Below, piece after piece: positions 1 to 64,000 of a stretch of DNA of 64,000 bases. A program made the position numbers and the translations under genes. The notes below the pieces were generated by a model that did no database searches, was not told where the DNA came from, and saw only the letters and a list, made by a program, of their open reading frames with translations. Source of the DNA: an uncultured Acetatifactor sp. (lineage in GTDB: Bacteria > Bacillota > Clostridia > Lachnospirales > Lachnospiraceae); contig CANQBS010000006.1 of assembly GCA_947589075.1 (NCBI GenBank), positions 1 through 64,000 on the forward strand, read 5' to 3'. The number at the start of each line of letters is the position of its first letter. The first letter of the stretch is position 1.

Positions 1-163
<163 letters not shown>

Positions 164-191
164 TTATTACATGATTCATATCGTTATTCAA
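164..191 (-). promoter_or_regulatory. Possible promoter of tgt
   Basis: On the minus strand TTGAAT (191-186) is separated by 16 bases from TAATAA (169-164), about 50 bases before the tgt start. The match to a housekeeping sigma promoter is moderate. It lies in the 115-base gap between the upstream lipoprotein stop and tgt. Confidence 0.4.
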
Positions 192-230
192 GCTTTTTTC
201 GGATTTTTTTCCAACAGTTCAGCCAGCAGC

Positions 231-1805
231 CTATTCATATTCAGCCAGATACAAACTCAATCTGCTCTGTATGATATCCGCCACTTCCTCTGCCGTCTTC
301 TGGCCCAGGAAAAACGGATCCGTTTCCTCCTGCAGGACAATAAGCAATGTATGGTCTCCCACATCGAAACTGGGCCGATAAGCATTGTCAATGATGTGCC
401 AGATCGCCTCCTTGTCCTCCTTTGTGGTGCCCCCATAGCCTCCTTTTTCCGTCTCACCGTCATATCGGTTTGTACGGTAGGATACCCGCATGGGATCATC
501 CACATAATCCACATTTGCCTGCAAGCCCTTCTCCAGCATATCCTTCCTTGCAGGAAAGGCTCCGTTCAGCATGGTAGCGATGGTACTGTCGTCATGCCGG
601 TCGTAGATAGGCGGATCCGGCTGCTGGTAATCCTCGGAAAGCAGATACTCCAGGAAAGCCCAGGCGCCCTCTTTGTTCCCGGAAGCGGCGTTCATGCAAT
701 AAATCTCATCATAGATCATCCCATACTGCAGACTTCCGTCAGCGCTTGGAAACCCTGCGATTTCATAATCGTCTCCAAAGGCATCCGTAATATCCCGGTA
801 GCTTCGCAGTCCATAATCCAGACTGATAAGCACAGAGGTCGTCAGATATACCCTTTCACGGATCAGCTCAGCCGGCGAGGCATCTTCATCCGCATCCTCG
901 TACTTGTAGTCCCCCAGGGTTTTTAAACTCTCCAAAAGCCCTATAAATTCATCGCTGTCAAAGCTGCAGGTCAGGTCTTCCCAGTTGATAAAAGCCGACA
1001 TATACCACTGCAGATCACCGATCAGCGGATTTGCTGGATTCGTCTGGATTCCATCCGTCAGCATGCAGCCCGGATTTTTCAGTCCCAATTCAATATAATC
1101 CTTCCCGCTCCAGGCGCCTTCTTTGGTAGTCCCCTTTTCTACCAGGAGCCCACGGCAGCGGAAACTCGGGATCAGGAAATACAGCCGATCCTCCACGCTT
1201 CCCGCACGCCATACCGAATCGACCATATTCTCCCTGCTGATGATATCGCTTTTCTCAAAATAAGGAGTCAGATCCTCCAGGACGCCGTTGCTCACAAGGG
1301 CTTCCTTGCTGACACTGCCGTAGGGGCTGAAGCTGTACAAATCCATTCCCTGCTTTCTGGCGATATCCATCAGGAATCTGTTATAACTGGAATATTCCTC
1401 AACATAGACGAAATACTTGTCCTGCACCTGATTGAAGGTGCTTACCGCCTTGTACAGCTGTCTATAGCTCAATACCTCGCCGAATGTTCCCAGGGTAACT
1501 ACCTCCCTGCCTTCCGGGATGACCTGGTCAGGCATGGGAGTGCTGTCCATGGCGATTATTTCTTCTATAGAGGTGGGACCGGCTGGCCGGGAAGATTCTT
1601 CTTCGCTTTTGTCCTCACCCTCAAGGGGCTGGGCAGATATGCCCCCGTCCGCAAGAGGCTGCGTGGACTGGCTGGATTCCTTCCCTCCTCTGCTCTCCGT
1701 ATCCGTCCCTGCCTTCCCACAGCTGGCGAGGCAAAGGCAGCAGATCAGGACAAATATGACAGCCGTTTTGGAAAAGGCTGTTTCATTGGACCTGCTTCGC
1801 TTCAT
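231..1805 (-). CDS. Extracellular solute-binding lipoprotein (family 1 type), orphan
   Basis: Predicted 524-residue lipoprotein of an ABC sugar-uptake type. The start at 1805 is chosen because AGGAGGG lies six bases upstream; a longer reading from 1856 would run through that ribosome site. A basic N terminus and hydrophobic stretch end in a lipobox L26-A27-S28-C29. A low-complexity Ser/Glu-rich linker follows, then a solute-binding fold with motifs such as GAWAFLEYLLSEDYQ typical of carbohydrate-binding proteins. It ends with a helical segment (AEEVADIIQSRLSLYLAEYE) shared in form with two other lipoproteins in this window (20209-22422 and 32382-33872). No permease or ATPase gene is adjacent, so it may serve an uptake system encoded elsewhere or act as a sensor component. 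The ligand is unknown. Confidence 0.8.
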   Translation of the reverse strand: MKRSRSNETAFSKTAVIFVLICCLCLASCGKAGTDTESRGGKESSQSTQPLADGGISAQPLEGEDKSEEESSRPAGPTSIEEIIAMDSTPMPDQVIPEGREVVTLGTFGEVLSYRQLYKAVSTFNQVQDKYFVYVEEYSSYNRFLMDIARKQGMDLYSFSPYGSVSKEALVSNGVLEDLTPYFEKSDIISRENMVDSVWRAGSVEDRLYFLIPSFRCRGLLVEKGTTKEGAWSGKDYIELGLKNPGCMLTDGIQTNPANPLIGDLQWYMSAFINWEDLTCSFDSDEFIGLLESLKTLGDYKYEDADEDASPAELIRERVYLTTSVLISLDYGLRSYRDITDAFGDDYEIAGFPSADGSLQYGMIYDEIYCMNAASGNKEGAWAFLEYLLSEDYQQPDPPIYDRHDDSTIATMLNGAFPARKDMLEKGLQANVDYVDDPMRVSYRTNRYDGETEKGGYGGTTKEDKEAIWHIIDNAYRPSFDVGDHTLLIVLQEETDPFFLGQKTAEEVADIIQSRLSLYLAEYE

Positions 1806-1846
1806 CTTCTTCCCTCCTGATAATATGTTCTGCTGTATCTGAAAAA

Positions 1847-1875
1847 ATATTACCATGGGAGAATGTATTTATCAA
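1847..1875 (-). promoter_or_regulatory. Promoter of the solute-binding lipoprotein
   Basis: On the minus strand TTGATA (1875-1870), a 17-base spacer, and TAATAT (1852-1847) fit a housekeeping sigma promoter. The start codon is about 40 bases downstream. Confidence 0.5.
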
Positions 1876-2005
1876 CAGATTGGAGATTTTGTAAAAGAAT
1901 TGTAAGAATATAAGGCGGAAGCTTTTGCCGGAATACAAAACAAGTGTTTTCGCCAGAGTTCAGGACAGAAATTTTCACTAGAATATATTGTGGGAAAGGC
2001 ACGCC

Positions 2006-2034
2006 TTGAAAAGAATTCGGGGATATAGTATAAT
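2006..2034 (+). promoter_or_regulatory. Promoter of aroC
   Basis: TTGAAA (2006-2011), 17-base spacer, TATAAT (2029-2034). The -10 is perfect and the -35 differs at one position from consensus. The aroC start is about 50 bases downstream. Confidence 0.75.
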
Positions 2035-2086
2035 GTAGCCTGTCAATATAGCTTATCAGCAGACAGACAAAGGAGGTTTTCCATAT

Positions 2087-3211
2087 ATGGCTGGCAATAC
2101 TTACGGCACATTATTTTCCATCACTACCTGGGGGGAATCCCATGGCAAAGCTCTGGGCGTAGTCATTGACGGATGTCCCGCCGGACTGCCCCTTATCGAA
2201 GAGGATATCCAGCCTTTTCTGGACCGCAGGAAGCCCGGCGTAAGCCCCATCGCTACTGCCCGCAGGGAGGAGGATCTGGTAGAAATCCTCTCCGGCACTT
2301 TTGAAGGCAGGACCACCGGCACTCCCATTTCCCTGATGGTGCGCAATACCTCCCAGATCTCCCGGGATTATTCCAATATCGCAGACTGCTACCGCCCCGG
2401 TCACGCGGACTATACCTATGATGCAAAATACGGCTTCCGGGATTACCGGGGCGGCGGACGTTCCTCCGGACGGGAAACCATCGGCCGCGTGGCGGCAGGA
2501 GCCATCGCCAGCAAAATTTTATCCGGGTTGGGAATCCGGGTTCAGGCTTATACCCGTTCCATCGGACCTGTTACCATAAATTATGCGTCCTTTCACCGGG
2601 ACGCGATCCTTGCTACCCCTACCGCTATGCCGGATCTGGAGGCAAACGAAGCTGCCCTCGCCTATCTGCAGGAAGCCCGGGCTGCCAATGATTCCGTAGG
2701 AGGTTCCATGGAATGCCTTGTGGAAGGGCTGCCTGCCGGGATCGGCGATCCCGTTTTTCAGAAACTGGATGCGGAGCTTGCCAGGGCAGTCATGTCGATC
2801 GGCGCGGTAAAGGCCGTAGAGATCGGGGATGGCGCCGAAGTTTCCCAACGCAGGGGCAGCGAAAACAACGACGCTTTCCGGATACAGGACGGACAGATCG
2901 TAAAGACCACAAACCACGCGGGAGGCATCCTGGGAGGCATCAGCGACGGCGACCGGATCCTGATCCGCGCCCATGTAAAGCCGACTCCCTCCATTTATCA
3001 GACACAGCAGACCGTAAACCGGGAAAAATCGGAAATAGACCTGCAGATCAAAGGACGGCACGATCCCGTCATCGTTCCCAGGGCCGTGGTGGTCATGGAA
3101 TCCATGGTGGCAGTCACCCTGTTGGATGCCCTGATGCGGAACATGTCTGCCAGGCTGGATTCCCTAACGGCTTTCTACTCCCCAGGATACAAAGATAAAT
3201 TTCAGCCATGA
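2087..3211 (+). CDS. aroC: Chorismate synthase
   Basis: Predicted 374 residues, the normal family length. It converts 5-enolpyruvylshikimate-3-phosphate to chorismate using reduced FMN, the last common step of aromatic amino acid synthesis. Family signatures are plain: the N-terminal GESHGKALGVVIDGCPAGLP, then GHADYTYDAKYG, RDYRGGGRSSGRET, GGSMECLVEGLP and the C-terminal HVKPTPSIYQTQQTV. The ribosome site AAAGGAGG lies about ten bases before the ATG. The gene stands alone with its own promoter and is not next to other aro genes. It is convergent with the lactonase-type gene at 3417. Confidence 0.97.
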   Translation: MAGNTYGTLFSITTWGESHGKALGVVIDGCPAGLPLIEEDIQPFLDRRKPGVSPIATARREEDLVEILSGTFEGRTTGTPISLMVRNTSQISRDYSNIADCYRPGHADYTYDAKYGFRDYRGGGRSSGRETIGRVAAGAIASKILSGLGIRVQAYTRSIGPVTINYASFHRDAILATPTAMPDLEANEAALAYLQEARAANDSVGGSMECLVEGLPAGIGDPVFQKLDAELARAVMSIGAVKAVEIGDGAEVSQRRGSENNDAFRIQDGQIVKTTNHAGGILGGISDGDRILIRAHVKPTPSIYQTQQTVNREKSEIDLQIKGRHDPVIVPRAVVVMESMVAVTLLDALMRNMSARLDSLTAFYSPGYKDKFQP

Positions 3212-3249
3212 TCCAATTCCAATGAAAACCACGAAATTTATGGATTGCA

Positions 3250-3289
3250 AAAGCCGCGCTACCCCATAAAAGGGAGCCAGCGCGGCTTT
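3250..3289 (+). terminator. Hairpin after aroC
   Basis: The 11-base arm AAAGCCGCGCT (3250-3260) pairs perfectly with AGCGCGGCTTT (3279-3289). It lies 38 bases past the aroC stop, between convergent genes. The T tract is short, so its strength is uncertain. It may act in both directions. Confidence 0.6.
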
Positions 3290-3313
3290 CCTATATTCCG
3301 TTTCGATATTTCA

Positions 3314-3419
3314 TTTCAGCCCAATCCTGTTCAGCCGGATCCTGTTCAGCTCAATCCTTTTCGGCCCGATCCTGCCAGAACCGGTCTCACTTCAGCCCGA
3401 TCCTTCCAACCCGATCCTA
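3314..3419. repeat. 15-bp degenerate tandem array ending at a stop codon
   Basis: About seven units of 15 bases of the form CAGCCCGATCCTGTT run from 3314 to 3419, with one diverged 16-base unit in the middle. The last unit contains the stop codon (TAG on the minus strand, 3419-3417) of the lactonase-type gene, so the array starts exactly at that gene's end and spreads into the space behind it. No function is evident. Confidence 0.8.
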
Positions 3420-4481
3420 CCCCAGCCTGTGGAATACGATACAGTTGGGGGCGTTCACCTTCAGCTCGGGTCCGTTCATCATAATGGTGCCGTTCTCCAG
3501 GTCCATCTTGAAAAAGGTCATGCTGTTGGACTCATGGTTTAAAGACACCAGGAAACGGTTGTCCGGGAAGAATTCCGCATCCTTGGGATAGGTTCCGCTG
3601 ATGGGAAGGCAGAAATTCATCTCAAGGGTTCCGTCCTCCTGATTCACATTGTAGACAATTACAGACTCATCCCCGGCATTGGAACTGAGCAGATAATGAT
3701 AATCCTCCGAGAAGCTTAAGGCGCTGGCGGCACAGTTCTTGCTCTGCTCCTTATCCAGTGTGGAAATGGTCTGGATCTTCTCAAAATAAGGGTCTCCATC
3801 CCGCTCTTCATAGCTGTATACATCAATAAAGCATTTCCACTCATGCAGGATATAAATAAAGCGTCCATCCTTGGAAATCTTAATGTGTCTGGGAGCGGAT
3901 TCCAGCTCGCTTCTGATCACATCCGCCAGCTTCATCCTGCCCCTGCGCAGATCCAGGCTGTAGACGTTCACATGATCCATTCCCTGGTCCGCCACCAGCA
4001 GATACTTGTTATCATGGGTCATGCGGGCGCAGTTGATATGGGGCCGGAAATTCCGGTCTGCCACGCTTCCCAGGCCTTTATGGTAGATCTCGTCGGTGAT
4101 CTCTCCGATGGCGCCGTTTTCCTTCAGCCTGAGCACCGTCAGCTTTCCGTCATGATATCCCGCCACAAACAGGTACTTATCCGTATAGTCCGTGGAAATA
4201 TAGCAGCCTCTCATCCCATTGATAGACGCGATATTGATCAGCCCCAGGCTTCCATCCTCCTTGATGGAATAAGCCTCCACGCCGAAATCCGTAATGGAAT
4301 AGAGATATTTACGGTTATGGGAAACCGCGATGTAGGAAGAATTGGTGATCTCTACCTTATCCTTTTCGATAAATCTTCCCTTCTCGGTATCCACATCATA
4401 TACCCGGATCCCGTGATTGTCTCCCATTGTATAAGTAGATACATATGCCACATATTTGCCTGTCGTTGTTCCGCCTTCCAT
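3417..4481 (-). CDS. Lactonase-family seven-bladed beta-propeller protein (6-phosphogluconolactonase-like)
   Basis: Predicted 354 residues with no signal peptide, so probably cytoplasmic. The sequence has repeated propeller-blade patterns (YVAYVSTYTMGDNHGIRVY near the start, then SHNRKYLYSITDFGVEAYSI, DYTDKYLFVAGYHDGKLTVL, MTHDNKYLLVADQGMDHVNVY, SKDGRFIYILHEW). This is the layout of the lactonase/Pgl propeller family, whose best-known member hydrolyses 6-phosphogluconolactone. GAGGAGG lies ten bases before the ATG. No pentose-phosphate gene is adjacent, so the exact substrate is unproved; other members act on different sugar lactones. Confidence 0.78.
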   Translation of the reverse strand: MEGGTTTGKYVAYVSTYTMGDNHGIRVYDVDTEKGRFIEKDKVEITNSSYIAVSHNRKYLYSITDFGVEAYSIKEDGSLGLINIASINGMRGCYISTDYTDKYLFVAGYHDGKLTVLRLKENGAIGEITDEIYHKGLGSVADRNFRPHINCARMTHDNKYLLVADQGMDHVNVYSLDLRRGRMKLADVIRSELESAPRHIKISKDGRFIYILHEWKCFIDVYSYEERDGDPYFEKIQTISTLDKEQSKNCAASALSFSEDYHYLLSSNAGDESVIVYNVNQEDGTLEMNFCLPISGTYPKDAEFFPDNRFLVSLNHESNSMTFFKMDLENGTIMMNGPELKVNAPNCIVFHRLG

Positions 4482-4544
4482 GTATCCTGCCTCCTCGTCT
4501 GCACTGTACCGGCAATCGATATGTCTTCATTCCATCTGTTCCAT

Positions 4545-4624
4545 ATTTCATCGATTCCGTATTTCATCGATTCCATATTTCATCGCTTCCGTATTTCATC
4601 GATTCCGTATTTCATCGATTCCAT
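4545..4624. repeat. 16-bp tandem repeat, five copies
   Basis: Five directly adjacent copies of ATTTCATCGATTCCRT (4545-4560, 4561-4576, 4577-4592, 4593-4608, 4609-4624), with the single internal change GATT to GCTT in copy three. The array lies between the ThiT-like gene and the start of the lactonase-type gene, 64 bases before that start. There are no spacers, so it is not a CRISPR array. Confidence 0.92.
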
Positions 4625-4692
4625 AAAAGATCTGTCCGGTACGCTAGAATCAGTCTACCACAAAACCACATGGAATGAAATACCTTTTTCGA

Positions 4693-4730
4693 GGAAAATT
4701 CATGCAGGAACGATTTTCCATCAAATCAGC
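4693..4730. repeat. Partial copy of a dispersed palindromic repeat
   Basis: The stretch from 4693 (GGAAAATTCATGC...) to 4730 (...CCATCAAATCAGC) closely matches 51056-51093 inside the palindromic element at 51002-51110. The arms GAAAATTC and GATTTTC can still form an imperfect hairpin. It lies just past the stop codon of the ThiT-like gene. Confidence 0.65.
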
Positions 4731-4753
4731 CAGCCGCTCGATCTGCCGCTCCA

Positions 4754-5434
4754 TCAAAAGGTATCCAGATCCTCCACATAATCGTGGGTAGCCACAAATT
4801 TTAAATACTCCAAAGCCTCCCTCACCTGGGGGATCAGAAGGACGATCACCGTGATCAGCACCTCCGCCCCCACATATCCGGCGCAGTAAACAATGGACTC
4901 GTCCCAGATATTTTCCCAAATAGATTCCCAGGGTTTATAATAATACTGGAGACAGTTCCATACGCTTTCAATATAACGAAGTGTCACTGCAAGCAGATAA
5001 CAACGCAGCAGGGTGCTTTCCCCTCTGACAAATTGCGCCTCCTCTGTCAGGCAGGCGTCCTTGGACACTCCCTCCCCGGAACCGGAATCCTTTTCTTTTT
5101 TCCATTTCCAGCTGCCCTGCCAGTTTCTAAAGAAGCCTCCGACACCTAACAGCCCGTATCCGAAAATATAATCCGTAAGCTCCGCCACATTCAGGGTGAG
5201 ATGATAATCCAGGAAATACTTTAACACTCCGAACAGAAGGGCGCCCAGGGTGCCGGCCCAGCCGCCGTAAAAATATCCGATCAGGACGATGGCAAGCATA
5301 CTTAAGAAGGTGACCTCGCCGCCCTCGGCCAGGGTGATGGGCTGCAGGTAGGACAGGAAAAGACTTACCGCCAGCAGAAGGACAAACCAGAGCCATCTGC
5401 GGTTCCAGAATAACGTTTTATTTTTAGTGATCAT
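4754..5434 (-). CDS. ThiT-like integral membrane protein (ECF transporter S component)
   Basis: Predicted 226-residue membrane protein with about six hydrophobic segments. The N-terminal third (a hydrophobic helix, then EGGEVTFLSMLAIVLIGYFY, GGWAGTLGALLFGVLKYFLD) and a later LRYIESVWN...ESIVYCAGYVGAEVLITVIV follow the layout of the thiamin-binding S component ThiT, which works with the shared EcfA/EcfA'/EcfT module. That module is not in the window, as is usual for group II ECF transporters. A charged loop around residues 110-135 is longer than usual. The start overlaps the end of the upstream gene by 11 bases, so the two are probably translated from one message. Thiamin as substrate is inferred from the family. 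Confidence 0.65.
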   Translation of the reverse strand: MITKNKTLFWNRRWLWFVLLLAVSLFLSYLQPITLAEGGEVTFLSMLAIVLIGYFYGGWAGTLGALLFGVLKYFLDYHLTLNVAELTDYIFGYGLLGVGGFFRNWQGSWKWKKEKDSGSGEGVSKDACLTEEAQFVRGESTLLRCYLLAVTLRYIESVWNCLQYYYKPWESIWENIWDESIVYCAGYVGAEVLITVIVLLIPQVREALEYLKFVATHDYVEDLDTF

Positions 5435-7457
5435 CGCTCATCATCTCCACTCTCAAATCCTTCAGCTGCTTCAGCTTACGTCTCCGCAGATAACTGTTCC
5501 TTTTATTCAGGACATACAGCACCAAAAGAAGCAGGCCCCCGCCTCCCAGCACCATCACATCAAAGGTACTGCCCGCGGATTCTATGGGAATTCCCATACG
5601 CCCATACAGACCGCTCAGCAGACCCACAAGGTATTCTTTTACCTGCAGTACGGCCAGAATAGTTGCAGCCACATTGATCACGGTTCCGTTCCGGCGCTCC
5701 ACCTGAGCGCTTTTGATCTCCACCATATGTTCCAGGAATTCCTGCTGCTCCTGATAATTGCTCCGCAGCTCGTCGTTCCTGAAAGCGTCCCGGATCTGAT
5801 CCGCTTCCCTTCTCGTGCCGTAATATTTGAAATTATTGCTCTGCCAGAATTTCACCGTCTTGGCGTAATCCAGATAAAGCTGATCGATATATTCATAGGA
5901 GACATCCCCTTCGTGGGACAGAGCGTTGGAGACCTTGATCGTCATCTTATTCAGGGCGGTGTTCTGGAAAATGACCAGTTCCGCGATGAAAATATAAGTT
6001 GCAGTCAATTCCTCCCGTTCTTTTAACCCCCGTTTATTGAAATCATAGAGGATAAAAGCGACCACCTCATCCGTCATATAGGTCTCATAATAGTCATAAA
6101 TGGCCCGGTTATGTTTTGCCTCCTCCCTCAGCTGGGGAAACTGGATATGGAATTCCTGATGCATGCTGTTGGCGGCTTCCGCAGACAAAATATTTAAAAA
6201 TTCCCTTTTCTCCTCCGGTTTTTTAGACATACAGAGGATACACTTCCCTCTGCCGCAGGGCAGCAGACCATATTCCTTTCTCAGGAATTCATTCAGATCC
6301 AGGTATTGGTAAAAACCTTTTTCATCCACATCCTCTTTTTCCCGGATCTTCAGATAGGACTGACACAGCTGGTCCTCCAGCTGGGAGGCGGAATACCGGC
6401 TGTCCGGAATGAAAAGCATCACAACATACATGTGGGTGGAGCGGTGGGCCAGCAGAGAAATATATACTGTCTCCTCCCCCACGATATGAGGCCGCTCCCC
6501 TTCCTCCAGGGAATAGGATTCATCCAGGGTATGCATGAGAAGCTTCTCTCCGATATAAACCCGCTCCAGCTCATTCACCATATCGCTTTCAAATTCATAC
6601 ATCAGGCAGTCATCCAGGGCGTCCATAAGCCACTTCGCCTTTTTCGGAACCTTGCAGGGGACCTCCGGATCCTCTTCTTCAAAGAGCTTATCGATCCTGG
6701 TATTTCGGATATTATCCGCATAAGGCAGGAACATATACACATCGTCCTGGTAGGTTTTAAAATACAGCTCGTTTTTCAAAAGCTTTTCCAGGTAAATGCC
6801 CTCACAGAGATAAACGATATTTCCGTTCTCAATTTCCCTGTATTCCCCAAACATATGGTTCCGTAAGAACTTCTTCCCGTCCTCCGAAACCGCAGTGGCG
6901 GAAATGGCATCTATGGGAAAGCCGTCCTTCTCCAGCTTGTTCAGATACTCAATAAAACCCCTGGAAAGCTCACGGACTGTTCCATATTTCTTTTTGCGGT
7001 ACTTTTTTCTAATGGCTATGGAAATGATAAAGAGCCGATTCAGTTCTTCCACAGGGATTTCTTCCCCGTCATCCTCATCGTCTTCGTCGGTTTCTTCTTC
7101 CTTTTCCTCTTCTGTCTCCTTCTCCGCTTCCGTCTCCTCTGATTTTTTCTCCCTCTTGTGGTACTCCGCAAGCTCTTCCGGAAGGATGTCGTCATCCCTG
7201 ATCTTCATGCCGGTTTCCACGATCTCATCCCACAGAGCCGGTTTTACCGGGAAAAAATTGATATAGCCCGCCACCTCGTCGCCGTCCATCACGCATACAA
7301 AGGTGCTATGATTCTGCTGGTATCTTGCCTGCATTTTTTCAAGCTCACCCACATACTGATCCTCATAGCATTCCCGGTCCACATCCATGATCTTCGGCAG
7401 CATCGAGGCAAAACCCTCTTCATCTCCGGTTATCACATGAAATTTCTTTTCTTCCAC
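5424..7457 (-). CDS. GNAT-type acetyltransferase domain fused to a long membrane-anchored C-terminal region
   Basis: Predicted 677 residues. The first 220 or so resemble a GNAT acetyltransferase: an N-terminal strand-helix region, FVCVMDGDEVAGYINFFPV, and an acetyl-CoA-binding region IISIAIRKKYRKKKYG...LSRGFIEYL followed by ATAVSEDGKKFLRNHMF. The GNAT fold is interrupted at about residues 105-135 by a strongly acidic linker rich in Glu and Asp. Residues 220-600 match no family I recognise. Two hydrophobic segments near the C terminus (about residues 600-625 and 635-655) end in a basic tail, suggesting an inner-membrane anchor with the enzyme in the cytoplasm. It overlaps the ThiT-like gene by 11 bases. 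The acceptor substrate is unknown. Confidence 0.7.
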   Translation of the reverse strand: MEEKKFHVITGDEEGFASMLPKIMDVDRECYEDQYVGELEKMQARYQQNHSTFVCVMDGDEVAGYINFFPVKPALWDEIVETGMKIRDDDILPEELAEYHKREKKSEETEAEKETEEEKEEETDEDDEDDGEEIPVEELNRLFIISIAIRKKYRKKKYGTVRELSRGFIEYLNKLEKDGFPIDAISATAVSEDGKKFLRNHMFGEYREIENGNIVYLCEGIYLEKLLKNELYFKTYQDDVYMFLPYADNIRNTRIDKLFEEEDPEVPCKVPKKAKWLMDALDDCLMYEFESDMVNELERVYIGEKLLMHTLDESYSLEEGERPHIVGEETVYISLLAHRSTHMYVVMLFIPDSRYSASQLEDQLCQSYLKIREKEDVDEKGFYQYLDLNEFLRKEYGLLPCGRGKCILCMSKKPEEKREFLNILSAEAANSMHQEFHIQFPQLREEAKHNRAIYDYYETYMTDEVVAFILYDFNKRGLKEREELTATYIFIAELVIFQNTALNKMTIKVSNALSHEGDVSYEYIDQLYLDYAKTVKFWQSNNFKYYGTRREADQIRDAFRNDELRSNYQEQQEFLEHMVEIKSAQVERRNGTVINVAATILAVLQVKEYLVGLLSGLYGRMGIPIESAGSTFDVMVLGGGGLLLLVLYVLNKRNSYLRRRKLKQLKDLRVEMMSDDH

Positions 7458-7481
7458 TTTATTCTCCCACCTCGTCGCATT

Positions 7482-7606
7482 ATCTTACTCATGACCTTAT
7501 GGCCATTCGTCTGCTTATCCTGCTCCTGACCCTGCGGTCATTTGCGTCAGCTTATCCTGCTCTTGACCTTACGGCCATTTATCAGCTTATCTGCTCCTGA
7601 CCCTAC
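7482..7606. repeat. Tandem array of about 36-bp units starting at the potD stop
   Basis: On the minus strand, starting in the potD stop codon, four units of 34-37 bases begin GGTCAGGAGCAG or GGTCAAGAGCAG and continue GATAAGC...AATGGCC. They fill most of the 145-base gap between potD and the acetyltransferase gene. The units differ from one another at several positions. No coding or structural role is evident. Confidence 0.8.
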
Positions 7607-8673
7607 TCCGCTCCCAGTTCCTTCCACAGCCGGTTCATCAGCTCAGTGGTTTCCTCATTGGTCACCGTATAAACCTCGCAGTTATCCATAGCATCGTCCG
7701 CGGGAACAAGGGCTTCGTCCGCCCTGTCCTCGTCGCTCAGCTCTGCGATCACAGCCTCATTGGGTGTGGAATAATATATAAACTCAAAATTCATCATCGC
7801 CACGTCCTCCTTGCAGAGGAAATCCAGGAATTTCTGGGCAGCATCCATATTATCACAGTGTTTCGTCACGCCCCAGCAGTCCAGCCAGACATTGGACCCT
7901 TCCTTGGGAATGACATATTTTAGGTTTCTGCCGTTTTCCAGGCCGTACTGGCGGCCCAGATAGGCTTCCCCGGAATAGATCACCGCCATTGTCGCGTTGC
8001 CTGCCACCAGTTCATCCCTGGCCTCGTCCACCAGATAAGCCTGCACATCCGGTTTTTGCCTGATGAGCAGATTCTGGGCCTCCAGGATTTCTTCCTCGTT
8101 CTCCGTATTCAGGGAATAACCCAGATACTTTAAAGCCACCATGTAAGCGTCGCGCATGCTTTTCTGCATGATGATCTCATCCTTATATTCCCCGTTGAAC
8201 AGCACATCCCAGCTGTCCACGGGAGCCTTCACCTTATCCTCATCATACAGGATGCCCACCGTGCCCCAGAAATAAGGAACCACATACTGATTCTCCGGGT
8301 CAAAGCTTCTCGCGAATTCCCAGTAACGGTCTCCGATGTTGTCCGCATATTCCATGCTTCCGATGTCTATGGGCTGAAGCTCGCCCTCCGCCATCAGTCT
8401 CTGCAGCATATACTCGGAGGTGCACAACAGATCGTACTCGATGGCTCCGTGCTTATATTTGGTATACATCTCCTCAGGAGTCAGGGCTTCCTCATACAAA
8501 ACCTCGATCCCTGTTTCCTCCGTGAACATATCCAGCACTTCCATATCCATGTATTCCCCATAATTGAATACGGTGAGCGTGCCGTTCTCTCCTTTTTTCC
8601 CGCAGCCCCCAAGCCCCAGGCACAGCACGAAAAGGGCGGCAAAAACTGATAAAAAAGCGATTCTTTTCTTCAT
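7603..8673 (-). CDS. potD: Spermidine/putrescine-binding lipoprotein
   Basis: Predicted 356-residue substrate-binding lipoprotein of the polyamine ABC importer. The signal peptide ends in a lipobox LGGC with Cys24. The mature protein begins TLTVFNYGEYMDMEVLDMFT and continues GIEVLYEEALTPEEMYTKY, the standard PotD opening. Further family segments are YFWGTVGILYDEDKV and YSGEAYLGRQYG. It is the last gene of an operon encoding regulator, ATPase and both permeases (12141 down to 7603). It is separated from potC by 142 bases that hold a tandem repeat. The choice between spermidine and putrescine cannot be made by eye. Confidence 0.93.
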   Translation of the reverse strand: MKKRIAFLSVFAALFVLCLGLGGCGKKGENGTLTVFNYGEYMDMEVLDMFTEETGIEVLYEEALTPEEMYTKYKHGAIEYDLLCTSEYMLQRLMAEGELQPIDIGSMEYADNIGDRYWEFARSFDPENQYVVPYFWGTVGILYDEDKVKAPVDSWDVLFNGEYKDEIIMQKSMRDAYMVALKYLGYSLNTENEEEILEAQNLLIRQKPDVQAYLVDEARDELVAGNATMAVIYSGEAYLGRQYGLENGRNLKYVIPKEGSNVWLDCWGVTKHCDNMDAAQKFLDFLCKEDVAMMNFEFIYYSTPNEAVIAELSDEDRADEALVPADDAMDNCEVYTVTNEETTELMNRLWKELGAE

Positions 8674-8721
8674 TTCTCCAAATCTCCTATCTCTATTCTC
8701 ATTTATTCCTCACGAATCATT

Positions 8722-8820
8722 ATTCTGTCAGTATCCCTGCCAGCAGCCTCTATTCTATCAATGGCCTCTGTCAGTATCCCTGTGCCCGCAGCCTCCATTC
8801 TGTCAATGGCCTCTGTCAGT
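8722..8820. repeat. Tandem repeat of about 45 bp starting at the potC stop
   Basis: On the minus strand two units of 43-45 bases (ACTGACAGAGGCCATTGAYA...GAGGCTGC...GGGAT) plus a partial third unit start in the last codons of potC, including its TGA at 8818-8816, and run to about 8722. They occupy most of the potC-potD spacer. The unit contains stop codons in the potC frame, so the copies are non-coding. Confidence 0.8.
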
Positions 8821-9619
8821 AATCCTTCTCCGCCCGCTTTCCCTTCCCGGAAGCCCCCGGCCAGTAATTGACCAGAATCAGGATGATAAAGACAAAAGCA
8901 AAGATAATGGTGGACAGCGCGTACAGCTCCGGCTTGATCCCTCTTCTGATCTGGGCGTAGATCATGGTGGAAAGGGTATTCACTCCCGCCCCCTTGGTAA
9001 AATAAGTGATCACAAAATCATCCATGGACATGGTGAAGGCCATAAAGAAGCCGGACAGGATCCCGCTGGCAAGCTGGGGAAGCACGACCCTGAAAAAACC
9101 ATATACCGCATTGGCTCCCAGATCCCTTGCAGCCTCGTACAGGCTCACGTTCATCTGCTGGATCCTTGGCATCACGCTCAGGATCACATAAGGGATATTA
9201 AAGGTAATATGCGCCACCACCACGCTGGTAAAGCCCAGGGGCAAAAACCGCACAAACCAGAGCATCAGGGCGATGCCTGTGACGATATCCGCATTCAAAA
9301 GAGGGATATCCGTAAACATCATCATCACCTGATAATTTTTGCGCCGCATGGCATGGATCCCCAAAGCTCCCATCACGCCGATGATCGTAGCGATAAAGGC
9401 TGACAGGAAGGCTAAGACCAGAGTGGTCCATAAGGCGTCCATGATCTGCGCATTGGAAAAGAGGCTCTTATACCAGGACAGCGTAAAGCCTCCCCATACC
9501 ACCCTGGACCTGGACTGGTTAAAGGAAAGCACGATGAGCACCAGGATCGGCGCGTACATAAACAGAAGGATGATCCCGATATAAAAACGGCTCAGCCAGT
9601 TTTTCAGTTTTTCTACCAT
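8816..9619 (-). CDS. potC: Spermidine/putrescine ABC transporter permease PotC
   Basis: Predicted 267-residue inner-membrane permease with about six hydrophobic segments. The start at 9619 (MVEKLKNWLSRFYIG) is chosen because AAGGAGGG lies upstream within the end of potB; the frame is open further upstream but without a ribosome site. It contains the EAA-type cytoplasmic loop EAARDLGANAVYGFFRVVLP that contacts the ATPase. The potB stop overlaps the first codons (ATGGTAG), so translation is likely coupled. PotC and PotB form the heterodimeric channel. Confidence 0.93.
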   Translation of the reverse strand: MVEKLKNWLSRFYIGIILLFMYAPILVLIVLSFNQSRSRVVWGGFTLSWYKSLFSNAQIMDALWTTLVLAFLSAFIATIIGVMGALGIHAMRRKNYQVMMMFTDIPLLNADIVTGIALMLWFVRFLPLGFTSVVVAHITFNIPYVILSVMPRIQQMNVSLYEAARDLGANAVYGFFRVVLPQLASGILSGFFMAFTMSMDDFVITYFTKGAGVNTLSTMIYAQIRRGIKPELYALSTIIFAFVFIILILVNYWPGASGKGKRAEKDY

Positions 9620-10452
9620 ATGGCCGATTCCCTCCTTCCCTTCGCGTCCTCCTTTGAAGTAAAGGCCATGCTGATGAGCACAAAGATCATCAGGGATACG
9701 GACAGGCCGCTTCCCAGATTCCAATCGGAATTCTTGGTAAATTCCTGTTCAATGATGTTGCCGATCAGCTGCAGCTTTCCGCCTCCCAGAATGTCCGCCA
9801 CCACAAAGGAGGTCATGGAGGGCACGAACACCATCACGATCCCGCTCAAAAGCCCGGGCACCGACAGGGGGAATATGATCTTGCAGAACACCGCAAAACT
9901 GTTGGCGCCCAGATCCTTCGCCGCTTCTATGATATCCTCGTCGATATCCGCTATGGCGTTGAAGATCGGAAGCACCATGTAGGGCAGATAATCATATACC
10001 ACGCCTATCATAATGGCCGTGCCGGTATTGGCAAGGGACAGGGGATTCAGTCCCAGGGATGTCAGAAGGAAATTCAATATTCCGTTTCTGGAAAGGATCA
10101 TCTGCCATGCTAAAACCCTCAGGATAAAGTTCATCCACATGGGGATGATCAGGATAAACAGGGTAAAGCCCTGTTTTCCCATATGTAAATGCCGCAGAGC
10201 CAGCACCAGGGGATAAGAAAGCAGGATACAGATCACCGTGCACCCCAGGGCGATCTCCACAGAAAATACCATGGCCTTAAAATGAATGGGTTCAAATATG
10301 GCCCCGATATTTGCAAGAGTAAATCCCCCTGTTTTATCCGTCAGCGCATAGCCGAAGATCATGATCATGGGGATCACCGTGAAGCCCACGATCCAGAACA
10401 GATAAGGGGAAGACAGCCATACGCGGCTGTTTATGGATTTAATCTTCTTCAT
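9613..10452 (-). CDS. potB: Spermidine/putrescine ABC transporter permease PotB
   Basis: Predicted 279-residue permease. The start MKKIKSINSRVWLSSPYLFW at 10452 follows GGAGG by about a dozen bases; the open frame extends upstream into potA but has no matching signal. Hydrophobic segments alternate with short loops, and the EAA loop appears as EAAKDLGANSFAVFCKIIFP. Its end overlaps the start of potC by 7 bases, and 22 bases separate it from potA. The role is the membrane channel half of the polyamine importer. Confidence 0.93.
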   Translation of the reverse strand: MKKIKSINSRVWLSSPYLFWIVGFTVIPMIMIFGYALTDKTGGFTLANIGAIFEPIHFKAMVFSVEIALGCTVICILLSYPLVLALRHLHMGKQGFTLFILIIPMWMNFILRVLAWQMILSRNGILNFLLTSLGLNPLSLANTGTAIMIGVVYDYLPYMVLPIFNAIADIDEDIIEAAKDLGANSFAVFCKIIFPLSVPGLLSGIVMVFVPSMTSFVVADILGGGKLQLIGNIIEQEFTKNSDWNLGSGLSVSLMIFVLISMAFTSKEDAKGRRESAIW

Positions 10453-10474
10453 CTTGTGTGCCAGCCTCCGTAAC

Positions 10475-11545
10475 TCAGTCGCGCTTCTCCACCTGAGCAT
10501 CCTCAGAATGGGGCTTATGCATGATCTGGATATTGTCAGGCAGGATTGTAAGCCCCACCATGGAACCGATCTGGGCCGGATTCACGCTCTGAATCACCCA
10601 GTCGTACTGCCCCACGCGCACCTTGATCTCATAATAGGCGCCCTTGAAAATAATGGAAACCACCATGCCCTTCAGATAGCCCTGATCCTCTCTTGTGATC
10701 ACCAGATCCTCAGGCCGGATGACCACATCCACCAGCTCGTCCCTGCCGAAGCCTTCATCCACGCAGGGAATGGCCGCTCCCTGGATCTCCACCAGACGAT
10801 CCGCCTTCATCACGCCGTCAATGATATTGCTGTCCCCGATAAAATCGGCCACAAAGGCGTTCTGGGGCTCGTCATAGATGCTTTTGGATGTTCCCATCTG
10901 CTGGATGATGCCCTTATTCATCACCACGATCCGGTCGGACATGGTGAGGGCCTCCTCCTGGTCATGGGTCACATAGATGAAGGTGATGCCAACTTCCTTC
11001 TTAATCTTGATGAGCTCCCTCTGCATGCCGTGGCGCAGCTTCAGGTCAAGGGCACCCAGGGGTTCGTCCAGCAAAAGCACATCCGGCTCGTTGACGATGG
11101 CCCTGGCGATGGCCACTCTCTGCTGCTGCCCGCCGCTCAGGGAATCCGGCTTGCGCTCCTCATAACCGTCCATATTCACCAGCTTCAGGGCATACTTTAT
11201 CTTATCCTTTATATACTGACTGCTTTTCTTCTTCAGCTTCAGGCCGAAAGCAATATTTTCCGCCACATTCATATGAGGGAACAGGGAATATTTCTGAAAA
11301 ACAGTATTGATATTCCGCTTATCGGGGCTTAAATCCGTAATGTCTTTCCCTTCAAAAAGCACCCGGCCGCTGTCCGGCTTCACAAATCCTCCGATAATGC
11401 GCAGGGTGGTGGATTTTCCGCACCCCGACGGACCCAAAAGGGTAATGAACTCATTCCGTCCGATCTCCAGATTCAGATTGTCAAGCACCTTCTTCCCGTC
11501 AAAGGTCTTGCTCACGGAATCCAGCTGCAATATCACATCTTTCAT
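10475..11545 (-). CDS. potA: Spermidine/putrescine ABC transporter ATPase PotA
   Basis: Predicted 356 residues, the usual PotA length. The start [20 protein letters not shown] at 11545 is chosen on alignment and an AGGAG upstream; the frame is open further but that part reads as non-protein. Walker A is [13 protein letters not shown]-loop [11 protein letters not shown], signature [14 protein letters not shown], Walker [12 protein letters not shown] and the switch His in THDQEEA. All residues needed for ATP hydrolysis are present. The C-terminal third carries the TOBE-like regulatory domain ([12 protein letters not shown]). It lies 47 bases behind the XRE-cupin regulator. Confidence 0.95.
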
Positions 11546-11592
11546 TCCTGCTTGCTCCTGCGTTAATTCATCATATTCGTCTAAAAAAACAG

Positions 11593-12141
11593 TTAAAAGC
11601 TTGGCGGACTGCTGATCCATAAGAAAACGGACACCTTCCTGCTGGCGGAGCTGATCATATGCTTTCTGTTGGCCGGGAAAATAAAGGAATCTCCCTTCCT
11701 TACCACCATCTTCTCTTCGCCATAATGCAGCATGATCTTGCCGTCCATCACATAACCGAATTCTTCCCCTTCGTGGGGCTTGTCCTCCGGCATGGACTCT
11801 CCGGGCTGCAGCCGGACCAGGATCGGCTCCAGGCTTCTGCTCTGGGCTGTGGCGATCAGCCACTGTATATTGTTGCCTGCGGCGTCTTCCTTTTCAAAAT
11901 AATCCTTCCTGGGAAAAACGATCTGCTGGTTCTCTTCCTCATGAAAAAAGTCAGAAAGATTCGTACCCAAACACTCCACGATATCATAAAGCGTAGACAC
12001 CGACGGCGCGGTGAGCCCTCTTTCCAACTGTGATATAAACCCTTTTGTCAATTCTGTCCGGTCCGCCAGCTCCTCCTGGGTCAGACCGTTCTGGTTCCGG
12101 AGATTCCGGATCTTTTCCCCTATCTGTTCCTCTATGCTCAT
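11593..12141 (-). CDS. XRE-family regulator with C-terminal cupin domain, probable polyamine regulator
   Basis: Predicted 182 residues. Residues 7-62 form a helix-turn-helix of the XRE type ([20 protein letters not shown] then [20 protein letters not shown]). Residues 105-180 form a cupin barrel ([20 protein letters not shown], then [19 protein letters not shown]). This architecture is that of PuuR-like regulators. It is the first gene of the pot operon and shares its promoter, so it probably senses polyamines or a related ligand and regulates its own operon. The direction of control (activation or repression) is not shown by the sequence. Confidence 0.88.
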
Positions 12142-12193
12142 TGTCCCGCCTTCTTCAATTTACAGTTACTAAACTTTTTATTTACAAAGAATC

Positions 12194-12221
12194 ATTATAC
12201 ATATACTAAGTCAAAAGTCAA
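12194..12221 (-). promoter_or_regulatory. Promoter of the polyamine operon
   Basis: On the minus strand TTGACT (12221-12216), 16-base spacer, TATAAT (12199-12194). The start of the XRE-cupin gene is about 50 bases downstream. A direct repeat TTGACT/TTGACTTAG overlaps the -35 and spacer and could be a regulator site; this is a guess. Confidence 0.7.
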
Positions 12222-12327
12222 CTATTATTTTATTTTTTCTCGGGGATTTATTTGAAGAAGTTATTTCCATGAAAGACTATTATTTAAAGAAATCATTCAG
12301 TGGAAAAACATAATCTGAGAACTTTAT

Positions 12328-12354
12328 GAAAAAAGAGGCTGCAACCGCAGCCCC
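12328..12354 (-). terminator. Terminator of the Cys/Gly-rich gene
   Basis: On the minus strand GGGGCTGC and GCAGCCTC form a stem around a GGTT loop, followed directly by TTTTTT. This is a standard intrinsic terminator about 15 bases past the gene at 12370. Confidence 0.85.
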
Positions 12355-12369
12355 TTTCTCCTTCTATTT

Positions 12370-12777
12370 TTATTTTCCATCACAGCCGCAGGTATCAGAA
12401 ATGCTGGACACCTGGGGAAATCTTGTAATGCCTGAATAGGAATTTGTAGAATAAGAATTACTTCCGCAATCATTGACGCTTTCACAATCATTGCCGCATC
12501 CACAATCGTTGCCGCGATCATTGCCGCATCCACAGTCATTGCTGCAGCCGCAGTCGCTGCTCACTGGCTGACAGACCCCGACATTAGCGCTGCGCTGGCC
12601 GGGACAGCCGCAGCCTGTGTCATTCTGGGGAACACATCCACAGCCGACATTTCCTGTGCCGCAGGAGCAGCTGTTGATTCCCCTTCCATAGGAATTGACA
12701 GAGTTATTGCTGCCGCAGCAGCCGCAATTGGAACCGCCGCAACAAGAAAGCAGCAAAAGAATCCAGAAACAGTTCAT
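12370..12777 (-). CDS. Small Cys/Gly/Asn-rich protein of unknown function
   Basis: Predicted 135 residues starting MNCFWILLLLSCCGG, a very short hydrophobic start. A body follows that consists of CGC, CGCG and NDCGCGND-type repeats with many Cys, Gly, Asn and Ser. I do not recognise a named family. A clean terminator follows it, which supports a real transcript. The ribosome site (AAGG about a dozen bases upstream) is weak. The Cys pairs could bind metal or form disulfide cross-links; in a spore former a coat-type structural role is conceivable but not shown. It stands alone between the pot operon and an ABC-2 pair. Confidence 0.6.
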   Translation of the reverse strand: MNCFWILLLLSCCGGSNCGCCGSNNSVNSYGRGINSCSCGTGNVGCGCVPQNDTGCGCPGQRSANVGVCQPVSSDCGCSNDCGCGNDRGNDCGCGNDCESVNDCGSNSYSTNSYSGITRFPQVSSISDTCGCDGK

Positions 12778-12904
12778 AGGTTTTCATACCTTTTTCATGT
12801 TAGTTGCTATATTTTATTCGAAGACAGCTCCTGACGTGCCTGTTTCCCTGCAGCGATTCCATTTTTCTGAAGCTGTTTACTTTATTCCATAATTTACCCT
12901 GAAA

Positions 12905-13678
12905 TTACTTCATATCCCTCTTCAAAAAACAAAGGAATGCCGCTGTCAGCGCCGCTGTGCCGATACAGATACAGGGCACGAATATCATCCAGAATCCGCC
13001 TGTCAGGATGGTATCGTCCAAAACCGCCCGCCGCATCAGAACCTCCGCCGAAAAGGCGCCTCCGATCCTTCCGTAGCCGTTGCTGCTGTAATAAAAGAAC
13101 GTGAATCGGTCCTGATAAGCGGCATCCAGGAAGGTCACAGCCAGAGAAACCGCAAAGCCCACTCCCGTATTTTGGAACAGCACCATCAGGAAAATAAACA
13201 CACATAGGTAAGAAAGGGTAAGAATCACCATGCCGACATGGAAGCTCGCCGCCTTGGCCCAATAATTCTCCAGCGTAAACCCATGGGGATTGTATCCCCA
13301 TTTCCAGGTACGGACCAGACAGGCCAAAACAATGCTGAGCAGATAAGTAAGGATGGACATGACAAATATGCAGGTCACCTTTACGAGGAATACCCGGCTC
13401 CGCTTTACGCCCCGGCCCACCGTGCTCTGCATGGTTCCGAAATCAAACTCCTGCCCCATCAGACCTCCTGCCAGAACGGCATAGATGATCAGACAGTTTC
13501 CCACATAATGCAGATAAACCGTAAAAAGGGCGCCGTATCCTGACTGAAAAAACGTGGCGTCGTAATTATTCGGGGAAAAGGCCAGCATAACGGTCGTAAT
13601 GAGCGAGTACCAAAAGACGAATTTCACGGCTCTGGAATGGCGCATTATGAGCAGTTCATGATAAAAAAGATATCTCAA
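12905..13678 (-). CDS. ABC-2 type transporter permease
   Basis: Predicted 257-residue membrane protein with about six hydrophobic segments and the ABC-2 pattern of a large first loop (QEFDFGTMQSTVGRGVKRSR). The start codon is TTG, overlapping the TGA of the ATPase gene by four bases (TTGA). A GGGAGGG ribosome site sits in the ATPase tail. Together with the ATPase at 13675 it makes a two-component exporter of the kind used for bacteriocin immunity or drug export. The substrate is unknown. Confidence 0.78.
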   Translation of the reverse strand: MRYLFYHELLIMRHSRAVKFVFWYSLITTVMLAFSPNNYDATFFQSGYGALFTVYLHYVGNCLIIYAVLAGGLMGQEFDFGTMQSTVGRGVKRSRVFLVKVTCIFVMSILTYLLSIVLACLVRTWKWGYNPHGFTLENYWAKAASFHVGMVILTLSYLCVFIFLMVLFQNTGVGFAVSLAVTFLDAAYQDRFTFFYYSSNGYGRIGGAFSAEVLMRRAVLDDTILTGGFWMIFVPCICIGTAALTAAFLCFLKRDMK

Positions 13679-14442
13679 CGTCCTTCCCTCCCGGCAAAAT
13701 CCTTTATAAGCTTCGTGTAGTATTCTTCCAGCGTCAGATTCTTGTTTTCCTCCTTCAGTTCCTCCGCCGTCAGCTCCATTTCCAGCCTTCCCTTATAAAG
13801 GAAGCCATACCTGGTGGCAAAATCGGGGAAAACATGAAGATTCGCGCTGGTAAAAAATATGGTCAGCTTCCGCTTCTCCTGCAGCCTCAAAAGCAGCTCC
13901 CGCATCTGTGCGATCCCTTTGGGCGCAAGATTTTGATAAGGCTCGTCCAGGATCAGCAGTTTGGGATTTCCAAGAAGGGATATGGCGATCCCAAGCCGCT
14001 GCTTTGCGCCGCCGGAAAGAGTCCGCGCCTTTCTTTTGTCCTCCGGGTCCAGGCCCACCATCTCCAGCAGCCCCGTCAGATCCTCCTTCTCCATATCCCG
14101 GTCAACAGCCCTCAGGATTTTCTTATAGGCTCTGAGATTCTCCATGGGCGTCAGGTTTTGGTAAAGAGCGGGGATGCCGACCAGGGAACCGATCCTCACC
14201 CGCTTCTTCCCAAGGCGTTCTTCTGAATTTTTGCCGGAGTTTTTCCCAAAAAGGGTAAAATCTCCCTCATCCGGCGCCGCCAGCCCCAGAAGAAGCCGGA
14301 TCAATGTGGTCTTTCCGCTGCCCTGACCGCCGATCAGGCCGTAAATATCTCCTTCCTGAACCTTAAGTGAAATATGGTCCAACACACATTGCTTCCGATA
14401 TATTTTTGTAAGATCTGTGGTCTGCAATACATACTCCGGCAT
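13675..14442 (-). CDS. ABC transporter ATPase with altered D-loop and H-loop
   Basis: Predicted 255 residues from MPEYVLQTTDLTKIYRK at 14442, which follows AAGGA. Walker A GGQGSGKTT, signature LSGGAKQRLG and Walker B LLILDEP are intact. The D-loop, normally NGLDP, reads QNLAP, and the switch segment, normally SSH, reads FTSANLH, so the D-loop Asp and the H-loop His seem to be replaced by Ala. Those residues support ATP hydrolysis in the dimer. The protein may therefore hydrolyse slowly or serve a gating role. It is translationally coupled to the permease at 12905. Confidence 0.82.
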   Translation of the reverse strand: MPEYVLQTTDLTKIYRKQCVLDHISLKVQEGDIYGLIGGQGSGKTTLIRLLLGLAAPDEGDFTLFGKNSGKNSEERLGKKRVRIGSLVGIPALYQNLTPMENLRAYKKILRAVDRDMEKEDLTGLLEMVGLDPEDKRKARTLSGGAKQRLGIAISLLGNPKLLILDEPYQNLAPKGIAQMRELLLRLQEKRKLTIFFTSANLHVFPDFATRYGFLYKGRLEMELTAEELKEENKNLTLEEYYTKLIKDFAGREGR

Positions 14443-14673
14443 ACTTTGATTCCTTCTTAGTCTTTTGATTCCTTTTTGCAGCCTTGCCAGCCGCGCATGG
14501 ATCAGCTGCATGCTTCTATATGAAAAATTCTATACGTTATATGAATATTTACCAGCTTGTATCGCTTAATATTATATCACGAAATTTTGATGCAATCAAC
14601 GACGGCGCAATCATCTGTATGTCTTTAGTAGAAAACCTTTACAAAATATTTCCCCGCCGATCCCATTGTCCCA

Positions 14674-14703
14674 TTGACAGGGATCCCCTATTTATCCTAT
14701 AAT
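14674..14703 (+). promoter_or_regulatory. Strong promoter of the leader/HTH/ABC exporter operon
   Basis: TTGACA (14674-14679), 18-base spacer, TATAAT (14698-14703): both hexamers match the consensus exactly. The first start codon downstream is that of the leader ORF at 14796, and the HTH gene starts at 14939, so the message has a leader of over 200 bases. Confidence 0.85.
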
Positions 14704-14795
14704 ACCCGTATCAGATGCGGAAGCGTCTATGATAACCTTTTCAAGGCAGACAGTAATTGCGGCGGCGAAGCCGGCAGGAAAGGAGGACCTTGCAC

Positions 14796-14837
14796 ATGAG
14801 AAATGAGGTGTTTCAAATAACGAACCATGCAGAATGA
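14796..14837 (+). CDS. 13-residue leader peptide ORF
   Basis: A short ORF, MRNEVFQITNHAE, is preceded by AAAGGAGG with nine bases of spacing, an excellent ribosome site. Its last codons (14825-14834) form the left arm of a perfect hairpin with 14852-14861. Such an arrangement, a well-translated mini-ORF followed by mutually exclusive stems before a regulated gene, is the hallmark of ribosome-mediated attenuation. That mechanism is known for the BmrB leader that controls the BmrCD exporter in Bacillus subtilis. The function here is inferred from layout only; the peptide shows no similarity I can name. Confidence 0.6.
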   Translation: MRNEVFQITNHAE

Positions 14838-14928
14838 GCAGGCATATAGGGTTCTGCATGGATCATTCATTTTATATGCACTGCTGATTCTGCTCTTAAT
14901 GATGAAACTGTTTCGATTCATTCATTAA
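14825..14928 (+). promoter_or_regulatory. Competing hairpins of a probable attenuator
   Basis: Stem 1: CCATGCAGAA (14825-14834) pairs perfectly with TTCTGCATGG (14852-14861), loop 17 bases. Stem 2: 14829-14848 pairs with 14873-14893 in three blocks (7, 5 and 7 base pairs) broken by one G-G mismatch and one bulged A. Both stems use 14829-14834, so they exclude each other. A third hairpin pairs 14896-14906 with 14917-14928 and ends on the first bases of the AAGGAGG ribosome site (14927-14933) of the HTH gene. No long T tract follows, so control could be translational or transcriptional. Confidence 0.6.
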
Positions 14929-14938
14929 GGAGGACGGA

Positions 14939-15196
14939 ATGAAATATCAGAATGCGGCAGTCGTATTGCCCGAAGAAGTGCTTCGGAGCCTTCAGGATTA
15001 TTTTCAGGGAGGACTTCTTTATATTCCAAAAGCAGACGTGAAAACCGGATGGGGCTGCAAAAGTGGCGCAAAAGATTACTATGCCAGGCGCAACCGCCAG
15101 ATTCGGGACGCTTACGCGGAAAACATTTCCATAGAAGAGCTGGCCGGAAGATTCGGTCTGTCCGAATGCACGATCCGAAAAATTATATATCAATGA
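14939..15196 (+). CDS. CD3324-type helix-turn-helix protein
   Basis: Predicted 85 residues. The opening MKYQNAAVVLPEEVLRSLQD and YFQGGLLYIPK, and the C-terminal helix-turn-helix ISIEELAGRFGLSECTIRKI, match the small CD3324 family of Clostridia, related to Mor-type activators. AAGGAGG lies just upstream, at the edge of the third hairpin of the leader. It is the first full gene downstream of the attenuator and precedes two ABC half-exporters, so it is probably their local regulator. Its target and ligand are unknown. Confidence 0.75.
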   Translation: MKYQNAAVVLPEEVLRSLQDYFQGGLLYIPKADVKTGWGCKSGAKDYYARRNRQIRDAYAENISIEELAGRFGLSECTIRKIIYQ

Positions 15197-15311
15197 TAGA
15201 AACCCGCTGCGGCATCCTGGCCCGGCGGGTTTTCTATCTGAAAAAGAGACTTTATTTTAAAACAAACTCCCGCTTGCCCTTGCGCTGCGCATCTTTTATG
15301 ATAAATATGCC

Positions 15312-15424
15312 GCAGGATTCGGACTTACACGCTGCCTGGGCGGACCACCACAGGATTCGGACTTGCGCCGCCTGGGCGGCTCATCGCAGAATTCGGACTT
15401 GCGCGCCGCCTGGGCGGACCGCCG
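15312..15424. repeat. Tandem repeat of 36-39 bp, three copies
   Basis: Three consecutive units (15312-15350, 15351-15386, 15387-15424) share CAGGATTCGGACTTGCG and GCCGCCTGGGCGG, with small differences and length changes. They fill the spacer between the HTH gene and the first ABC exporter gene, ending 20 bases before its ribosome site. The frame is open across them, but the AGGGAGG at 15444-15450 marks the real start as 15457. Confidence 0.85.
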
Positions 15425-15456
15425 CGGGACACGAATTGTTTTCAGGGAGGACACGT

Positions 15457-17088
15457 ATGAAGATCCAACGCACAGGCCCCCTTTTCGGAGCCTCTGAACG
15501 TCAATTAAAATACACGGCCGTCGCCGTCTGGCTGTTCCAGTTCACAAATATTCCGATCAATCTGCTCACCGCCAGCTGGATGTCCGAGATCGTGAACGCC
15601 GCCACCGGGGGACGGACGGAACGAGTGCTTACCGCCGGGCTAAAGCTCGCCGTCCTGCTGATCGGCTTCAAGCTGTGCGAAAGCGCCTGCCAGGTCTGGC
15701 TGGAACGGAGGAAGTCCCAGACGCTCCATCGCTGCAAAATGGAATTGTACGGCCAGTTTCTCTCCAGCCCGCTGCCCGTGCTCTATTCCTCCGACAGCGG
15801 TCAGTCCAAGGAACGGCTGAACGACGATTTTAATGCAGTCACCGGCAAATTCGTCACGGATCTGCCGGGGCTTGGCTCCAGTCTCGCCGGCATCGCCGCC
15901 TACTTTATCTTTATTGCAAGGCTGAGCCTGCCTATGGCGGTGCTGCTGACCGTATTCGCCCTTCTGCAGATCATCCCGCCGCTCATTGTAAAGAGATTCC
16001 TCGAACAGAACTATACGGACATGAGGAAGATCGAGGCCGTCTGCACCAATTTTATCATAGAAGCCCATCACGGCTTCCCTGTGCTGAAGCTGTATAAGCT
16101 GAAAAACTGGTACACGGAAAAGCTGGCGCGCATCCACAAAGAAAATATACGCATCACCAACCGGTCGATCCTGGCCGGGCAGACGGAAGATTATCTCGAT
16201 AATTTCCTGTCCGTCCTGCTGAAATACGGCACTTACGCCATGGCCGGTCTGTTGGCGCTGTACGGCGCTGTTACGCTCGATACCGGTGTAAAGGTCATCG
16301 CCCTGTCGGGCAGTTTCTTCGCCGCAGTGAACACGGCGTTTTCTTCGATCACACGCTTCGCTGTCGTCCGTCAGGCCAGGAATCGTCTGGCGGAATGGTA
16401 CGGTGCGTCGGGAAAAGAGGATTCCGTAAAAGGGCTCCCGACAGGATCAGTCCGAACCTCACAGGAGCCGCAGACCTGGGCAGTCTCCCTCTCCGGAGTC
16501 ACCGTCTCCTTTGACGGCAGGGAAATCTTCCGCGATATGACAGTCTCTTTCCCTGCCAGCGGGATCTGCCTCATCAAAGGCGATAACGGCGCCGGAAAAT
16601 CGACGCTTTTCAAATTGATCGCCGGACTGATCCCGGCTGAGCAGATCCCTGCCGGACAGATTCCAACCGGACAGGCAGCGGGGCAGGATTTTCCCCACAG
16701 GGTCTTCTATCTGCCCCAGGAAGACGCCGAATTTGAGTTCACGCCCCAGGATTTCTACAGCATGATAGCGGATCTGGACCTGTCCTGTGTCCTGACCATC
16801 GCAGAAGATTTTGAATTGAACCAGACCCAGCTTTGCGAAACGAAGATCCGCGAGCTGTCCGGTGGAGAGCGCAAAAAGGTCTTTCTGGCACTTGCCCTGG
16901 CTCTCGACCCTTCGCTGCTGCTCTTAGACGAGCCCACCAATTCTCTGGACGAACACAGTAAGACCGTGCTGGTCCGGGCGCTTCAAAAACGCGTCGGACC
17001 GACGCTTATCATTTCCCATGACCCTGTATTTGACGCCGTAAGCAACCATACTTATCGAATGGAGAAAGGAGAGATACGCCTTGCATAG
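15457..17088 (+). CDS. ABC exporter half-transporter, first subunit
   Basis: Predicted 543 residues: an N-terminal membrane domain with about six hydrophobic segments (to about residue 310) and a C-terminal nucleotide-binding domain. Walker A is GDNGAGKSTLF, Q-loop LPQEDAE, signature LSGGERKKV, Walker B LLLLDEPTNSLDE, and the switch His is in ISHDP. The start ATG at 15457 follows AGGGAGG by six bases; an upstream open frame through the repeat array is ignored. Next to the Walker A region a short repeat AEQIPAGQIPTGQAAGQ expands a loop. It overlaps the next half-transporter by 8 bases, so the two probably form a heterodimer. The substrate is unknown; drug or peptide export is typical. Confidence 0.85.
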   Translation: MKIQRTGPLFGASERQLKYTAVAVWLFQFTNIPINLLTASWMSEIVNAATGGRTERVLTAGLKLAVLLIGFKLCESACQVWLERRKSQTLHRCKMELYGQFLSSPLPVLYSSDSGQSKERLNDDFNAVTGKFVTDLPGLGSSLAGIAAYFIFIARLSLPMAVLLTVFALLQIIPPLIVKRFLEQNYTDMRKIEAVCTNFIIEAHHGFPVLKLYKLKNWYTEKLARIHKENIRITNRSILAGQTEDYLDNFLSVLLKYGTYAMAGLLALYGAVTLDTGVKVIALSGSFFAAVNTAFSSITRFAVVRQARNRLAEWYGASGKEDSVKGLPTGSVRTSQEPQTWAVSLSGVTVSFDGREIFRDMTVSFPASGICLIKGDNGAGKSTLFKLIAGLIPAEQIPAGQIPTGQAAGQDFPHRVFYLPQEDAEFEFTPQDFYSMIADLDLSCVLTIAEDFELNQTQLCETKIRELSGGERKKVFLALALALDPSLLLLDEPTNSLDEHSKTVLVRALQKRVGPTLIISHDPVFDAVSNHTYRMEKGEIRLA

Positions 17089-18721
17089 ACCGGACAAAAC
17101 TGAAAAACAGATTCTGAGAGACTGCCGCAGGTTCGTGTTTCCCGCTTTGATCTTTTATACGTCGGGCGCTCTGATCAGCTCTCTCATCACCATATATACG
17201 GCAGGCATTCTCGGCAGCTTCGCCGACAGGGTCTTTCGCTTGGATCTGTCCGGCGGCCTGGCAGATTTCCGGACGCTGCTCGTCTGCCTGCTGGCAAATA
17301 TATTCATCGAACCGCTGCTCTCCTATGTCTGCGGCGATATTACGATGAATGTCTGTTCCCTGCGCCACGACCGGCAGATCCTGCGGCGTTTCCTGGAGAA
17401 AACCTACGCGTCCGCCATGAGCATCGACGCGGGAGAAGCCAGCATCAGGATTGAGGACGACCCGATTGAACTGCGCTGCGACTGGGAAAAGATTCTCGGC
17501 GGGATCATTCAGACAACCGTTACGCTGGCCTATCTGCTTTACAATTCCCTGCAGATCAGCGCCCTCTTTACGGCGATTGTCCTGGCCGTTTCCGCCCTCA
17601 AGCTCACGGTCCCTGTGCTGGTCCAAAAAACCCAGGCAAGGTTCAGGCTGCTGGAAAAAGAATATCGCACTGCCCTCCGCTCTTATGAAACAGAAATCAC
17701 CGTCCAGCCGCACACCATAATCCTATACGGTCTGAAAAACGCCATGCTCGCACGTCTGGACCACCTTTATCAGACCTATTATGAAAATGTAGTGCGCAAA
17801 AGCAGCCGCTACAATACCGTTGCGGACAATATTCTTTCCTGGCTTAATACCTTTTGCATCCTTCTGATCCTTTTTGCCGGCGCTCTGATGGTCAGCCGCG
17901 GCAGCATCACAGCCGGAAATGTAGCCGCGATGGTGGGATATTTTGCCGTATATAACCAGTTAATGGAAATGTCCGGAAACGTCATCCGCACAATTCCCTT
18001 ATTCCACAACGACGTCCGTCGGGTGAAGCCTCTTTACGAAGGAATGGAGGACCTGTCCGGAGAAACAGTACCGGCGGAAACATTCATCCCAAAAGCCAGC
18101 GTCCCGGTCCCGTCACAGGATCTGCTGCGGATCGACAGCCTTTCGTTTCGATACGACGGTGAGCCAGTCCTGAACGGCCTGTCATTTTCCGTGAAGAAAG
18201 GGGAAAAAATAGCCGTTACCGGTCCGAACGGCAGCGGAAAATCGACTCTGCTCCGAATCCTCTGCGGTCTGTACCCCGACTACGGCGGCAGCATCCGAAT
18301 CACCGGCAAAGAGCTGAAAGAGTTAAATCCCGACGCCTGGCGCGACTGCTTCGCCCTGGTTCAGCAGGATCCCTGGCTTTTCGAGGGCGACGTGGCAGAA
18401 AACGTACAAATGGGCCGCCTCTCGGCAAGCCGGGAAGAAGTTTACGCAATTATGGACCGTCTTGGCATCCGCCATCTGGCGGAACGGAAATTATCATTCC
18501 AGGATCATTCCCTGTCCGGCGGGGAAAAGCAGCGCATCTCCATCGCACGAGCCCTGCTGAAGGGCTGCGGCCTGCTGCTCTTCGATGAGCCGAGCAATAA
18601 CCTGGATGCCGCTACCTCCGCGTGGATCGGGCGCTTCATTGAGACCTGTCCGGAAACCATGATCTTCATCTCCCACGACGAAGCGCTGATCGCGAAAGCC
18701 GACCGTGTCGTATCCCTATGA
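17081..18721 (+). CDS. ABC exporter half-transporter, second subunit
   Basis: Predicted 546 residues from a TTG start supported by AAGGAGA eight bases upstream, overlapping the first subunit. Membrane domain up to about residue 300, then a nucleotide-binding domain: Walker A GPNGSGKSTLL, Q-loop VQQDPWLFEG, signature LSGGEKQRISIARA, Walker B LLLFDEPSNNLDA, switch His in ISHDEA. All catalytic elements are intact here. It is the last gene of the leader/HTH/exporter operon; the next gene is on the other strand. Confidence 0.86.
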   Translation: MHRPDKTEKQILRDCRRFVFPALIFYTSGALISSLITIYTAGILGSFADRVFRLDLSGGLADFRTLLVCLLANIFIEPLLSYVCGDITMNVCSLRHDRQILRRFLEKTYASAMSIDAGEASIRIEDDPIELRCDWEKILGGIIQTTVTLAYLLYNSLQISALFTAIVLAVSALKLTVPVLVQKTQARFRLLEKEYRTALRSYETEITVQPHTIILYGLKNAMLARLDHLYQTYYENVVRKSSRYNTVADNILSWLNTFCILLILFAGALMVSRGSITAGNVAAMVGYFAVYNQLMEMSGNVIRTIPLFHNDVRRVKPLYEGMEDLSGETVPAETFIPKASVPVPSQDLLRIDSLSFRYDGEPVLNGLSFSVKKGEKIAVTGPNGSGKSTLLRILCGLYPDYGGSIRITGKELKELNPDAWRDCFALVQQDPWLFEGDVAENVQMGRLSASREEVYAIMDRLGIRHLAERKLSFQDHSLSGGEKQRISIARALLKGCGLLLFDEPSNNLDAATSAWIGRFIETCPETMIFISHDEALIAKADRVVSL

Positions 18722-18788
18722 GCAGGAAATCGCATCTTTTCCTGCTTTTAGGGTTAGTTGCGTCTTTGCGCTGAAAGAGGAATTACCT

Positions 18789-20087
18789 CTACAGATCCAT
18801 TGCCAATTCCTCCAACAGGAACTGCTCAATCCCGACATATAAAATTCCGTTCTCGTCATGCCACGGCTCGATATCCTCTCTCACCACAACGATTTTCTTG
18901 AATGAATCCTGTATCATGGTAAACGGGCGGATCTCCTGCTTCCGCTTTTCTTCATCCGGTATGGCAAACGCAGACTGGATATAATATCGTTTACTGCCTC
19001 GGTTCGCAACGAAATCCACTTCGTACTGCACTCTTTTGTTCTTTCCTTCGTCTGTTTTCGCCGTCACTTCCACAACGCCCACGTCAATATCAAACTCCCT
19101 GACGCGAAGCTCATTATAAAGAATATTCTCCATGATGTGGTTCTCTTCCTGCTGCCGGAAGTTCAGCCTTGCATTGCGAAGTCCCACATCGGAATAGTAA
19201 TACTTCATTGGGGAACCGATCTGCTTTCTTCCTTTCACATCATACCGCTTCGCCCGATAAAGCATAAACGCATCGATGAAATAATCAAGGTATCTGCCCA
19301 CCGTATCATTGGTAACAGACAGTCCTTTAACCAAACTGAAGGTGTTTGCGATACGGATCGGATTGGTCAGGGAACCGACCGAAGATGCCATCAGATCCAG
19401 CAAATCGTCCAGCACCATTTTGTCGTGACCGATCTTGTGACGTGCCATAATATCGTCCAAATAAATCTTATCGAAAAGATCGTGTAAATATTTGCTTTTA
19501 TCCTGCGGCGTTTTCTGCCGGAGAATCAGCGGCATCCCGCCGTAGGTAAAATAATCCCGCCACGCATGGCGTTTATCATCTCCATAAGCATCATAAAATT
19601 CCCGATAGCACAGAGGGTTCACGCGCACCTCATCCCCTCTCCCGCGAAACTCGGTCAAGATATCAGAGGAAAGCATTTTAGAATTACTTCCCGTGACATA
19701 CAGATCGACGTTTTTGATCTTCATAAGCCCCAGCAAAACGTCAACAAAACCTACGGTTTCTTCGCTGCCCGGCAGATATGGGTTAGGAATATCCGCCACC
19801 TTCTGAATCTCGTCCAGAAAAACATAGTACATCCTGTCCTGGTCCACAAGCAGGCTTCGGATATACTTTCCAAGTTCCAACGGGTTCCTGTACCGGATAT
19901 TTTCATCGTCATCCAGGGCAAGAGCAATAATATGGGAACTATCCACGCCGATACTGTTTAAATAGCTGCGATAGATTTCAAACAGCAGATAGGACTTTCC
20001 GCAGCGTCTGATACCGGTAATCACCTTTACCATTCCGTTTTCTTTTTTATCGATCAACTTATCGAGATACCTTGGGCGTTGTATCAT
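18789..20087 (-). CDS. AAA-type ATPase with DUF4143 C-terminal domain
   Basis: Predicted 432 residues. The start MIQRPRYLDKLIDKKENGMV at 20087 follows AAGGAG by eight bases. The P-loop is TGIRRCGKSYLLFEIYRSYL, the Walker B region YVFLDEIQKV, and sensor-like YVTGSNSKMLS follows, all standard for this family. The C-terminal half (RHKIGHDKMVLDDLLDLMAS, then YYYSDVGLRNARLNFRQQEE and EVDFVAN) is the DUF4143 part, which resembles a restriction-nuclease fold. Such genes are common single-gene accessory ATPases in gut bacteria, and their role is not established. No partner is adjacent. Confidence 0.85.
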   Translation of the reverse strand: MIQRPRYLDKLIDKKENGMVKVITGIRRCGKSYLLFEIYRSYLNSIGVDSSHIIALALDDDENIRYRNPLELGKYIRSLLVDQDRMYYVFLDEIQKVADIPNPYLPGSEETVGFVDVLLGLMKIKNVDLYVTGSNSKMLSSDILTEFRGRGDEVRVNPLCYREFYDAYGDDKRHAWRDYFTYGGMPLILRQKTPQDKSKYLHDLFDKIYLDDIMARHKIGHDKMVLDDLLDLMASSVGSLTNPIRIANTFSLVKGLSVTNDTVGRYLDYFIDAFMLYRAKRYDVKGRKQIGSPMKYYYSDVGLRNARLNFRQQEENHIMENILYNELRVREFDIDVGVVEVTAKTDEGKNKRVQYEVDFVANRGSKRYYIQSAFAIPDEEKRKQEIRPFTMIQDSFKKIVVVREDIEPWHDENGILYVGIEQFLLEELAMDL

Positions 20088-20208
20088 GTCTGTGTCTCCT
20101 TTCGACAAAAATGTGAAAGCACGCATTTTTGACTAATGATAGTATGCGCCTTTTTCCATAAAAAAGCAAGCGAGATTTCATGACCGAGGGCAAGGTAAAA
20201 GAATCCTG

Positions 20209-22422
20209 TTACAATTGTTCATTGATCAGCAGCTGGACTCTGCTGTTGATGATTTCGGTAACCTCCTCCAGGCTCCTTTCGCCGCTGAAATAAGGCTCCA
20301 ATTCCTCCACAAGAATAGGGGCGACTCCGGATACTGAGGAGACCTGGCTGAAATCCGCTTTTTGGATGGAATCCAGCAAAAGCTCCACTTCCTCTTCCGG
20401 CACGGAATAGACGGGTATCCATTCCCCGTCTATATAATAAGTGAAATGGGGAGACCGGGAAATGACCTTGCCGTCCTCGTCTTTCTCCACGATTTCTTTC
20501 ATGGCCTTTTCCGCAGCTTCCTGCAGCCTGGCCTTGTTGGTAGAAAAGCCTTCGTTGCCGGAATCTTCCCTGGTCAGACAATATTCCAGAAAGGCCCAGG
20601 CTCCTTCCTTATGCCTGGATCCTGCCACCATGGCCAGCTCATCGATCAGCTGAACGGTATAGGAAAGGCTTTTGTCCGCCGTCATATCCGCCACCAGCAC
20701 CACTTCATCCCCATACATCATCTTCAAATACTCCATTTCGGGAAAACTGGTGAGTATCTCCTGCTCCAACAGGACATTGTCAGGTATCCTCCCGGTGTTA
20801 AAATCAAAATCCGTATAGCCCGTTTTTTCGATCCAACGGATCAAATCCTGGAATCCCTGGCTGTTAAAGCTACAGGTACCACTTTCCCAGTCAATAAAAG
20901 TATCCATATAGTAAGGATAGCAGAAATAATACAACATATAATTTCTGAACAGAAACATATCTCCCTCATGCTTTTCCGTAAAAGCCCGGGCATCTTCAAA
21001 ATTCCATCCGTCATAGTCCCCGATCTGGGACTTTCTGCCCACCAGGGTACGAAGATAAAAATGAGAGGGGATTGATACCAGACGGCCGTTGACAGTAAAG
21101 CCCTCAATGACATTTTCCAGGAAATCCTCTTTTTGGAGGGATTCGCTTTGCTCCAAATAAGGGGTGAGATCCTCCAATGCATCCTTCAGCGCATATTTGC
21201 CAAAATCCAGCCAGTCCAAATCCAGGATATCCGGACTGGCAGACCCCAGGAGGCTGGCGTCGAGACGGATCCTTGCGGTTTCCATCTTATCGTTTTCGTC
21301 TATTTCTCCCGCCCCGAAACGGTCGATCACAACCCGATATTCTTCATTGAGGCGGTTAAATTCCGACACGGCCTCCCTCAGATCCTGGGCAGGCTGCAGG
21401 GACGCCAACACAATGGTCTGACGGCTGGGCATCTCCTCTATGGGAACCTTTCTTAAAAGATAGGGCGAGTCCTCGCCGCTATAAATCACAAGAATCCGTT
21501 CCTCGTCCAGCGGCAGGATATCAAGGACGCTGGAATCTATCAGTCCGCTGTCCGTAAAGCGGAGCACTTCCCTGGACCTCCCGGTGGAGCTGTCGTATTC
21601 ATAAAGCATCCCATCCGATTTGACAAAAAGCTTTCCCCCAAAACCGGAATAGGGCTGCAGATATCTTCCTCCCGGAAGATCCGTAAGTTCTTCCCAGTTT
21701 GTCCCACAGGAACGCAGCAGCCAGATGTGATTACGATATTGTTCGTCCTCCATACAAAAGTAAAGACTCCCATCCGGATCATTCATCAATTTTTCTGAGG
21801 AATGAGCGCTCGTGGCGATCGCTCCCCAGGGCGACTGGGATCTGGGCAGAAAAGCCACCTCTTTGCCCTCGCCATCCAGGGTAAGAATCCCATCCTCCAT
21901 CAGCAGGTGAGCATGTCCTTCCGTACAAACCGCTATATCCTGAGGGACCTCATCACATTCATAAATTTCCTGAGCGGAATCGGCGCCGGCAGGTACTCTC
22001 AGGATCATGGGCTTTCTTCCCCAGGCGCTGGAATCAATGGAGAAATACAGATAACATCCGCCGGTCTGGTCCACGGCATAATTCACATATTGTGAATCCA
22101 GGGATTTTATCCGGGACAGGGTAAAATCCAGTTCCTCCACAGAGCCTTTGCCGATACTGCCTGTCCCCTTAAAATAGTACAGCTGATCCCCTATCCTGAA
22201 CCAATTCCAGGGAGAAACATCCTTAAAATCCCCGGTTAGCTTCTCCGCAAGGTAAGCATACCCGTCGATCCCGATTCCCTGCTGCTCCTCTTCTGCCTTC
22301 CCGCAGGCACAGCAAAGAACCATACAGACCATCATCGCAAAGATCCATAAAAAACCGCTGACCCGTAACCTTTTCAAGCCGTCCGTTCCTTTGATCGGTT
22401 TTAAATAGTCCCATCTGACCAT
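20209..22422 (-). CDS. Large lipoprotein: propeller-like domain plus solute-binding domain
   Basis: Predicted 737 residues, about 300 longer than ordinary sugar-binding lipoproteins. AAGGAG precedes the ATG. A signal peptide ends at Cys40 (LCCACGK). Residues 45-330 have repeating aromatic-rich strand patterns (WFRIGDQLYYFKGTG, NYAVDQTGGCYLYFS, LYFCMEDEQ, KLFVKSDGMLYEYDS) suggestive of a beta-propeller. From about residue 345 a family-1 solute-binding domain begins (QTIVLASLQPAQDLREAVSE) and continues through EGAWAFLEYCLTREDS. The C-terminal helix (LEEVTEIINSRVQLLINEQL) resembles the ends of the other two orphan binding lipoproteins here. No permease genes are adjacent. The ligand is unknown. 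Confidence 0.78.
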   Translation of the reverse strand: MVRWDYLKPIKGTDGLKRLRVSGFLWIFAMMVCMVLCCACGKAEEEQQGIGIDGYAYLAEKLTGDFKDVSPWNWFRIGDQLYYFKGTGSIGKGSVEELDFTLSRIKSLDSQYVNYAVDQTGGCYLYFSIDSSAWGRKPMILRVPAGADSAQEIYECDEVPQDIAVCTEGHAHLLMEDGILTLDGEGKEVAFLPRSQSPWGAIATSAHSSEKLMNDPDGSLYFCMEDEQYRNHIWLLRSCGTNWEELTDLPGGRYLQPYSGFGGKLFVKSDGMLYEYDSSTGRSREVLRFTDSGLIDSSVLDILPLDEERILVIYSGEDSPYLLRKVPIEEMPSRQTIVLASLQPAQDLREAVSEFNRLNEEYRVVIDRFGAGEIDENDKMETARIRLDASLLGSASPDILDLDWLDFGKYALKDALEDLTPYLEQSESLQKEDFLENVIEGFTVNGRLVSIPSHFYLRTLVGRKSQIGDYDGWNFEDARAFTEKHEGDMFLFRNYMLYYFCYPYYMDTFIDWESGTCSFNSQGFQDLIRWIEKTGYTDFDFNTGRIPDNVLLEQEILTSFPEMEYLKMMYGDEVVLVADMTADKSLSYTVQLIDELAMVAGSRHKEGAWAFLEYCLTREDSGNEGFSTNKARLQEAAEKAMKEIVEKDEDGKVISRSPHFTYYIDGEWIPVYSVPEEEVELLLDSIQKADFSQVSSVSGVAPILVEELEPYFSGERSLEEVTEIINSRVQLLINEQL

Positions 22423-22678
22423 TTCCGCGCTCCTTTCCGGGAAATCCTTCCCTTCCTTCTTCCCATTCTTCTTCCCATTCTTCTTTCTAAAAAATCTCCA
22501 CCGTGAAATTTGAGGTTGCTGCTATCTTTTTTCCCTCAGGATCTTAGCCGTGAATTATGAAGCTGTCTCTGCTTTCTCTTCTATGATAAAAGAAAAAATG
22601 TTTCCATGCAATAACAAAAAAGCAAAAACGTAATATTTAAAGAAAACTTATATAAAACCGTAATAATATCAAAAAAAC
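22423..22678. other. Long divergent intergenic region
   Basis: The 338-base gap (22423-22760) between the minus-strand lipoprotein and plus-strand tldD holds a pyrimidine-rich stretch with TTCCCATTCTTC repeated (about 22458-22488), an A/T-rich stretch around 22585-22680 and the tldD promoter. No small gene is seen. Confidence 0.6.
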
Positions 22679-22707
22679 TTGAAACCTTCCCTCGATACGG
22701 CTATAAT
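22679..22707 (+). promoter_or_regulatory. Promoter of tldD
   Basis: TTGAAA (22679-22684), 17-base spacer, TATAAT (22702-22707), about 50 bases before the tldD start. A strong match to the housekeeping promoter. Confidence 0.75.
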
Positions 22708-22760
22708 CTTACCAAAAGGCATTCGACTTCAGAAAGATTTCAGAAAGGAGTTCATACAGC

Positions 22761-24146
22761 ATGATTTCAAAAGAAATATGTCAGAGAGTCCTGACGAAGG
22801 CGGTATCCACAGGGGCTGATTATGCGGAAATTTTTGCGGAGCATTCCATGAACCATTCCATCAGCATGATTGAGAACAAGGTGGAAACCATTCAGGATGC
22901 TGTGATCGCCGGCGCGGGCATCCGGGTATACAAGGGACTGCGCAGCGTCATGGCAACCACCATCGATACCACGGAGGAAGGTCTGCTGCGCTGCGCCGGG
23001 AAGGCCGCCGAAGCCCTCTCCCAGGGCAGGGCGGAGATCAGTATCTGCTTAAAAGAACGATTATATGGCGATATCCATCCCGTTAGGATCGTTCCCTCTT
23101 CCGTATCCAACGCGGAAAAGATCGCTGTTTTAAAGGAGGGTTATTTTGCCGCCAGACAATACAGCGACTCCATCAGGCAGGTGACCGGCTCTCTTCTGGA
23201 TGTGGATCATAATATCCTCATCGCCACGAGCGAGGGGCTTTATGCCCAGGACCGCCAGATCCGCACCCGTCTTTCCATCAGCGCCGTGGCGGAGAAAAAC
23301 GGAGAGACACAGACTGGCTCCTGCAGTCCGGGCCGCCGCATGGGCATGGAGATGTTTGAAAGCGAAGTGGACGCCAAAGCTGTCGGCATCAAAGCGGCCG
23401 AGCAGGCGGTCACCATGGCGGGGGCAGGCTATTGTCCCGCAGGGATAATGCCGGTTGCCATCGGCAACGGATTCGGCGGCGTTATCTTCCATGAAGCCTG
23501 CGGGCATTCCTTGGAGGCCAGCAGTGTCGCATACGGATGCTCCCAGTTTGCGGGCAAGCTGGGACAACAGATCGCCAATCCGAAGGTAACTGCCATCGAC
23601 GACGGCACCATTCCCAACGCCTGGGGTTCCATCAACATTGACGACGAGGGCACTCCCGCCCGGAAAAATGTGCTGATTGAAAAGGGAATCCTGAAATCCT
23701 ACATGATAGATAAATTTAACGGGCGCCGCATGGGTATGCCTTCCACCGGCAATGCCCGCCGCCAGAGCTACAGCTTCACCACCACCTCCCGCATGACCAA
23801 CACCTATATAGCAGAGGGAACAGACCGCAACGAAGATATCATCTCCTCCATAGAATATGGACTGTTTGCGAAGCAGATGGGCGGCGGTTCCGTGAACCCC
23901 ACCACCGGAGAATTCAATTTTGCGGTCAACGAAGGATACCTGATCCGGAACGGCAGGATCTGTGAACCGGTCCGGGGAGCAAGCCTTGTGGGAAAGGGCT
24001 CCGACGTGATCATGAATATCGACATGGTAGGCACCGATTTGGAAATGGGTCAAGGTATGTGCGGCTCTTCCAGCGGTTCCATTCCCACCAATGTGGGACA
24101 GCCGTTAATTCGGGTATCCTCCATCACCGTAGGAGGACGCTCCTGA
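22761..24146 (+). CDS. tldD: TldD-type metalloprotease subunit
   Basis: Predicted 461 residues, standard length. TldD is the catalytic subunit of the TldD/TldE zinc protease, which degrades unfolded peptides and, in known cases, trims precursors of microcin B17 and of CcdA. The zinc motif HEACGH lies in FGGVIFHEACGHSLEASSVA, and the C-terminal GTDLEMGQGMCGSSSGSIP with GQPLIRVSSITVGG is the usual metal and substrate region. AAAGGAG precedes the ATG. The partner gene follows at 24352 after a 205-base spacer with two hairpins. No bacteriocin-type precursor was found nearby. Confidence 0.93.
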   Translation: MISKEICQRVLTKAVSTGADYAEIFAEHSMNHSISMIENKVETIQDAVIAGAGIRVYKGLRSVMATTIDTTEEGLLRCAGKAAEALSQGRAEISICLKERLYGDIHPVRIVPSSVSNAEKIAVLKEGYFAARQYSDSIRQVTGSLLDVDHNILIATSEGLYAQDRQIRTRLSISAVAEKNGETQTGSCSPGRRMGMEMFESEVDAKAVGIKAAEQAVTMAGAGYCPAGIMPVAIGNGFGGVIFHEACGHSLEASSVAYGCSQFAGKLGQQIANPKVTAIDDGTIPNAWGSINIDDEGTPARKNVLIEKGILKSYMIDKFNGRRMGMPSTGNARRQSYSFTTTSRMTNTYIAEGTDRNEDIISSIEYGLFAKQMGGGSVNPTTGEFNFAVNEGYLIRNGRICEPVRGASLVGKGSDVIMNIDMVGTDLEMGQGMCGSSSGSIPTNVGQPLIRVSSITVGGRS

Positions 24147-24351
24147 GCCAGCCGTTTCTGGCTCCTGACAGACATTTTCAGGCAGCCATACCTTACATTA
24201 AAAACATTGCTGCATGCATAGCGGGGCGTCACCGCCCCACAGCAGATCCCTGCTGTCTGCCCAAACAAACTGTATACCCAAACAAACGTGGGCATACCGG
24301 GCAGGCATACCGGACGGGCGCACCGCCCCATTGCAGCGGAAAAGAGGGAAA
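24147..24351. other. Spacer with GC hairpins and short duplications
   Basis: Between tldD and its partner the spacer holds GGGGCG-TCAC-CGCCCC (about 24224-24239) and GGGCG-CAC-CGCCC (about 24315-24327) hairpins. CCCAAACAAAC and GCATACCGG are each duplicated. It may be a degraded repeat element or set the relative output of the two subunits. No gene is seen. Confidence 0.5.
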
Positions 24352-25698
24352 ATGGATTTCAACAGTTTTAAACAATATGTCATAAAGGCAGCCCAGGATC
24401 TGGGTATTACCGAATATGAACTATATTACCAGACTTCAGAGAGTACGGATGTGGATATCTTTAAGCATGAGGTCAATGAGTTTTCCAGTTCCATGGACGG
24501 CGGAGTCTGTTTCCGCTGCCTGGTAAACGGGCGGATGGGCTACGCTTCCACGGAGGAGCTGAGCGCCGAGCAGGCGGAAAGCCTAGTAAAAAGGGCTTAT
24601 GAGAACGCCTCTGTCCTGGAAAATGACGACCGGGAGTTTCTGGTGGAGGACGGTCAGGAATATGAACCGCTCAATATCACTCCCTATGAGCTTCCAACGA
24701 CGGAAAGTCTGATCCAGACAGCCCTTGCAGGCCAGGAAGCGCTTTACGCCGCAGATCCCGCAGTCATCGACGGAACCAGCTGCAGCGCAGGAAGCGTGAA
24801 AAGAACCATCGCCATCTTCAACTCCAAAGGGCTTGATTTAAGCTATGAGAACAACATCGCGATTTTTGCGGCCGAGGCCGTAGTATCAAACGGGAAGGAA
24901 ATGTCCAATGATTACAGCGTAAAGACGGGCTCCTTCCTGGAACTGGATGTAAAGGAGCAGGCGGCGAAGGCCGTGTCCGGCGCCCTTGCCAAGCTGGATG
25001 CGGAAGTTGCCCCCACCGACTCTTACCCCGTTGTCTTTTCCCCTAAGGCCGTGGCCAGCCTTCTCGGCACCTACTCCGGGATTTTTTCCGCCCAGAACGC
25101 CCAGAAGGGACTGTCCATGCTGAAAGGAAAGGAGGGGGAAATGATCGCCGCTCCCATCGTGACCCTGGTGGACGATCCCTTCTACCCGGACAGCGCCATG
25201 CCCATCCCCTTCGACGCGGAAGGGTCCCCCGCCCATAAGAAAAACGTTATTGAAAACGGGCGCCTGAACACTCTGCTGTACAATCTGAAAACAGCCGCCA
25301 TTGCCGGCAGGCAGACCACGGGCAATGCCTCCAAAATCTCCTATACCTCTGCCGTATGCATCAGACCCTTTACCATGTATCTTGCCGGCGGAGAATTTAC
25401 GGAAGACGAGCTGCTGCAGAAGGCAGGCAACGGCGTCTATATCAATTTTCTGGGCGGTCTCCACGCCGGAGCCAACGTGATCTCCGGGGATTTTTCCCTG
25501 CAGAGCGCCGGCTTTCTGATCGAAAACGGCGTAAAGACCAAAGCGGTGAAGTCCTTCACCGTGGCGGGGAATTTTTACCAGCTTCTGAACCAGATCACCG
25601 CCATCGGAAAAGATGTGGAGCTTCCCAACGCCAGGGGCATCACCAGCTTCGGCGCTCCCAGCATCCTGGTTGAAGGACTGTCCATAGCCGGGAAATAA
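24352..25698 (+). CDS. pmbA: TldE/PmbA-type protease partner subunit
   Basis: Predicted 448 residues. The start MDFNSFKQYVIKAAQDLGIT at 24352 has GAGGG three to four bases upstream; a longer open frame from 24214 crosses the spacer hairpins and is rejected. The fold follows TldE: SSSMDGGVCFRCLVNGRMGY, SVKTGSFLELD, the C-terminal GGLHAGANVISGDFSLQSAG and ENGVKTKAVKSFTVAGNFYQ. It lacks the HExxxH zinc motif, as expected for the non-catalytic partner. It works with TldD as a heterodimer in the cytoplasm. Confidence 0.92.
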   Translation: MDFNSFKQYVIKAAQDLGITEYELYYQTSESTDVDIFKHEVNEFSSSMDGGVCFRCLVNGRMGYASTEELSAEQAESLVKRAYENASVLENDDREFLVEDGQEYEPLNITPYELPTTESLIQTALAGQEALYAADPAVIDGTSCSAGSVKRTIAIFNSKGLDLSYENNIAIFAAEAVVSNGKEMSNDYSVKTGSFLELDVKEQAAKAVSGALAKLDAEVAPTDSYPVVFSPKAVASLLGTYSGIFSAQNAQKGLSMLKGKEGEMIAAPIVTLVDDPFYPDSAMPIPFDAEGSPAHKKNVIENGRLNTLLYNLKTAAIAGRQTTGNASKISYTSAVCIRPFTMYLAGGEFTEDELLQKAGNGVYINFLGGLHAGANVISGDFSLQSAGFLIENGVKTKAVKSFTVAGNFYQLLNQITAIGKDVELPNARGITSFGAPSILVEGLSIAGK

Positions 25699-25723
25699 GC
25701 ACCAAATACCGTGCACTATTTTA

Positions 25724-26257
25724 TTATTTTCGCTTCTTCAAAAATTCCTCCCGGATGTAGCGGAAGGTTTCCTTCTCCCCTTTTTGGGCAAGCATGGTGA
25801 GCATCCGCTCCAGATTTTCCCGGGTGTAGGGATGAAGAAACTCCATATGCCCCTCCGCCTTTTTATAATAATCCAGAGGGTCTGCATCCGTATAAGCTTT
25901 TCCTTTATAAACCTTGCAGGCGGAGATCCTGTCCATGACCATCTCGGCAAGGTAGCGGTCCGGCATGGCGATGGGCTTCATCCCATCTCTGGTAAAGTCG
26001 ATCCAATATTCCCAGTGGTGCCTGTTGCGCCCCTTGTGGTGAAGCCAGGCGCTGGAATATCCAAGCAGATCCCTCTCCGCGGCATTTGGACTCCTGTTGC
26101 CCTGAAAATACTTCATGCCGACCCGAAACTCAGTAAGCCCATATTTGGACAGGTCATGCGTAAGCCCCTGCCGGTACAGCCCCACCTGGAAGCACCCTTT
26201 CGCCACAAGGTATTTATGATGTGTAATTGTCTTAAAATGCTGCCAGGTCTTGTTCAT
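25724..26257 (-). CDS. DUF5662 family protein
   Basis: Predicted 177 residues, no signal peptide. It shows the conserved His-rich pattern of the family: MNKTWQHFKTITHHKYLVAK, GLYRQGLTHDLSKYG, SAWLHHKGRNRHHWEYWIDF and MPDRYLAEMVMDRISACKVY. The many His and Asp residues (HDLSKY, HHKGRNRHHWE) suggest a metal-binding helical fold similar to HD-type proteins; that is an inference. The function of the family is not established. It lies 34 bases behind the GH13-like gene and could share its message. Confidence 0.85.
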   Translation of the reverse strand: MNKTWQHFKTITHHKYLVAKGCFQVGLYRQGLTHDLSKYGLTEFRVGMKYFQGNRSPNAAERDLLGYSSAWLHHKGRNRHHWEYWIDFTRDGMKPIAMPDRYLAEMVMDRISACKVYKGKAYTDADPLDYYKKAEGHMEFLHPYTRENLERMLTMLAQKGEKETFRYIREEFLKKRK

Positions 26258-26291
26258 ATCCAGATCAGCCCCTTTGGCTGCCCTTTCTATT

Positions 26292-28253
26292 TCATTTGCG
26301 TTCAGCTAAGGGAAGCTTTTTCTCCCTGCCTATAAAGACCGCGACTGTCCTCGGCGGCACCTTCCTGATCAGTCCCTGTCCCGCCGCGTAACTCTCCTTC
26401 GCCTTACCTGCCTCAGCCTTCGCCTTACCAGAGCCTTCCTTCGCCATATCTTTGGTCTCTGTGGGGTTTTCACCGGAAAGCCCCTTTACCGCAGCCGCAG
26501 AAGCCTCCTCCGTCATAAAGAGAAGCTTCCACTCCATATCCTTCGGCAGTCTGGGCAGAGCGAAATCATGCGCCTCCCAGTGCATATTGTATGCAAAGTA
26601 AAGGAAATCGTCCTCCTCTCCCTCGCTGGTCCTCGCATATTTCCCACAATACATCATGCCGATCTGACGATCCGCCCGTTCCATGGAGGGACGCCATGCC
26701 GCCTCCCCATGATAGGAAAGATCCGGATAGCCGCAGGCCATGGTATCCATAAGCTGAAGCTCCCCAGGCTGGTGAAGAACAGGGTGCGCATTGCGGAAAG
26801 CGATCATATCACTTGTAAAGCTCAGAAGCTCGGCATTCTTCTCCGCATTATTCCAGTCAAGCCAGGCTATCTCATTGTCCTGGCAATAAGGATTGTTATT
26901 TCCCTTCTGACTGTTGCCGAACTCATCCCCCATGAACAAAAGCGGCGTCGCCTGTGAGGAAAAGAGTATTGCCATCGCGTTTTTATATTGCTTCCTGCGT
27001 AAGGAAATCACCTGCTTCCTGCGGGTAGAACCCTCAACCCCGCAGTTCCAGCTCTGGTTATAATCATTCCCATCACGGTTATTTTCTCCGTTGTCCTCAT
27101 TATGTTTTTCGTTGTAGGACACCAGATCCATCATGGTAAAGCCGTAATAATTGGTCAGGTAATTGATCCTGCCGGCTTTCGGCGGGTTCCTGCGCATGTG
27201 ATACACCACACTCCCAAGCATATCGGAATCCCCCTTTAAAAACCTGCGCAGGTCGTACATATAATCATCGCGATACAGGGCGAAGGTTCTGCGCTTCGGC
27301 GCCTTAGCGCCCGGCAGCAGCCAGTCCATGTCGAGGTCTGAAAACCACAGCTTGGTATCCGCCAGCCCTGCCTCCCTTACGATCAGCTCCGTCGGCAGCT
27401 GCTCTCCCATCAGATGGAATCCATCCACATGATATTCCATCACCCAATAAAGAAGGATATCCGGGATCTCCCTGCGGTAGACCTCCTTCGGAAAATAAAA
27501 CTGCATGATCACTTCCATTCCATTTTCATGGAATGCCTTCACCATGCTGCAGAATTCCCTGTGAGAATCCTCTCCCCAGGCATAGTTCCCCTTAGGTGCA
27601 TAATAAAACCCCTTCCGGTAGCCCCAGTAATTCAGAACGGGTTCCCTCCCATCCCTTCCGGGGGCAATTCCTCCGGATTTCTCTGAACCTTCTTTTTCCT
27701 CCAGCTCCAGGAATTCATAAGCGGGCTGTAATTCCACTGTGGTAACGCCCAGCTCTTTTAAATAGGGGATCTTTTCCGTTACGCCCAGAAAGGTTCCCTT
27801 ATGTAGGACGCAGGAAGAGGCATGCCTTGTAAAGCCCCTTACATGCAAAAGGTAACAGATGCTGTTTTCATAAGGCAGCCGGGGAAACACATCCTCCCCC
27901 CAATCAAAAGGCTCTGTGATAAAACCCGCCCTTAAGGAGGAAGCCTTTCTCTTTTCACCATAGGGAGCTTTTTCTGCATAACATCTGGCGTAAGGATCCG
28001 GCACGATGCGGCCGTTTTCATAGAACTGATAGGATACCCGGGATGCGTCCACCCCTTCCAGAAATTTAAAATGAATATTACCGATCCGTTCTTCCTTTTC
28101 AAAGGGAATCTCCTGCAGCAGCCGATCTGTTCCCCGTTCATACAAAAGTATGCCGCAGTCCTCCGAAGAAGAAACAAAAGCTATATGAATACCGTCCGTC
28201 TCACAAGTTGCCCCCAAAGGATATGGGCCTTTTCTCCACTCATTGCCTGTCAT
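26292..28253 (-). CDS. GH13 debranching-enzyme-like protein without catalytic residues (pseudoenzyme)
   Basis: Predicted 653 residues from 28253, where GGAGG precedes ATG by five bases; the ATG at 28265 overlaps that site. It has the GlgX/isoamylase layout: N-terminal sandwich (to about residue 95), then LLHVRGFTRHASS, the (beta/alpha)8 barrel, and the GlgX hallmark DLVSYNEKHNEDNGENNRDG with SWNCGVEG. All catalytic positions are altered. Region II reads VDGFHLMGE (nucleophile Asp to Met) and region III KLWFSDLD (acid/base Glu to Ser). Region IV reads TNYYGF instead of TAHDGF (Asp to Tyr), and region I QFYFPK replaces DVVxNH. The frame is intact, so the fold seems kept for a non-hydrolytic role such as glucan binding. 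A Lys/Ala/Glu-rich loop lies near the C terminus. Confidence 0.82.
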   Translation of the reverse strand: MTGNEWRKGPYPLGATCETDGIHIAFVSSSEDCGILLYERGTDRLLQEIPFEKEERIGNIHFKFLEGVDASRVSYQFYENGRIVPDPYARCYAEKAPYGEKRKASSLRAGFITEPFDWGEDVFPRLPYENSICYLLHVRGFTRHASSCVLHKGTFLGVTEKIPYLKELGVTTVELQPAYEFLELEEKEGSEKSGGIAPGRDGREPVLNYWGYRKGFYYAPKGNYAWGEDSHREFCSMVKAFHENGMEVIMQFYFPKEVYRREIPDILLYWVMEYHVDGFHLMGEQLPTELIVREAGLADTKLWFSDLDMDWLLPGAKAPKRRTFALYRDDYMYDLRRFLKGDSDMLGSVVYHMRRNPPKAGRINYLTNYYGFTMMDLVSYNEKHNEDNGENNRDGNDYNQSWNCGVEGSTRRKQVISLRRKQYKNAMAILFSSQATPLLFMGDEFGNSQKGNNNPYCQDNEIAWLDWNNAEKNAELLSFTSDMIAFRNAHPVLHQPGELQLMDTMACGYPDLSYHGEAAWRPSMERADRQIGMMYCGKYARTSEGEEDDFLYFAYNMHWEAHDFALPRLPKDMEWKLLFMTEEASAAAVKGLSGENPTETKDMAKEGSGKAKAEAGKAKESYAAGQGLIRKVPPRTVAVFIGREKKLPLAERK

Positions 28254-28355
28254 GTCTACCTCCATCTGATGTTGATCGGTTAGGGCTTATTTACGGGCGA
28301 AATCAACTGCACTACAGTTCTTATTATACTTTCTTTTTAAATAATTGTAAATCTC

Positions 28356-28384
28356 TTGCAGAAAAAAAGTATAATTGCTATACT
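28356..28384 (+). promoter_or_regulatory. Promoter of the DUF1292 gene
   Basis: TTGCAG (28356-28361), 17-base spacer, TATACT (28379-28384). The start codon is about 60 bases downstream. Confidence 0.6.
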
Positions 28385-28442
28385 ATAGGCGTTACAGGAG
28401 CTTTTCATTAAAATTTATGACACAGAACCAGGAGGTAATCGG

Positions 28443-28769
28443 ATGGCAAAATATGATGATTCTGAAACGGAAGAAATGACAGTGGAACTGAACCTGGAGG
28501 ACGGACAGGTAGTAAACTGCGCTGTGGTGAAGATTCTTACAGTGGCGGGAAGGGATTATATCGCCCTGCTTCCGTTAGATGAAAACGGGGAAAATCAGGA
28601 TGGCGAGGTATGGTTTTACCGCTACAGCGAAAATATGGAGGATCCCAACGAAGAGCCTGAACTGGGCTATATCGACGACGATGATGAATATGAAAGCGTG
28701 GCCGACGCTTTTGATGAATTCCTGGACAACTGCGAATTCGACGAACTGATCGACGACGATGAAGAATAA
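28443..28769 (+). CDS. DUF1292 domain protein
   Basis: Predicted 108 residues, very acidic. MTVELNLEDGQVVNCAVVKI, GRDYIALLPLD and EVWFYRYSE are the DUF1292 core, found in most Clostridia and related Firmicutes. The C terminus is a run of Asp and Glu (about residues 76-108). AGGAGG is placed seven bases before the ATG. In other genomes it often sits near the Holliday-junction resolvase YqgF/RuvX, but here it stands alone. The function is unknown. Confidence 0.88.
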   Translation: MAKYDDSETEEMTVELNLEDGQVVNCAVVKILTVAGRDYIALLPLDENGENQDGEVWFYRYSENMEDPNEEPELGYIDDDDEYESVADAFDEFLDNCEFDELIDDDEE

Positions 28770-28818
28770 ACTGCTCTTAAAGGGGAATTTTTTGAAGATC
28801 CTGACAGGAGAGATTTTT

Positions 28819-30738
28819 TTAAAAATGGTTGCTCTTAATAGACAGAAGCGGATTTAAGAACCTGGAAGGAAGCTTTGGACGCTCCTTAGTCCCTGTGACA
28901 TAAGTGAGCTCCAGGGCTTTTTTTGCTCTTGTCATGGCGACATAAAAGATCCTGCGCTCTTCCTCCAGAGTCTGGTCATCCGGCATGCGGCCATGGGGAT
29001 AAGTTCCCTCATTCACGTCCGGGATAAACACCCTTTCAAATTCCAGCCCCTTGGAGGCGTGTCCCGTCATCAATCGAACGCCTTTCTCAGGCTGCCGTTT
29101 TGATCTGTTTTTCTCCATTTCCTCCCGAACCCTTTGCTGCATGGTGAGCCACCGGGGATGATCCTGATAGCCGGATGCATCCATCGTCAGGAAATCCAGG
29201 GTTTCCATCCATTCCGAAAGTCTTTGTTGATCCGTCCCGGCCTTCTGCTGCAGATACCTTTCATAACCGATGCCTTTTCTCAGAAACTGGACTGCCAGAT
29301 ATGGAGAATATTTACGCAGACGCCCCAGGGCGCTTTCCATTTTCCCCAATTCTTCTATGACCTGCCTCCCCCGGTCAGGAGGCGCATACTTCCTGTAATA
29401 TTCCCTGATGGATGTAAAGTCCACAGTTTCTTTTGTAAGAGCCTCCCTGCTGATCCAGCGGGAAGGTTTATTCATCACAGCAAGAAAAAGATTCCGCCGC
29501 ATATCCCCTCCCGCAAGCTGCAGGTAGCAGTTGATATCTTTTGCAATAAAATGATCATAAATACAGGCCGTTTTCTCCTTCATGGAATAGGGAATCCTCT
29601 CCTTTGCCAGAAGGGAGGCAAAACCCTGCATCTGGGCGTTGGTGCGGAATAAAACGGCGCATTCCTCCAAATCCGGACTGCCGCGGAGCTTTTCCGTCAG
29701 ATATTTATACTGCTCCTCCCTCTCCGAAAAGCCCTTCAGAAGGACGGGGCAGTTCCCTGCCTCTTCTCCTGCGGCCTGCAGCTGCTTGGGAAAGCGGTCC
29801 TTATTTTCATTGATCACCTGCAGGGAGGCGTTTACGATTCCCGGCAGACTCCTGTAATTTATGTTTAACAGCACCTGTCGGCTTTCCGTGTAGTCTTCCA
29901 GGAACTGTTTCATGAGGTGGGGCTCGGAACCCCGGAAACCGTATATGGACTGGTCGTCGTCCCCTACCGCGAAAAGGTTCTGCTCCGGCTGTGCCAGCAG
30001 GCGGATAATATCATATTGGATGGGATTGATATCCTGAAATTCATCGATCAAAAGATACCGGAACTGATCCCGCCACTTTTGTAAAATTTCAGGGTTGGAA
30101 ACTAACAGTCTCCTGCAGCTGTAAAGCATATCGTCAAAATCCAGTCTGCGGCCTTCGGATCTGACCTGTTCGTATTGTGCGAGGATCTCCGAAAAATGCT
30201 CTTTGTATGGCTCGGACAACAGGCACGCCGCTTTTTCTTTCTGAAAGGTATTTTTGTAATAGCTTATGGCCCCAAGACATTTTACCGCATCTTCCCTGAT
30301 TTCTTCACTATTGCCGGAAAGATCCTTCTTTTGGGGATTCAACTTTTGATTCAGTTGTAACAGAATGGGAATCATGAATTGTCTTTTCTCAGAATCAGTC
30401 AGGATACTCCCCGCTCCTCCGGGAGCGGACTGTTTGAGGATCTGATAGAAGATCGCATGAAAGGTACCAAAATTCACCGGGCAGGTACCGCTTTGCTTTG
30501 CAAGAAACCTTTGCTGCATGGACAGGGCAGCTTCTTTTGTAAAGGTGATGACCAGGATATGTTCGGGGGGAACGCCGTAATGCTCTATCAGGTAGGCGAT
30601 GCGATTGGTGATGACGAAGGTCTTGCCGGAGCCGGGACCCGCCAGTACCAGCATGGGTCCCGTTCCGTGCACGACAGCCTGCCGCTGCCCTTCGTTCATC
30701 GTCAAAAATGCTTTTTCAAGATGTTCAGAGAGCGGCAC
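28819..30738 (-). CDS. UvrD/Rep-family ATP-dependent DNA helicase
   Basis: Predicted 639 residues, shorter than PcrA/UvrD (about 720-750). The start is GTG at 30738, overlapping the end of gltX by 14 bases; the ribosome site (GGAAGGGG) is rather far. Superfamily 1A motifs: Walker [21 protein letters not shown], motif [16 protein letters not shown], motif [19 protein letters not shown], motif [19 protein letters not shown], motif [19 protein letters not shown]. These couple ATP hydrolysis to 3'-5' translocation. The compact size places it with the short UvrD-like helicases of Clostridia. Confidence 0.9.
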
Positions 30739-32185
30739 TTAAAAGTTCGATCCCCTTCCTGATTCTCTTTAAGCTTTCCTCTTTCCCCAAAACCTCCATG
30801 ATCTCCGTGGCTCCCGCAGGGGTCATCTGCTTGCCCGACAGAGCTGTCCTGATGGGCCACATCACATATCCGTTTTTACAGCCTTTTTGCTCCACATAGG
30901 TAAGAAGCGTCTGATACAGAGCGTCATTGCTGTAATCCTCCTGAGCCTCCAGCACAGGAAGGATTTCCGTCAGCACCTCCAGGGAGGAGACGGCGGTGGT
31001 CTTCATCTTCTTATGGGTATACATTGCCGTGTCATATTCCGGCAGCTTTTCAAAGAAATCCACCTGATCCGCGATATCCGGGAAAACCTCGATCCGGGTC
31101 TTTACCATGGCGGCGATCTTTTTCAGATCCAGATCCCTGGTAAGGGCTGCCTTCAGATAGGGTTCCGCCATCTCATAAAAGGCATCAAAATCCATAGCCT
31201 TCAGGTATTCCCCGTTCATCCAGCGCAGCTTCACGATATCGAACACCGCCGGGGACTTGCTGATACGGTGATAATCAAACTTTTCGATCAGCTCCTGCAG
31301 GGAGAAAATCTCTCTGTTATCCTCAGGGCTCCAGCCCAAAAGGGCGATATAATTCACAATGGCTTCCGTCACAAAGCCCTGCTCCAGCAGATCCTCAAAG
31401 GAGGAATGCCCGCTTCTCTTGGAAAGCTTCTTGTGGTTTTCATCCGTGATCAGGGGCAGATGCACATACACCGGAACCTGCCAGCCAAAGGCTTCATACA
31501 GTCTCACATACTTGGGTGAAGAGGACAGGTACTCATTTCCCCTTACTACATGGGTAATGTTCATGGTATGGTCGTCCACCACATTGGCAAAATTATAGGT
31601 GGGATACCCGTCTGACTTGATCAGGATCATATCGTCCAGCTCGGAGTTCTCCACCGTGATATCCCCGTACAGCTCGTCATGGAAGGTGGTGGTTCCCTCC
31701 GTAGGATTATTCTGACGGATCACAAAGGGCTTTCCCGCCGCCAGATTGGCTTCAATCTCTTCCTTTGACAGGGACAGGCAGTGCTTATCATACACCGTGA
31801 TCTCCTTGCCCTCCACGATCTCCGTTTTCAGAGTGGCCAGCCGTTCCTTATCGCAGAAGCAGTAATAAGCCTCTCCCTTGTCGATCAGCTCCTTAGCGTA
31901 CTTCATGTAGATGCCGGTCTTCATCCGTTCGCTCTGGACATAAGGGCCATAGCCTCCGTCCTTATCCGGTCCCTCGTCATGCACAAGACCGGTCTTCTCA
32001 AGGGTCCGGTAGATGATCTCCGTAGCGCCCTCCACAAACCGTTCCTGATCCGTGTCCTCGATCCGGAGCATAAAGTCTCCGCCCTCATGCTTGGCGATCA
32101 AAAATTCATAAAGCGCCGAACGCAGATTCCCCACGTGCATCTTTCCCGTGGGACTGGGCGCATATCTTGTTCTGATCTTCGTCAT
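30725..32185 (-). CDS. gltX: Glutamyl-tRNA synthetase
   Basis: Predicted 486 residues, normal for the bacterial enzyme. It charges tRNA-Glu (and often tRNA-Gln in Gram-positives). The N terminus [20 protein letters not shown] contains the HIGH motif as HVGN, followed by [11 protein letters not shown]. The KMSKS loop is KKLSKRSG. The C-terminal anticodon-binding region is complete ([20 protein letters not shown]). Class I synthetase with no odd features. It is upstream of and overlaps the helicase gene. Confidence 0.97.
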
Positions 32186-32381
32186 TCTCTCTCCTCCGCT
32201 CGCTTTGTTCAGGGCAAATCTCCGGGTTCAGCCGACCTATGCCCTTATTCTTACCGTATGTCACCTATTGTAAGCTCTGGGAGCCAAATCTGCAAGAGGA
32301 AAATAATTTTTTTCAGGAACCTGTTTGAACCTGCTTTTCCAAACTCTGTCTTTCAGGAATCCGCCTGTCCCTCCGGCGCTC

Positions 32382-33872
32382 CTACTGGTTTTCTGACAGA
32401 TACAGGCTGATCCTCCTCTCAATGCTTTCTACCACGTCATCCAGGTTCTTATCGGATTCGAAGTAATCCTCGGCGTCTTCCCAAATGATATCCATCAGTC
32501 CGTAATAAAGCTGGTAGGGATAAGGCACGGTGCTGTCCACGAACTCCAGGTAATCCTCCAGATAAAAATCATCCTTTCCCTTTCCGGGCAGGAGCACCCA
32601 GCCTCTGCTTCCTCCCTCGTCGTAAATATAACAATCCGTATATTCATTATAGACGACCTTACTCTCCAGCACATCCCGCCGAATGCAGGTTGCATCCAGC
32701 TGCAGGGTTTTCTGTTTTTCCAGGCTATAGAGATACTGCAGCAGCTCCCCGATCCCGGGCTTGTCCATAGAAGCCTGATTCACAGCGACCATGCCGAACA
32801 TAGGCATCATATATCCGGTGCTCTGAGTTTCTGAAGGATAACCGATGAAGGAAAATTCTTCCCCCAGCCCGAGATCCAGATAATTACCGTAAGTATTCAG
32901 ACTGAGCAAAGTCACATCCACTCCCAGGTAATCGCCGTCCCGAAGAAGGTCTGTCGGGTTTCCGGATCTTTTGTCGCTGGCATTGGAACGTTCCCTGGTC
33001 AAGGACAAAAGCTCTTTAAACTCCGGACAATCGAAATGAGCCTTTCCGTCCTGCAGGAAGGAACTGTGCTCCAGATCCCCCAGCAGGAATTTCAGATCAT
33101 ACCACCAGCTGCCTGTGGCCTCTTTAAACATCCACTTGATCTCCGGATGCGCCTTCATGGTTTCGAGCACATCCGCCATAGACCAGGTATCCCCGTCATA
33201 GACCTTCCTGCTTACCATTAAAGTGTTAATCAATACTTTCGCGGGCAAGCCGTACAGCTTCCCATCAAGGGTTCCAAGCTCCAGGGCTGTGGAAAATACG
33301 TTTTCCAGGATATCTTTTGTCAGAAAAGGCTCCATCTCCGCCAGGGCATCTTTTTCCTGCAGATTTATCATATCCATCATATCCAGGCACAAGATATCCG
33401 GACCGGAACCGTTCATTACCTCCGCCAGAACCCTGTCCTTGCTGTTATACAAGTTTTCATAGCTGACTGCATAAGCAGGATTTTCCTTATCAAACTCCGC
33501 AGCCAACCCCTTCACAAAGGTATCCTGGATACAGAGGCTGACGATGGAAATCTGGCTGAGCATCTCCGAATCAGCATCTGTCGGGGCTTCTTCCCCATTC
33601 TCAACATCTGTTATCGGCTCAGCGCCTGTCCCATTCTCAGTCCTTGTCTCTGCCTCTGTCTTTGTCTCTGTTTCAGTCCTTGTCCCTGTTTCAGCCCTTG
33701 TCCCTGTTTCAGTCCTTGTCCCTGTTTCAGTCCTTGTCCCTGTCTCAGTCTTTGTCTCTACATCAGATCCTGAAGAAACAGCCTGTGAACGAGAAGCCGG
33801 ATCTCCCGCACAGGAAACCAACAGTGCTGCAGTACTGATCACACACAAAAGCATCCACAATCCTTTTTTCAT
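32382..33872 (-). CDS. Solute-binding lipoprotein with repetitive linker, orphan
   Basis: Predicted 496 residues. The signal peptide ends in LLVSC with Cys21. Residues 37-85 are a repetitive Thr/Glu/Gly/Arg linker made of TETGTR-type hexamers, encoded by an 18-base tandem repeat at about 33640-33760. The binding domain begins after residue 100 (SQISIVSLCIQDTFVKGLAA) and ends with LDDVVESIERRISLYLSENQ, like the other two orphan lipoproteins in the window. The linker would hold the binding domain away from the membrane. No permease is adjacent. The ligand is unknown. Confidence 0.78.
   Translation of the reverse strand: MKKGLWMLLCVISTAALLVSCAGDPASRSQAVSSGSDVETKTETGTRTETGTRTETGTRAETGTRTETETKTEAETRTENGTGAEPITDVENGEEAPTDADSEMLSQISIVSLCIQDTFVKGLAAEFDKENPAYAVSYENLYNSKDRVLAEVMNGSGPDILCLDMMDMINLQEKDALAEMEPFLTKDILENVFSTALELGTLDGKLYGLPAKVLINTLMVSRKVYDGDTWSMADVLETMKAHPEIKWMFKEATGSWWYDLKFLLGDLEHSSFLQDGKAHFDCPEFKELLSLTRERSNASDKRSGNPTDLLRDGDYLGVDVTLLSLNTYGNYLDLGLGEEFSFIGYPSETQSTGYMMPMFGMVAVNQASMDKPGIGELLQYLYSLEKQKTLQLDATCIRRDVLESKVVYNEYTDCYIYDEGGSRGWVLLPGKGKDDFYLEDYLEFVDSTVPYPYQLYYGLMDIIWEDAEDYFESDKNLDDVVESIERRISLYLSENQ
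33640..33760. repeat. In-frame 18-bp tandem repeat coding the lipoprotein linker
   Basis: About six units of CTGTTTCAGTCCTTGTCC (plus-strand reading) with small changes encode TETGTR-type hexapeptides on the minus strand. Copy number is likely to vary between strains since near-identical units lie side by side. Confidence 0.85.
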
Positions 33873-34095
33873 TCATTCTTTCTCCTCTCTTTTCCATCCT
33901 TCAGGTAATTGCGAACCTAAAAACTGTTTGGGACGTTTCGCAACGGCCCGTTTCCATCCTTCTCGGATAACCTGATCAGTAACCGAAACGCCTGAGAAGC
34001 CCTGAAGGAAAACAGGACTTCTCAGCTTCCAGTTTATATTTTGACAGAAAAAAGATTAAGAAAAAAGGTGCTAAATGATTAAGATTTGATTAAGG
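33873..34095. other. Intergenic region with hairpin
   Basis: Between the SGNH protein gene and the lipoprotein gene lies a hairpin CTGAGAAGCCCTG / CAGGACTTCTCAG (about 33989-34024). It could end the transcript of the upstream (minus-strand) gene, but no clear T tract follows it. The stretch CGCAACGGCCCGTTTCC nearby resembles no site I know. Confidence 0.45.
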
Positions 34096-36198
34096 TTACC
34101 GGGACGCCAGCAGAGACTTGATCTCATCCAGTCTCCCGTCCTCTTCATATTCTCTGACCAGTCTGGTCAATATTCCTGCAAATGCAACCGCCCCTTCCTT
34201 CTGCAGGTGGGCGTTGTCCTTCGTGCCTCCTCTGTGGGAGCTGTCGGGATATTCTCCCGGCTCTGTCCACAGGAACAGCTTTTTACAGGCTTCTCCCCCA
34301 ATTTCCTGACAATATTCCGTAGTGGCCTTTCCCATATCCAATAAGATCACATTCTGCTCTCTGGCAAACCGAATCATGGCCTCTCTATATTCCGGGAAGC
34401 TGATCTGAAAGATTCCATCCGCCGACTCCTCGCAATTGCGCATGGCGATGGCGGTGACCAGCACCAGGGTCGCTTTTCTGCTGCGGCACAGCTCCAGATA
34501 AGGATACAGGGAATCCCCGAAAGCCTCCGCCGGCACATAGCGCTCCGGCTTGCCTTTATTGGCGTCATTATGGGCGAACTGGGCGAAAAGATAATCCCCT
34601 TCCCCCAGAACTGCCCCGATATCCGCAAGCCTTCCCTCTTCCCGGAAGGAACGGCTGCTTCTTCCTGCCATGGCCCTGTTATCGATCACAACCTTTTCCA
34701 GTTCATAGCTCATAGCCTGGGAAAAGGCGCTGTCCGGGGAATGGTATATTTTACAGTCTTCATCCCCTTTCAGGAACTGATGCCACACCTGCCCCCAGCC
34801 TGTCTGGGGCGCTGCGGATGCCCCATAGCTCTGCATGGTGGAATCCCCCGCCAGAAAGATTCTTTTCTTTCTCTGCCGAATCTTTTGAAATGATTCCTCT
34901 GGTTGAAGCGGCTCCTTCCCAGTCTGAACCCTGTTTTCCGGCGAAGCCAGGGGCACACAGCCTCCGGGATACAGGGTGGAGCTGTATAGACGTTTCGTCT
35001 GAGGTATCGGTTTTCCGGAAGGCGGGGTGTTCCAGTCGTATTCCGTTCCGCTAAAGATCCATGCGGTCTGACCGTTATAAACGATCACATCCTCCCTGCC
35101 CCGTCCCAATAGGTCTCCATGAAGCACATATCCGTCTTGTGAAAAGGTCACTTCCTTTTCCATTTTTCCGTTATAAAGGGCTGGATTTTCCCCGCCGCCC
35201 CTGCGGTATGCCAGAATGTAGTCTCTCCCGTCCCCGTTCCAGTTGGACAGGGCGTCCACAATGGTAAGCCAGCCCTTGGTCTTTCTGTCCTCTTTCCAGA
35301 CTTCCCTGCCTTCGCAGTCCAGCAAAAACATTCCGTCCCTGCCGTCCCATTGCCCCTTATGGCCGTCTCCCCGCCGGATCCGGTCCAGGCCTGCCACCTG
35401 CAGCCCCTTTTCCTCAGGCAAAAATCTTCCCAGAGCAACATGCTGGGACTCAATGGAACCCTCATAACGCCAGAGTTCCTCTCCCTCTATGCTGTAGAGA
35501 CAGGTCACGCTGCCCCCTACGGCGATTTCCAGCTTTCCGTCCCCGTTCACATCGCCGACCCAGAGACAGTCCGCATGATCCTCCAGGTTTTTACAGGACC
35601 AGCGCAGCTTTCCGGTATGGTCCAAAAGATCATAGCCCGCCATCACTTCGTCATATCCGTCTCCGTCCACATCATAAGCCCAGGGGAAATGACCGAGATT
35701 CCCTTCATGGGTCCACAGCACCTCAAAATCATTGCTCATGGCCCACATATGGGTATATCTGTCCTTTAAAAGAATCTCCTTTGCATGTTCCCCGCCGCTT
35801 AAATTGGCGATAATGATACAGTCATGGGCGTTTTCCCCAGGCAGAGGATAATCCTTTTTGATCCTGCCGGTGCTTCCCTCCAGAACCAGAAATCTTTTCT
35901 TCATCACGCAAAGGATCTCCAGCTGACCGTCGCAGTCAATATCGTAGATCTGAGCAGGAAAATCCGAGCCGAAATTCCCCGGCCTGCCGGAAGCATCCCC
36001 AACCTGCCACATCAATTCCCCGCTCAGCCTGTATGCGGTAACACAAGTGATCTGATGGGGCACATAGCGATCGTCGATGCCGCTGTCCGCCTGCACGATC
36101 ACCAGCTCCATCCTGCCGTCCCCGTCAATATCCCCCAGAAGACCTTTTCCGCCCCCCGCTTTGCTGATATCGATCTTTCCAATTAATTTCGCTTCCAT
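34096..36198 (-). CDS. FG-GAP/propeller domain fused to SGNH (rhamnogalacturonan acetylesterase-like) hydrolase
   Basis: Predicted 700 residues. Residues 1-380 carry repeated Asp-rich FG-GAP-type motifs (GDIDGDGRMELVIVQ, YDIDCDGQLEIL, YDVDGDGYDEVMAG, GDVNGDGKLEIAVG) that usually bind calcium, as in PL11-type rhamnogalacturonan lyases. Residues 450-690 are an SGNH esterase: block I GDSTMQSYG, oxyanion Gly in MAGRSSRSF, Asn in QFAHNDAN, and the catalytic Asp-His pair in KDNAHLQKEG. Such esterases deacetylate pectin. There is no signal peptide, so it probably acts on imported oligosaccharides. AAAGGA lies three bases before the ATG. The DUF1961 gene follows 27 bases upstream of its start. Confidence 0.82.
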   Translation of the reverse strand: MEAKLIGKIDISKAGGGKGLLGDIDGDGRMELVIVQADSGIDDRYVPHQITCVTAYRLSGELMWQVGDASGRPGNFGSDFPAQIYDIDCDGQLEILCVMKKRFLVLEGSTGRIKKDYPLPGENAHDCIIIANLSGGEHAKEILLKDRYTHMWAMSNDFEVLWTHEGNLGHFPWAYDVDGDGYDEVMAGYDLLDHTGKLRWSCKNLEDHADCLWVGDVNGDGKLEIAVGGSVTCLYSIEGEELWRYEGSIESQHVALGRFLPEEKGLQVAGLDRIRRGDGHKGQWDGRDGMFLLDCEGREVWKEDRKTKGWLTIVDALSNWNGDGRDYILAYRRGGGENPALYNGKMEKEVTFSQDGYVLHGDLLGRGREDVIVYNGQTAWIFSGTEYDWNTPPSGKPIPQTKRLYSSTLYPGGCVPLASPENRVQTGKEPLQPEESFQKIRQRKKRIFLAGDSTMQSYGASAAPQTGWGQVWHQFLKGDEDCKIYHSPDSAFSQAMSYELEKVVIDNRAMAGRSSRSFREEGRLADIGAVLGEGDYLFAQFAHNDANKGKPERYVPAEAFGDSLYPYLELCRSRKATLVLVTAIAMRNCEESADGIFQISFPEYREAMIRFAREQNVILLDMGKATTEYCQEIGGEACKKLFLWTEPGEYPDSSHRGGTKDNAHLQKEGAVAFAGILTRLVREYEEDGRLDEIKSLLASR

Positions 36199-36225
36199 TG
36201 TCCTTTAAAACCCTTCCCGTTCTCC

Positions 36226-36906
36226 CTAAATTGCGTACACTTTCAGGTTCGCATACTCCCCGATCATGGGCGCCAGCTGGCGGAAGCCGATCTTGCCGCC
36301 TGTAAGCAGGGGACCATAGGTCTCTCCGTCGTCCACGAAATGAAAGATTTCCAGGTCATTGATGAAAAAGATCACATGATTTTCCTTCTTTACAATACTG
36401 ATCTTATAAGGTTCCGACACGTCCTCCACGTCCGGGATCGGATCCCCGCCCTGGCTCGTCAGATAAAAACCATAGCTTTTCCGCAGATTGCAGGTGTGGA
36501 ACGCCCTTTCATCCTTTTCCTTTCTCCTGAAATAAGAAATATGGAAAGCGTTGATATCCCCATGATGATACAGGGGATACTCTCCTGTCCTCGGCTGAAG
36601 CCCCGGATCAAAAAGATCCTCCCCGTTTCTGCCCTTTGCGGCAAAAAAAGTCATGCAAAGCCCCGGCTCCCGAATGGGGGTAAACTCCCATTCGATCTTT
36701 ACGTCGGAAGGAAACTCCACAGGACACCACAAAACATAATTCGCCTTCTGTCCCTCTACAGCGCTCATGGCGTTCTCCATGCGCATTTTCCCTTCCGGAA
36801 AGGTGATGATCGCCTTCCCCTCCAGGACAAAATCCCTGATATCCTCCCTGCCTGCCAGAGGATTTTCGTAAATCAGCTTTTCCTCGTAAAACAGTTTCTC
36901 TTCCAT
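36226..36906 (-). CDS. DUF1961 family protein (concanavalin-like fold)
   Basis: Predicted 226 residues, no signal peptide. The jelly-roll pattern (AIITFPEGKMRMENA, VEFPSDVKIEWEFTPIREPG, YPLYHHGDINAFHISYFRRK, KENHVIFFINDLEIFHFVDD, GGKIGFRQLAPMIGEYANLK) fits DUF1961, a carbohydrate-associated lectin-like family with no established activity. In other gut bacteria these genes lie next to pectin or glycosaminoglycan-lyase genes, which fits the neighbouring SGNH esterase. It precedes the esterase gene on the same strand and is probably cotranscribed with it. Confidence 0.75.
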   Translation of the reverse strand: MEEKLFYEEKLIYENPLAGREDIRDFVLEGKAIITFPEGKMRMENAMSAVEGQKANYVLWCPVEFPSDVKIEWEFTPIREPGLCMTFFAAKGRNGEDLFDPGLQPRTGEYPLYHHGDINAFHISYFRRKEKDERAFHTCNLRKSYGFYLTSQGGDPIPDVEDVSEPYKISIVKKENHVIFFINDLEIFHFVDDGETYGPLLTGGKIGFRQLAPMIGEYANLKVYAI

Positions 36907-36972
36907 TTCATATCCCTGCCTTTCCTTTTATAATAATCCTCAGGTAACCGCAACACCGCCGCTCAGAAATCA

Positions 36973-37050
36973 GGCGGAAGGCAATATAAACAAAATAAGG
37001 GCGACTTGCCACCGCATCGGAGCCCGTTTTTGTCTATATTGACTTCCGCC
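36973..37050. repeat. Large intergenic hairpin between feoB and the DUF1961 gene
   Basis: Arms GGCGGAAGGCAATATA... (36973-36996) and ...TATATTGACTTCCGCC (37027-37050) pair over 24 positions with only a few mismatches. An inner GGGC/GCCC pair lies in the loop. It is about 80 bases beyond the feoB stop. It shares CGACTTGCC with the palindromic element at 51002-51110, so the two may be diverged members of one repeat family. It could also act as a terminator for feoB. Confidence 0.65.
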
Positions 37051-37132
37051 GTCCCCTACATCTACGTTTCACGATTGCCCGCGCAATGTTCTATTTCACA
37101 TCAATTGATAAGGATCTATGGCTTACTATTCC

Positions 37133-39139
37133 TCATAAAAACAGGCTTCCCACCTGAAATACCAGCGTCGCCACACACCATGCCAAAAGGATCTCAAAGG
37201 CCATCATTTTCAGGGTGAATTTCCAGGAGCCGCTCTCCTTGCGCACCGTAGCCAGGGTGGCTGCGCAGGGCACGTAAAGGAGGCAGAACAGCATCAGACA
37301 GTAAGCGTTCAGCGCGCCAAAACCCGGATAAGCCGCCTGCACATTGCTTACAATGGCCGCCATTCCCGCCGCAGAATTGGCATTGGAAACGCCAAAAAGC
37401 ACCGCGAAGCTGGTGACCACTACCTCTTTTGCGGAAATACCCGAAATCAGTGCCACCACGATCTGCCACATTCCGAGACCCGCAGGCTTAAGCAGCGGCA
37501 CCAGCAGCTTCCCCACCATGGCGCCGAAGCTTTCCGCCGGATCCTCCACCAGCCCCGAGGGACCGAAGTTCAATACAAACCAGATCGCGATGGAGGCGAT
37601 GAAGATCGTTGTGCCTGCCTTCGTCAGATAATCCTTCAGTTTATTCCAGACATAAATGCGGATTGTCCTGGCGTTGGGACGCTTATATTCCGGAAGCTCT
37701 ATCAAGAGGGAATCATTGATCCTTCCCTTTTCCATACGGTTGATCACCATAGCGGACAGGATCGCCGCAGCCATACCCACCACATACATGGAAAAAGCCG
37801 CCAGACTGGAATACTTTCCGAAAAACATGCCGGAAAACAGGACATAGATGGGAAGCCTTGCGGAGCAGGACATAAAGGGAGTCACCATCATGGTCTTGCG
37901 GCGGTCATGCTCCGTCTCCAGCGCCCGGGTGGCCATGATGGCGGGAACCGTACAGCCGAAGCCCAGGATCATGGGAAGAAAAGCCTTTCCGGACAAGCCC
38001 ACCTTCCCCATGACCGAATCCATCACATAGGCGACTCTGGCCATATAACCGCTGTCCTCCAAAAGAGCCAGAGCCAGGAACAGAATAAAGATATTGGGGA
38101 TAAAGGTCAGAATCCCTCCCACGCCGGCAATGATCCCGTCCACGATCAGGGATTTCAGCCATCCGCTTACATGGATAAAATCCAGTCCCCGGCTGACCGC
38201 GCCGGAAAACAGGTCGAGCCCCGTTTCAAAAACTCCCTTCAGGGCATCCCCGATGGTAAAGGTAAAGAAGAATACCAGCGCCATGATCAGCAAAAACACC
38301 GGGATGCCCAGAACCGGGTGGGTCAGCAGACGATCGATCTTGTCTGTGGCGGCAGCCTTCTTTTCCCGATGAAACAGGCACTCCCCCACCAGCTTTTCAA
38401 TATAGGCATATTTACACTGAATGATCTCCTTCTCATAGCTTCGATCCACCACATGCTCCACCTGGATGGGATGCTCTTCCTTCACATCCTCATCATCCTC
38501 CAGGAGCTTGATGGCGTGCCAGCGCACGGAGGAATGGGTGGGATAATGCTTCTCCATCAAAGCCTCCAGCTGGGAGATCTTGGATTCGATCTCCTCCGGA
38601 TACCGCAGGATATATTCCCCTGCGCCTTCCTCATAGTGATGGATCACCGCATGGAGCAGGACGCTTAAGCCGGTGCGCTTCGTGGCGGATACGGGAACCA
38701 CGGGAATATTTCCCAGCATCTCCGGCAGGCGGTGCAGATCGATCTCCATTCCTCTCTCCCTGATGATATCCATCATATTGAGGGCCAGAACCACCGGCTT
38801 CCCCAGTTCCAAAAGCTGCAGGGTCAGATAAAGATTGCGCTCCAGGCTGGAGGCGTCCACGATATTGATGACCACATCGATATCATCATCCATAACGCAT
38901 CTTCTGGTCACTTTTTCTTCTATGGTATAGCAGGTGAGGGAATAAATACCCGGAGTGTCCACCAGGGTGATATCGATCCCCTCATAGCTGGTCTGTCCTT
39001 CCACCTTCTCAACAGTGACGCCGGGCCAGTTGGCAACCTTCAGCTTGGCTCCTGTCAACGCATTGAATAAGGTGGTCTTGCCGCAGTTCGGATTCCCGAC
39101 ACAGGCCACGCGGATGGCTTTTTTCGCTGTCTGTTCCAT
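37133..39139 (-). CDS. feoB: Ferrous iron transporter B
   Basis: Predicted 668 residues. The N-terminal GTPase domain has G1 GNPNCGKTTLFN, the G3 motif in VDTPGIYSL and G4 LNMMD. Then come about 8-10 membrane segments with the Gate motifs CSARLPIYVL and, in the C-terminal part, the short family loops around PCAATLATVRKESGSWKFT. It takes up Fe2+ driven by GTP-linked gating. It shares one base (TAATG) with feoA, so the two are coupled. The length is slightly short of E. coli FeoB (773) but normal for Firmicutes. Confidence 0.95.
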   Translation of the reverse strand: MEQTAKKAIRVACVGNPNCGKTTLFNALTGAKLKVANWPGVTVEKVEGQTSYEGIDITLVDTPGIYSLTCYTIEEKVTRRCVMDDDIDVVINIVDASSLERNLYLTLQLLELGKPVVLALNMMDIIRERGMEIDLHRLPEMLGNIPVVPVSATKRTGLSVLLHAVIHHYEEGAGEYILRYPEEIESKISQLEALMEKHYPTHSSVRWHAIKLLEDDEDVKEEHPIQVEHVVDRSYEKEIIQCKYAYIEKLVGECLFHREKKAAATDKIDRLLTHPVLGIPVFLLIMALVFFFTFTIGDALKGVFETGLDLFSGAVSRGLDFIHVSGWLKSLIVDGIIAGVGGILTFIPNIFILFLALALLEDSGYMARVAYVMDSVMGKVGLSGKAFLPMILGFGCTVPAIMATRALETEHDRRKTMMVTPFMSCSARLPIYVLFSGMFFGKYSSLAAFSMYVVGMAAAILSAMVINRMEKGRINDSLLIELPEYKRPNARTIRIYVWNKLKDYLTKAGTTIFIASIAIWFVLNFGPSGLVEDPAESFGAMVGKLLVPLLKPAGLGMWQIVVALISGISAKEVVVTSFAVLFGVSNANSAAGMAAIVSNVQAAYPGFGALNAYCLMLFCLLYVPCAATLATVRKESGSWKFTLKMMAFEILLAWCVATLVFQVGSLFL

Positions 39140-39375
39140 TATGCTTCCTCCCCGGACTCTTCCTGAATCTCAATATGGGAGGAAATGTGCCTGCCCAATG
39201 CGAGTCTTGTTCCCCTGACCTTGATGATAAGCGCTCCCTTACGCTTACGGTTCAATACCTGAATCCTGGTTCCATCATTCAGCCCCAGAGCCTGGAGCCT
39301 TCTTGTGATGGAGGGCTCCACGGAAAGTCCCTCTATCGTATATCTTCCATCCTTTTTCGCTTCGTATAGTGTCAT
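39139..39375 (-). CDS. feoA: Ferrous iron transport protein A
   Basis: Predicted 78 residues, an SH3-like fold (ITRRLQALGLNDGTRIQVLN, then ALIIKVRGTRLALGRHISSH) that contacts FeoB at the membrane. It precedes feoB and overlaps it by one base. AAGAAGG lies upstream of the ATG. No Fur-type site could be confirmed by eye in the 152-base gap upstream. Confidence 0.93.
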   Translation of the reverse strand: MTLYEAKKDGRYTIEGLSVEPSITRRLQALGLNDGTRIQVLNRKRKGALIIKVRGTRLALGRHISSHIEIQEESGEEA

Positions 39376-39527
39376 CGTATTCTGTCTGCCTTCTTTCGCT
39401 GTCCGTATTTATGCAGGTCTGCGCCCTTTCCAGAAACGACCGCAGATTTTGGAAATATCTTAAGGATTCATACCCTTCAGCTCCGTTTCTTTTTCGAAAT
39501 CGTTTTTTCGGCTCCGTCCCTCCTGTA

Positions 39528-41468
39528 TTATTCAGAACGCCGAATCTCCCAGAACCTGCGGAGCCTTACATTCCTAGCAAATATCCTGAGCTGGTCATAC
39601 AGGTCGTCGTATCTTGCGGCACAAATCTCCCAGTCCGCATAGCGGTTGGTCTCAAACCACAGTCTGCGGTGCAGATCCCTGATGGGGATCAGCTCTCCCG
39701 CCAGCTTAAGAGCCGCTTCCCCATAGGGAATTCCCTCCTCTATGGTCTCAGGGCATCTCCCCGGAAGCAGCAACAGCTTTTCCGCAGTAAACCTCGTGCG
39801 CTTTACCGCAAGCAGCATGGCGTGATATGCGGTTCGGTTCCTTGCAGGTTCAAGCTCCTCCACGGCTTTCTCCGCCTCCTTCATGGATCCGATAAAGCCC
39901 TCCAGGTCATGACAGCCTTCAAATTTTGCCATTTTCAGGGGGTTACGCCACATCTCCTGTTTAAACTCTCCCTTTTTCTCATGGTCGATATATGCATCAT
40001 AATGATAAATGGGATCCAGCCGCATCGCCTGCTCTCTGTCAAATCCATAAAAACTCTTATGGATCAGCAGATACAGGGTTTCAAAGGAATAGTCCGATTC
40101 CGGCGCCCAGCTGTAATTGGCCCCTGTCAGCACCCCGGGAGGCGCCAGTTCCAGAAGGGTGTCCCCATGATCTGCCCAGGAGGACATGATCATCCCCCTG
40201 GAGCGTCCGCCGTCCGCTTTGAGAAGTCCCCTGGTGTTGTCATAGCATTGCCTGATATCGCAGGCAAAACAGGCCCAGGTCCAGCTGCCGGGGGAAATGT
40301 AAAGCCTGATCCCCTGGCGGTGCAGGGCATCCACGAAGGGATAGGCGTCTCTGGCCGCATAATCCCAAAAAACGAAATCCGTATCCTCCGGAAGCTCCCT
40401 TGCCCGCTCCACAGGGACGGAATAATCTCCCCAGGGCGGCGCAAAGAAATCCCCGTACATCATCATGGAACAGCCCAGTTCCTTCAGGACGTCATGGATA
40501 AAGGTGTAGTGCTCGATAAAAAGCCTGCCGCCTTCCTGGGCTCCGTATACCTCCGTCAGCCCCACCGGCTCGTCTCCTCCGCAGTGAATGATGCCCTTCC
40601 CGAAACAGTTCACAAGCTCCGCCAGCATATCGGAGATCACTTCCCGCACCTTCGGATTGGCAGGGTCCATACAATCGATCAGGGAGCCATCCTTTCTGCG
40701 CAGCGCCAGGGACTGCAGTTCCCTGATCCTCACCAGCTTGTCAAAATGCCCCAGCAGGTTCACAATGGGACGGACAGAAAGATTCCACTCTTCGGCATAT
40801 CCGACGATCATGCGCCACTCCTGCGGGCTTATGGAATCGCTGTAGCGTCCCCATGCCGGCACGGAGGAAAACCGGAATATATCTTCTATATAAGGCATAT
40901 AAGTATTATATTTATAACGTGCCAGACGGCGTATGATCGTAAAGAACTGTTCCGTCCTGGGAACCTGTCCCCTGGAAATATCATCGGACAGGGCGCGGTA
41001 GGAAAGCGCAGGCTCGTCCCAGACATCGAACTCGCACAGCTCGCCGTCATTGACCAGATCCAGCTCCGACAGGGTAAACAAAGCATACATCAATCCCCGG
41101 GGGGCAGACGCACAGATGGTGACGGCTTCCTTTCTGGCGCTGATCCGGTAAGCCTCCTTCGGCATGGAGAAATCCTCCATGGAAGAATAGACATATCTTA
41201 CAGGCGAGAACCTCCCTGTCCCGCCCTGCGAAACGCCTTTTTCTGTCCCATCCTGCGAAACACCTTTTGTCCCGCCTTGTGAGGCATCCTTTGCTGCACA
41301 AGGTTCGGCGTCCTTTGCCGAGCTATCCATCCCTCCATTTTCCTGAAAGATTTCCGCTGCCCGAGGGAAGACTTCCGTCACCTCTTTGCTTAAATAATAA
41401 TCCTTCAGCCTGATGGGAGTCTCATAAACCTGTATCCGCTTCACCTGAGGAATGATCTGTGTTTTCAT
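39528..41468 (-). CDS. Glycoside hydrolase family 20 (beta-hexosaminidase-like), intracellular
   Basis: Predicted 646 residues, no signal peptide. AAGGGG precedes the ATG. The GH20 barrel is seen from about residue 160 (YNTYMPYIEDIFRFSSVP, SVRPIVNLLGHFDKLV), and the catalytic Asp-Glu pair lies in GIIHCGGDEPVGLTEVYG, as in N-acetylhexosaminidases. A helical tail follows the barrel. Residues 46-88 are an inserted Gly/Ser/Thr/Gln-rich repeat in the N-terminal domain, encoded by a tandem repeat. Release of terminal GlcNAc/GalNAc from imported glycans is the likely reaction; the exact substrate is unknown. Binding lipoproteins and pectin-type enzymes are nearby, though not in an operon. Confidence 0.8.
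   Translation of the reverse strand: MKTQIIPQVKRIQVYETPIRLKDYYLSKEVTEVFPRAAEIFQENGGMDSSAKDAEPCAAKDASQGGTKGVSQDGTEKGVSQGGTGRFSPVRYVYSSMEDFSMPKEAYRISARKEAVTICASAPRGLMYALFTLSELDLVNDGELCEFDVWDEPALSYRALSDDISRGQVPRTEQFFTIIRRLARYKYNTYMPYIEDIFRFSSVPAWGRYSDSISPQEWRMIVGYAEEWNLSVRPIVNLLGHFDKLVRIRELQSLALRRKDGSLIDCMDPANPKVREVISDMLAELVNCFGKGIIHCGGDEPVGLTEVYGAQEGGRLFIEHYTFIHDVLKELGCSMMMYGDFFAPPWGDYSVPVERARELPEDTDFVFWDYAARDAYPFVDALHRQGIRLYISPGSWTWACFACDIRQCYDNTRGLLKADGGRSRGMIMSSWADHGDTLLELAPPGVLTGANYSWAPESDYSFETLYLLIHKSFYGFDREQAMRLDPIYHYDAYIDHEKKGEFKQEMWRNPLKMAKFEGCHDLEGFIGSMKEAEKAVEELEPARNRTAYHAMLLAVKRTRFTAEKLLLLPGRCPETIEEGIPYGEAALKLAGELIPIRDLHRRLWFETNRYADWEICAARYDDLYDQLRIFARNVRLRRFWEIRRSE
41205..41325. repeat. 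In-frame tandem repeat inserted in the GH20 gene
   Basis: Short repeated units (CCCGCCCTGCGAAACGCCTT, CCCATCCTGCGAAACACCTT, CCCGCCTTGTGAGGCATCCT in plus-strand reading) encode SQGGTKG/SQDGTEKG/SQGGTG-type peptides at residues 46-88. The insertion keeps the frame and looks recent. Confidence 0.8.
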
Positions 41469-41582
41469 CCAAGCACCCCTTCCGCTTTCGTCTTATGATT
41501 CCATAGAACTGTTTTCCTTATTTTACTTCCAGAATGAGAAAATGACAATCCCTTTTTCAAGAATAAGCCAGAAAGAGTAACA

Positions 41583-41628
41583 ATTCAGCCCTGACGCAGG
41601 GATGTTATATCCCGCATCAGGGCTGAAC
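41583..41628 (-). terminator. Strong hairpin behind the nitroreductase gene
   Basis: TTCAGCCCTGA (41584-41594) pairs with TCAGGGCTGAA (41617-41627), and an inner GGGAT/ATCCC pair adds to the stem. It lies about 35 bases past the nitroreductase stop, before the start of the GH20 gene. The following bases are only moderately T-rich. Confidence 0.7.
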
Positions 41629-41660
41629 ATAAATCGATATTCTTTTCTGACAAAAAAGGA

Positions 41661-42191
41661 TCAAACGTAGGATACGTTCTTCTCAAAACTGTATTCATGA
41701 GGCTCCTTGCTCACAGCCTTATGACCTACGGCTATAGCAATCTGATAGCAATAACCTTCCGGAAACTTAAGCGCTTTGGAAAAATATTCCTTCTTTTCCC
41801 CGGAAAGAGCGTCCTTGATGCAGCCTATGATCAGGCTTCCCAGCCCCATTCCCTCCGCCGCCAGGGAAATATTCTCCACAGCGATCCCGGCGTCCACGGC
41901 GCTCCAGAAAAAGCCCTGATCCGCGCTCAGGATCAGTACCGTCGGCGCCTCAAAATAAAAGTTGTGGGGCGGGTTCTGAATTCCCCTGCCCGCATTCTTC
42001 TCATCTTCAATCTCCTGAAGAATGGGATTGTCCCCATCCAGGACGGAAATATGCACCTCCTGCCTGTTTGCGGCAGTGGGAGCCTGCAATCCCGCCAAGA
42101 TCAGCTGCTCCAGTTCCTCCTTCGACAGCTTCTGTGCCGTATAGCCCCTGGTAGAGCTTCTCTTTTCAATCGCCTGCAATACTTCGCTCAT
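41661..42191 (-). CDS. Nitroreductase-family FMN protein
   Basis: Predicted 176 residues from MSEVLQAIEKRSSTRGYTAQ, where GGAGAGG lies upstream; a longer reading from 42221 would cross this site. Family marks are the KRSSTRGY opening that binds FMN phosphate, LQAPTAANRQ, GIAVENISLAAEGMGLGSLI and IAIAVGHKA. The enzyme would reduce a nitro or quinone-type compound with NAD(P)H. The true substrate is unknown. Ends with its own hairpin terminator. Confidence 0.88.
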   Translation of the reverse strand: MSEVLQAIEKRSSTRGYTAQKLSKEELEQLILAGLQAPTAANRQEVHISVLDGDNPILQEIEDEKNAGRGIQNPPHNFYFEAPTVLILSADQGFFWSAVDAGIAVENISLAAEGMGLGSLIIGCIKDALSGEKKEYFSKALKFPEGYCYQIAIAVGHKAVSKEPHEYSFEKNVSYV

Positions 42192-42289
42192 CTGTATACC
42201 TCTCCTTTTCTCCCAAGCCATTCATACAACTTCCATCCCCGCCCCTTTGACGCATTTAGAGACCTCAGGAGTGACTCCCAGATTTCATC

Positions 42290-42787
42290 CTACTCCCATA
42301 CCTTAAACTTGACCGTCTCGATCCTGGAAACCTCATCCGCCAGGAAACAGATGTCATCCGACAGACTGATGCCCGTCAGGATAATATCCGTGCTTCCCCT
42401 GCCTTCCAGAAGCCTGGTAAGATCCTCAACCGCAATGATGCCGTTTTCGATCAGACCCAGCACCTCGTCCAGGATCAAAAGATCGCATTCCCCGGTCGCA
42501 AGAACCTTTCTGGCATAATTCATGCCGTTCAGGATGTTCCGGCGCTCCTCCTTCTGCTTCTCCTCCGGCAGCTCCTGATAATTCTCTTCGGACTTCTCAA
42601 AACGGAACAGCTTGATCTCCGGCTCCATTTTCTTAAGGAATGCGGAATTTTCGGGAACCTTTCCCTTCAAAAACTGAATGATCACAACCGTCCTGCCCTG
42701 AACGGCTTCCTGAACAGCCCGTCCAATGGCCGCGGGTGACTTTCCTCTCCCGTCACCCATATAAATATGTATCGTACCCTTTCCCAT
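42290..42787 (-). CDS. Cob(I)yrinic acid a,c-diamide adenosyltransferase-like ATPase
   Basis: Predicted 165 residues, CobA/CobO/BtuR type. The P-loop is MGDGRGKSPAAIGRAV, with KS in place of the usual KT. The family helix VVIIQFLKGKVPENSAFLKK and the LLILDEVLGLIENGII segment (DEV) follow, and then DIILTGISLSDDICFLADEV. It would attach the adenosyl group to a corrinoid. No cobalamin synthesis genes are adjacent, as is common for salvage genes. The altered P-loop may reduce certainty; related non-cobalamin P-loop proteins exist. Confidence 0.8.
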   Translation of the reverse strand: MGKGTIHIYMGDGRGKSPAAIGRAVQEAVQGRTVVIIQFLKGKVPENSAFLKKMEPEIKLFRFEKSEENYQELPEEKQKEERRNILNGMNYARKVLATGECDLLILDEVLGLIENGIIAVEDLTRLLEGRGSTDIILTGISLSDDICFLADEVSRIETVKFKVWE

Positions 42788-42954
42788 CTCATCACCCCAT
42801 GGAATTGATCAGAAACAACAATGAAAGTTTCCCTTTGGACACAACTTCTCTTTGGATACAAAACCCAACATCCATTGTTATTTTATCACATCATCCTCAA
42901 AATGGCAACTTTTGACATAAAATATTAAGATTTTATTAACTAACTTGTTACAGT

Positions 42955-43587
42955 TCACTCGTCATCATAAGTCTCCAGCTTGCTCACGGACACCTCAAAA
43001 GCCACCCTGCGCTCCACATTTTCCTCGTCCAGCTTTTTCATGTATTCCCTGCTCTGGATCCGTCCCCAGATGGCGCAGCGCTCCCCCACGCTGAAATTGC
43101 TGGCATATCTTGCGTTTCTTCCCCAGCAGATGCAGGGTATGTAATCGGACTTGCCATAAGGTCTGTTCACAGCAAGAAGCAGGTCTGCGATTTCCCTGCC
43201 CAGAGGCGTTTTCCGGTATATGGGTTCCTTGCAGATATATCCATCTAAATAAATCTGGTTTGTCTTTGAGCTTTCCTCCAGTTCCTCCACAAACTCGATC
43301 TCCCTGGCAAACACCGACAGAACCAGACGGTTTCTCTTCTCCTCATGACGGTTATAGGAACGGAACTGTCCGCATACGCTGATGTATTCCCCCTTATAAT
43401 CCGCCGTAACATCCAGAAGGCGTTCCGATACCATGACGGGAATGATGTCGTAGCTTTCGCTGAGCCTGCGCACCCTTACATCCACCATGTAAAAGCCTTC
43501 TCCGAAAATTTCATGACTATAAGAAAAATCGCTGATGATCTCTCCCATAACCGTTACCTGATTGTTTTCAATAACCTTATCCATCAT
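42955..43587 (-). CDS. SSB-like protein with two OB folds
   Basis: Predicted 210 residues from 43587, with AAGGGAG upstream; the open frame runs further but has no ribosome site. Residues 5-95 (NQVTVMGEIISDFSYSHEIF ... ISVCGQFRSYNR) and 105-205 (NQIYLDGYICKEPIYRKTPL ... GRIQSREYMKK) each look like an SSB-type OB fold. The acidic SSB tail tip (usually DDDIPF) is absent; it ends SKLETYDDE. It therefore seems to be a duplicated single-strand-binding protein distinct from the main SSB. It is divergent from typA. Confidence 0.75.
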   Translation of the reverse strand: MMDKVIENNQVTVMGEIISDFSYSHEIFGEGFYMVDVRVRRLSESYDIIPVMVSERLLDVTADYKGEYISVCGQFRSYNRHEEKRNRLVLSVFAREIEFVEELEESSKTNQIYLDGYICKEPIYRKTPLGREIADLLLAVNRPYGKSDYIPCICWGRNARYASNFSVGERCAIWGRIQSREYMKKLDEENVERRVAFEVSVSKLETYDDE

Positions 43588-43972
43588 TTTTTGTTCTCCC
43601 TTCTTACACTTTAGAATTTTCCGGCTGCCTTTCCCTGCTGGCCGGAGCACTTGGTATTTCACACAATCAAATTGTTTCCCTGTGGAGCGGGATATTTTAT
43701 TTATACTACATTTTTTTGACGGATAGAATAAAAAGACGCCGCGCATTCCGTCAAATATCGCACAATTCTGCTTTGTATTTCATAAAATTTCACATGAAAA
43801 ACCACCAAAAACATCGGCAAAGCACCTTTTTTCCTTGCGTTATGAAAAAAAGGGTGCTATACTATAGCAGTTTGAAATCGACAAAAAAATTTGGTTGACA
43901 CAAATTGACGGTTTTCGCATTTTATCGGGAAATGCCGGGAAAAACCGCCGGAAACCAACAATGGAGGCACTT
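43588..43972. other. Long divergent regulatory region between the SSB-like gene and typA
   Basis: This 385-base gap holds the typA promoter (43835-43863) and a second possible -35 TTGACA at about 43896 with only a poor -10. It also contains an A/T-rich stretch with no gene. The typA message would begin with about 100 bases of leader. Confidence 0.5.
43835..43863 (+). promoter_or_regulatory. Promoter of typA
   Basis: TTGCGT (43835-43840), 17-base spacer, TATACT (43858-43863). Both hexamers are close to consensus. Confidence 0.6.
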
Positions 43973-45811
43973 ATGAGACAAAAAAGAGAAGATGTCAGGA
44001 ACGTAGCCATCATCGCACACGTAGATCACGGCAAGACCACGCTGGTGGATGTGCTTTTAAAACAGAGCGGAGTCTTCAGGGAAAACCAGGAAGTGGCGGA
44101 ACGTGTCATGGACTCCAACGAGATCGAACGGGAACGGGGCATCACCATCCTGTCCAAAAATACTGCGGTTAACTATAAAGGAACCAAGATCAATATCGTA
44201 GACACTCCGGGACATGCGGACTTCGGCGGTGAAGTGGAACGTGTGCTGAAAATGGTAAACGGGGTGATCCTGGTGGTAGACGCCTTTGAAGGCGCCATGC
44301 CCCAGACAAAATTTGTGCTGAAGAAGGCTCTGGAATTAAAGCTTCCGGTCATCGTATGCATCAATAAGATCGACCGGCCGGAAGCGAGGCCGGAGGAAGT
44401 GGTGGACGAGGTATTGGAACTGTTTCTGGAGCTGGAGGCAGACGACGCCCAGCTGGACTGTCCTTTCGTCTTCGCTTCCGCCAAAACAGGGGTGGCTTCC
44501 CTGGATCCCCACAAACCCGGCACCAGCATGGAGCCCTTGTTTGAGACGATCCTGAATTACATTCCCGCGCCGGAGGGAGACCCGGATGCCGGCACACAGG
44601 TGCTCATCAGCACCATTGACTATAACGATTATGTGGGAAGAATCGGCGTGGGGAAAGTGGATAACGGCGTGATCACCGTCAACGAAGAGGTGGTGATCTG
44701 CAATCACCATGAGCCGGATAAGCAGGTGAAGGTCAAGGTCAGCAAGCTGTACGAATTCGACGGTCTCAATAAGGTGGAGGTGAAAAGCGCTTCCATCGGT
44801 TCCATTGTGGCGATTTCCGGGATCAGCGATATCCATATCGGAGATACCCTCTGCTCCCCCGACCAGATTCTGCCCATTCCCTTCCAGAAGATCAGCGAAC
44901 CCACCATATCCATGCAGTTTATGGTCAACGACTCTCCCCTGGCAGGCCAGGAAGGAAAATACGTGACCAGCCGTCACATCAGGACGCGGCTTTTCCGGGA
45001 ACTGAATACGGATGTATCCCTACGGGTGGAGGAAACGGATTCCACAGACTGCTTCAAGGTATCCGGCCGGGGCGAGCTGCACCTGTCCGTTTTAATTGAA
45101 ACCATGAGACGGGAAGGCTATGAATTTGCGGTGAGCAAGGCGGAAGTCATTTATCGTCACGACGAAAAGGGAAAGCTTTTGGAGCCCATGGAGATTGCCT
45201 ACATCGACGTCCCCAACGAGTTCTCCGGCACTGTCATTGAAAAACTGGGACAGCGTAAGGGAGAGCTGCGCAACATGACTTCCATCACCAGCGGAACCTA
45301 TACCCGGCTGGAATTCTCCATTCCCGCCAGGGGGCTCATCGGATACCGGGGAGAATTTTTAACCGACACCAAGGGAAACGGCATCCTGAATACCATCTTT
45401 GACGACTACGCGCCTTACAAAGGGGATATCCAGTACCGCAAGCAGGGCTCCCTCATCGCTTTTGAACCCGGAGAAGCCATTACCTACGGGCTTTACAACG
45501 CCCAGGAACGGGGCACGCTTTTCATCAATCCGGGAGAAAAGGTTTACGCCGGCATGGTGGTGGGCCAGACCGGGCGCAGCGAGGATATCGAGATCAATGT
45601 CTGCAAGAAAAAGCAGCTCACCAATACCAGATCCTCCAGTGCAGACGAGGCTTTGCGCCTGACGCCCCCCAGGATCTTAAGCCTGGAGCAGGCGCTGGAT
45701 TTTATCGATACGGATGAACTGCTGGAAGTAACTCCGAAAAGCTTAAGGATCCGCAAGAAGATCCTGGATCCTACCCTGAGGAAGCGGGCTGCCATGAGCA
45801 AGAAAGGATGA
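43973..45811 (+). CDS. typA: Translational GTPase TypA/BipA
   Basis: Predicted 612 residues from 43973, where GGAGG lies five bases upstream; the ATG at 43961 overlaps that site and the open frame back to 43895 has no signal. GTPase motifs: G1 [11 protein letters not shown]2 RGITI, G3 [12 protein letters not shown]4 NKIDRPEAR. Domain II, EF-G-like domains and the C-terminal TypA-specific domain are present ([20 protein letters not shown]). It binds ribosomes and is needed for growth at low temperature or under stress in other bacteria. A terminator follows at 45847. Confidence 0.96.
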
Positions 45812-45846
45812 CGGGAAGACAGATCCCGTTTTCCTTCCCGTATCAC

Positions 45847-45890
45847 AAGCCGGATAGAGGGCTGCTGTTGCGCCCCTTATCCGGCTTTGT
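45847..45890 (+). terminator. Terminator of typA
   Basis: AAGCCGGATA (45847-45856) pairs perfectly with TATCCGGCTT (45878-45887), followed by TGTT. The inner AGGG/CCCC adds to the stem. Its place between convergent genes suggests it may serve both. Confidence 0.75.
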
Positions 45891-45912
45891 TAACGCCCTT
45901 TAACCGGCTCCC

Positions 45913-48606
45913 TTAACTGATCGTTGTTATATTTTTTAAACGGCTGTTATGGCAGGTAAAATATAAAATCTGGTATTCCTTTCCCACTTCCTCCAGAAAC
46001 CTCATGGCACCCCGCAGCTTTTCCCCGTCCAGATTGCAGAATGGATCATCCAGCACCAGGAAGGGCTTTTCCTCCTGGTACATGGCGTCTACCAGAGCCA
46101 TGCGCATACAGATCCCCATCAGGTCCCGATACCCGGTGCTGAAAAACCTGGGCTCTCTCTGCATTCCCTTCTCTTCCACCGTCAGACAGGTATTGGCGTC
46201 CAGATAATAACCGGCTCCCTCCTGCCCTGTCAGCATCCGGTAATATTTTAAGAATCCCTGCCGGATGGGTTCCGTATATCTGGAAGTAAAGGATATTTTT
46301 GCCTGCTCCAGAAGCTCCTTTGTTTTGCCTAAAAGCTCGTATTTTTTTATTCCTTTTTGATATTCCTCCCGAAGGGCAGTCAGGCTTTCCTGGGCTTCGG
46401 CGACCCTGTCGGATTCCTCCTGCTGCTGATCCAGCATATGCCTGTAACTCATGATCGTCTCATGGGCTTTTTCCAGTTCCAGGGCGATAGCCTCCAGGCG
46501 GCCGCTCACCTCTTCCAGGGTCTCCTGTCCCTCCAAGGGTTCCAGACCTTTGATCGTCTCCATATCCTCCTGTTTTTCAAACAAAGCCTTTGCATCCCTG
46601 GCAGATTGATATTCTTCGGCACAGGAACGCAGGATCTGCATGTGTCTCTGTATTGTCAGAAGCTGTTCCTGCAGATCCTCCTGAGGTTCCAGGGACAGGG
46701 AACGGATATAATCCCTGATGCCCTCCCGGGTTTCAGATAACTCTTTTTCCGCTTTCCGGCTGTAAGCCTGCTTTTCCAAAAGTCCTGTATACTCCAGAGC
46801 TTCCCTTTCCACCTCATCCAGCATGTCCACCAGATCCTCTGTCTGACGAATCTCGAAAGGATAAAACTGCTGAAGGAACCGAAGCAGCAGATCCGTAAGA
46901 CGTCTCTCTTCCTTTTCAAGATCCCTTGCCAGGTAAGCCCGCTGCCGCTGTGCCAGCTCCTGATATTCCTTCCGCTGGGATTTCAGACCGTACAAAATGT
47001 CCGTCACCCTTCCCTCCTCATAGGAAAGACCGACTCCGGCAAAAAACTGCTCCATTCTCTCTTCCGCTGCGGCAATAAAAGCTTCGTCCCCGCTTATTTC
47101 CTCCTGCAGCTGCAACAGTCCCTCATCCTGGGCAGGCTCAGACCCGGAGCCTGGTCTCTTCCAGGCCAATACTCCCCCTATTAGCAAAAGGACAAGACCA
47201 AATACCAAAAGAACCGTTCCTGCCACAGGTATTTTTCCCATTAGGAGTATGCCTCCCAGAAGCCCCAGGATACCAAAGATCCCCAGAATCCAGGCGGCGG
47301 CAGTCAGGAAAGACCGGGCGCCTCTGCCCGCCCCCAGCCCTGCGGATCTGCGGTGAAAGTCAGAAACATTTTTCAGGGTATTTAATGTGGCTTTTTTATG
47401 GATCAGGGCGTTTTTCCTTTCACTGCGCTGGCTCCATTCGGAAATCATCCCTTCGATCCCTTCTTCCGTCAGGACCCCATCCCCAAAGAGCTGCTCATAG
47501 CCCTGAAGCCGGATCTGTTCCTCCTCCGATAATCTGTCGGCGGCAATGGACATTCTGACTGCCTGAAGCTGCTTCAGGTTCTCCTCCTGCTCCTCACATG
47601 CCTTCCTGTCCGGGCAGAAATTCAGGAATTTCTGCCGAAGACCTGTAAATGCCTCCTTCTCCTGGTCAGTAAACCCATAAATCTGTACAGCCTGCTCCAG
47701 GGCAGCAAGCCGTGAACTCTCCCCCAGGTTTCTGTCAAACTCTTCCTTTTTCGGAAACTCTCCCGGAAAATACCGCCTTTCCGCCTGATAAAGAGCCCTC
47801 CGCTTCTCATAATCTTCGCAAAGCTTTTCGTAACGCTGCTTTTTCGCCTGAAAATCCTTATAAATCCCCAGCCTCTTCTGCTGCCTCAGAAGCTGCTCCT
47901 GCTGACCCTTAAGCTCCTCCTGTTCCTTAAGCTTCCGGTCAAGCCTATCCCGGGTCTCCTCCATGGTCTTATCCAGTAAGATACCGGACCGGACCTTTTC
48001 CTCCAGTCCGCTGATCTGAACCTTTTTCTGGAAGAGCGCACCTGTTTTGCGGGTGGGGCTCATCCGCAGCAGCAGACCGGCCAGCTTCTGGCTGACGTTC
48101 TCATAATTGTTGATGTCGTCCGTATTTTCCGCCAGATTGCCGATCTTGGCGCTGATGCTGTCCGTTGTCGCCGTCTCACAGTCATTCTGGGAGATAAAAA
48201 CAGTCCGGCAAAAGGAACCGCAGTCCAGCCGAAACAGCTCTTCCCCAATGTCGGAGGAATAATCCCGGCATTCAAGGTTCGTGTCCTTTTTACGGATGCT
48301 GAAGCTGTCTTCCTTCTCCTTTTGTCCGAAAACCCTGCTGATCAGATAGATTCCCTTCTCCGTTTCCAGTTCCAGGCTGCCGCCGTAGACCCCTCCCTGC
48401 CAGGGACGGTATCTCTTCCTCTCGTTTCTAAATTCGTCCCTGGATTTTTCCTCTTCAAAGCCATAAAACATAGCTTTGATAAAAGCCGCCAGGGTGCTCT
48501 TTCCCCAGCCGTTTTCCTCACAGAACCCATTGCAGCCCTTCTCAAAGCAAAAGGTCACATCCGAGAGCTTTCCGAAGTTTTCAATATGACAGCTGATGAT
48601 CCTCAT
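45913..48606 (-). CDS. YhaN/SbcC-like ATPase with membrane segment
   Basis: Predicted 897 residues. The N terminus has the Rad50/SbcC P-loop EENGWGKSTLAAFIKAMFYG. The C terminus has the signature region and Walker B PFLVLDDPFCNLDGEKLRGA. Between them lie long coiled-coil stretches (about residues 180-420 and 500-780) broken by a strongly hydrophobic segment at about residues 430-485. This layout is that of YhaN in Bacillus, a membrane-associated relative of SbcC/Rad50. Its partner YhaO is encoded upstream and overlaps by four bases (ATGA). Together they probably act on DNA ends or hairpins. Confidence 0.85.
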   Translation of the reverse strand: MRIISCHIENFGKLSDVTFCFEKGCNGFCEENGWGKSTLAAFIKAMFYGFEEEKSRDEFRNERKRYRPWQGGVYGGSLELETEKGIYLISRVFGQKEKEDSFSIRKKDTNLECRDYSSDIGEELFRLDCGSFCRTVFISQNDCETATTDSISAKIGNLAENTDDINNYENVSQKLAGLLLRMSPTRKTGALFQKKVQISGLEEKVRSGILLDKTMEETRDRLDRKLKEQEELKGQQEQLLRQQKRLGIYKDFQAKKQRYEKLCEDYEKRRALYQAERRYFPGEFPKKEEFDRNLGESSRLAALEQAVQIYGFTDQEKEAFTGLRQKFLNFCPDRKACEEQEENLKQLQAVRMSIAADRLSEEEQIRLQGYEQLFGDGVLTEEGIEGMISEWSQRSERKNALIHKKATLNTLKNVSDFHRRSAGLGAGRGARSFLTAAAWILGIFGILGLLGGILLMGKIPVAGTVLLVFGLVLLLIGGVLAWKRPGSGSEPAQDEGLLQLQEEISGDEAFIAAAEERMEQFFAGVGLSYEEGRVTDILYGLKSQRKEYQELAQRQRAYLARDLEKEERRLTDLLLRFLQQFYPFEIRQTEDLVDMLDEVEREALEYTGLLEKQAYSRKAEKELSETREGIRDYIRSLSLEPQEDLQEQLLTIQRHMQILRSCAEEYQSARDAKALFEKQEDMETIKGLEPLEGQETLEEVSGRLEAIALELEKAHETIMSYRHMLDQQQEESDRVAEAQESLTALREEYQKGIKKYELLGKTKELLEQAKISFTSRYTEPIRQGFLKYYRMLTGQEGAGYYLDANTCLTVEEKGMQREPRFFSTGYRDLMGICMRMALVDAMYQEEKPFLVLDDPFCNLDGEKLRGAMRFLEEVGKEYQILYFTCHNSRLKNITTIS

Positions 48607-49733
48607 GAAAATCCGGCCTCCTCTCCCTCCAGGTCCTCTCCGGCCAAAGCCTGTATCCCATAACGGATGATGACCGCCTTTTCTTCCTCGCTCAGATCCT
48701 TCGCGCCTCTTACCGTCCGCACGAATTCTCCTTTCAGGGACTGATCCAGTGCGAAATCATTATAATCCACCAAAAAGCCGGTCTCATCATAGATTTTCAG
48801 GAAATAATAATCCTCTTCAAACTGCTTTAACAAAAGATCCGTATTTTTCTCACATTCCACGTCAACAAGGCCTGTTAAAACAATCTTTAACAGGCTTTTT
48901 GAGGGATAATTCCTCTCCAACAGCTCCTCCCTGATCCGGCCGGCGATCTCCGCGCTGGTCATGCAGCCGGTGACATCCGCCTCCAGTACATACAGATTCC
49001 TGCTGGCAATGGGGACAAAGGTTTCCCGAAAGGACCTTTTCTCTTCATCGATATCCAGAAGCACAAACCCGTGCTCCCCGCATTCGTCAAATCCTCTGCC
49101 CTCCAGGCAGCCGCAGTAGCAGTATCTTCCCCTATTGTCCAGGGCTTCGGACTTATAGGAATGGATATGGCCCAGGGCCAGATAGTCGATACCCTTATTG
49201 CGAAGCCCCTTAAGGGGGATCACCTCCGCATTGTCCCTTCCTGCGCTCTCCGCCTCCTGTCCATGCAGAACCACGATATTGAACCGTTCCACATCCAGGG
49301 AAAGGGCGCTGCAAATGGTTCCGGAATTCTGTCTGTTCAGCTCCGCGCCGGATATGACCACGCTGCCCGGACCGGATCCGTCTACAGCATAGCTTGTCCA
49401 CTGATCCCCGAACAGTCTGAGATTAGGGGGTATTTCCTCCAGGTCGCTTAAAAAGCTGTCGGCGTCATGGTTTCCCTTTAAATAATAAAACTGGATGTCC
49501 GGATGCCCCAGGATTGCAGCCTTCACCGCATTTCTCGCGGCAGCGGATACATTTTTGGTATCAAAAAGATCCCCTGCGATGATGATCGCTTTTACCTGAT
49601 GATCGACCGCATACCCTATCATTCTCTGAAAGGTATTCAAAAGCTCCGCCTTCCGCTCCCTGGCCTTTTCCCTGGTCAGGTTGGAGGTCATCCTGGAATC
49701 CAGATGCAAATCCGCACAATGAATGATCTTCAT
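48603..49733 (-). CDS. YhaO/SbcD-like metallophosphoesterase nuclease
   Basis: Predicted 376 residues. Metal-binding motifs of the Mre11/SbcD family are all present: CADLHLDSRM, IIAGDLFDTKN, YYLKGNHDAD, VVLHGQE and ALGHIHSYK. The C-terminal part matches the YhaO capping domain. It is the nuclease partner of the YhaN-like ATPase at 45913, with which it overlaps. It starts only three bases after the oligogalacturonate-lyase-like gene, so all three are probably on one message. Confidence 0.9.
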   Translation of the reverse strand: MKIIHCADLHLDSRMTSNLTREKARERKAELLNTFQRMIGYAVDHQVKAIIIAGDLFDTKNVSAAARNAVKAAILGHPDIQFYYLKGNHDADSFLSDLEEIPPNLRLFGDQWTSYAVDGSGPGSVVISGAELNRQNSGTICSALSLDVERFNIVVLHGQEAESAGRDNAEVIPLKGLRNKGIDYLALGHIHSYKSEALDNRGRYCYCGCLEGRGFDECGEHGFVLLDIDEEKRSFRETFVPIASRNLYVLEADVTGCMTSAEIAGRIREELLERNYPSKSLLKIVLTGLVDVECEKNTDLLLKQFEEDYYFLKIYDETGFLVDYNDFALDQSLKGEFVRTVRGAKDLSEEEKAVIIRYGIQALAGEDLEGEEAGFS

Positions 49734-49736
49734 AGG

Positions 49737-50840
49737 TTATTTCCCCGCAAGCAGTTCCTCCATCTCCACGAAGCATGCCTCTGTCCTGGTCTCGCTGACC
49801 GGATGGTTGAAATAAATGCGCTTTCCGTCCCGGGAAAAGGTAGGATTGGGATGTACCTTCAGCTTCCAGATACAATCCTGGAAATTCTGTCCTCCAAAGG
49901 TGGCCGCAGGCTCCACCTGACCCCTGCGGTACAGGAAAATATCAGCCGGATAATCAGGATAAGCCCGATCCCCCACAAACCACTGTCTGTCCGGAGAACC
50001 GTCGATATGATTGCCGATGCCACCCAGGGTCTCCAGGCACTCCCCATCCACGCTGAAACGCTGTATTCTGCTGGTCTCCATCTCAATGCGCTCCCCGTTA
50101 TGGTACTGCCTGGTGGCCATATAGGTATCGTCGTCATACCAAAGCTGATGCACCGGCTTATCCGGTATCACATGGGTGCTGCCCGTTTCAATATCGATGC
50201 AGCCCAACGCCCCGAAGATCGGGCAGTTCGCCACGCTCAGGCGCATCATGACCCTTGTTGCGGAGGGATTTAACTGCACATGGCTCATGGAGGTGGTGTG
50301 CTCGTCCGGAACGCAGCCTGCGTTCACCACCATATTGTAAACCGTTTCCTTGTCAGCTACTCTGCGGATCTGGCCGTTTTTCAGGTTCAACAGGTAAATA
50401 CCGCAGGTATCGAGCTGGGGGTAGGCCGGATTCTTCCCCAGGAATGCTTCTGAAATAGAGAAGGGATAGTAACCGTTCTCCGCGCAGTGGCTTTCCTTGG
50501 CAAAGATAGGCCCATACAAGGTTTTGCCCGTGTAGACGTTCAGGATCTGAAAAGAAGAAAGCTTCCGGCTGCTGTCGCGGAAAACAATATGCTCGTTATC
50601 CACAAAGGTCGCAGAAGGTCCGTTATGATTGCCGCAGCGGACAGTGGTGATATAGCGGTGGTTAGCCAGGGTATCCCTGTCGCAGACCCAGATCTGGGTT
50701 TCCTGCTTTACCGTTTCCGTAATATCCGGCTTCTTCGCATATACGATCAGCTTTCCGTCCGGACTCTCCGGCTGGCCTCCGTTCATGCCCAGGAGCGTTG
50801 AGCCCTCATATTCGCAGATTTTTTTGATAGAATATTCCAT
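49737..50840 (-). CDS. Oligogalacturonate-lyase-like beta-propeller (PL22-related)
   Basis: Predicted 367 residues, no signal peptide. GAGGG lies five bases before the ATG at 50840; a second ATG at 50852 has no site. The propeller pattern and His-containing segments (MNGGQPESPDGKLIVYAKKP, HNGPSATFVDNEHIVFRD, DEHTTSMSHVQLNPSATRVM, HQLWYDDDTY, GNHIDGSPDRQWFV, FSRDGKRIYFNHPVSETR) resemble oligogalacturonate lyase, whose Mn-binding His residues sit in this type of propeller. It would split unsaturated or saturated digalacturonate after import. The match is partial, so another sugar-binding propeller is possible. It precedes the YhaO/YhaN pair. Confidence 0.65.
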   Translation of the reverse strand: MEYSIKKICEYEGSTLLGMNGGQPESPDGKLIVYAKKPDITETVKQETQIWVCDRDTLANHRYITTVRCGNHNGPSATFVDNEHIVFRDSSRKLSSFQILNVYTGKTLYGPIFAKESHCAENGYYPFSISEAFLGKNPAYPQLDTCGIYLLNLKNGQIRRVADKETVYNMVVNAGCVPDEHTTSMSHVQLNPSATRVMMRLSVANCPIFGALGCIDIETGSTHVIPDKPVHQLWYDDDTYMATRQYHNGERIEMETSRIQRFSVDGECLETLGGIGNHIDGSPDRQWFVGDRAYPDYPADIFLYRRGQVEPAATFGGQNFQDCIWKLKVHPNPTFSRDGKRIYFNHPVSETRTEACFVEMEELLAGK

Positions 50841-51001
50841 TTTTTCCCTCATTTCTGCGCTGCTTTTTATACATGACAGGTTTGTGTCAAGCAGCGCGCA
50901 AACACAAACTTCAGGATTGCAAGTGCCAAAAAGCTAAATTTATTTTATTACAAACCGCCTGCTTTCGCAACATTTTCTGCCGCTTTCCTATGAAAACGGA
51001 C

Positions 51002-51110
51002 AACAGTTCAGCCGCACCCATATCGAACAAAGTTCGACTTGCCGCCAGACATGATGGAAAATTCGTGCGAGCACGATTTTCCATCAAATCAGGCGGCTGG
51101 CTGAACTGTT
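51002..51110. repeat. Palindromic multi-stem intergenic element
   Basis: Outer arms AACAGTTCAGCC (51002-51013) and GGCTGAACTGTT (51099-51110) pair perfectly. Inside are CGAAC/GTTCG (about 51024-51036), GCCGCC/GGCGGC, and a GGAAAATTCGTGC / GCACGATTTTCC stem (51056-51082). A partial copy is found at 4693-4730. The right arm overlaps the end of the small membrane protein gene at 51109. It looks like a dispersed, foldable repeat (REP or non-autonomous element). Confidence 0.8.
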
Positions 51111-51363
51111 ACGAAAACAGGATCGCCATGCACATCATTGCGATCAGGGTCAGTTCGATCAGCAGAATTCCTCCGAACAGGACGCCGGAAACGATCCACA
51201 TGATTTTCCAGAATTTCAGCCTGCCGGCAGATTCCGCAGCCGGATTTGTCTGCTGCAGATGTTTTGCCTCCCGGTACTGAATCCAGGAGAACCCGAAAAA
51301 GATCGTCAGCACCATGGGAAGCGCCAGCAAAAGCAGAGCAGTATACATCGGCTTTACGTTCAT
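51109..51363 (-). CDS. Small two-helix membrane protein
   Basis: Predicted 84 residues with two hydrophobic helices (MYTALLLLALPMVLTIFFGF and IMWIVSGVLFGGILLIELTL). AAAGGGG lies nine bases before the ATG. Its stop codon lies inside the right arm of the palindromic element at 51002-51110. No family recognised; it could be a holin-like or signalling micro-protein, but nothing supports that. Confidence 0.55.
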   Translation of the reverse strand: MNVKPMYTALLLLALPMVLTIFFGFSWIQYREAKHLQQTNPAAESAGRLKFWKIMWIVSGVLFGGILLIELTLIAMMCMAILFS

Positions 51364-51805
51364 TTGAAAATGCCCCTTTCATTCGGTAATTTCATATACG
51401 AATATCCTTCGCATTTTTTGTGATAAACTATTCTTCAATACGAATAAATCATTTAAAGTCCGAATTACATTTTTCATTGTAAAGCAATCTCAGATAAAAT
51501 TCAATATATGAGAATCACTCAAAATCTTAAACTTTTTCTCTCTGCTTTCCCTCATAAATATTGCCTTTTCCCAACGATGTACTCTGTCTTCGACTGATAA
51601 TCCCGCTCAGCTTTTCCCTGAACGTTTAAAAGCTTCCATCGAAGTATTCTCGTCATCATTTTCAGAATCCATGCTTCAACCAAATCCGTTTGCGTCAGGA
51701 TATGCTGATATCTCTTTTTCAGCAGATTATCACATGGGATATGCCATAATCGGCATCATAGCAGCAGCCGTCAGGCAGATCCGAAAATATTTGAATGTAT
51801 ACAAC
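51364..51805. other. Gene-poor A/T-rich stretch
   Basis: About 440 bases between the small membrane protein and the promoter of the broken Rpn gene. Only short open frames and no recognisable family were seen. It may hold remains of an older element. Confidence 0.5.
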
Positions 51806-51834
51806 TTGTATTTTCTCCTCTCCTGTTCTATAAT
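51806..51834 (+). promoter_or_regulatory. Promoter of the Rpn-family gene
   Basis: TTGTAT (51806-51811), 17-base spacer, TATAAT (51829-51834), about 40 bases before the start codon. Confidence 0.6.
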
Positions 51835-51874
51835 AAAACCATAGGATTCCTCTGCAAGAATGTGGAGGAGAAAT

Positions 51875-52756
51875 ATGACAACAAAAAAGAAGTTAGAAGA
51901 CCTGACATTGAAGGACAACTTCATGTTTGGGGCAGTGATGACCGATCCTGCAAACTGTAAACCGTTTTTGGAAATGGCCCTCGGTATCCCCATCGGAAGG
52001 CTGACGGTCAGCAGGGAAAAGAGCCTGATCTACCATCCTGAATACAAAGGAGTGCGCCTGGATATCGAGGCAGGGGATGAAAATAAGACCAGGTATAATG
52101 TGGAAATGCAGATCGTCCAAAAATCCTTCCTGGAACACAGGGCGAGATATTATCACAGCCAGATCGATATGGACCTGTTGAATGCCGGGGGAAGCTATGG
52201 GAATCTTCCTGATGTTTACGTAATTTTTATCTGTGATTTTGATCCTATCGGACTCGGAAAATTCAGGTATACATTCTAGAGCACCTGTCGGGAAGTTAAG
52301 GAGTATGTGCTCCCGGATGGAGTAACCACCCTGTTTTTAAACACCCATGGAAGATCGAAGGATAATGTGCCAGATGGACTGGTCAAATTTCTGAAGTATG
52401 TGGGATCAAACCTGCAGGAAAGCGATGGAGATTTCCAGAACGGTTACGTGGAACAGCTGCAGAAGGCAGTGCGCCAGGTAAAGGCGAACCGGGAAATGGA
52501 GGCGAGATTTATGCTGTTAGAAGAACTGCTGATGGATGAACGGGAGGCCGGAAGGGCTGAGGGTTTAGAGGCCGGCAGAACCAATGGACTTGCGGAAGCC
52601 GTTCTGGATTTATTACAGGAGCTGTCCGGCGAGGTCCCGAAAGATCTGAAAGAACGGATCCTTGCGGAAAAAGACAGCGGCATACTGAAGCATTATCTGA
52701 GGATGATCTCTTCATCCGATTCCGCTGAAGAATTCATGGCAAAACTGTCCCTTTAA
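51875..52756 (+). pseudogene. Rpn-family PD-(D/E)XK nuclease/transposase-like gene broken by one stop codon
   Basis: The start ATG at 51875 follows GGAGGAG. The first part, MTTKKKLEDLTLKDNFMFGA through IGRLTVSREK, VRLDIEAGDENKTRYNVEMQ, SFLEHRARYYHSQIDMDLL and YVIFICDFDPIGLGKFRYTF, is the Rpn/transposase_31 family with the nuclease Asp and E-x-Q motifs. A TAG at 52277-52279 stops it. Reading on in the same frame gives STCREVKEYVLPDGVTTLFL and the usual C-terminal helices, to 52756. A single change such as GAG to TAG would explain it. Full length would be 293 codons. Confidence 0.82.
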
Positions 52757-53047
52757 TCACAGGAAGATTTTGAGAGGGTGTTTTTCTGCCCTGCAAGAAG
52801 CCCGTATAGCTTCCTGTGGATTTTCCTATGGATCTAGAAGGATATTAAAACCGCTTATCTGACAACCGGGCGGCAGACCCGGATCTTAGGGGGCGCCTGT
52901 ATGGTATGGTGTCCTTGTCTGGTAACTTGAAAAGCCAGTTTCGGCAATTTTTCAGAATATATTTTACAGAGGAATTCTATTAAAATCTGTTTTTCACACC
53001 TTCACAAAAAACATATTTCTTGTCCTTGTAAAAAATCACCTCGACAA
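52757..53047. other. Intergenic stretch without a recognisable gene
   Basis: About 290 bases between the broken Rpn gene and the terminator of the sigma-factor gene. Nothing clear was found apart from a G/C-rich patch around 52865-52895. Confidence 0.5.
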
Positions 53048-53083
53048 AAAGTCTTTGCCCTCGGCGCCGGAGGCAAAGACTTT
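53048..53083 (-). terminator. Terminator of the sigma-factor gene
   Basis: AAAGTCTTTGCC (53048-53059) pairs perfectly with GGCAAAGACTTT (53072-53083). On the minus strand the stem is followed by TTTTTGTC. Strong intrinsic terminator about 50 bases after the gene. Confidence 0.85.
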
Positions 53084-53089
53084 CAGCTT

Positions 53090-53140
53090 AGGGATCTCTT
53101 ACTTATAGGGATCTGTTATTTATAGTAATCTGTTATTTAT
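53090..53140. repeat. 17-bp tandem repeat overlapping a stop codon, three copies
   Basis: AGGGATCTCTTACTTAT (53090-53106), AGGGATCTGTTATTTAT (53107-53123) and AGTAATCTGTTATTTAT (53124-53140) are consecutive. The last unit contains the stop codon (TAA at 53135-53133, minus strand) of the sigma-factor gene. Confidence 0.85.
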
Positions 53141-54800
53141 GGATAATCAATGTGCTCAGCGCTTTTTTCTGCTCCTGAGAAGGTTCTTTCAGTTTGCCGC
53201 ATTTGAGCAGGGCGGTGATACAGTGCATCAGGAACCATCCGTCAGAATGGAAAATAAACTGCAGTTCATATGCCTTTAGCTTTTTAAGATGCGGAGGGAC
53301 TGATTTCAGTACCGCCTCTGTATAGGGGGCTTTCAACGCTTCAAATTCAGCCTGATGGTTTTCCTTGATCCGTTCCCCCACAGCAAGCAGTTTCTTTTGA
53401 ATCTCCTCTCCCGCCAGTATGACGATCTGCCAGGAAGATTTGAAATTCCCGTCATGAACCCCGGTGGTCTTGATATACCCGCGCTCTGCAAGCCAGGCGT
53501 ATTCCTCTTTGGAAAGCGGTCCTTCCTCTTCTTTTTCATAAAGGGAAAGCACACGCTTTGCCTCGTCGCTGTATCGTAAACCCGCATTGCCCAGTCTCTG
53601 TTCCGACCATATACTGTCAACCTGCCAGAGAATCTGCTTTTCGCTGCAGTTATACATGGGACCGCTCCAGTTTTTCAGGTACACATAATCTTCCGAAAGA
53701 ACCAGATCGTCCGGCACGACGGTGGCGTGATAGATGTTATGGGCGCCATCCGGGCGGAGCGTCGCAGCCTCTTCAAAGGAAATCTTTTCATCAATCAGCT
53801 TTTCGCCGGACCATGCCGCTATATAAGGGATCAGCGACCACAAAAGGAAATTAAGATCTGCCTTCGCGGATCCGGTCAGGGAAATCGGTTCGTCGGTCTG
53901 ACGGCAAATGATATCTGGATCCTCAAGAATACCGGAGGAAACCAGCTCATCGTACAGATCATTGGCAAACAGCCCGGCAGCCTGCCTGTACATGGTATCC
54001 TGCATCGTAAGAAGCTCCGCCGTCGGTTCACTGATCAGAAAATTTACAATATACTTGTCCTTCTGCGCCTGAAGGAAACCGTATTCCTCAAGGAATTCCA
54101 CTTCAGTTTCCACATATACCGGAGAAACCCCAAGGTCATCCGCAATCTCCGCCACTGTCTTAGCCGTGCTGCGCACACAGTAGCAGATATTCTGATTCAG
54201 TGCGGAGCGCATGAATTCATCCGGGGATTTTGTCCCGACGGAACCGTTGATACCCCAGGAATGAAATTGAATCGGGTTAAACTTAAGTTCGCCTGCTTTT
54301 CTCATCCTATCCATACCTCGTTTCAATTCTTTTTTCGCTTCAAATAAGTGCCATTTGACAGTGCCGAGAGGAATGTCCAGTTCCTTCGCGATATCCGCCT
54401 GCCTGCGGTTCTCGAAGTAATAGGCGATCACAATTCTCCGCTGCAGCTTTGAAAGATATGCGATCTCGATCTGAAGACGACGGATAGATGCCGCATCATC
54501 CTCCACATCGATTTCGGAATGCGGGTCTGCCATAAGCTCTGCGATCTCTTCGATGGGAACGCCGATCATACTTTTTGCGGTATCGCGGTAATAGTTGCTC
54601 AGGGCGTTATGGGCAACCGTCCAGATGAATTTACCCATGTCCGCCACGTCATCCCGCACAAGAAGCGCCCGGAAAGCCCTGACCGTGATCTCCTGGGACA
54701 GATCTTCCGCATCGTGAATGCTTTTGCACCGCTTTAAGGCAAAGCCGAATATGGGCCGCATGTATTCCGTTATAATCCTCTCAACATCCTGTCTGTTCAT
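53133..54800 (-). CDS. RNA polymerase sigma factor (ECF type) with long C-terminal extension
   Basis: Predicted 555 residues, about three times the usual ECF length. Region 2 (IFGFALKRCKSIHDAEDLSQ, ITVRAFRALLV) and region 4 (LSKLQRRIVIAYYFENRRQA, DIAKELDIPLGTVKWHLFEA) lie in the first 165 residues. A further helix-turn-helix (TVAEIADDLGVSPVYVETEV) lies at about residues 215-245, and about 300 residues of unknown fold follow. No membrane segment is seen, so regulation is probably by the extension itself. No anti-sigma gene is adjacent. Such extended sigma factors are known from Clostridia, but their targets are not established. Confidence 0.85.
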   Translation of the reverse strand: MNRQDVERIITEYMRPIFGFALKRCKSIHDAEDLSQEITVRAFRALLVRDDVADMGKFIWTVAHNALSNYYRDTAKSMIGVPIEEIAELMADPHSEIDVEDDAASIRRLQIEIAYLSKLQRRIVIAYYFENRRQADIAKELDIPLGTVKWHLFEAKKELKRGMDRMRKAGELKFNPIQFHSWGINGSVGTKSPDEFMRSALNQNICYCVRSTAKTVAEIADDLGVSPVYVETEVEFLEEYGFLQAQKDKYIVNFLISEPTAELLTMQDTMYRQAAGLFANDLYDELVSSGILEDPDIICRQTDEPISLTGSAKADLNFLLWSLIPYIAAWSGEKLIDEKISFEEAATLRPDGAHNIYHATVVPDDLVLSEDYVYLKNWSGPMYNCSEKQILWQVDSIWSEQRLGNAGLRYSDEAKRVLSLYEKEEEGPLSKEEYAWLAERGYIKTTGVHDGNFKSSWQIVILAGEEIQKKLLAVGERIKENHQAEFEALKAPYTEAVLKSVPPHLKKLKAYELQFIFHSDGWFLMHCITALLKCGKLKEPSQEQKKALSTLIIHK

Positions 54801-54865
54801 TTGTCTGTGTCTCCTTGAAAGCTTTCACTCATATAGACACGGGAATTGAAAAAAGGTTGGAATTT

Positions 54866-55270
54866 TTACACCGCCAAAATGCACTTTTCATCATATCCTG
54901 AAATCAGCGCATCATGAGTCAAAAATAACATTCTTTCTGTCTTTGCCTGACAGACAAGCAAACGATCAACCGGGTCTTTATGAATCGCCGCATCTGGTTT
55001 TCGTTTAAGAGTCTCCATGGCAAAGATGTGCTGTTCCTGAAGCGACAGTTTTAAAAAGCCCGCCTGCGCGCAATACTTTGTCAACGCCTTCGCAGTTATT
55101 GCCATAACATCAGGATGCGCCAATCGCTTAAGCTCTATTTCCCATAAGGACAAAATGCTATAATAAATATCGTTCTTTTCATCAGCGATCAATTTTCTGG
55201 CCTGATCACTAAGATGTTGATCATTAGCAAGTGCCCACAAAAGGATATGCGTATCCAAAAGCAGCTTCAT
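54866..55270 (-). CDS. VapC-type PIN-domain toxin
   Basis: Predicted 134 residues. PIN-domain acidic residues are in LLLDTHILLW (Asp6), LSLWEIELKRL (Glu), KDPVDRLLVCQ (Asp) and FLTHDALIS (Asp). Such toxins cut tRNA or mRNA. It follows the antitoxin gene by six bases, so the two are cotranscribed. The pair probably forms a type II toxin-antitoxin module. Confidence 0.9.
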   Translation of the reverse strand: MKLLLDTHILLWALANDQHLSDQARKLIADEKNDIYYSILSLWEIELKRLAHPDVMAITAKALTKYCAQAGFLKLSLQEQHIFAMETLKRKPDAAIHKDPVDRLLVCQAKTERMLFLTHDALISGYDEKCILAV

Positions 55271-55276
55271 AATACG

Positions 55277-55513
55277 TCACCCCCCAAACATCTCTTCCAC
55301 TTCTTTGTCCCATGTGTCAAAATCATCCGGGACTTTAAACTTTCCTTCCGCCACACCAATACGATTCGCGGCCGCCCTTTCAGGAATCAGCGTCAATTGT
55401 GCAACCGCACGCCCGTCCCTTGCAAGATAAATCACTTCCTCCTGCCTTGTCTCCAACATCCTGACAAGCTTTGACAACTCCGTTTTAGCCTCCAGCATAT
55501 TTACCTGGGTCAT
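55277..55513 (-). CDS. Phd/YefM-family antitoxin
   Basis: Predicted 78 residues. The opening MTQVNMLEAKTELSKLVRML followed by EEVIYLARDGRAVAQLTLIP is typical of the DNA-binding N terminus of Phd/YefM antitoxins. The acidic C terminus (DDFDTWDKEVEEMFGG) would wrap the VapC toxin. GAGGAGG precedes the ATG. It probably represses its own promoter by binding the repeats at 55549-55574. Confidence 0.88.
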   Translation of the reverse strand: MTQVNMLEAKTELSKLVRMLETRQEEVIYLARDGRAVAQLTLIPERAAANRIGVAEGKFKVPDDFDTWDKEVEEMFGG

Positions 55514-55548
55514 ATCATTTATTCCTCCTCGTTTTTTTCAATTTATTC

Positions 55549-55574
55549 TAGTTTGCTTAATATTAGTCTGCTTA
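55549..55574 (-). promoter_or_regulatory. Possible antitoxin operator
   Basis: An 11-base direct repeat TAGTYTGCTTA at 55549-55559 and 55564-55574 (spacing 15) lies just downstream of the -10 and before the ribosome site of the antitoxin gene. The position fits autorepression; binding is an inference. Confidence 0.5.
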
Positions 55575-55583
55575 GCTAAACTT

Positions 55584-55612
55584 ATTATATGCTTTTTATA
55601 GAATTTTAGCAA
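55584..55612 (-). promoter_or_regulatory. Promoter of the toxin-antitoxin pair
   Basis: On the minus strand TTGCTA (55612-55607), 17-base spacer, TATAAT (55589-55584). About 70 bases before the antitoxin start. Confidence 0.65.
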
Positions 55613-55653
55613 GTTTTTTATAGGATTGAAGGGCTCGAAGGATGATAAAATTT

Positions 55654-55711
55654 AAAAAGAGGCCTCCACTCCGGCCAACATCATTGAATGAAGCCAGGCG
55701 GCAGCCTCTTT
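55654..55711 (-). terminator. Terminator of the prolyl-tRNA editing gene
   Basis: On the minus strand AAAGAGGC and GCCTCTTT close a long hairpin, followed by TTTAAATTTTAT. It lies directly after the stop at 55716. Confidence 0.7.
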
Positions 55712-55715
55712 ATGT

Positions 55716-56264
55716 TTATTCCCCTTTTAACCGTACAATCGTAGTGTCGTGCCCGGTATAGGGAACAAAAATTTCAAACACGTCCTTTGTCCGCAGGCGG
55801 ATGCTGGAGGTGTTGATACAGGGATGACAGCCTATATATTCTCCCTGCAGGACATCCTCGTCCACCAGCAGCCGGACACGGCGCCCTGTGTCGTTCATCA
55901 GACCCATCACGCTGACGGAGCCCGGCGTAATATCCAGAAATTCCTCCATGAATTCCGCATCGGCAAAGGACAGTCTGGAGCTGCCGATCTGGGCGGACAG
56001 TTCCCTGGTCTTGAATACTTTATTGTCCGGGATCATTAACAGATAGAACTGGGTCTTCTGACGATTGCAGAGAAAAAGATTTTTGCAGATGGTTGCCTGC
56101 AGCGCCTCATCGATGGCACGGCAAATCTCCATATTCATCGCGGGCTCATGGTCCACCCGGTCATAGGGAATCCCCAACCGGTCCAGCAGGTCATAAACCC
56201 GGATCTCTTTTGGCTGACGACCTGTCTCGTCTTTCGGGCGTCCGTTATGTAATGTCAAATTCAT
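55716..56264 (-). CDS. Prolyl-tRNA deacylase (YbaK/EbsC-type, ProX-like)
   Basis: Predicted 182 residues from MNLTLHNGRPKDETGRQPKE at 56264, preceded by AAAGGAG; the much longer open frame upstream runs through the palindromic element and is not coding. Core motifs are IRVYDLLDRLGIPYDRVDHE, CKNLFLCNRQKTQFYLLMIP and GSVSVMGLMNDTGRRVRLLV, as in ProX/PrdX proteins. These remove alanine wrongly attached to tRNA-Pro. The Lys-Asn pair (CKNLFL) is present. Confidence 0.9.
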   Translation of the reverse strand: MNLTLHNGRPKDETGRQPKEIRVYDLLDRLGIPYDRVDHEPAMNMEICRAIDEALQATICKNLFLCNRQKTQFYLLMIPDNKVFKTRELSAQIGSSRLSFADAEFMEEFLDITPGSVSVMGLMNDTGRRVRLLVDEDVLQGEYIGCHPCINTSSIRLRTKDVFEIFVPYTGHDTTIVRLKGE

Positions 56265-56326
56265 GCTTTTGTCTCCTTTTTGTTGGATAAGTACCAAGCT
56301 TCTTTTTTCCTCTAGGAATTTCTTCC

Positions 56327-56533
56327 GTCCGGGCAGCACCAGAAGCCATGCAGCATTCGCTGCGCTGGCGCTTCGCTCATGTAGGGCTTGCGCCCTATAC
56401 GTCCGGGCAGCACCAGGAGGAAGGCGGAGCCTTCCTCCTGGTGTCCGGCTTTCGCCGGATATGACGCTGGAGAAGAGAAGGCTCCTGCAAGCAAGCTTGC
56501 ATCGCCTTCTCTTCTCCAGCGTCCTGCCCGGAC
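56327..56533. repeat. Complex palindromic element next to the spoIVB stop
   Basis: CGTCCGGGCAGCACCAG occurs twice (56326-56342, 56400-56416), and its core GTCCGGGCAG is inverted as CTGCCCGGAC at 56524-56533, next to the spoIVB stop. Between are perfect hairpins: TAGGGC/GCCCTA (56382-56397), a 15-base stem 56411-56425 with 56429-56443, TCCGGC/GCCGGA (56444-56459), and a 19-base stem 56464-56482 with 56504-56522. The last holds an inner TGCAAGC/GCTTGCA (56486-56501). No coding sequence is seen. It resembles a mobile palindromic unit. Confidence 0.88.
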
Positions 56534-57871
56534 TCAATGCTCCATCATGTTTTCAATAAAAATCCCATACCCTTTTTCCGGGTTGTTCACCAGGACGTGG
56601 GTGACGGCGCCTATGAATTTGCCGTCCTGGAGGATGGGGGCGCCGCTCATTCCCTGGACAATTCCGCCTGTGATCTCCAAAAGCCTGGGGTCGGTTACTT
56701 TTAGTTCTATTCCCCTGTTGATATTGTCATTATTCAAATGTACTGCGGTGATTTCCACATCATAATATTTTGCCTCTCCATCCACGGCGCAGAGGATCTG
56801 CGCAGCTCCAACTTTGATCTCCTGCTTCAGGGCGATGGGTACGGGGGGCTGGGTGGCAAGCTCCTGGGCTTTCTGGTTGCAGGTTCCGAAAATGCCCTGG
56901 ATGCTGTTGTCCGTGATGGTACCAAGGATACGGTCCGGGGAATAGATGATCATGCCTGTCATTTCTCCCGGGTCCCCGCTCTCTCCCTTTTCTATGGAAA
57001 TGATCTCCGTCTGGTAAAGGGTTCCGCCCTCCGTATCCATCAGAGCGCTGGTATCTACATCATTGATCCCATGCCCCAGGGCGCCGAAATTGCCTTCTCC
57101 GTCAATAAAGGTCATGGTGCCTACTCCCTGGGCGTTATCCCGGATCCAGACTCCTATCTTGTATTCCCCGGCTTCATTTTTTCTGGGGATCACCTTAAGA
57201 TCCATGGTCTGGCCGTCCCGTTCAACAGTCAGGATCAGTTCCTTTCCCCCGTTTTGGTGAACCCGATCCATGAAATCATCCTTATCAGACACCGGCTCCC
57301 CATTTAACGCCTGGATATAATCTCCTGATTTTAAAATATACTGGGACGGGGAATGGGTTACTCCGTCCGCACCTGTAAATTCTCCCACTCCCACCACTAA
57401 GATTCCATGGGTCTTCACATAAATGCCGATGGGCACTCCCACCGGCACCAGCTCCTGGTCTTCGATGATCTGGATATCTACCTGCTTCAGGGTGAAAAGA
57501 CCGAATAGCTTCACCTTCATCTCATAAGCATCCAGACTGCCGGTTTTTATGGTCACAGGTCTGGCGAGATCGATGGTTATGGACTCCTTCGGTATGTTGG
57601 AATCCCCCTGCCCGCTGACCGCAGCCACCTCGGCCCTCATGGGAAGCCCCAGATCCAGGGACTGCTCCGTGCCGCCCCGGAAACGGATCACCGAGGGAAT
57701 CCGTTGGTAAAGCTGTCCGTAATGAAATAGGAAAAGAGCCAGACAGCCTGCCAAAATCATAAGGCATAAGCTGCAGCGATATATTTTCAGCTTCCTTTTT
57801 CTTTTGATCCATTCCTCAAGCAGGACAACAATATCCTGCCCTGCCTGCTTCTTGATTTCCTTGTCCTTCAT
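56534..57871 (-). CDS. spoIVB: SpoIVB serine protease
   Basis: Predicted 445 residues from MKDKEIKKQAGQDIVVLLEE at 57871, with AAGGGA upstream; the longer reading has no ribosome site. One membrane anchor (residues 28-50) is followed by a PDZ domain (ILKSGDYIQALNGEPVSDKD) and an S55 peptidase domain. The His lies in GALGHGINDVDT and the catalytic Ser in GGIVQGMSGAPILQDGKF. SpoIVB crosses into the intermembrane space of the forespore and triggers SigK (or an equivalent) activation. Its presence marks a spore former. It follows recN, as in other Clostridia. Spo0A, which usually comes next, is replaced here by the palindromic element. Confidence 0.93.
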   Translation of the reverse strand: MKDKEIKKQAGQDIVVLLEEWIKRKRKLKIYRCSLCLMILAGCLALFLFHYGQLYQRIPSVIRFRGGTEQSLDLGLPMRAEVAAVSGQGDSNIPKESITIDLARPVTIKTGSLDAYEMKVKLFGLFTLKQVDIQIIEDQELVPVGVPIGIYVKTHGILVVGVGEFTGADGVTHSPSQYILKSGDYIQALNGEPVSDKDDFMDRVHQNGGKELILTVERDGQTMDLKVIPRKNEAGEYKIGVWIRDNAQGVGTMTFIDGEGNFGALGHGINDVDTSALMDTEGGTLYQTEIISIEKGESGDPGEMTGMIIYSPDRILGTITDNSIQGIFGTCNQKAQELATQPPVPIALKQEIKVGAAQILCAVDGEAKYYDVEITAVHLNNDNINRGIELKVTDPRLLEITGGIVQGMSGAPILQDGKFIGAVTHVLVNNPEKGYGIFIENMMEH

Positions 57872-57993
57872 CTGCCCACATCCCTTTTGCTCCAATATTC
57901 TTATCTGGAGATTAGTATGTGAACTTTTTTTCATTTTAGTATGAAAACAAATGGAAAAGAAGAAAAAATGTGAAAATATGGAAGAAGGCTTTT

Positions 57994-59688
57994 TTACCGC
58001 CTCATCTTATTTTTATGCTGCAATGCCTGTTCTTTCATTTCCCTGGCGTTGGTCAGCGCTGCGTCTGTCAGGACGTCGCTTCCTAAAAGCCTTGCCAGCT
58101 CGTTCAGGCTCTCCTGAGCCTCCGTCCGGTGAATGTCCGTGATGGTGGTGTCGTCGGTACTGTTCTTTTCAATGACAAAATGGGCGTCCGCCATGGCCGC
58201 GATCTGGGGCAGATGGGTAATGCAGATCACCTGATGGGCGCATGCCACAGTATCCAGCTGTTCCGACACCTTCCAGGCCGTCCGCCCGCTGATCCCGCTG
58301 TCGATCTCGTCGAAGATCAGCGTGTCAATGGAATCCCTGCCTGCCAGCACCGTCTTGATCGCCAGCATGACCCGGGACAGCTCGCCTCCGCTGGCCACCT
58401 GCGCAAGGGGCTTCAGGCTTTCTCCAGGATTGGTGGAAATTAAGAACTCCACGTCATCATAGCCCTTTGCCGTTATCGTCTGGCCGGGCCGCACCGCGAT
58501 CTCAAATTCCACGCTTAAGAAGTTCAGGCTGACCAGAGCCTCCACCAGCTGGATGGTCAATGCTTCCGCATTCCGGGAACGGATCTCAGACAGTTGTTCG
58601 CAGGCTTCCAGAAGGGCCTTCTCCTTCCCGGAAAGCTCCTCCCTGAGCCCTTCCATGTAACCGTCATAATCCGCGAGCCTCAATAAGGTTTTATGGCGTT
58701 CTTCCCCGTATTTTAAAATTTCCTCAATGGTTTTCCCGTATTTTCCCTTTAAGCGGTTGATCTCGTTCAGGCGGCTTTCCGTTTCCTGAAAATCCTCCTG
58801 GTCAAATTCGCAGTCACTTAAATAACCGGATACATCCCTGTTGTAATCGGCTAAGAGACTGTCGATCTCACTGAGCTGCTCCTCCAGCTGTTTCAGCTCC
58901 TCATCGTACATGGTAACAGTCCGCAGCGCCCGCAGGGCATGGCTCAGGGCGTTTCCGGCTCCCTCCGGGGAATCCGTCCCCGTTAAGGCATAGCTTTCCC
59001 CAAGATTTTCCGTGATCTTGCGGCTGTTGCTCATTTTGCGGTATCGCTTCTCCAGTTCCTCGTCCTCGCCGGCCCAAAGCTTTGCGGAATCGATCTCTTC
59101 ACATTCATATTCGGCCATGGCTTTTTCCCTTGCCCTGGCTTCCTCGTCCATGGACTCCTCTTCTATGGTCTGGCGAAGCCTCCTGCAGTCCTGGTACAGT
59201 CGGGAAACCCGCTCCGCCGGCTCCTGGAACTCCGGTCCGCAGTAAGCGTCCAGAATCTCCATATGCTTTTTCTTATGAAGCAGGGACTGGTGCTCATGCT
59301 GTCCGTGAATATCGATCAACAGTTCCGCCAGCTCTTTTACCTGTCTGGTGGTAACGCTTTCCCCGTTTATCTTGCTGACGCTCCTGCCGGATAACAGACG
59401 CCGGCTGATGATAACGGTCCCGTCAGGTTCCTCCGGGATCTCCAGCTGCGCCATTTTTTCGGAAACCTTCTCATCCTCCGCCTGGAAGATCAGCTCCACC
59501 AGTGCGCTGTCAGCGCCCCTTCGCAGCATATCCTTATCGAATTTACCGCCCAGCGCGATATTGACCGAACCGATCAATACAGATTTCCCCGCCCCGGTTT
59601 CGCCGGTCAGAATATTCAGCCCCGGTTCAAATTCCACTTCTGCCTCGTCGATCAGAGCCAGATTTTTCACATGTAAGCTTTGTAACAT
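57994..59688 (-). CDS. recN: DNA repair ATPase RecN
   Basis: Predicted 564 residues. SMC-like: Walker A GETGAGKSVLIGSVNIALGG, long coiled coil (residues about 160-370), signature ASGGELSRVMLAIKTVLA and Walker B IDTLIFDEIDSGISG. It acts early in double-strand-break repair. GGGGAGG precedes the ATG. Gene order argR-recN-spoIVB is the usual clostridial order. Confidence 0.96.
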   Translation of the reverse strand: MLQSLHVKNLALIDEAEVEFEPGLNILTGETGAGKSVLIGSVNIALGGKFDKDMLRRGADSALVELIFQAEDEKVSEKMAQLEIPEEPDGTVIISRRLLSGRSVSKINGESVTTRQVKELAELLIDIHGQHEHQSLLHKKKHMEILDAYCGPEFQEPAERVSRLYQDCRRLRQTIEEESMDEEARAREKAMAEYECEEIDSAKLWAGEDEELEKRYRKMSNSRKITENLGESYALTGTDSPEGAGNALSHALRALRTVTMYDEELKQLEEQLSEIDSLLADYNRDVSGYLSDCEFDQEDFQETESRLNEINRLKGKYGKTIEEILKYGEERHKTLLRLADYDGYMEGLREELSGKEKALLEACEQLSEIRSRNAEALTIQLVEALVSLNFLSVEFEIAVRPGQTITAKGYDDVEFLISTNPGESLKPLAQVASGGELSRVMLAIKTVLAGRDSIDTLIFDEIDSGISGRTAWKVSEQLDTVACAHQVICITHLPQIAAMADAHFVIEKNSTDDTTITDIHRTEAQESLNELARLLGSDVLTDAALTNAREMKEQALQHKNKMRR

Positions 59689-59761
59689 AATACCTCCCCG
59701 CTTACCTTCTCCGACTGAAACAATGTTTCAACAAAACCCTTGCAAATACTTCTCTCATATA

Positions 59762-60211
59762 TCATCCGATCATATTCTGAAGCCGCCTGACCAGCCGTCC
59801 TGCGTCCTCCACGGTCCGAACCGCCGCCATGATCGTGTCGTCCCCTGCGATGCAGCCCACTACCTCCGGAAATTTCAGGGCATCCAGGGCGGCGGCCACC
59901 GCCATCGCCATGCCGGAAACCGTCTTGATCACCAGAATATTCTGCGCGGTATCCATGGAGATAAAGCCTTCCCGCAGCACCCTGATAAACTTTTCATCCA
60001 CCGCTTCCGAAGCATTCTCCAGAACCGCATATTTCTGCCTTCCGTCCCCTGCGGGCATCTTGGAAAGCTGCAGAAGCCTGATATCTCTGGAAACGGTGGC
60101 CTGGGTCACATCAAAGCCTTCTTTTCGAAGGAGCTCCACCAGTTCCTCCTGGGTTTCGATCTCATGGCTTTTTACAAGTTCCAGAATCTTGTCCTGCCTG
60201 ACTTTTTTCAT
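59762..60211 (-). CDS. argR: Arginine repressor
   Basis: Predicted 149 residues. The N-terminal winged helix (LELVKSHEIETQEELVELLR, then DVTQATVSRDIRLLQL) binds ARG boxes, and the C-terminal half (ILVIKTVSGMAMAVAAALD, GCIAGDDTIMAAV) binds arginine and forms the hexamer. GGGGAGG lies upstream of the ATG. It lies between nadK and recN as in most Clostridia. Confidence 0.95.
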   Translation of the reverse strand: MKKVRQDKILELVKSHEIETQEELVELLRKEGFDVTQATVSRDIRLLQLSKMPAGDGRQKYAVLENASEAVDEKFIRVLREGFISMDTAQNILVIKTVSGMAMAVAAALDALKFPEVVGCIAGDDTIMAAVRTVEDAGRLVRRLQNMIG

Positions 60212-60229
60212 CTGTGCGCCTCCCCTCTC

Positions 60230-61063
60230 TTAACTTCCGCTCAGCTTTTTATGAAGGATCTCCAGGAAATTCACCTGATTGAGCCGGATAAACTCTACCG
60301 TCTTGTCCGCCCTTACAATGTTGATCCGGTCTCCGGTGGAAAGAGTCACCGCATTTCCTCCGTCAAAGCTGGCCTCCACAGTCTGCAGCCTTCCGTCCCG
60401 TCCGGCGGGGATTACAATTTCCACTTCATCCTCAGGGGACAGGATAATGCTTCTCTGATTCAGGGTATGGGGACAAATGGGAGTCAGCAGGATCATTTTC
60501 GCCCCGGGCTCTACGATTGGCCCGCCTGCAGAAAGATTATACCCTGTGGAACCGGTGGGTGTAGTTACGATCACCCCGTCCGCATGGTAGTCGTTCAGAA
60601 AAAGTCCGTTTACATAGACATGAAAACCAAGGATCCGCAGGGAACCGATTCTGGAGATCACAATATCGTTCAGCGCATAGTTTTCCACAGTCTTCCCGGA
60701 TCCAAATGTCACCCTGCCATACAGCATCATACGGCTTTCCACAGTATAATCCCCGGCTATCAGCCGATCCAGGGCCTGTTCAAGGGAATCAGACTCGATC
60801 TCTGTCATATAACCCAGGGTTCCCAGGTTGACCCCCACCAAAGGGATCCTTTTCTCCCGCACAACCCCTGCGGCCTGCAGCACCGTACCGTCGCCCCCCA
60901 GGACGATCACACAGTCTGCATCCTCCGCTTCTTCCTGCACCTCTGCTTCTCCCGTCCGAATACTGCAGCGCTGTCCCCTGTCCAAAAGATACCGCTGGAT
61001 ACGCTTTGTCAGCACAAGACCTTCATCCTTATGAAGATTGGTATAGATTAAAAAATGTTTCAT
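60230..61063 (-). CDS. nadK: NAD kinase
   Basis: Predicted 277 residues. The glycine-rich GGDGTVLQAAG and the NAD-binding PTGSTGYNLSAGGPIVEP motifs are present. It phosphorylates NAD+ to NADP+. GGAGG lies within the tlyA tail, and the two genes overlap by four bases (ATGA). Confidence 0.95.
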   Translation of the reverse strand: MKHFLIYTNLHKDEGLVLTKRIQRYLLDRGQRCSIRTGEAEVQEEAEDADCVIVLGGDGTVLQAAGVVREKRIPLVGVNLGTLGYMTEIESDSLEQALDRLIAGDYTVESRMMLYGRVTFGSGKTVENYALNDIVISRIGSLRILGFHVYVNGLFLNDYHADGVIVTTPTGSTGYNLSAGGPIVEPGAKMILLTPICPHTLNQRSIILSPEDEVEIVIPAGRDGRLQTVEASFDGGNAVTLSTGDRINIVRADKTVEFIRLNQVNFLEILHKKLSGS

Positions 61064-61890
61064 CCCAGTGCGCCTCCATGGGCTGATCTTACAACCTGGA
61101 CGATCCTTTCCTGCCGCTTTAAGCTGTTTTTTGCAGGAACAGATCCCGATCCCCCTTCTCTTTTGCGGATATGGAGCAAATATTCGATATTCCCTTCCGG
61201 CCCCCTGATGGGGGAATACTCCAAATCCATCACCTCAAACCCCACAGCCTCTGCGAAATCCATGATTTCCCCGATGACCTCTTTCTGGACGGAAGGCTCC
61301 TTCACTACCCCGTTTTTCCCTATTCTTTCCCTGCCCGCCTCAAACTGAGGCTTGATCAGGCACACCATTTCCCCTCCGTCCTTCAAAAGATTCCAGGCCG
61401 CAGGCAGGATTTTGGTAAGGGAAATAAAGGAAACGTCCACGCTGGCAAAACCAGGCGCCTCCGGAACCTGCTCCTTTGTCAGATACCGGAAGTTGGTCTT
61501 TTCCATATTCACGACCCTGCTGTCCTTCTGAAGCTTTTCCGCAAGCTGTCCGTGCCCCACGTCCACCGCATAAACCTTTGCAGCGCCATGCTGCAGCATA
61601 CAGTCCGTAAATCCGCCTGTAGATGCGCCGATATCCATGCAGACAGCTCCTTCTATAGGAAGGGTCCAGCAGTCGCAGGCCTTTTTAAGCTTCAGGCCGC
61701 CCCGGCTCACATATGGGAGCTGCTCTCCCCTGACCTCGATCCGGACTTCCCCGGGCTCATAAGTGCTGCCGGCCTTATCCGCCTTCTTTCCATCCACATA
61801 AACGCTGCCTGAACGGATCAGAGCTTTCCCCTTCTCACGGGAAGGAGCAAGCCCCTGCTCCGCCAGCAGACAGTCCAGCCGCGTTTTCAT
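61060..61890 (-). CDS. tlyA: TlyA-type rRNA (cytidine-2'-O)-methyltransferase
   Basis: Predicted 276 residues. An N-terminal S4 RNA-binding domain (LDCLLAEQGLAPSREKGKAL) is joined to an FtsJ/RrmJ-type methyltransferase (VCMDIGASTGGFTDCMLQHG, AVDVGHGQLAEKL). It methylates 16S and 23S rRNA and affects capreomycin sensitivity in other bacteria. It overlaps dxs by four bases. Confidence 0.93.
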   Translation of the reverse strand: MKTRLDCLLAEQGLAPSREKGKALIRSGSVYVDGKKADKAGSTYEPGEVRIEVRGEQLPYVSRGGLKLKKACDCWTLPIEGAVCMDIGASTGGFTDCMLQHGAAKVYAVDVGHGQLAEKLQKDSRVVNMEKTNFRYLTKEQVPEAPGFASVDVSFISLTKILPAAWNLLKDGGEMVCLIKPQFEAGRERIGKNGVVKEPSVQKEVIGEIMDFAEAVGFEVMDLEYSPIRGPEGNIEYLLHIRKREGGSGSVPAKNSLKRQERIVQVVRSAHGGALG

Positions 61891-63749
61891 CCTTCCCCCC
61901 GTCTCTCCAGTATCCTGGCAGTGATGCTGTCCGCGTCCATTCCCAGTTCCGCAAGCAGCCTGGATACGCTTCCATGTTCCACAAATCTGTCCGGTATGGA
62001 AATATTAAGGAACTGATTTTTTTTACCGTTCTGTTCCATACAATCCAGAACCTTTTCTCCATAACCGCCGCAGGATACATTCTCTTCCATCGTAACGATC
62101 ATTTCATGACTGCCGCAGGCCTCCAGCACAGCCTGGGCATCAAAAGGCTTGACGAAGCGGGCGTTGATGAGACTGGCATGATGGCCGAGCTCATGGAGCC
62201 TGTCCCTTACTTCCTCCGCGATCCTCACCATGCTTCCCACCGCGAACAGGGCGATCTCATCCTCCCTGCAGATCCATTCCGCCTTTCCAAGCTCGATGGG
62301 CTCCCGGAATTCCCGAAGTCCTGCATAGGCTTCTCCTCTGGGATATCTGACTGCAATGGGCGCCCCAAGGGCCACGGCAAATTTCATCATATCGGACAGC
62401 TCCCACTTATTCTTGGGAGCACAGACATGCATATTGGGGATTCCGGACAAATAAGACAGGTCAAAAATACCCTGATGGGTTTCGCCGTCGCTTCCCACCA
62501 GACCGGCACGGTCAACGGCAAAAACCACCGGAAGATTCTGAATACACACATCATGCAGGATCTGATCATAAGCTCTCTGCAGGAAGGAAGAATAAATGGC
62601 CACGATGGGCTTCAATCCCCCCACAGCAAGTCCTGCGGCAAAGGTGACCGCATGCTGCTCGGCGATACCTACGTCGAAAAAACGTTCCGGATACATGTTA
62701 TGAAACCGTTTCAGACCTGTCCCATCTGCCATTGCGGCAGTGATGGCAACTATCTTCTCATCCCTTGCCCCCAGCTTGCACATCACAGTAGAAAAAACAT
62801 CCGTATAATTAGGCACTGTCTTGGGATGAGAGGGAATCCCTGTGGCGATATCAAAGGGCTCCGCTCCATGGAACCTTGCCGGATGCCGTTCCGCCGGTCC
62901 ATATCCCTTCCCTTTCTGGGTCATGACATGGATGAGAACGGCTCCGCGCACCCGCCTGGCATCCCGGATCACCCGGACCAGTCTCTGAATATCATGCCCG
63001 TCCACAGGCCCTAAATAGGTGATTCCCATATCCTCAAAAAACATTCCCGGGATCACAAGCTGCTTAAAGCTGCTTTTGGTCCGGCGTATGGTGGACACCA
63101 TGCTGTCGCCGCCGGGCGCACCCTTCAGCATGTTATAGATTCCCTCTTTCAGGTCCAGATAGCCCGTGGCTGTCCTGATATTATTCAGGTATTTCGATAC
63201 GCCTCCCACATTTTCGGAAATGGACATATTATTATCATTCAGGATGATGATATAATTGGTTTCCAGCTTGGCTGCATTGTTCAGGGCTTCATAGGCCATG
63301 CCGCCGGTAAGGGACCCATCCCCGATCACCGACACGATGGTCCTTTTTTCCCCCAGGAGATCCCTGGCCTTCACCAGTCCGAGACCCGCTGAAATGGATG
63401 TGGAGCTGTGCCCCGTATCAAAAGTATCGCAGATGCTTTCCTTTCTTTTGGGGAAACCGCTCATCCCATGGAACTGGCGAAGGGTGTCGAAACCCTCCCT
63501 CCGCCCGGTCAGGAGCTTATGGGTATAGGACTGGTGCCCTACGTCCCAGATGATCTTATCCTCCGGCAGATCCAGCGCAAGATGAAGGGCCATGGTAAGT
63601 TCCACCGTGCCGAGATTGGCTCCCAGATGTCCCCCGGTAACGCTGATCTTTTCGATCAGAAACTGTCTGATCTCCTCCGCCAGGGCATTCCAGTCTTTTT
63701 TATCGATCTTCTTGATATCGTTTACCTGTTCGATCTTTTCTAACAACAT
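61887..63749 (-). CDS. dxs: 1-deoxy-D-xylulose-5-phosphate synthase
   Basis: Predicted 620 residues. The thiamin-diphosphate site is GDGSLTGGMAYEALNNAAKL with NDNNMSISENVGGVS, and the transketolase region FDVGIAEQHAVTFAAGLAVG is complete. First step of the methylerythritol isoprenoid pathway. AAGGTGAGG lies upstream, and the partial prenyltransferase gene precedes it by 15 bases, so isoprenoid genes are grouped here. Confidence 0.96.
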   Translation of the reverse strand: MLLEKIEQVNDIKKIDKKDWNALAEEIRQFLIEKISVTGGHLGANLGTVELTMALHLALDLPEDKIIWDVGHQSYTHKLLTGRREGFDTLRQFHGMSGFPKRKESICDTFDTGHSSTSISAGLGLVKARDLLGEKRTIVSVIGDGSLTGGMAYEALNNAAKLETNYIIILNDNNMSISENVGGVSKYLNNIRTATGYLDLKEGIYNMLKGAPGGDSMVSTIRRTKSSFKQLVIPGMFFEDMGITYLGPVDGHDIQRLVRVIRDARRVRGAVLIHVMTQKGKGYGPAERHPARFHGAEPFDIATGIPSHPKTVPNYTDVFSTVMCKLGARDEKIVAITAAMADGTGLKRFHNMYPERFFDVGIAEQHAVTFAAGLAVGGLKPIVAIYSSFLQRAYDQILHDVCIQNLPVVFAVDRAGLVGSDGETHQGIFDLSYLSGIPNMHVCAPKNKWELSDMMKFAVALGAPIAVRYPRGEAYAGLREFREPIELGKAEWICREDEIALFAVGSMVRIAEEVRDRLHELGHHASLINARFVKPFDAQAVLEACGSHEMIVTMEENVSCGGYGEKVLDCMEQNGKKNQFLNISIPDRFVEHGSVSRLLAELGMDADSITARILERRGEG

Positions 63750-63764
63750 GTATCTTACCTCACC

Positions 63765-64000
63765 TTAATTACGGCGGTCTACCAGCATCATCACCAGCTG
63801 TCGCAAATATTCCCGGTCAGAAGATGATCCCTCGGAATCCCCGGGCCTTCTTTCCTCTTCCAGACGAGTGAGGATCTCCGCAGCCTCCCCGGACAATCTG
63901 CGAACCTCCTCTTTGGACCGTTCCAGGCCGTTCAGGGTAACATAAGTCTGCTTATGATTCTTTTCATCGCTTCCGATGGGCTTTCCCAAAAGGGCGCTGT
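63765..64000 (-). CDS. ispA: Polyprenyl (farnesyl/geranylgeranyl) diphosphate synthase, C-terminal end (cut by window edge)
   Basis: The minus strand from the window edge reads SALLGKPIGSDEKNHKQTYV through LNGLERSKEEVRRL and ends at 63765. The motif GKPIGSDEKNHKQTYVTL is the characteristic C-terminal segment of farnesyl-diphosphate synthases. The part with the DDxxD motifs lies outside the window. Next to dxs, as expected for isoprenoid synthesis. Confidence 0.9.
   Translation of the reverse strand, partial: SALLGKPIGSDEKNHKQTYVTLNGLERSKEEVRRLSGEAAEILTRLEEERRPGDSEGSSSDREYLRQLVMMLVDRRN

Follow-up and report, generated by a model that had tools for sequence, protein, structure and literature searches.

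Organization of the Locus

The window analyzed here is a stretch of 64,000 nucleotides from an uncultured Acetatifactor sp. (contig CANQBS010000006.1). Features are on the + strand unless stated otherwise. The leader promoter PL (14674–14703) consists of TTGACA (14674–14679), an 18-nt spacer and TATAAT (14698–14703), and matches the consensus at 12 of 12 positions. Downstream, the Shine-Dalgarno (SD) sequence AAGGAGG (14780–14786) precedes a mini-ORF of 13 codons (14796–14837). It encodes MRNEVFQITNHAE and ends with His-Ala-Glu-stop (HAE-stop).

The end of the mini-ORF provides segment 1 of the leader RNA. Its sequence CCATGCAGAA (14825–14834) is the 5' strand of stem I and pairs at 10 of 10 positions with segment 2 (14852–14861). 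Segment 1 also provides the 5' strand of stem II (14829–14848), which pairs with segment 3 (14873–14893) in 19 pairs with one bulge and one mismatch. Because segment 1 is common to both, stems I and II are mutually exclusive. The core of stem III is formed by CTTAATGA (14895–14902) and TCATTAAG (14922–14929), against the SD AAGGAGG (14927–14933) in front of the ATG at 14939. In extended stem III, the 5' strand (14884–14902) joins nucleotides 14884–14893, common to stem II, to the core, and the 3' strand, segment 4 (14922–14937), includes the SD. Folds of single sequences revealed this extension, and its pairs were afterwards counted in the relatives. It is seen in the minimum-energy folds of the 3' part of the relatives' leaders, while the window folds in a variant register; its pairing of 14884–14893 with 14930–14937 was read by hand. 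The first-pass annotation of this DNA had named the promoter, the 13-codon ORF, the 10-bp stem, the exclusive 19-bp stem and the ribosome-site hairpin, and reading of the sequence finds all of them where it had placed them.

The 251-nt leader folds better than 200 of 200 dinucleotide shuffles (z = −2.93), and the element has a single match in its own genome. An automatic scan of 14600–15500 finds no terminator between PL and the following gene. Neither the window leader nor those of ten relatives match any Rfam 15 family, and at E up to 1 the window region yields two chance-level matches only, both elsewhere. Apart from its leader, one relative contains a match to pemK RNA (RF02913) above the gathering score (L077:6062–6163). 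A divergent ABC-2 type transporter pair (12905–14511, minus strand) starts near the leader promoter in the window; its ATPase is nearest to lantibiotic-protection ABC proteins (TIGR03740, below the cut-off).

The leader is followed by a gene for an 85-aa regulator of the CD3324 family (14939–15196). The protein matches NF040785 with E = 6.8e-26 and 90.2 bits (curated cut-off 65), and scores 23.5 bits against Mor (PF08765), just under the cut-off of 24.9. The gene has one match in its own genome. In the predicted structure, the C-terminal helical part alone is confident (mean pLDDT 72). A search in plasmids finds CD3324 in five Bacillota records, and a search in phages finds no match. In the literature searched, no account of CD3324 function was found; the papers there that contain the term concern nematode assays.

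Two ABC exporter genes follow. Subunit 1 (15457–17088, 543 aa) matches PF00005 above and PF00664 just below the cut-off, in a profile scan made on a longer frame from 15334. Subunit 2 (17081–18721, 546 aa) matches both PF00664 and PF00005 above the cut-off. In the nearest relatives, L031 and L032, both ABC genes (L031:944–4805 and L032:5690–9563) align to those of the window in two blocks separated by an interruption, and thus apparently contain insertions.

Conservation of the Mini-ORF and the Helices

Relatives of CD3324 were searched in 101 genomes of the genus. Matches are present in 58, and the best 30 loci were taken, together with five loci from named genomes (MAGs called Lachnospiraceae, Acetatifactor and Eisenbergiella). 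The HAE-stop pattern is found upstream of CD3324 in 20 of these 35 loci, the window counted. Loci without it mostly have more distant CD3324 proteins; L011, L013 and L014 carry a leader that is related yet altered. In the leaders with HAE-stop, here called class A, the codons for His, Ala and Glu and the stop codon show synonymous variation (CAY GCR GAR TAA/TAG/TGA). In three loci with ABC-type genes (L101, L102 and L103), the leader stop is shifted, and HAE is followed by four codons (HAEIAGI, HAEIAGI and HAETAGI, respectively).

In-frame pN/pS of the mini-ORF is 0.51 for seven leaders of a group with GNAT genes, versus 0.83 and 0.83 in the two other frames, and 0.81 for seven of a group with SpoU genes, versus 1.05 and 1.12. 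The peptide of the window clade is weakly constrained (0.76 for three leaders, a value that stands without a control).

Base pairing was counted in two alignments. Alignment A1 contains 18 of the 20 leaders (17 distinct; L011 and L016 are left out, and L012 was removed earlier), and alignment A4 contains 16 of 19 leaders from other clades (L080, L084 and L092 are left out). In A1, 94.1% of the cells are paired in stem I, 97.8% in stem II and 79.6% in the stem III core, with 3, 4 and 3 doubly changed pairs, respectively. In A4, stem I is paired in 97.7% of the cells with 3 pairs changed on both sides, and stem II in 94.4% with 6 such pairs; extended stem III, core included, is paired in 90.2% in the 16 relatives. 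In L076, L077 and L082, both bases differ in each of three stem II pairs (26:57, 27:56 and 29:54 in A4).

No shuffle out of 500 attains the covariation score of stems I and II in any of the four counts, and slid controls give lower covariation in all four; these shuffle statistics ignore the relatedness of the leaders. Nor does any of the 500 shuffles in A1 equal the paired cells or the cells with double changes. The number of doubly changed pairs itself is unexceptional in A1 (reached by 31/500 and 134/500 shuffles); in A4 it is reached by 39/500 and 0/500. Further pair types are reached by 185/500 and 256/500 shuffles in A1, and by 136/500 and 14/500 in A4. RNAalifold on the 3' half of the leader alone finds nothing. 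The first-pass annotation had proposed a conserved mini-ORF and compensatory stem changes among relatives as its check, and both are found there.

With strict filters and the own genome included each time, a covariance model finds the element in the genus in 24 of 138 genomes, in a family sample in 11 of 397 and in a class sample in 4 of 391. Three of these matches look false by eye (L046, L048 and L049), one in the family sample and two in the class sample. The 151-nt leader of L007 has no match in plasmids and one weak match in phages (E = 0.5).

Genes behind CD3324 and Two Further Leader Classes

In 41 loci, the genes behind CD3324 were grouped by BLAST clustering, and one member of each group was scanned by profile. 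These loci include L033 and L100, apparently one locus, and the near-identical pairs L098/L099 and L107/L109. Paired ABC exporters are seen in the window, L031–L033, L094, L101–L103, L107, L109 and others. The remaining cargo comprises a GNAT group (PF00583, E = 1.8e-9), a SpoU group (PF00588, E = 2.2e-25) and two MATE loci (TIGR00797 above the cut-off); some loci have nothing recognizable. Among NCBIfam models, the SpoU member is nearest to RlmB and TrmL, with NshR/TsnR at E = 6.9e-7, all below the cut-offs. Dihydrofolate reductase genes in L104 and L106 were rejected as cargo; the operator-like box described below is missing at the expected place, and they are probably housekeeping genes.

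A search of 329 genomes of the family with a hairpin pattern finds matches in 111, while a reversed control pattern matches 22 (table count); many single matches are thus due to chance. From the matches listed, 32 regions were picked by eye, of which L168 and L170 have no such leader. Two recurrent further leader types, class B and class C, were chosen by eye.

Class B is represented by 20 loci. The peptide contains LHAK in 19 of them (for example, MCINEKRKNDVFLHAKPVDCDICME) and in most follows the pattern MC.N.K..N...LHAK. A CD3324-like start follows the leader in all 20 loci, and in 13 a frame is seen by eye that begins like a Vat-type acetyltransferase. The acetyltransferase of L150 is nearest to the Vat streptogramin A family (E = 1.3e-71), with 240 bits under a cut-off of 300.

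Class C peptides end with APC(R/K) followed by the stop or by one or two more residues (for example, MKLCIVSAPCKV). The residues before APC vary, and LCI is seen in about half. These leaders are located directly before MFS-like genes, except in L169, where another gene follows; L161 has no clear start codon. The one MFS protein scanned is nearest to TIGR00900 and Mef(A) (E = 3.2e-37, below the cut-off). Thirteen class C loci were found via the stem I pattern and the motif AGGAGCAAAG, and the pairings 1:2, 1:3 and 3:4 can be read directly in them. Stem I has 10 of 10 pairs in 12 of the 13 loci, and stem II has 14 of 14 in nine. The sequence CUUUGC is common to stem II and to the helix with GGAGCAAAG, which contains the SD. 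Class C is also present in three other families (L173, L177 and L182).

By family assignment, the cargo is predicted to consist of resistance-type genes. The proposed link to resistance against ribosome-targeting drugs gains support from the Vat-like, Mef-like, SpoU and GNAT neighbors of the relatives. ABC exporters, the context assumed originally, turn out to be one of several, as relatives also have GNAT, SpoU methyltransferase, MATE, Vat-like and Mef-like genes.

Predicted Stall Position and Direction of the Switch

Simple accessibility of the SD in 33 leaders shows no effect (0.35 for free RNA versus 0.35 with a ribosome at the stop). This null result led to a scan of opening energy, so that the stall position was found after a first negative. 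In the scan, a ribosome footprint is masked at each codon and the energy needed to open the CD3324 ribosome site is computed. The scan covers 29 leaders and the stem probabilities 28; the near-duplicates L032, L035, L098, L100 and L109, also L106, and leaders without a clear start are left out of these sets.

The mean opening energy is lowest, 6.8 kcal/mol, with the P-site five codons before His, compared with 9.0 for free RNA and 9.5 with a ribosome at the stop. In 23 of the 29 leaders, the value is more than 0.5 kcal/mol lower at −5 codons than at the stop; the other 6 show no effect. Mean probabilities of stems I and II are 0.67 and 0.30 in free RNA, 0.00 and 0.94 at −5 codons, and 0 and 0 at the stop. 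In single-sequence folds, segment 3 pairs with bases around the SD when segment 1 is unavailable, so stem II takes segment 3 away from a sequestering helix. The folding scans of the relatives thus place the predicted useful stall some five codons upstream of HAE. They disfavor a stall at the stop, where a ribosome would mask both stems.

The classes were compared between free RNA and RNA with the ribosome front edge 3 nt before stem II. Opening energy changes from 9.8 to 7.0 kcal/mol in 21 class A leaders (7.2 in the comparison with masked stem II), from 9.8 to 8.3 (at −3; 13.3 at +12) in 17 class B leaders, and from 7.8 to 4.1 in nine class C leaders. The class B energies cover 17 of 20 loci (without L142, L153 and L159), and those of class C cover 9 of 10 (without L169, where another gene follows). 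The gain is lost when the 5' strand of stem II is masked too (10.6, 11.4 and 9.9 kcal/mol for A, B and C). The stalled value is more than 0.5 kcal/mol below this in 17/21, 14/17 and 9/9 leaders, respectively. In each of the nine class C leaders scanned, the energy is lowest when 3 or 0 nt separate the front edge from stem II. The class B minima scatter, and 9 of 17 fall at −3 or 0.

The signal of the window leader is weak: 9.3 kcal/mol free, 7.2 stalled and 7.5 with the 5' strand of stem II masked. The seven leaders of its clade give 7.7, 6.3 and 7.0, respectively, and the stalled value is more than 0.5 below the masked one in three. Stem II is dominant in the free RNA of the window (P = 0.85), as in the six other leaders of the clade and in L077 and L082. 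Either stem I works kinetically in this clade, which is conceivable because stem I is transcribed first, or the clade is leaky. The window is the weaker case, for which the claim of a switch would rest more on the homology of the parts than on its own energetics.

A Second Promoter and an Operator-like Box

Directly behind CD3324, a terminator-like inverted repeat is seen by eye (15197–15238). The automatic scan detects only a small inner hairpin there (15219–15231), at about chance expectation. By eye, similar hairpins are present behind CD3324 in many of 38 regions, and in many loci such a terminator-type hairpin is followed by a promoter, often without a good −35 element. In the window, a second promoter, PR (TTGCCC-17-TATGAT, 15274–15302), matches 9 of 12 positions; the scan that contains it finds 2 promoter-like sites versus 1.1 expected. 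A candidate operator-like box, TTTATTTTAAAACAAACTCCCGCTTG (15251–15276), was recognized by eye just upstream of the PR −35. It is the only match in the genome at up to 3 mismatches, and the control gives 0. Near-copies are seen by eye before the exporter in L031 and L032, and before the leader in L075 and L096. The interval from PR to the first ABC gene, presumably the 5' leader of the exporter, contains a 38-bp tandem repeat of 3.2 copies (15310–15429).

A motif sampler run on 31 regions behind CD3324 yields a shared box, T(G/A)ATTATARYYRTTYT....ACTTG, with a score of 527 versus 339–352 in six letter shuffles. This control was lenient, with single letters shuffled and 12 restarts for the shuffles versus 40 for the real set. 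A repeat on 26 thinned regions with equal restarts gives 453 versus 306–327 in ten dinucleotide shuffles, and 18 of the 26 sites carry the box. A TATA-core count of 0/26 in this repeat is an artefact, the motif being shifted by one base.

Whole loci were scanned with a matrix that excluded the tested locus but kept its relatives. The best match falls 290–460 nt downstream of the CD3324 start in 20 of the 41 loci; in three further loci it falls in the leader promoter. In the SpoU group, a box in the leader promoter is among the three best matches in 8 of 8 loci (L088 counted in the group by its leader only). The motif search finds no shared box in the remaining 18 loci, which include the window and its clade. 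Comparison across loci shows conservation of the mini-ORF, the helices and, in other clades, the operator-like box.

Just upstream of the −35 is the usual position for an activator site. From this position we infer that CD3324 may bind the boxes and activate transcription; the weak similarity to Mor is the other ground for suggesting an activator. A stall would then act on CD3324 translation, and CD3324 on transcription of the resistance-type gene. Control of the exporter is probably indirect, since between CD3324 and the exporter there are a terminator-like repeat and a further promoter that has an operator-like box. The first-pass annotation had let the leader control the whole exporter operon; its leader–CD3324 part is supported, and simple co-regulation of the exporter does not, with the repeat and PR lying between.

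Proposed Mechanism and Alternatives

We consider it probable, though well short of assured, that the locus encodes a translational attenuator that senses events on the mini-ORF and is relayed by CD3324 to the exporter. Segment 1, the end of the mini-ORF, would pair with segment 2 (stem I) or segment 3 (stem II), and segment 3 could alternatively extend the hairpin over the ribosome site with segment 4 (extended stem III). The OFF state would be stem I (1:2) with extended stem III (3:4); it would also arise when a ribosome on the HAE stop codon masks segment 1. If a translating ribosome is slowed about five codons before HAE, its front edge would block the base of stem I and leave the rest of segment 1 free. 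Stem II (1:3) would then form, remove segment 3 and free the CD3324 ribosome site. CD3324 would activate the promoter behind its gene, and with it the exporter. The inducer might be a ribosome-targeting drug and the exporter its remedy.

The ribosome might instead arrest at the HAE stop codon, as in termination-arrest leaders, and free the CD3324 site from there. HAE-stop is strikingly constant in class A (20/35 loci) despite synonymous and stop-codon variation, and a ribosome standing there would sit on the 5' strand of stem II. For the window, moreover, opening costs no more with the ribosome at the stop (7.6 kcal/mol) than at upstream positions. In the 29 leaders, however, a ribosome at the stop leaves the site closed (9.5 versus 6.8 kcal/mol at −5). 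HAE also appears inessential to the chassis, as classes B and C have similar RNA with other endings, and this reading is judged unlikely. Sensing of a penultimate alanine, known for chloramphenicol and linezolid, was dropped for HAE together with it. It is quite unlikely, too, that the sensing is independent of drugs, such that any slow-down on the mini-ORF (starvation, low initiation) flips the switch and the peptide sequence is irrelevant. The peptide body does differ from class to class, constraint on it is weak in the window clade, and in class C the residues before APC vary. Against this, recurrent residues are found in class B and in class A groups, in the latter just before the predicted stall (YQNGVK-like and GFSH-like), in-frame pN/pS is lower than in the other frames, and the neighbors are resistance-type genes.

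Another possibility, less improbable but still doubtful, concerns the relay: CD3324 may be a repressor or only a self-regulator, with the exporter expressed from PR independently of the leader. The box in the leader promoters of the SpoU group would fit this, and the window PR could pass as a promoter by itself. The activator-like position of the box and the frequent lack of a good −35 in PR regions argue in the other direction. It is hardly credible that the hairpins merely belong to a gene for a small membrane protein of 33 codons (14827–14928) and have no regulatory role. Read by hand, this frame is open and hydrophobic in the window, but it has no start codon in leaders with CAC for His (4 of 18 in A1), and the conserved base pairs speak against it.

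Comparison with Known Systems

The attenuator with a CD3324 relay resembles known leader-peptide systems in part, and by its predicted mechanism it belongs with them. In erm (ErmC-type) attenuators, a bound drug stalls the ribosome on a mini-ORF, and a helix exchange frees the ribosome site of the next gene. A short conserved ORF with its own ribosome site is likewise found here upstream of the putatively regulated gene, and mutually exclusive, covarying helices, one of which hides the ribosome site of that gene, would permit a similar exchange. Unlike in erm attenuators, the ON helix is 1:3 and not 2:3, the ribosome is predicted to block the base of stem I with the front edge, and in classes A and B the leader precedes a regulator gene rather than a resistance gene. 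WhiB7 of actinobacteria is a regulator controlled by a uORF through transcriptional attenuation; it responds to ribosome inhibition and acts on diverse resistance genes. The proposed relay would be similar in having a putative uORF-controlled regulator before resistance-type genes. The regulators are unrelated, and the relay here looks local to one operon, with one box in the genome.

In Bacillus subtilis (PMC4191407), BmrB is a 53-aa ORF that acts with an intrinsic terminator on transcription, has no intervening regulator gene, and forms three alternative structures (anti-anti, anti and OFF), with the ribosome as sensor and the ABC exporter BmrCD downstream. The leader peptide, the alternative structures and the downstream ABC exporter have counterparts here. 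Differences are that the scan finds no intrinsic terminator in this leader and that the CD3324 gene lies in between. Since the scan finds no leader terminator, the output is most likely CD3324 translation rather than transcription as for BmrB. The BmrB-like logic suggested by the first-pass annotation holds for the leader peptide, the exclusive stems and the sequestered ribosome site, but most likely not for the transcriptional output.

The literature searched, which includes passages of PMC4191407, PMC13410324 and PMC10219788 but few subscription journals, contains no account of this leader or its peptides. Among the matches listed for six peptide strings, all are unrelated by title. The 1:3 topology, a regulator gene as output and exchangeable peptides distinguish the system from known attenuators.

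For a broader generalization, belief and doubt are evenly balanced. The 1:2/3:4 versus 1:3 arrangement could be a modular ribosome-sensing chassis, spread across Lachnospiraceae and other Clostridia families, in which exchangeable arrest peptides (AHAE, HAKPV and APCRV) confer different drug specificities. It would drive resistance genes directly, as with the Mef-like pumps, or via CD3324, which would be a clostridial counterpart of WhiB7. If the proposed attenuator and relay hold, one RNA switch would accept different sensor peptides, an uncharacterized regulator family of gut Clostridia would gain a function, and the GNAT, SpoU and ABC genes behind the switch would be likely inducible resistance genes. 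The leader peptides would be natural sensors of ribosome inhibitors and could reveal the compounds that these bacteria meet.

A reduced variant is seen by eye in L178 and L179 (around base 1500, minus strand), before an apparent MFS gene. Its peptide ends with YAPCR-stop, and a single hairpin holds GGAG in its 3' strand before the start codon. This is perhaps a simpler form of the switch.
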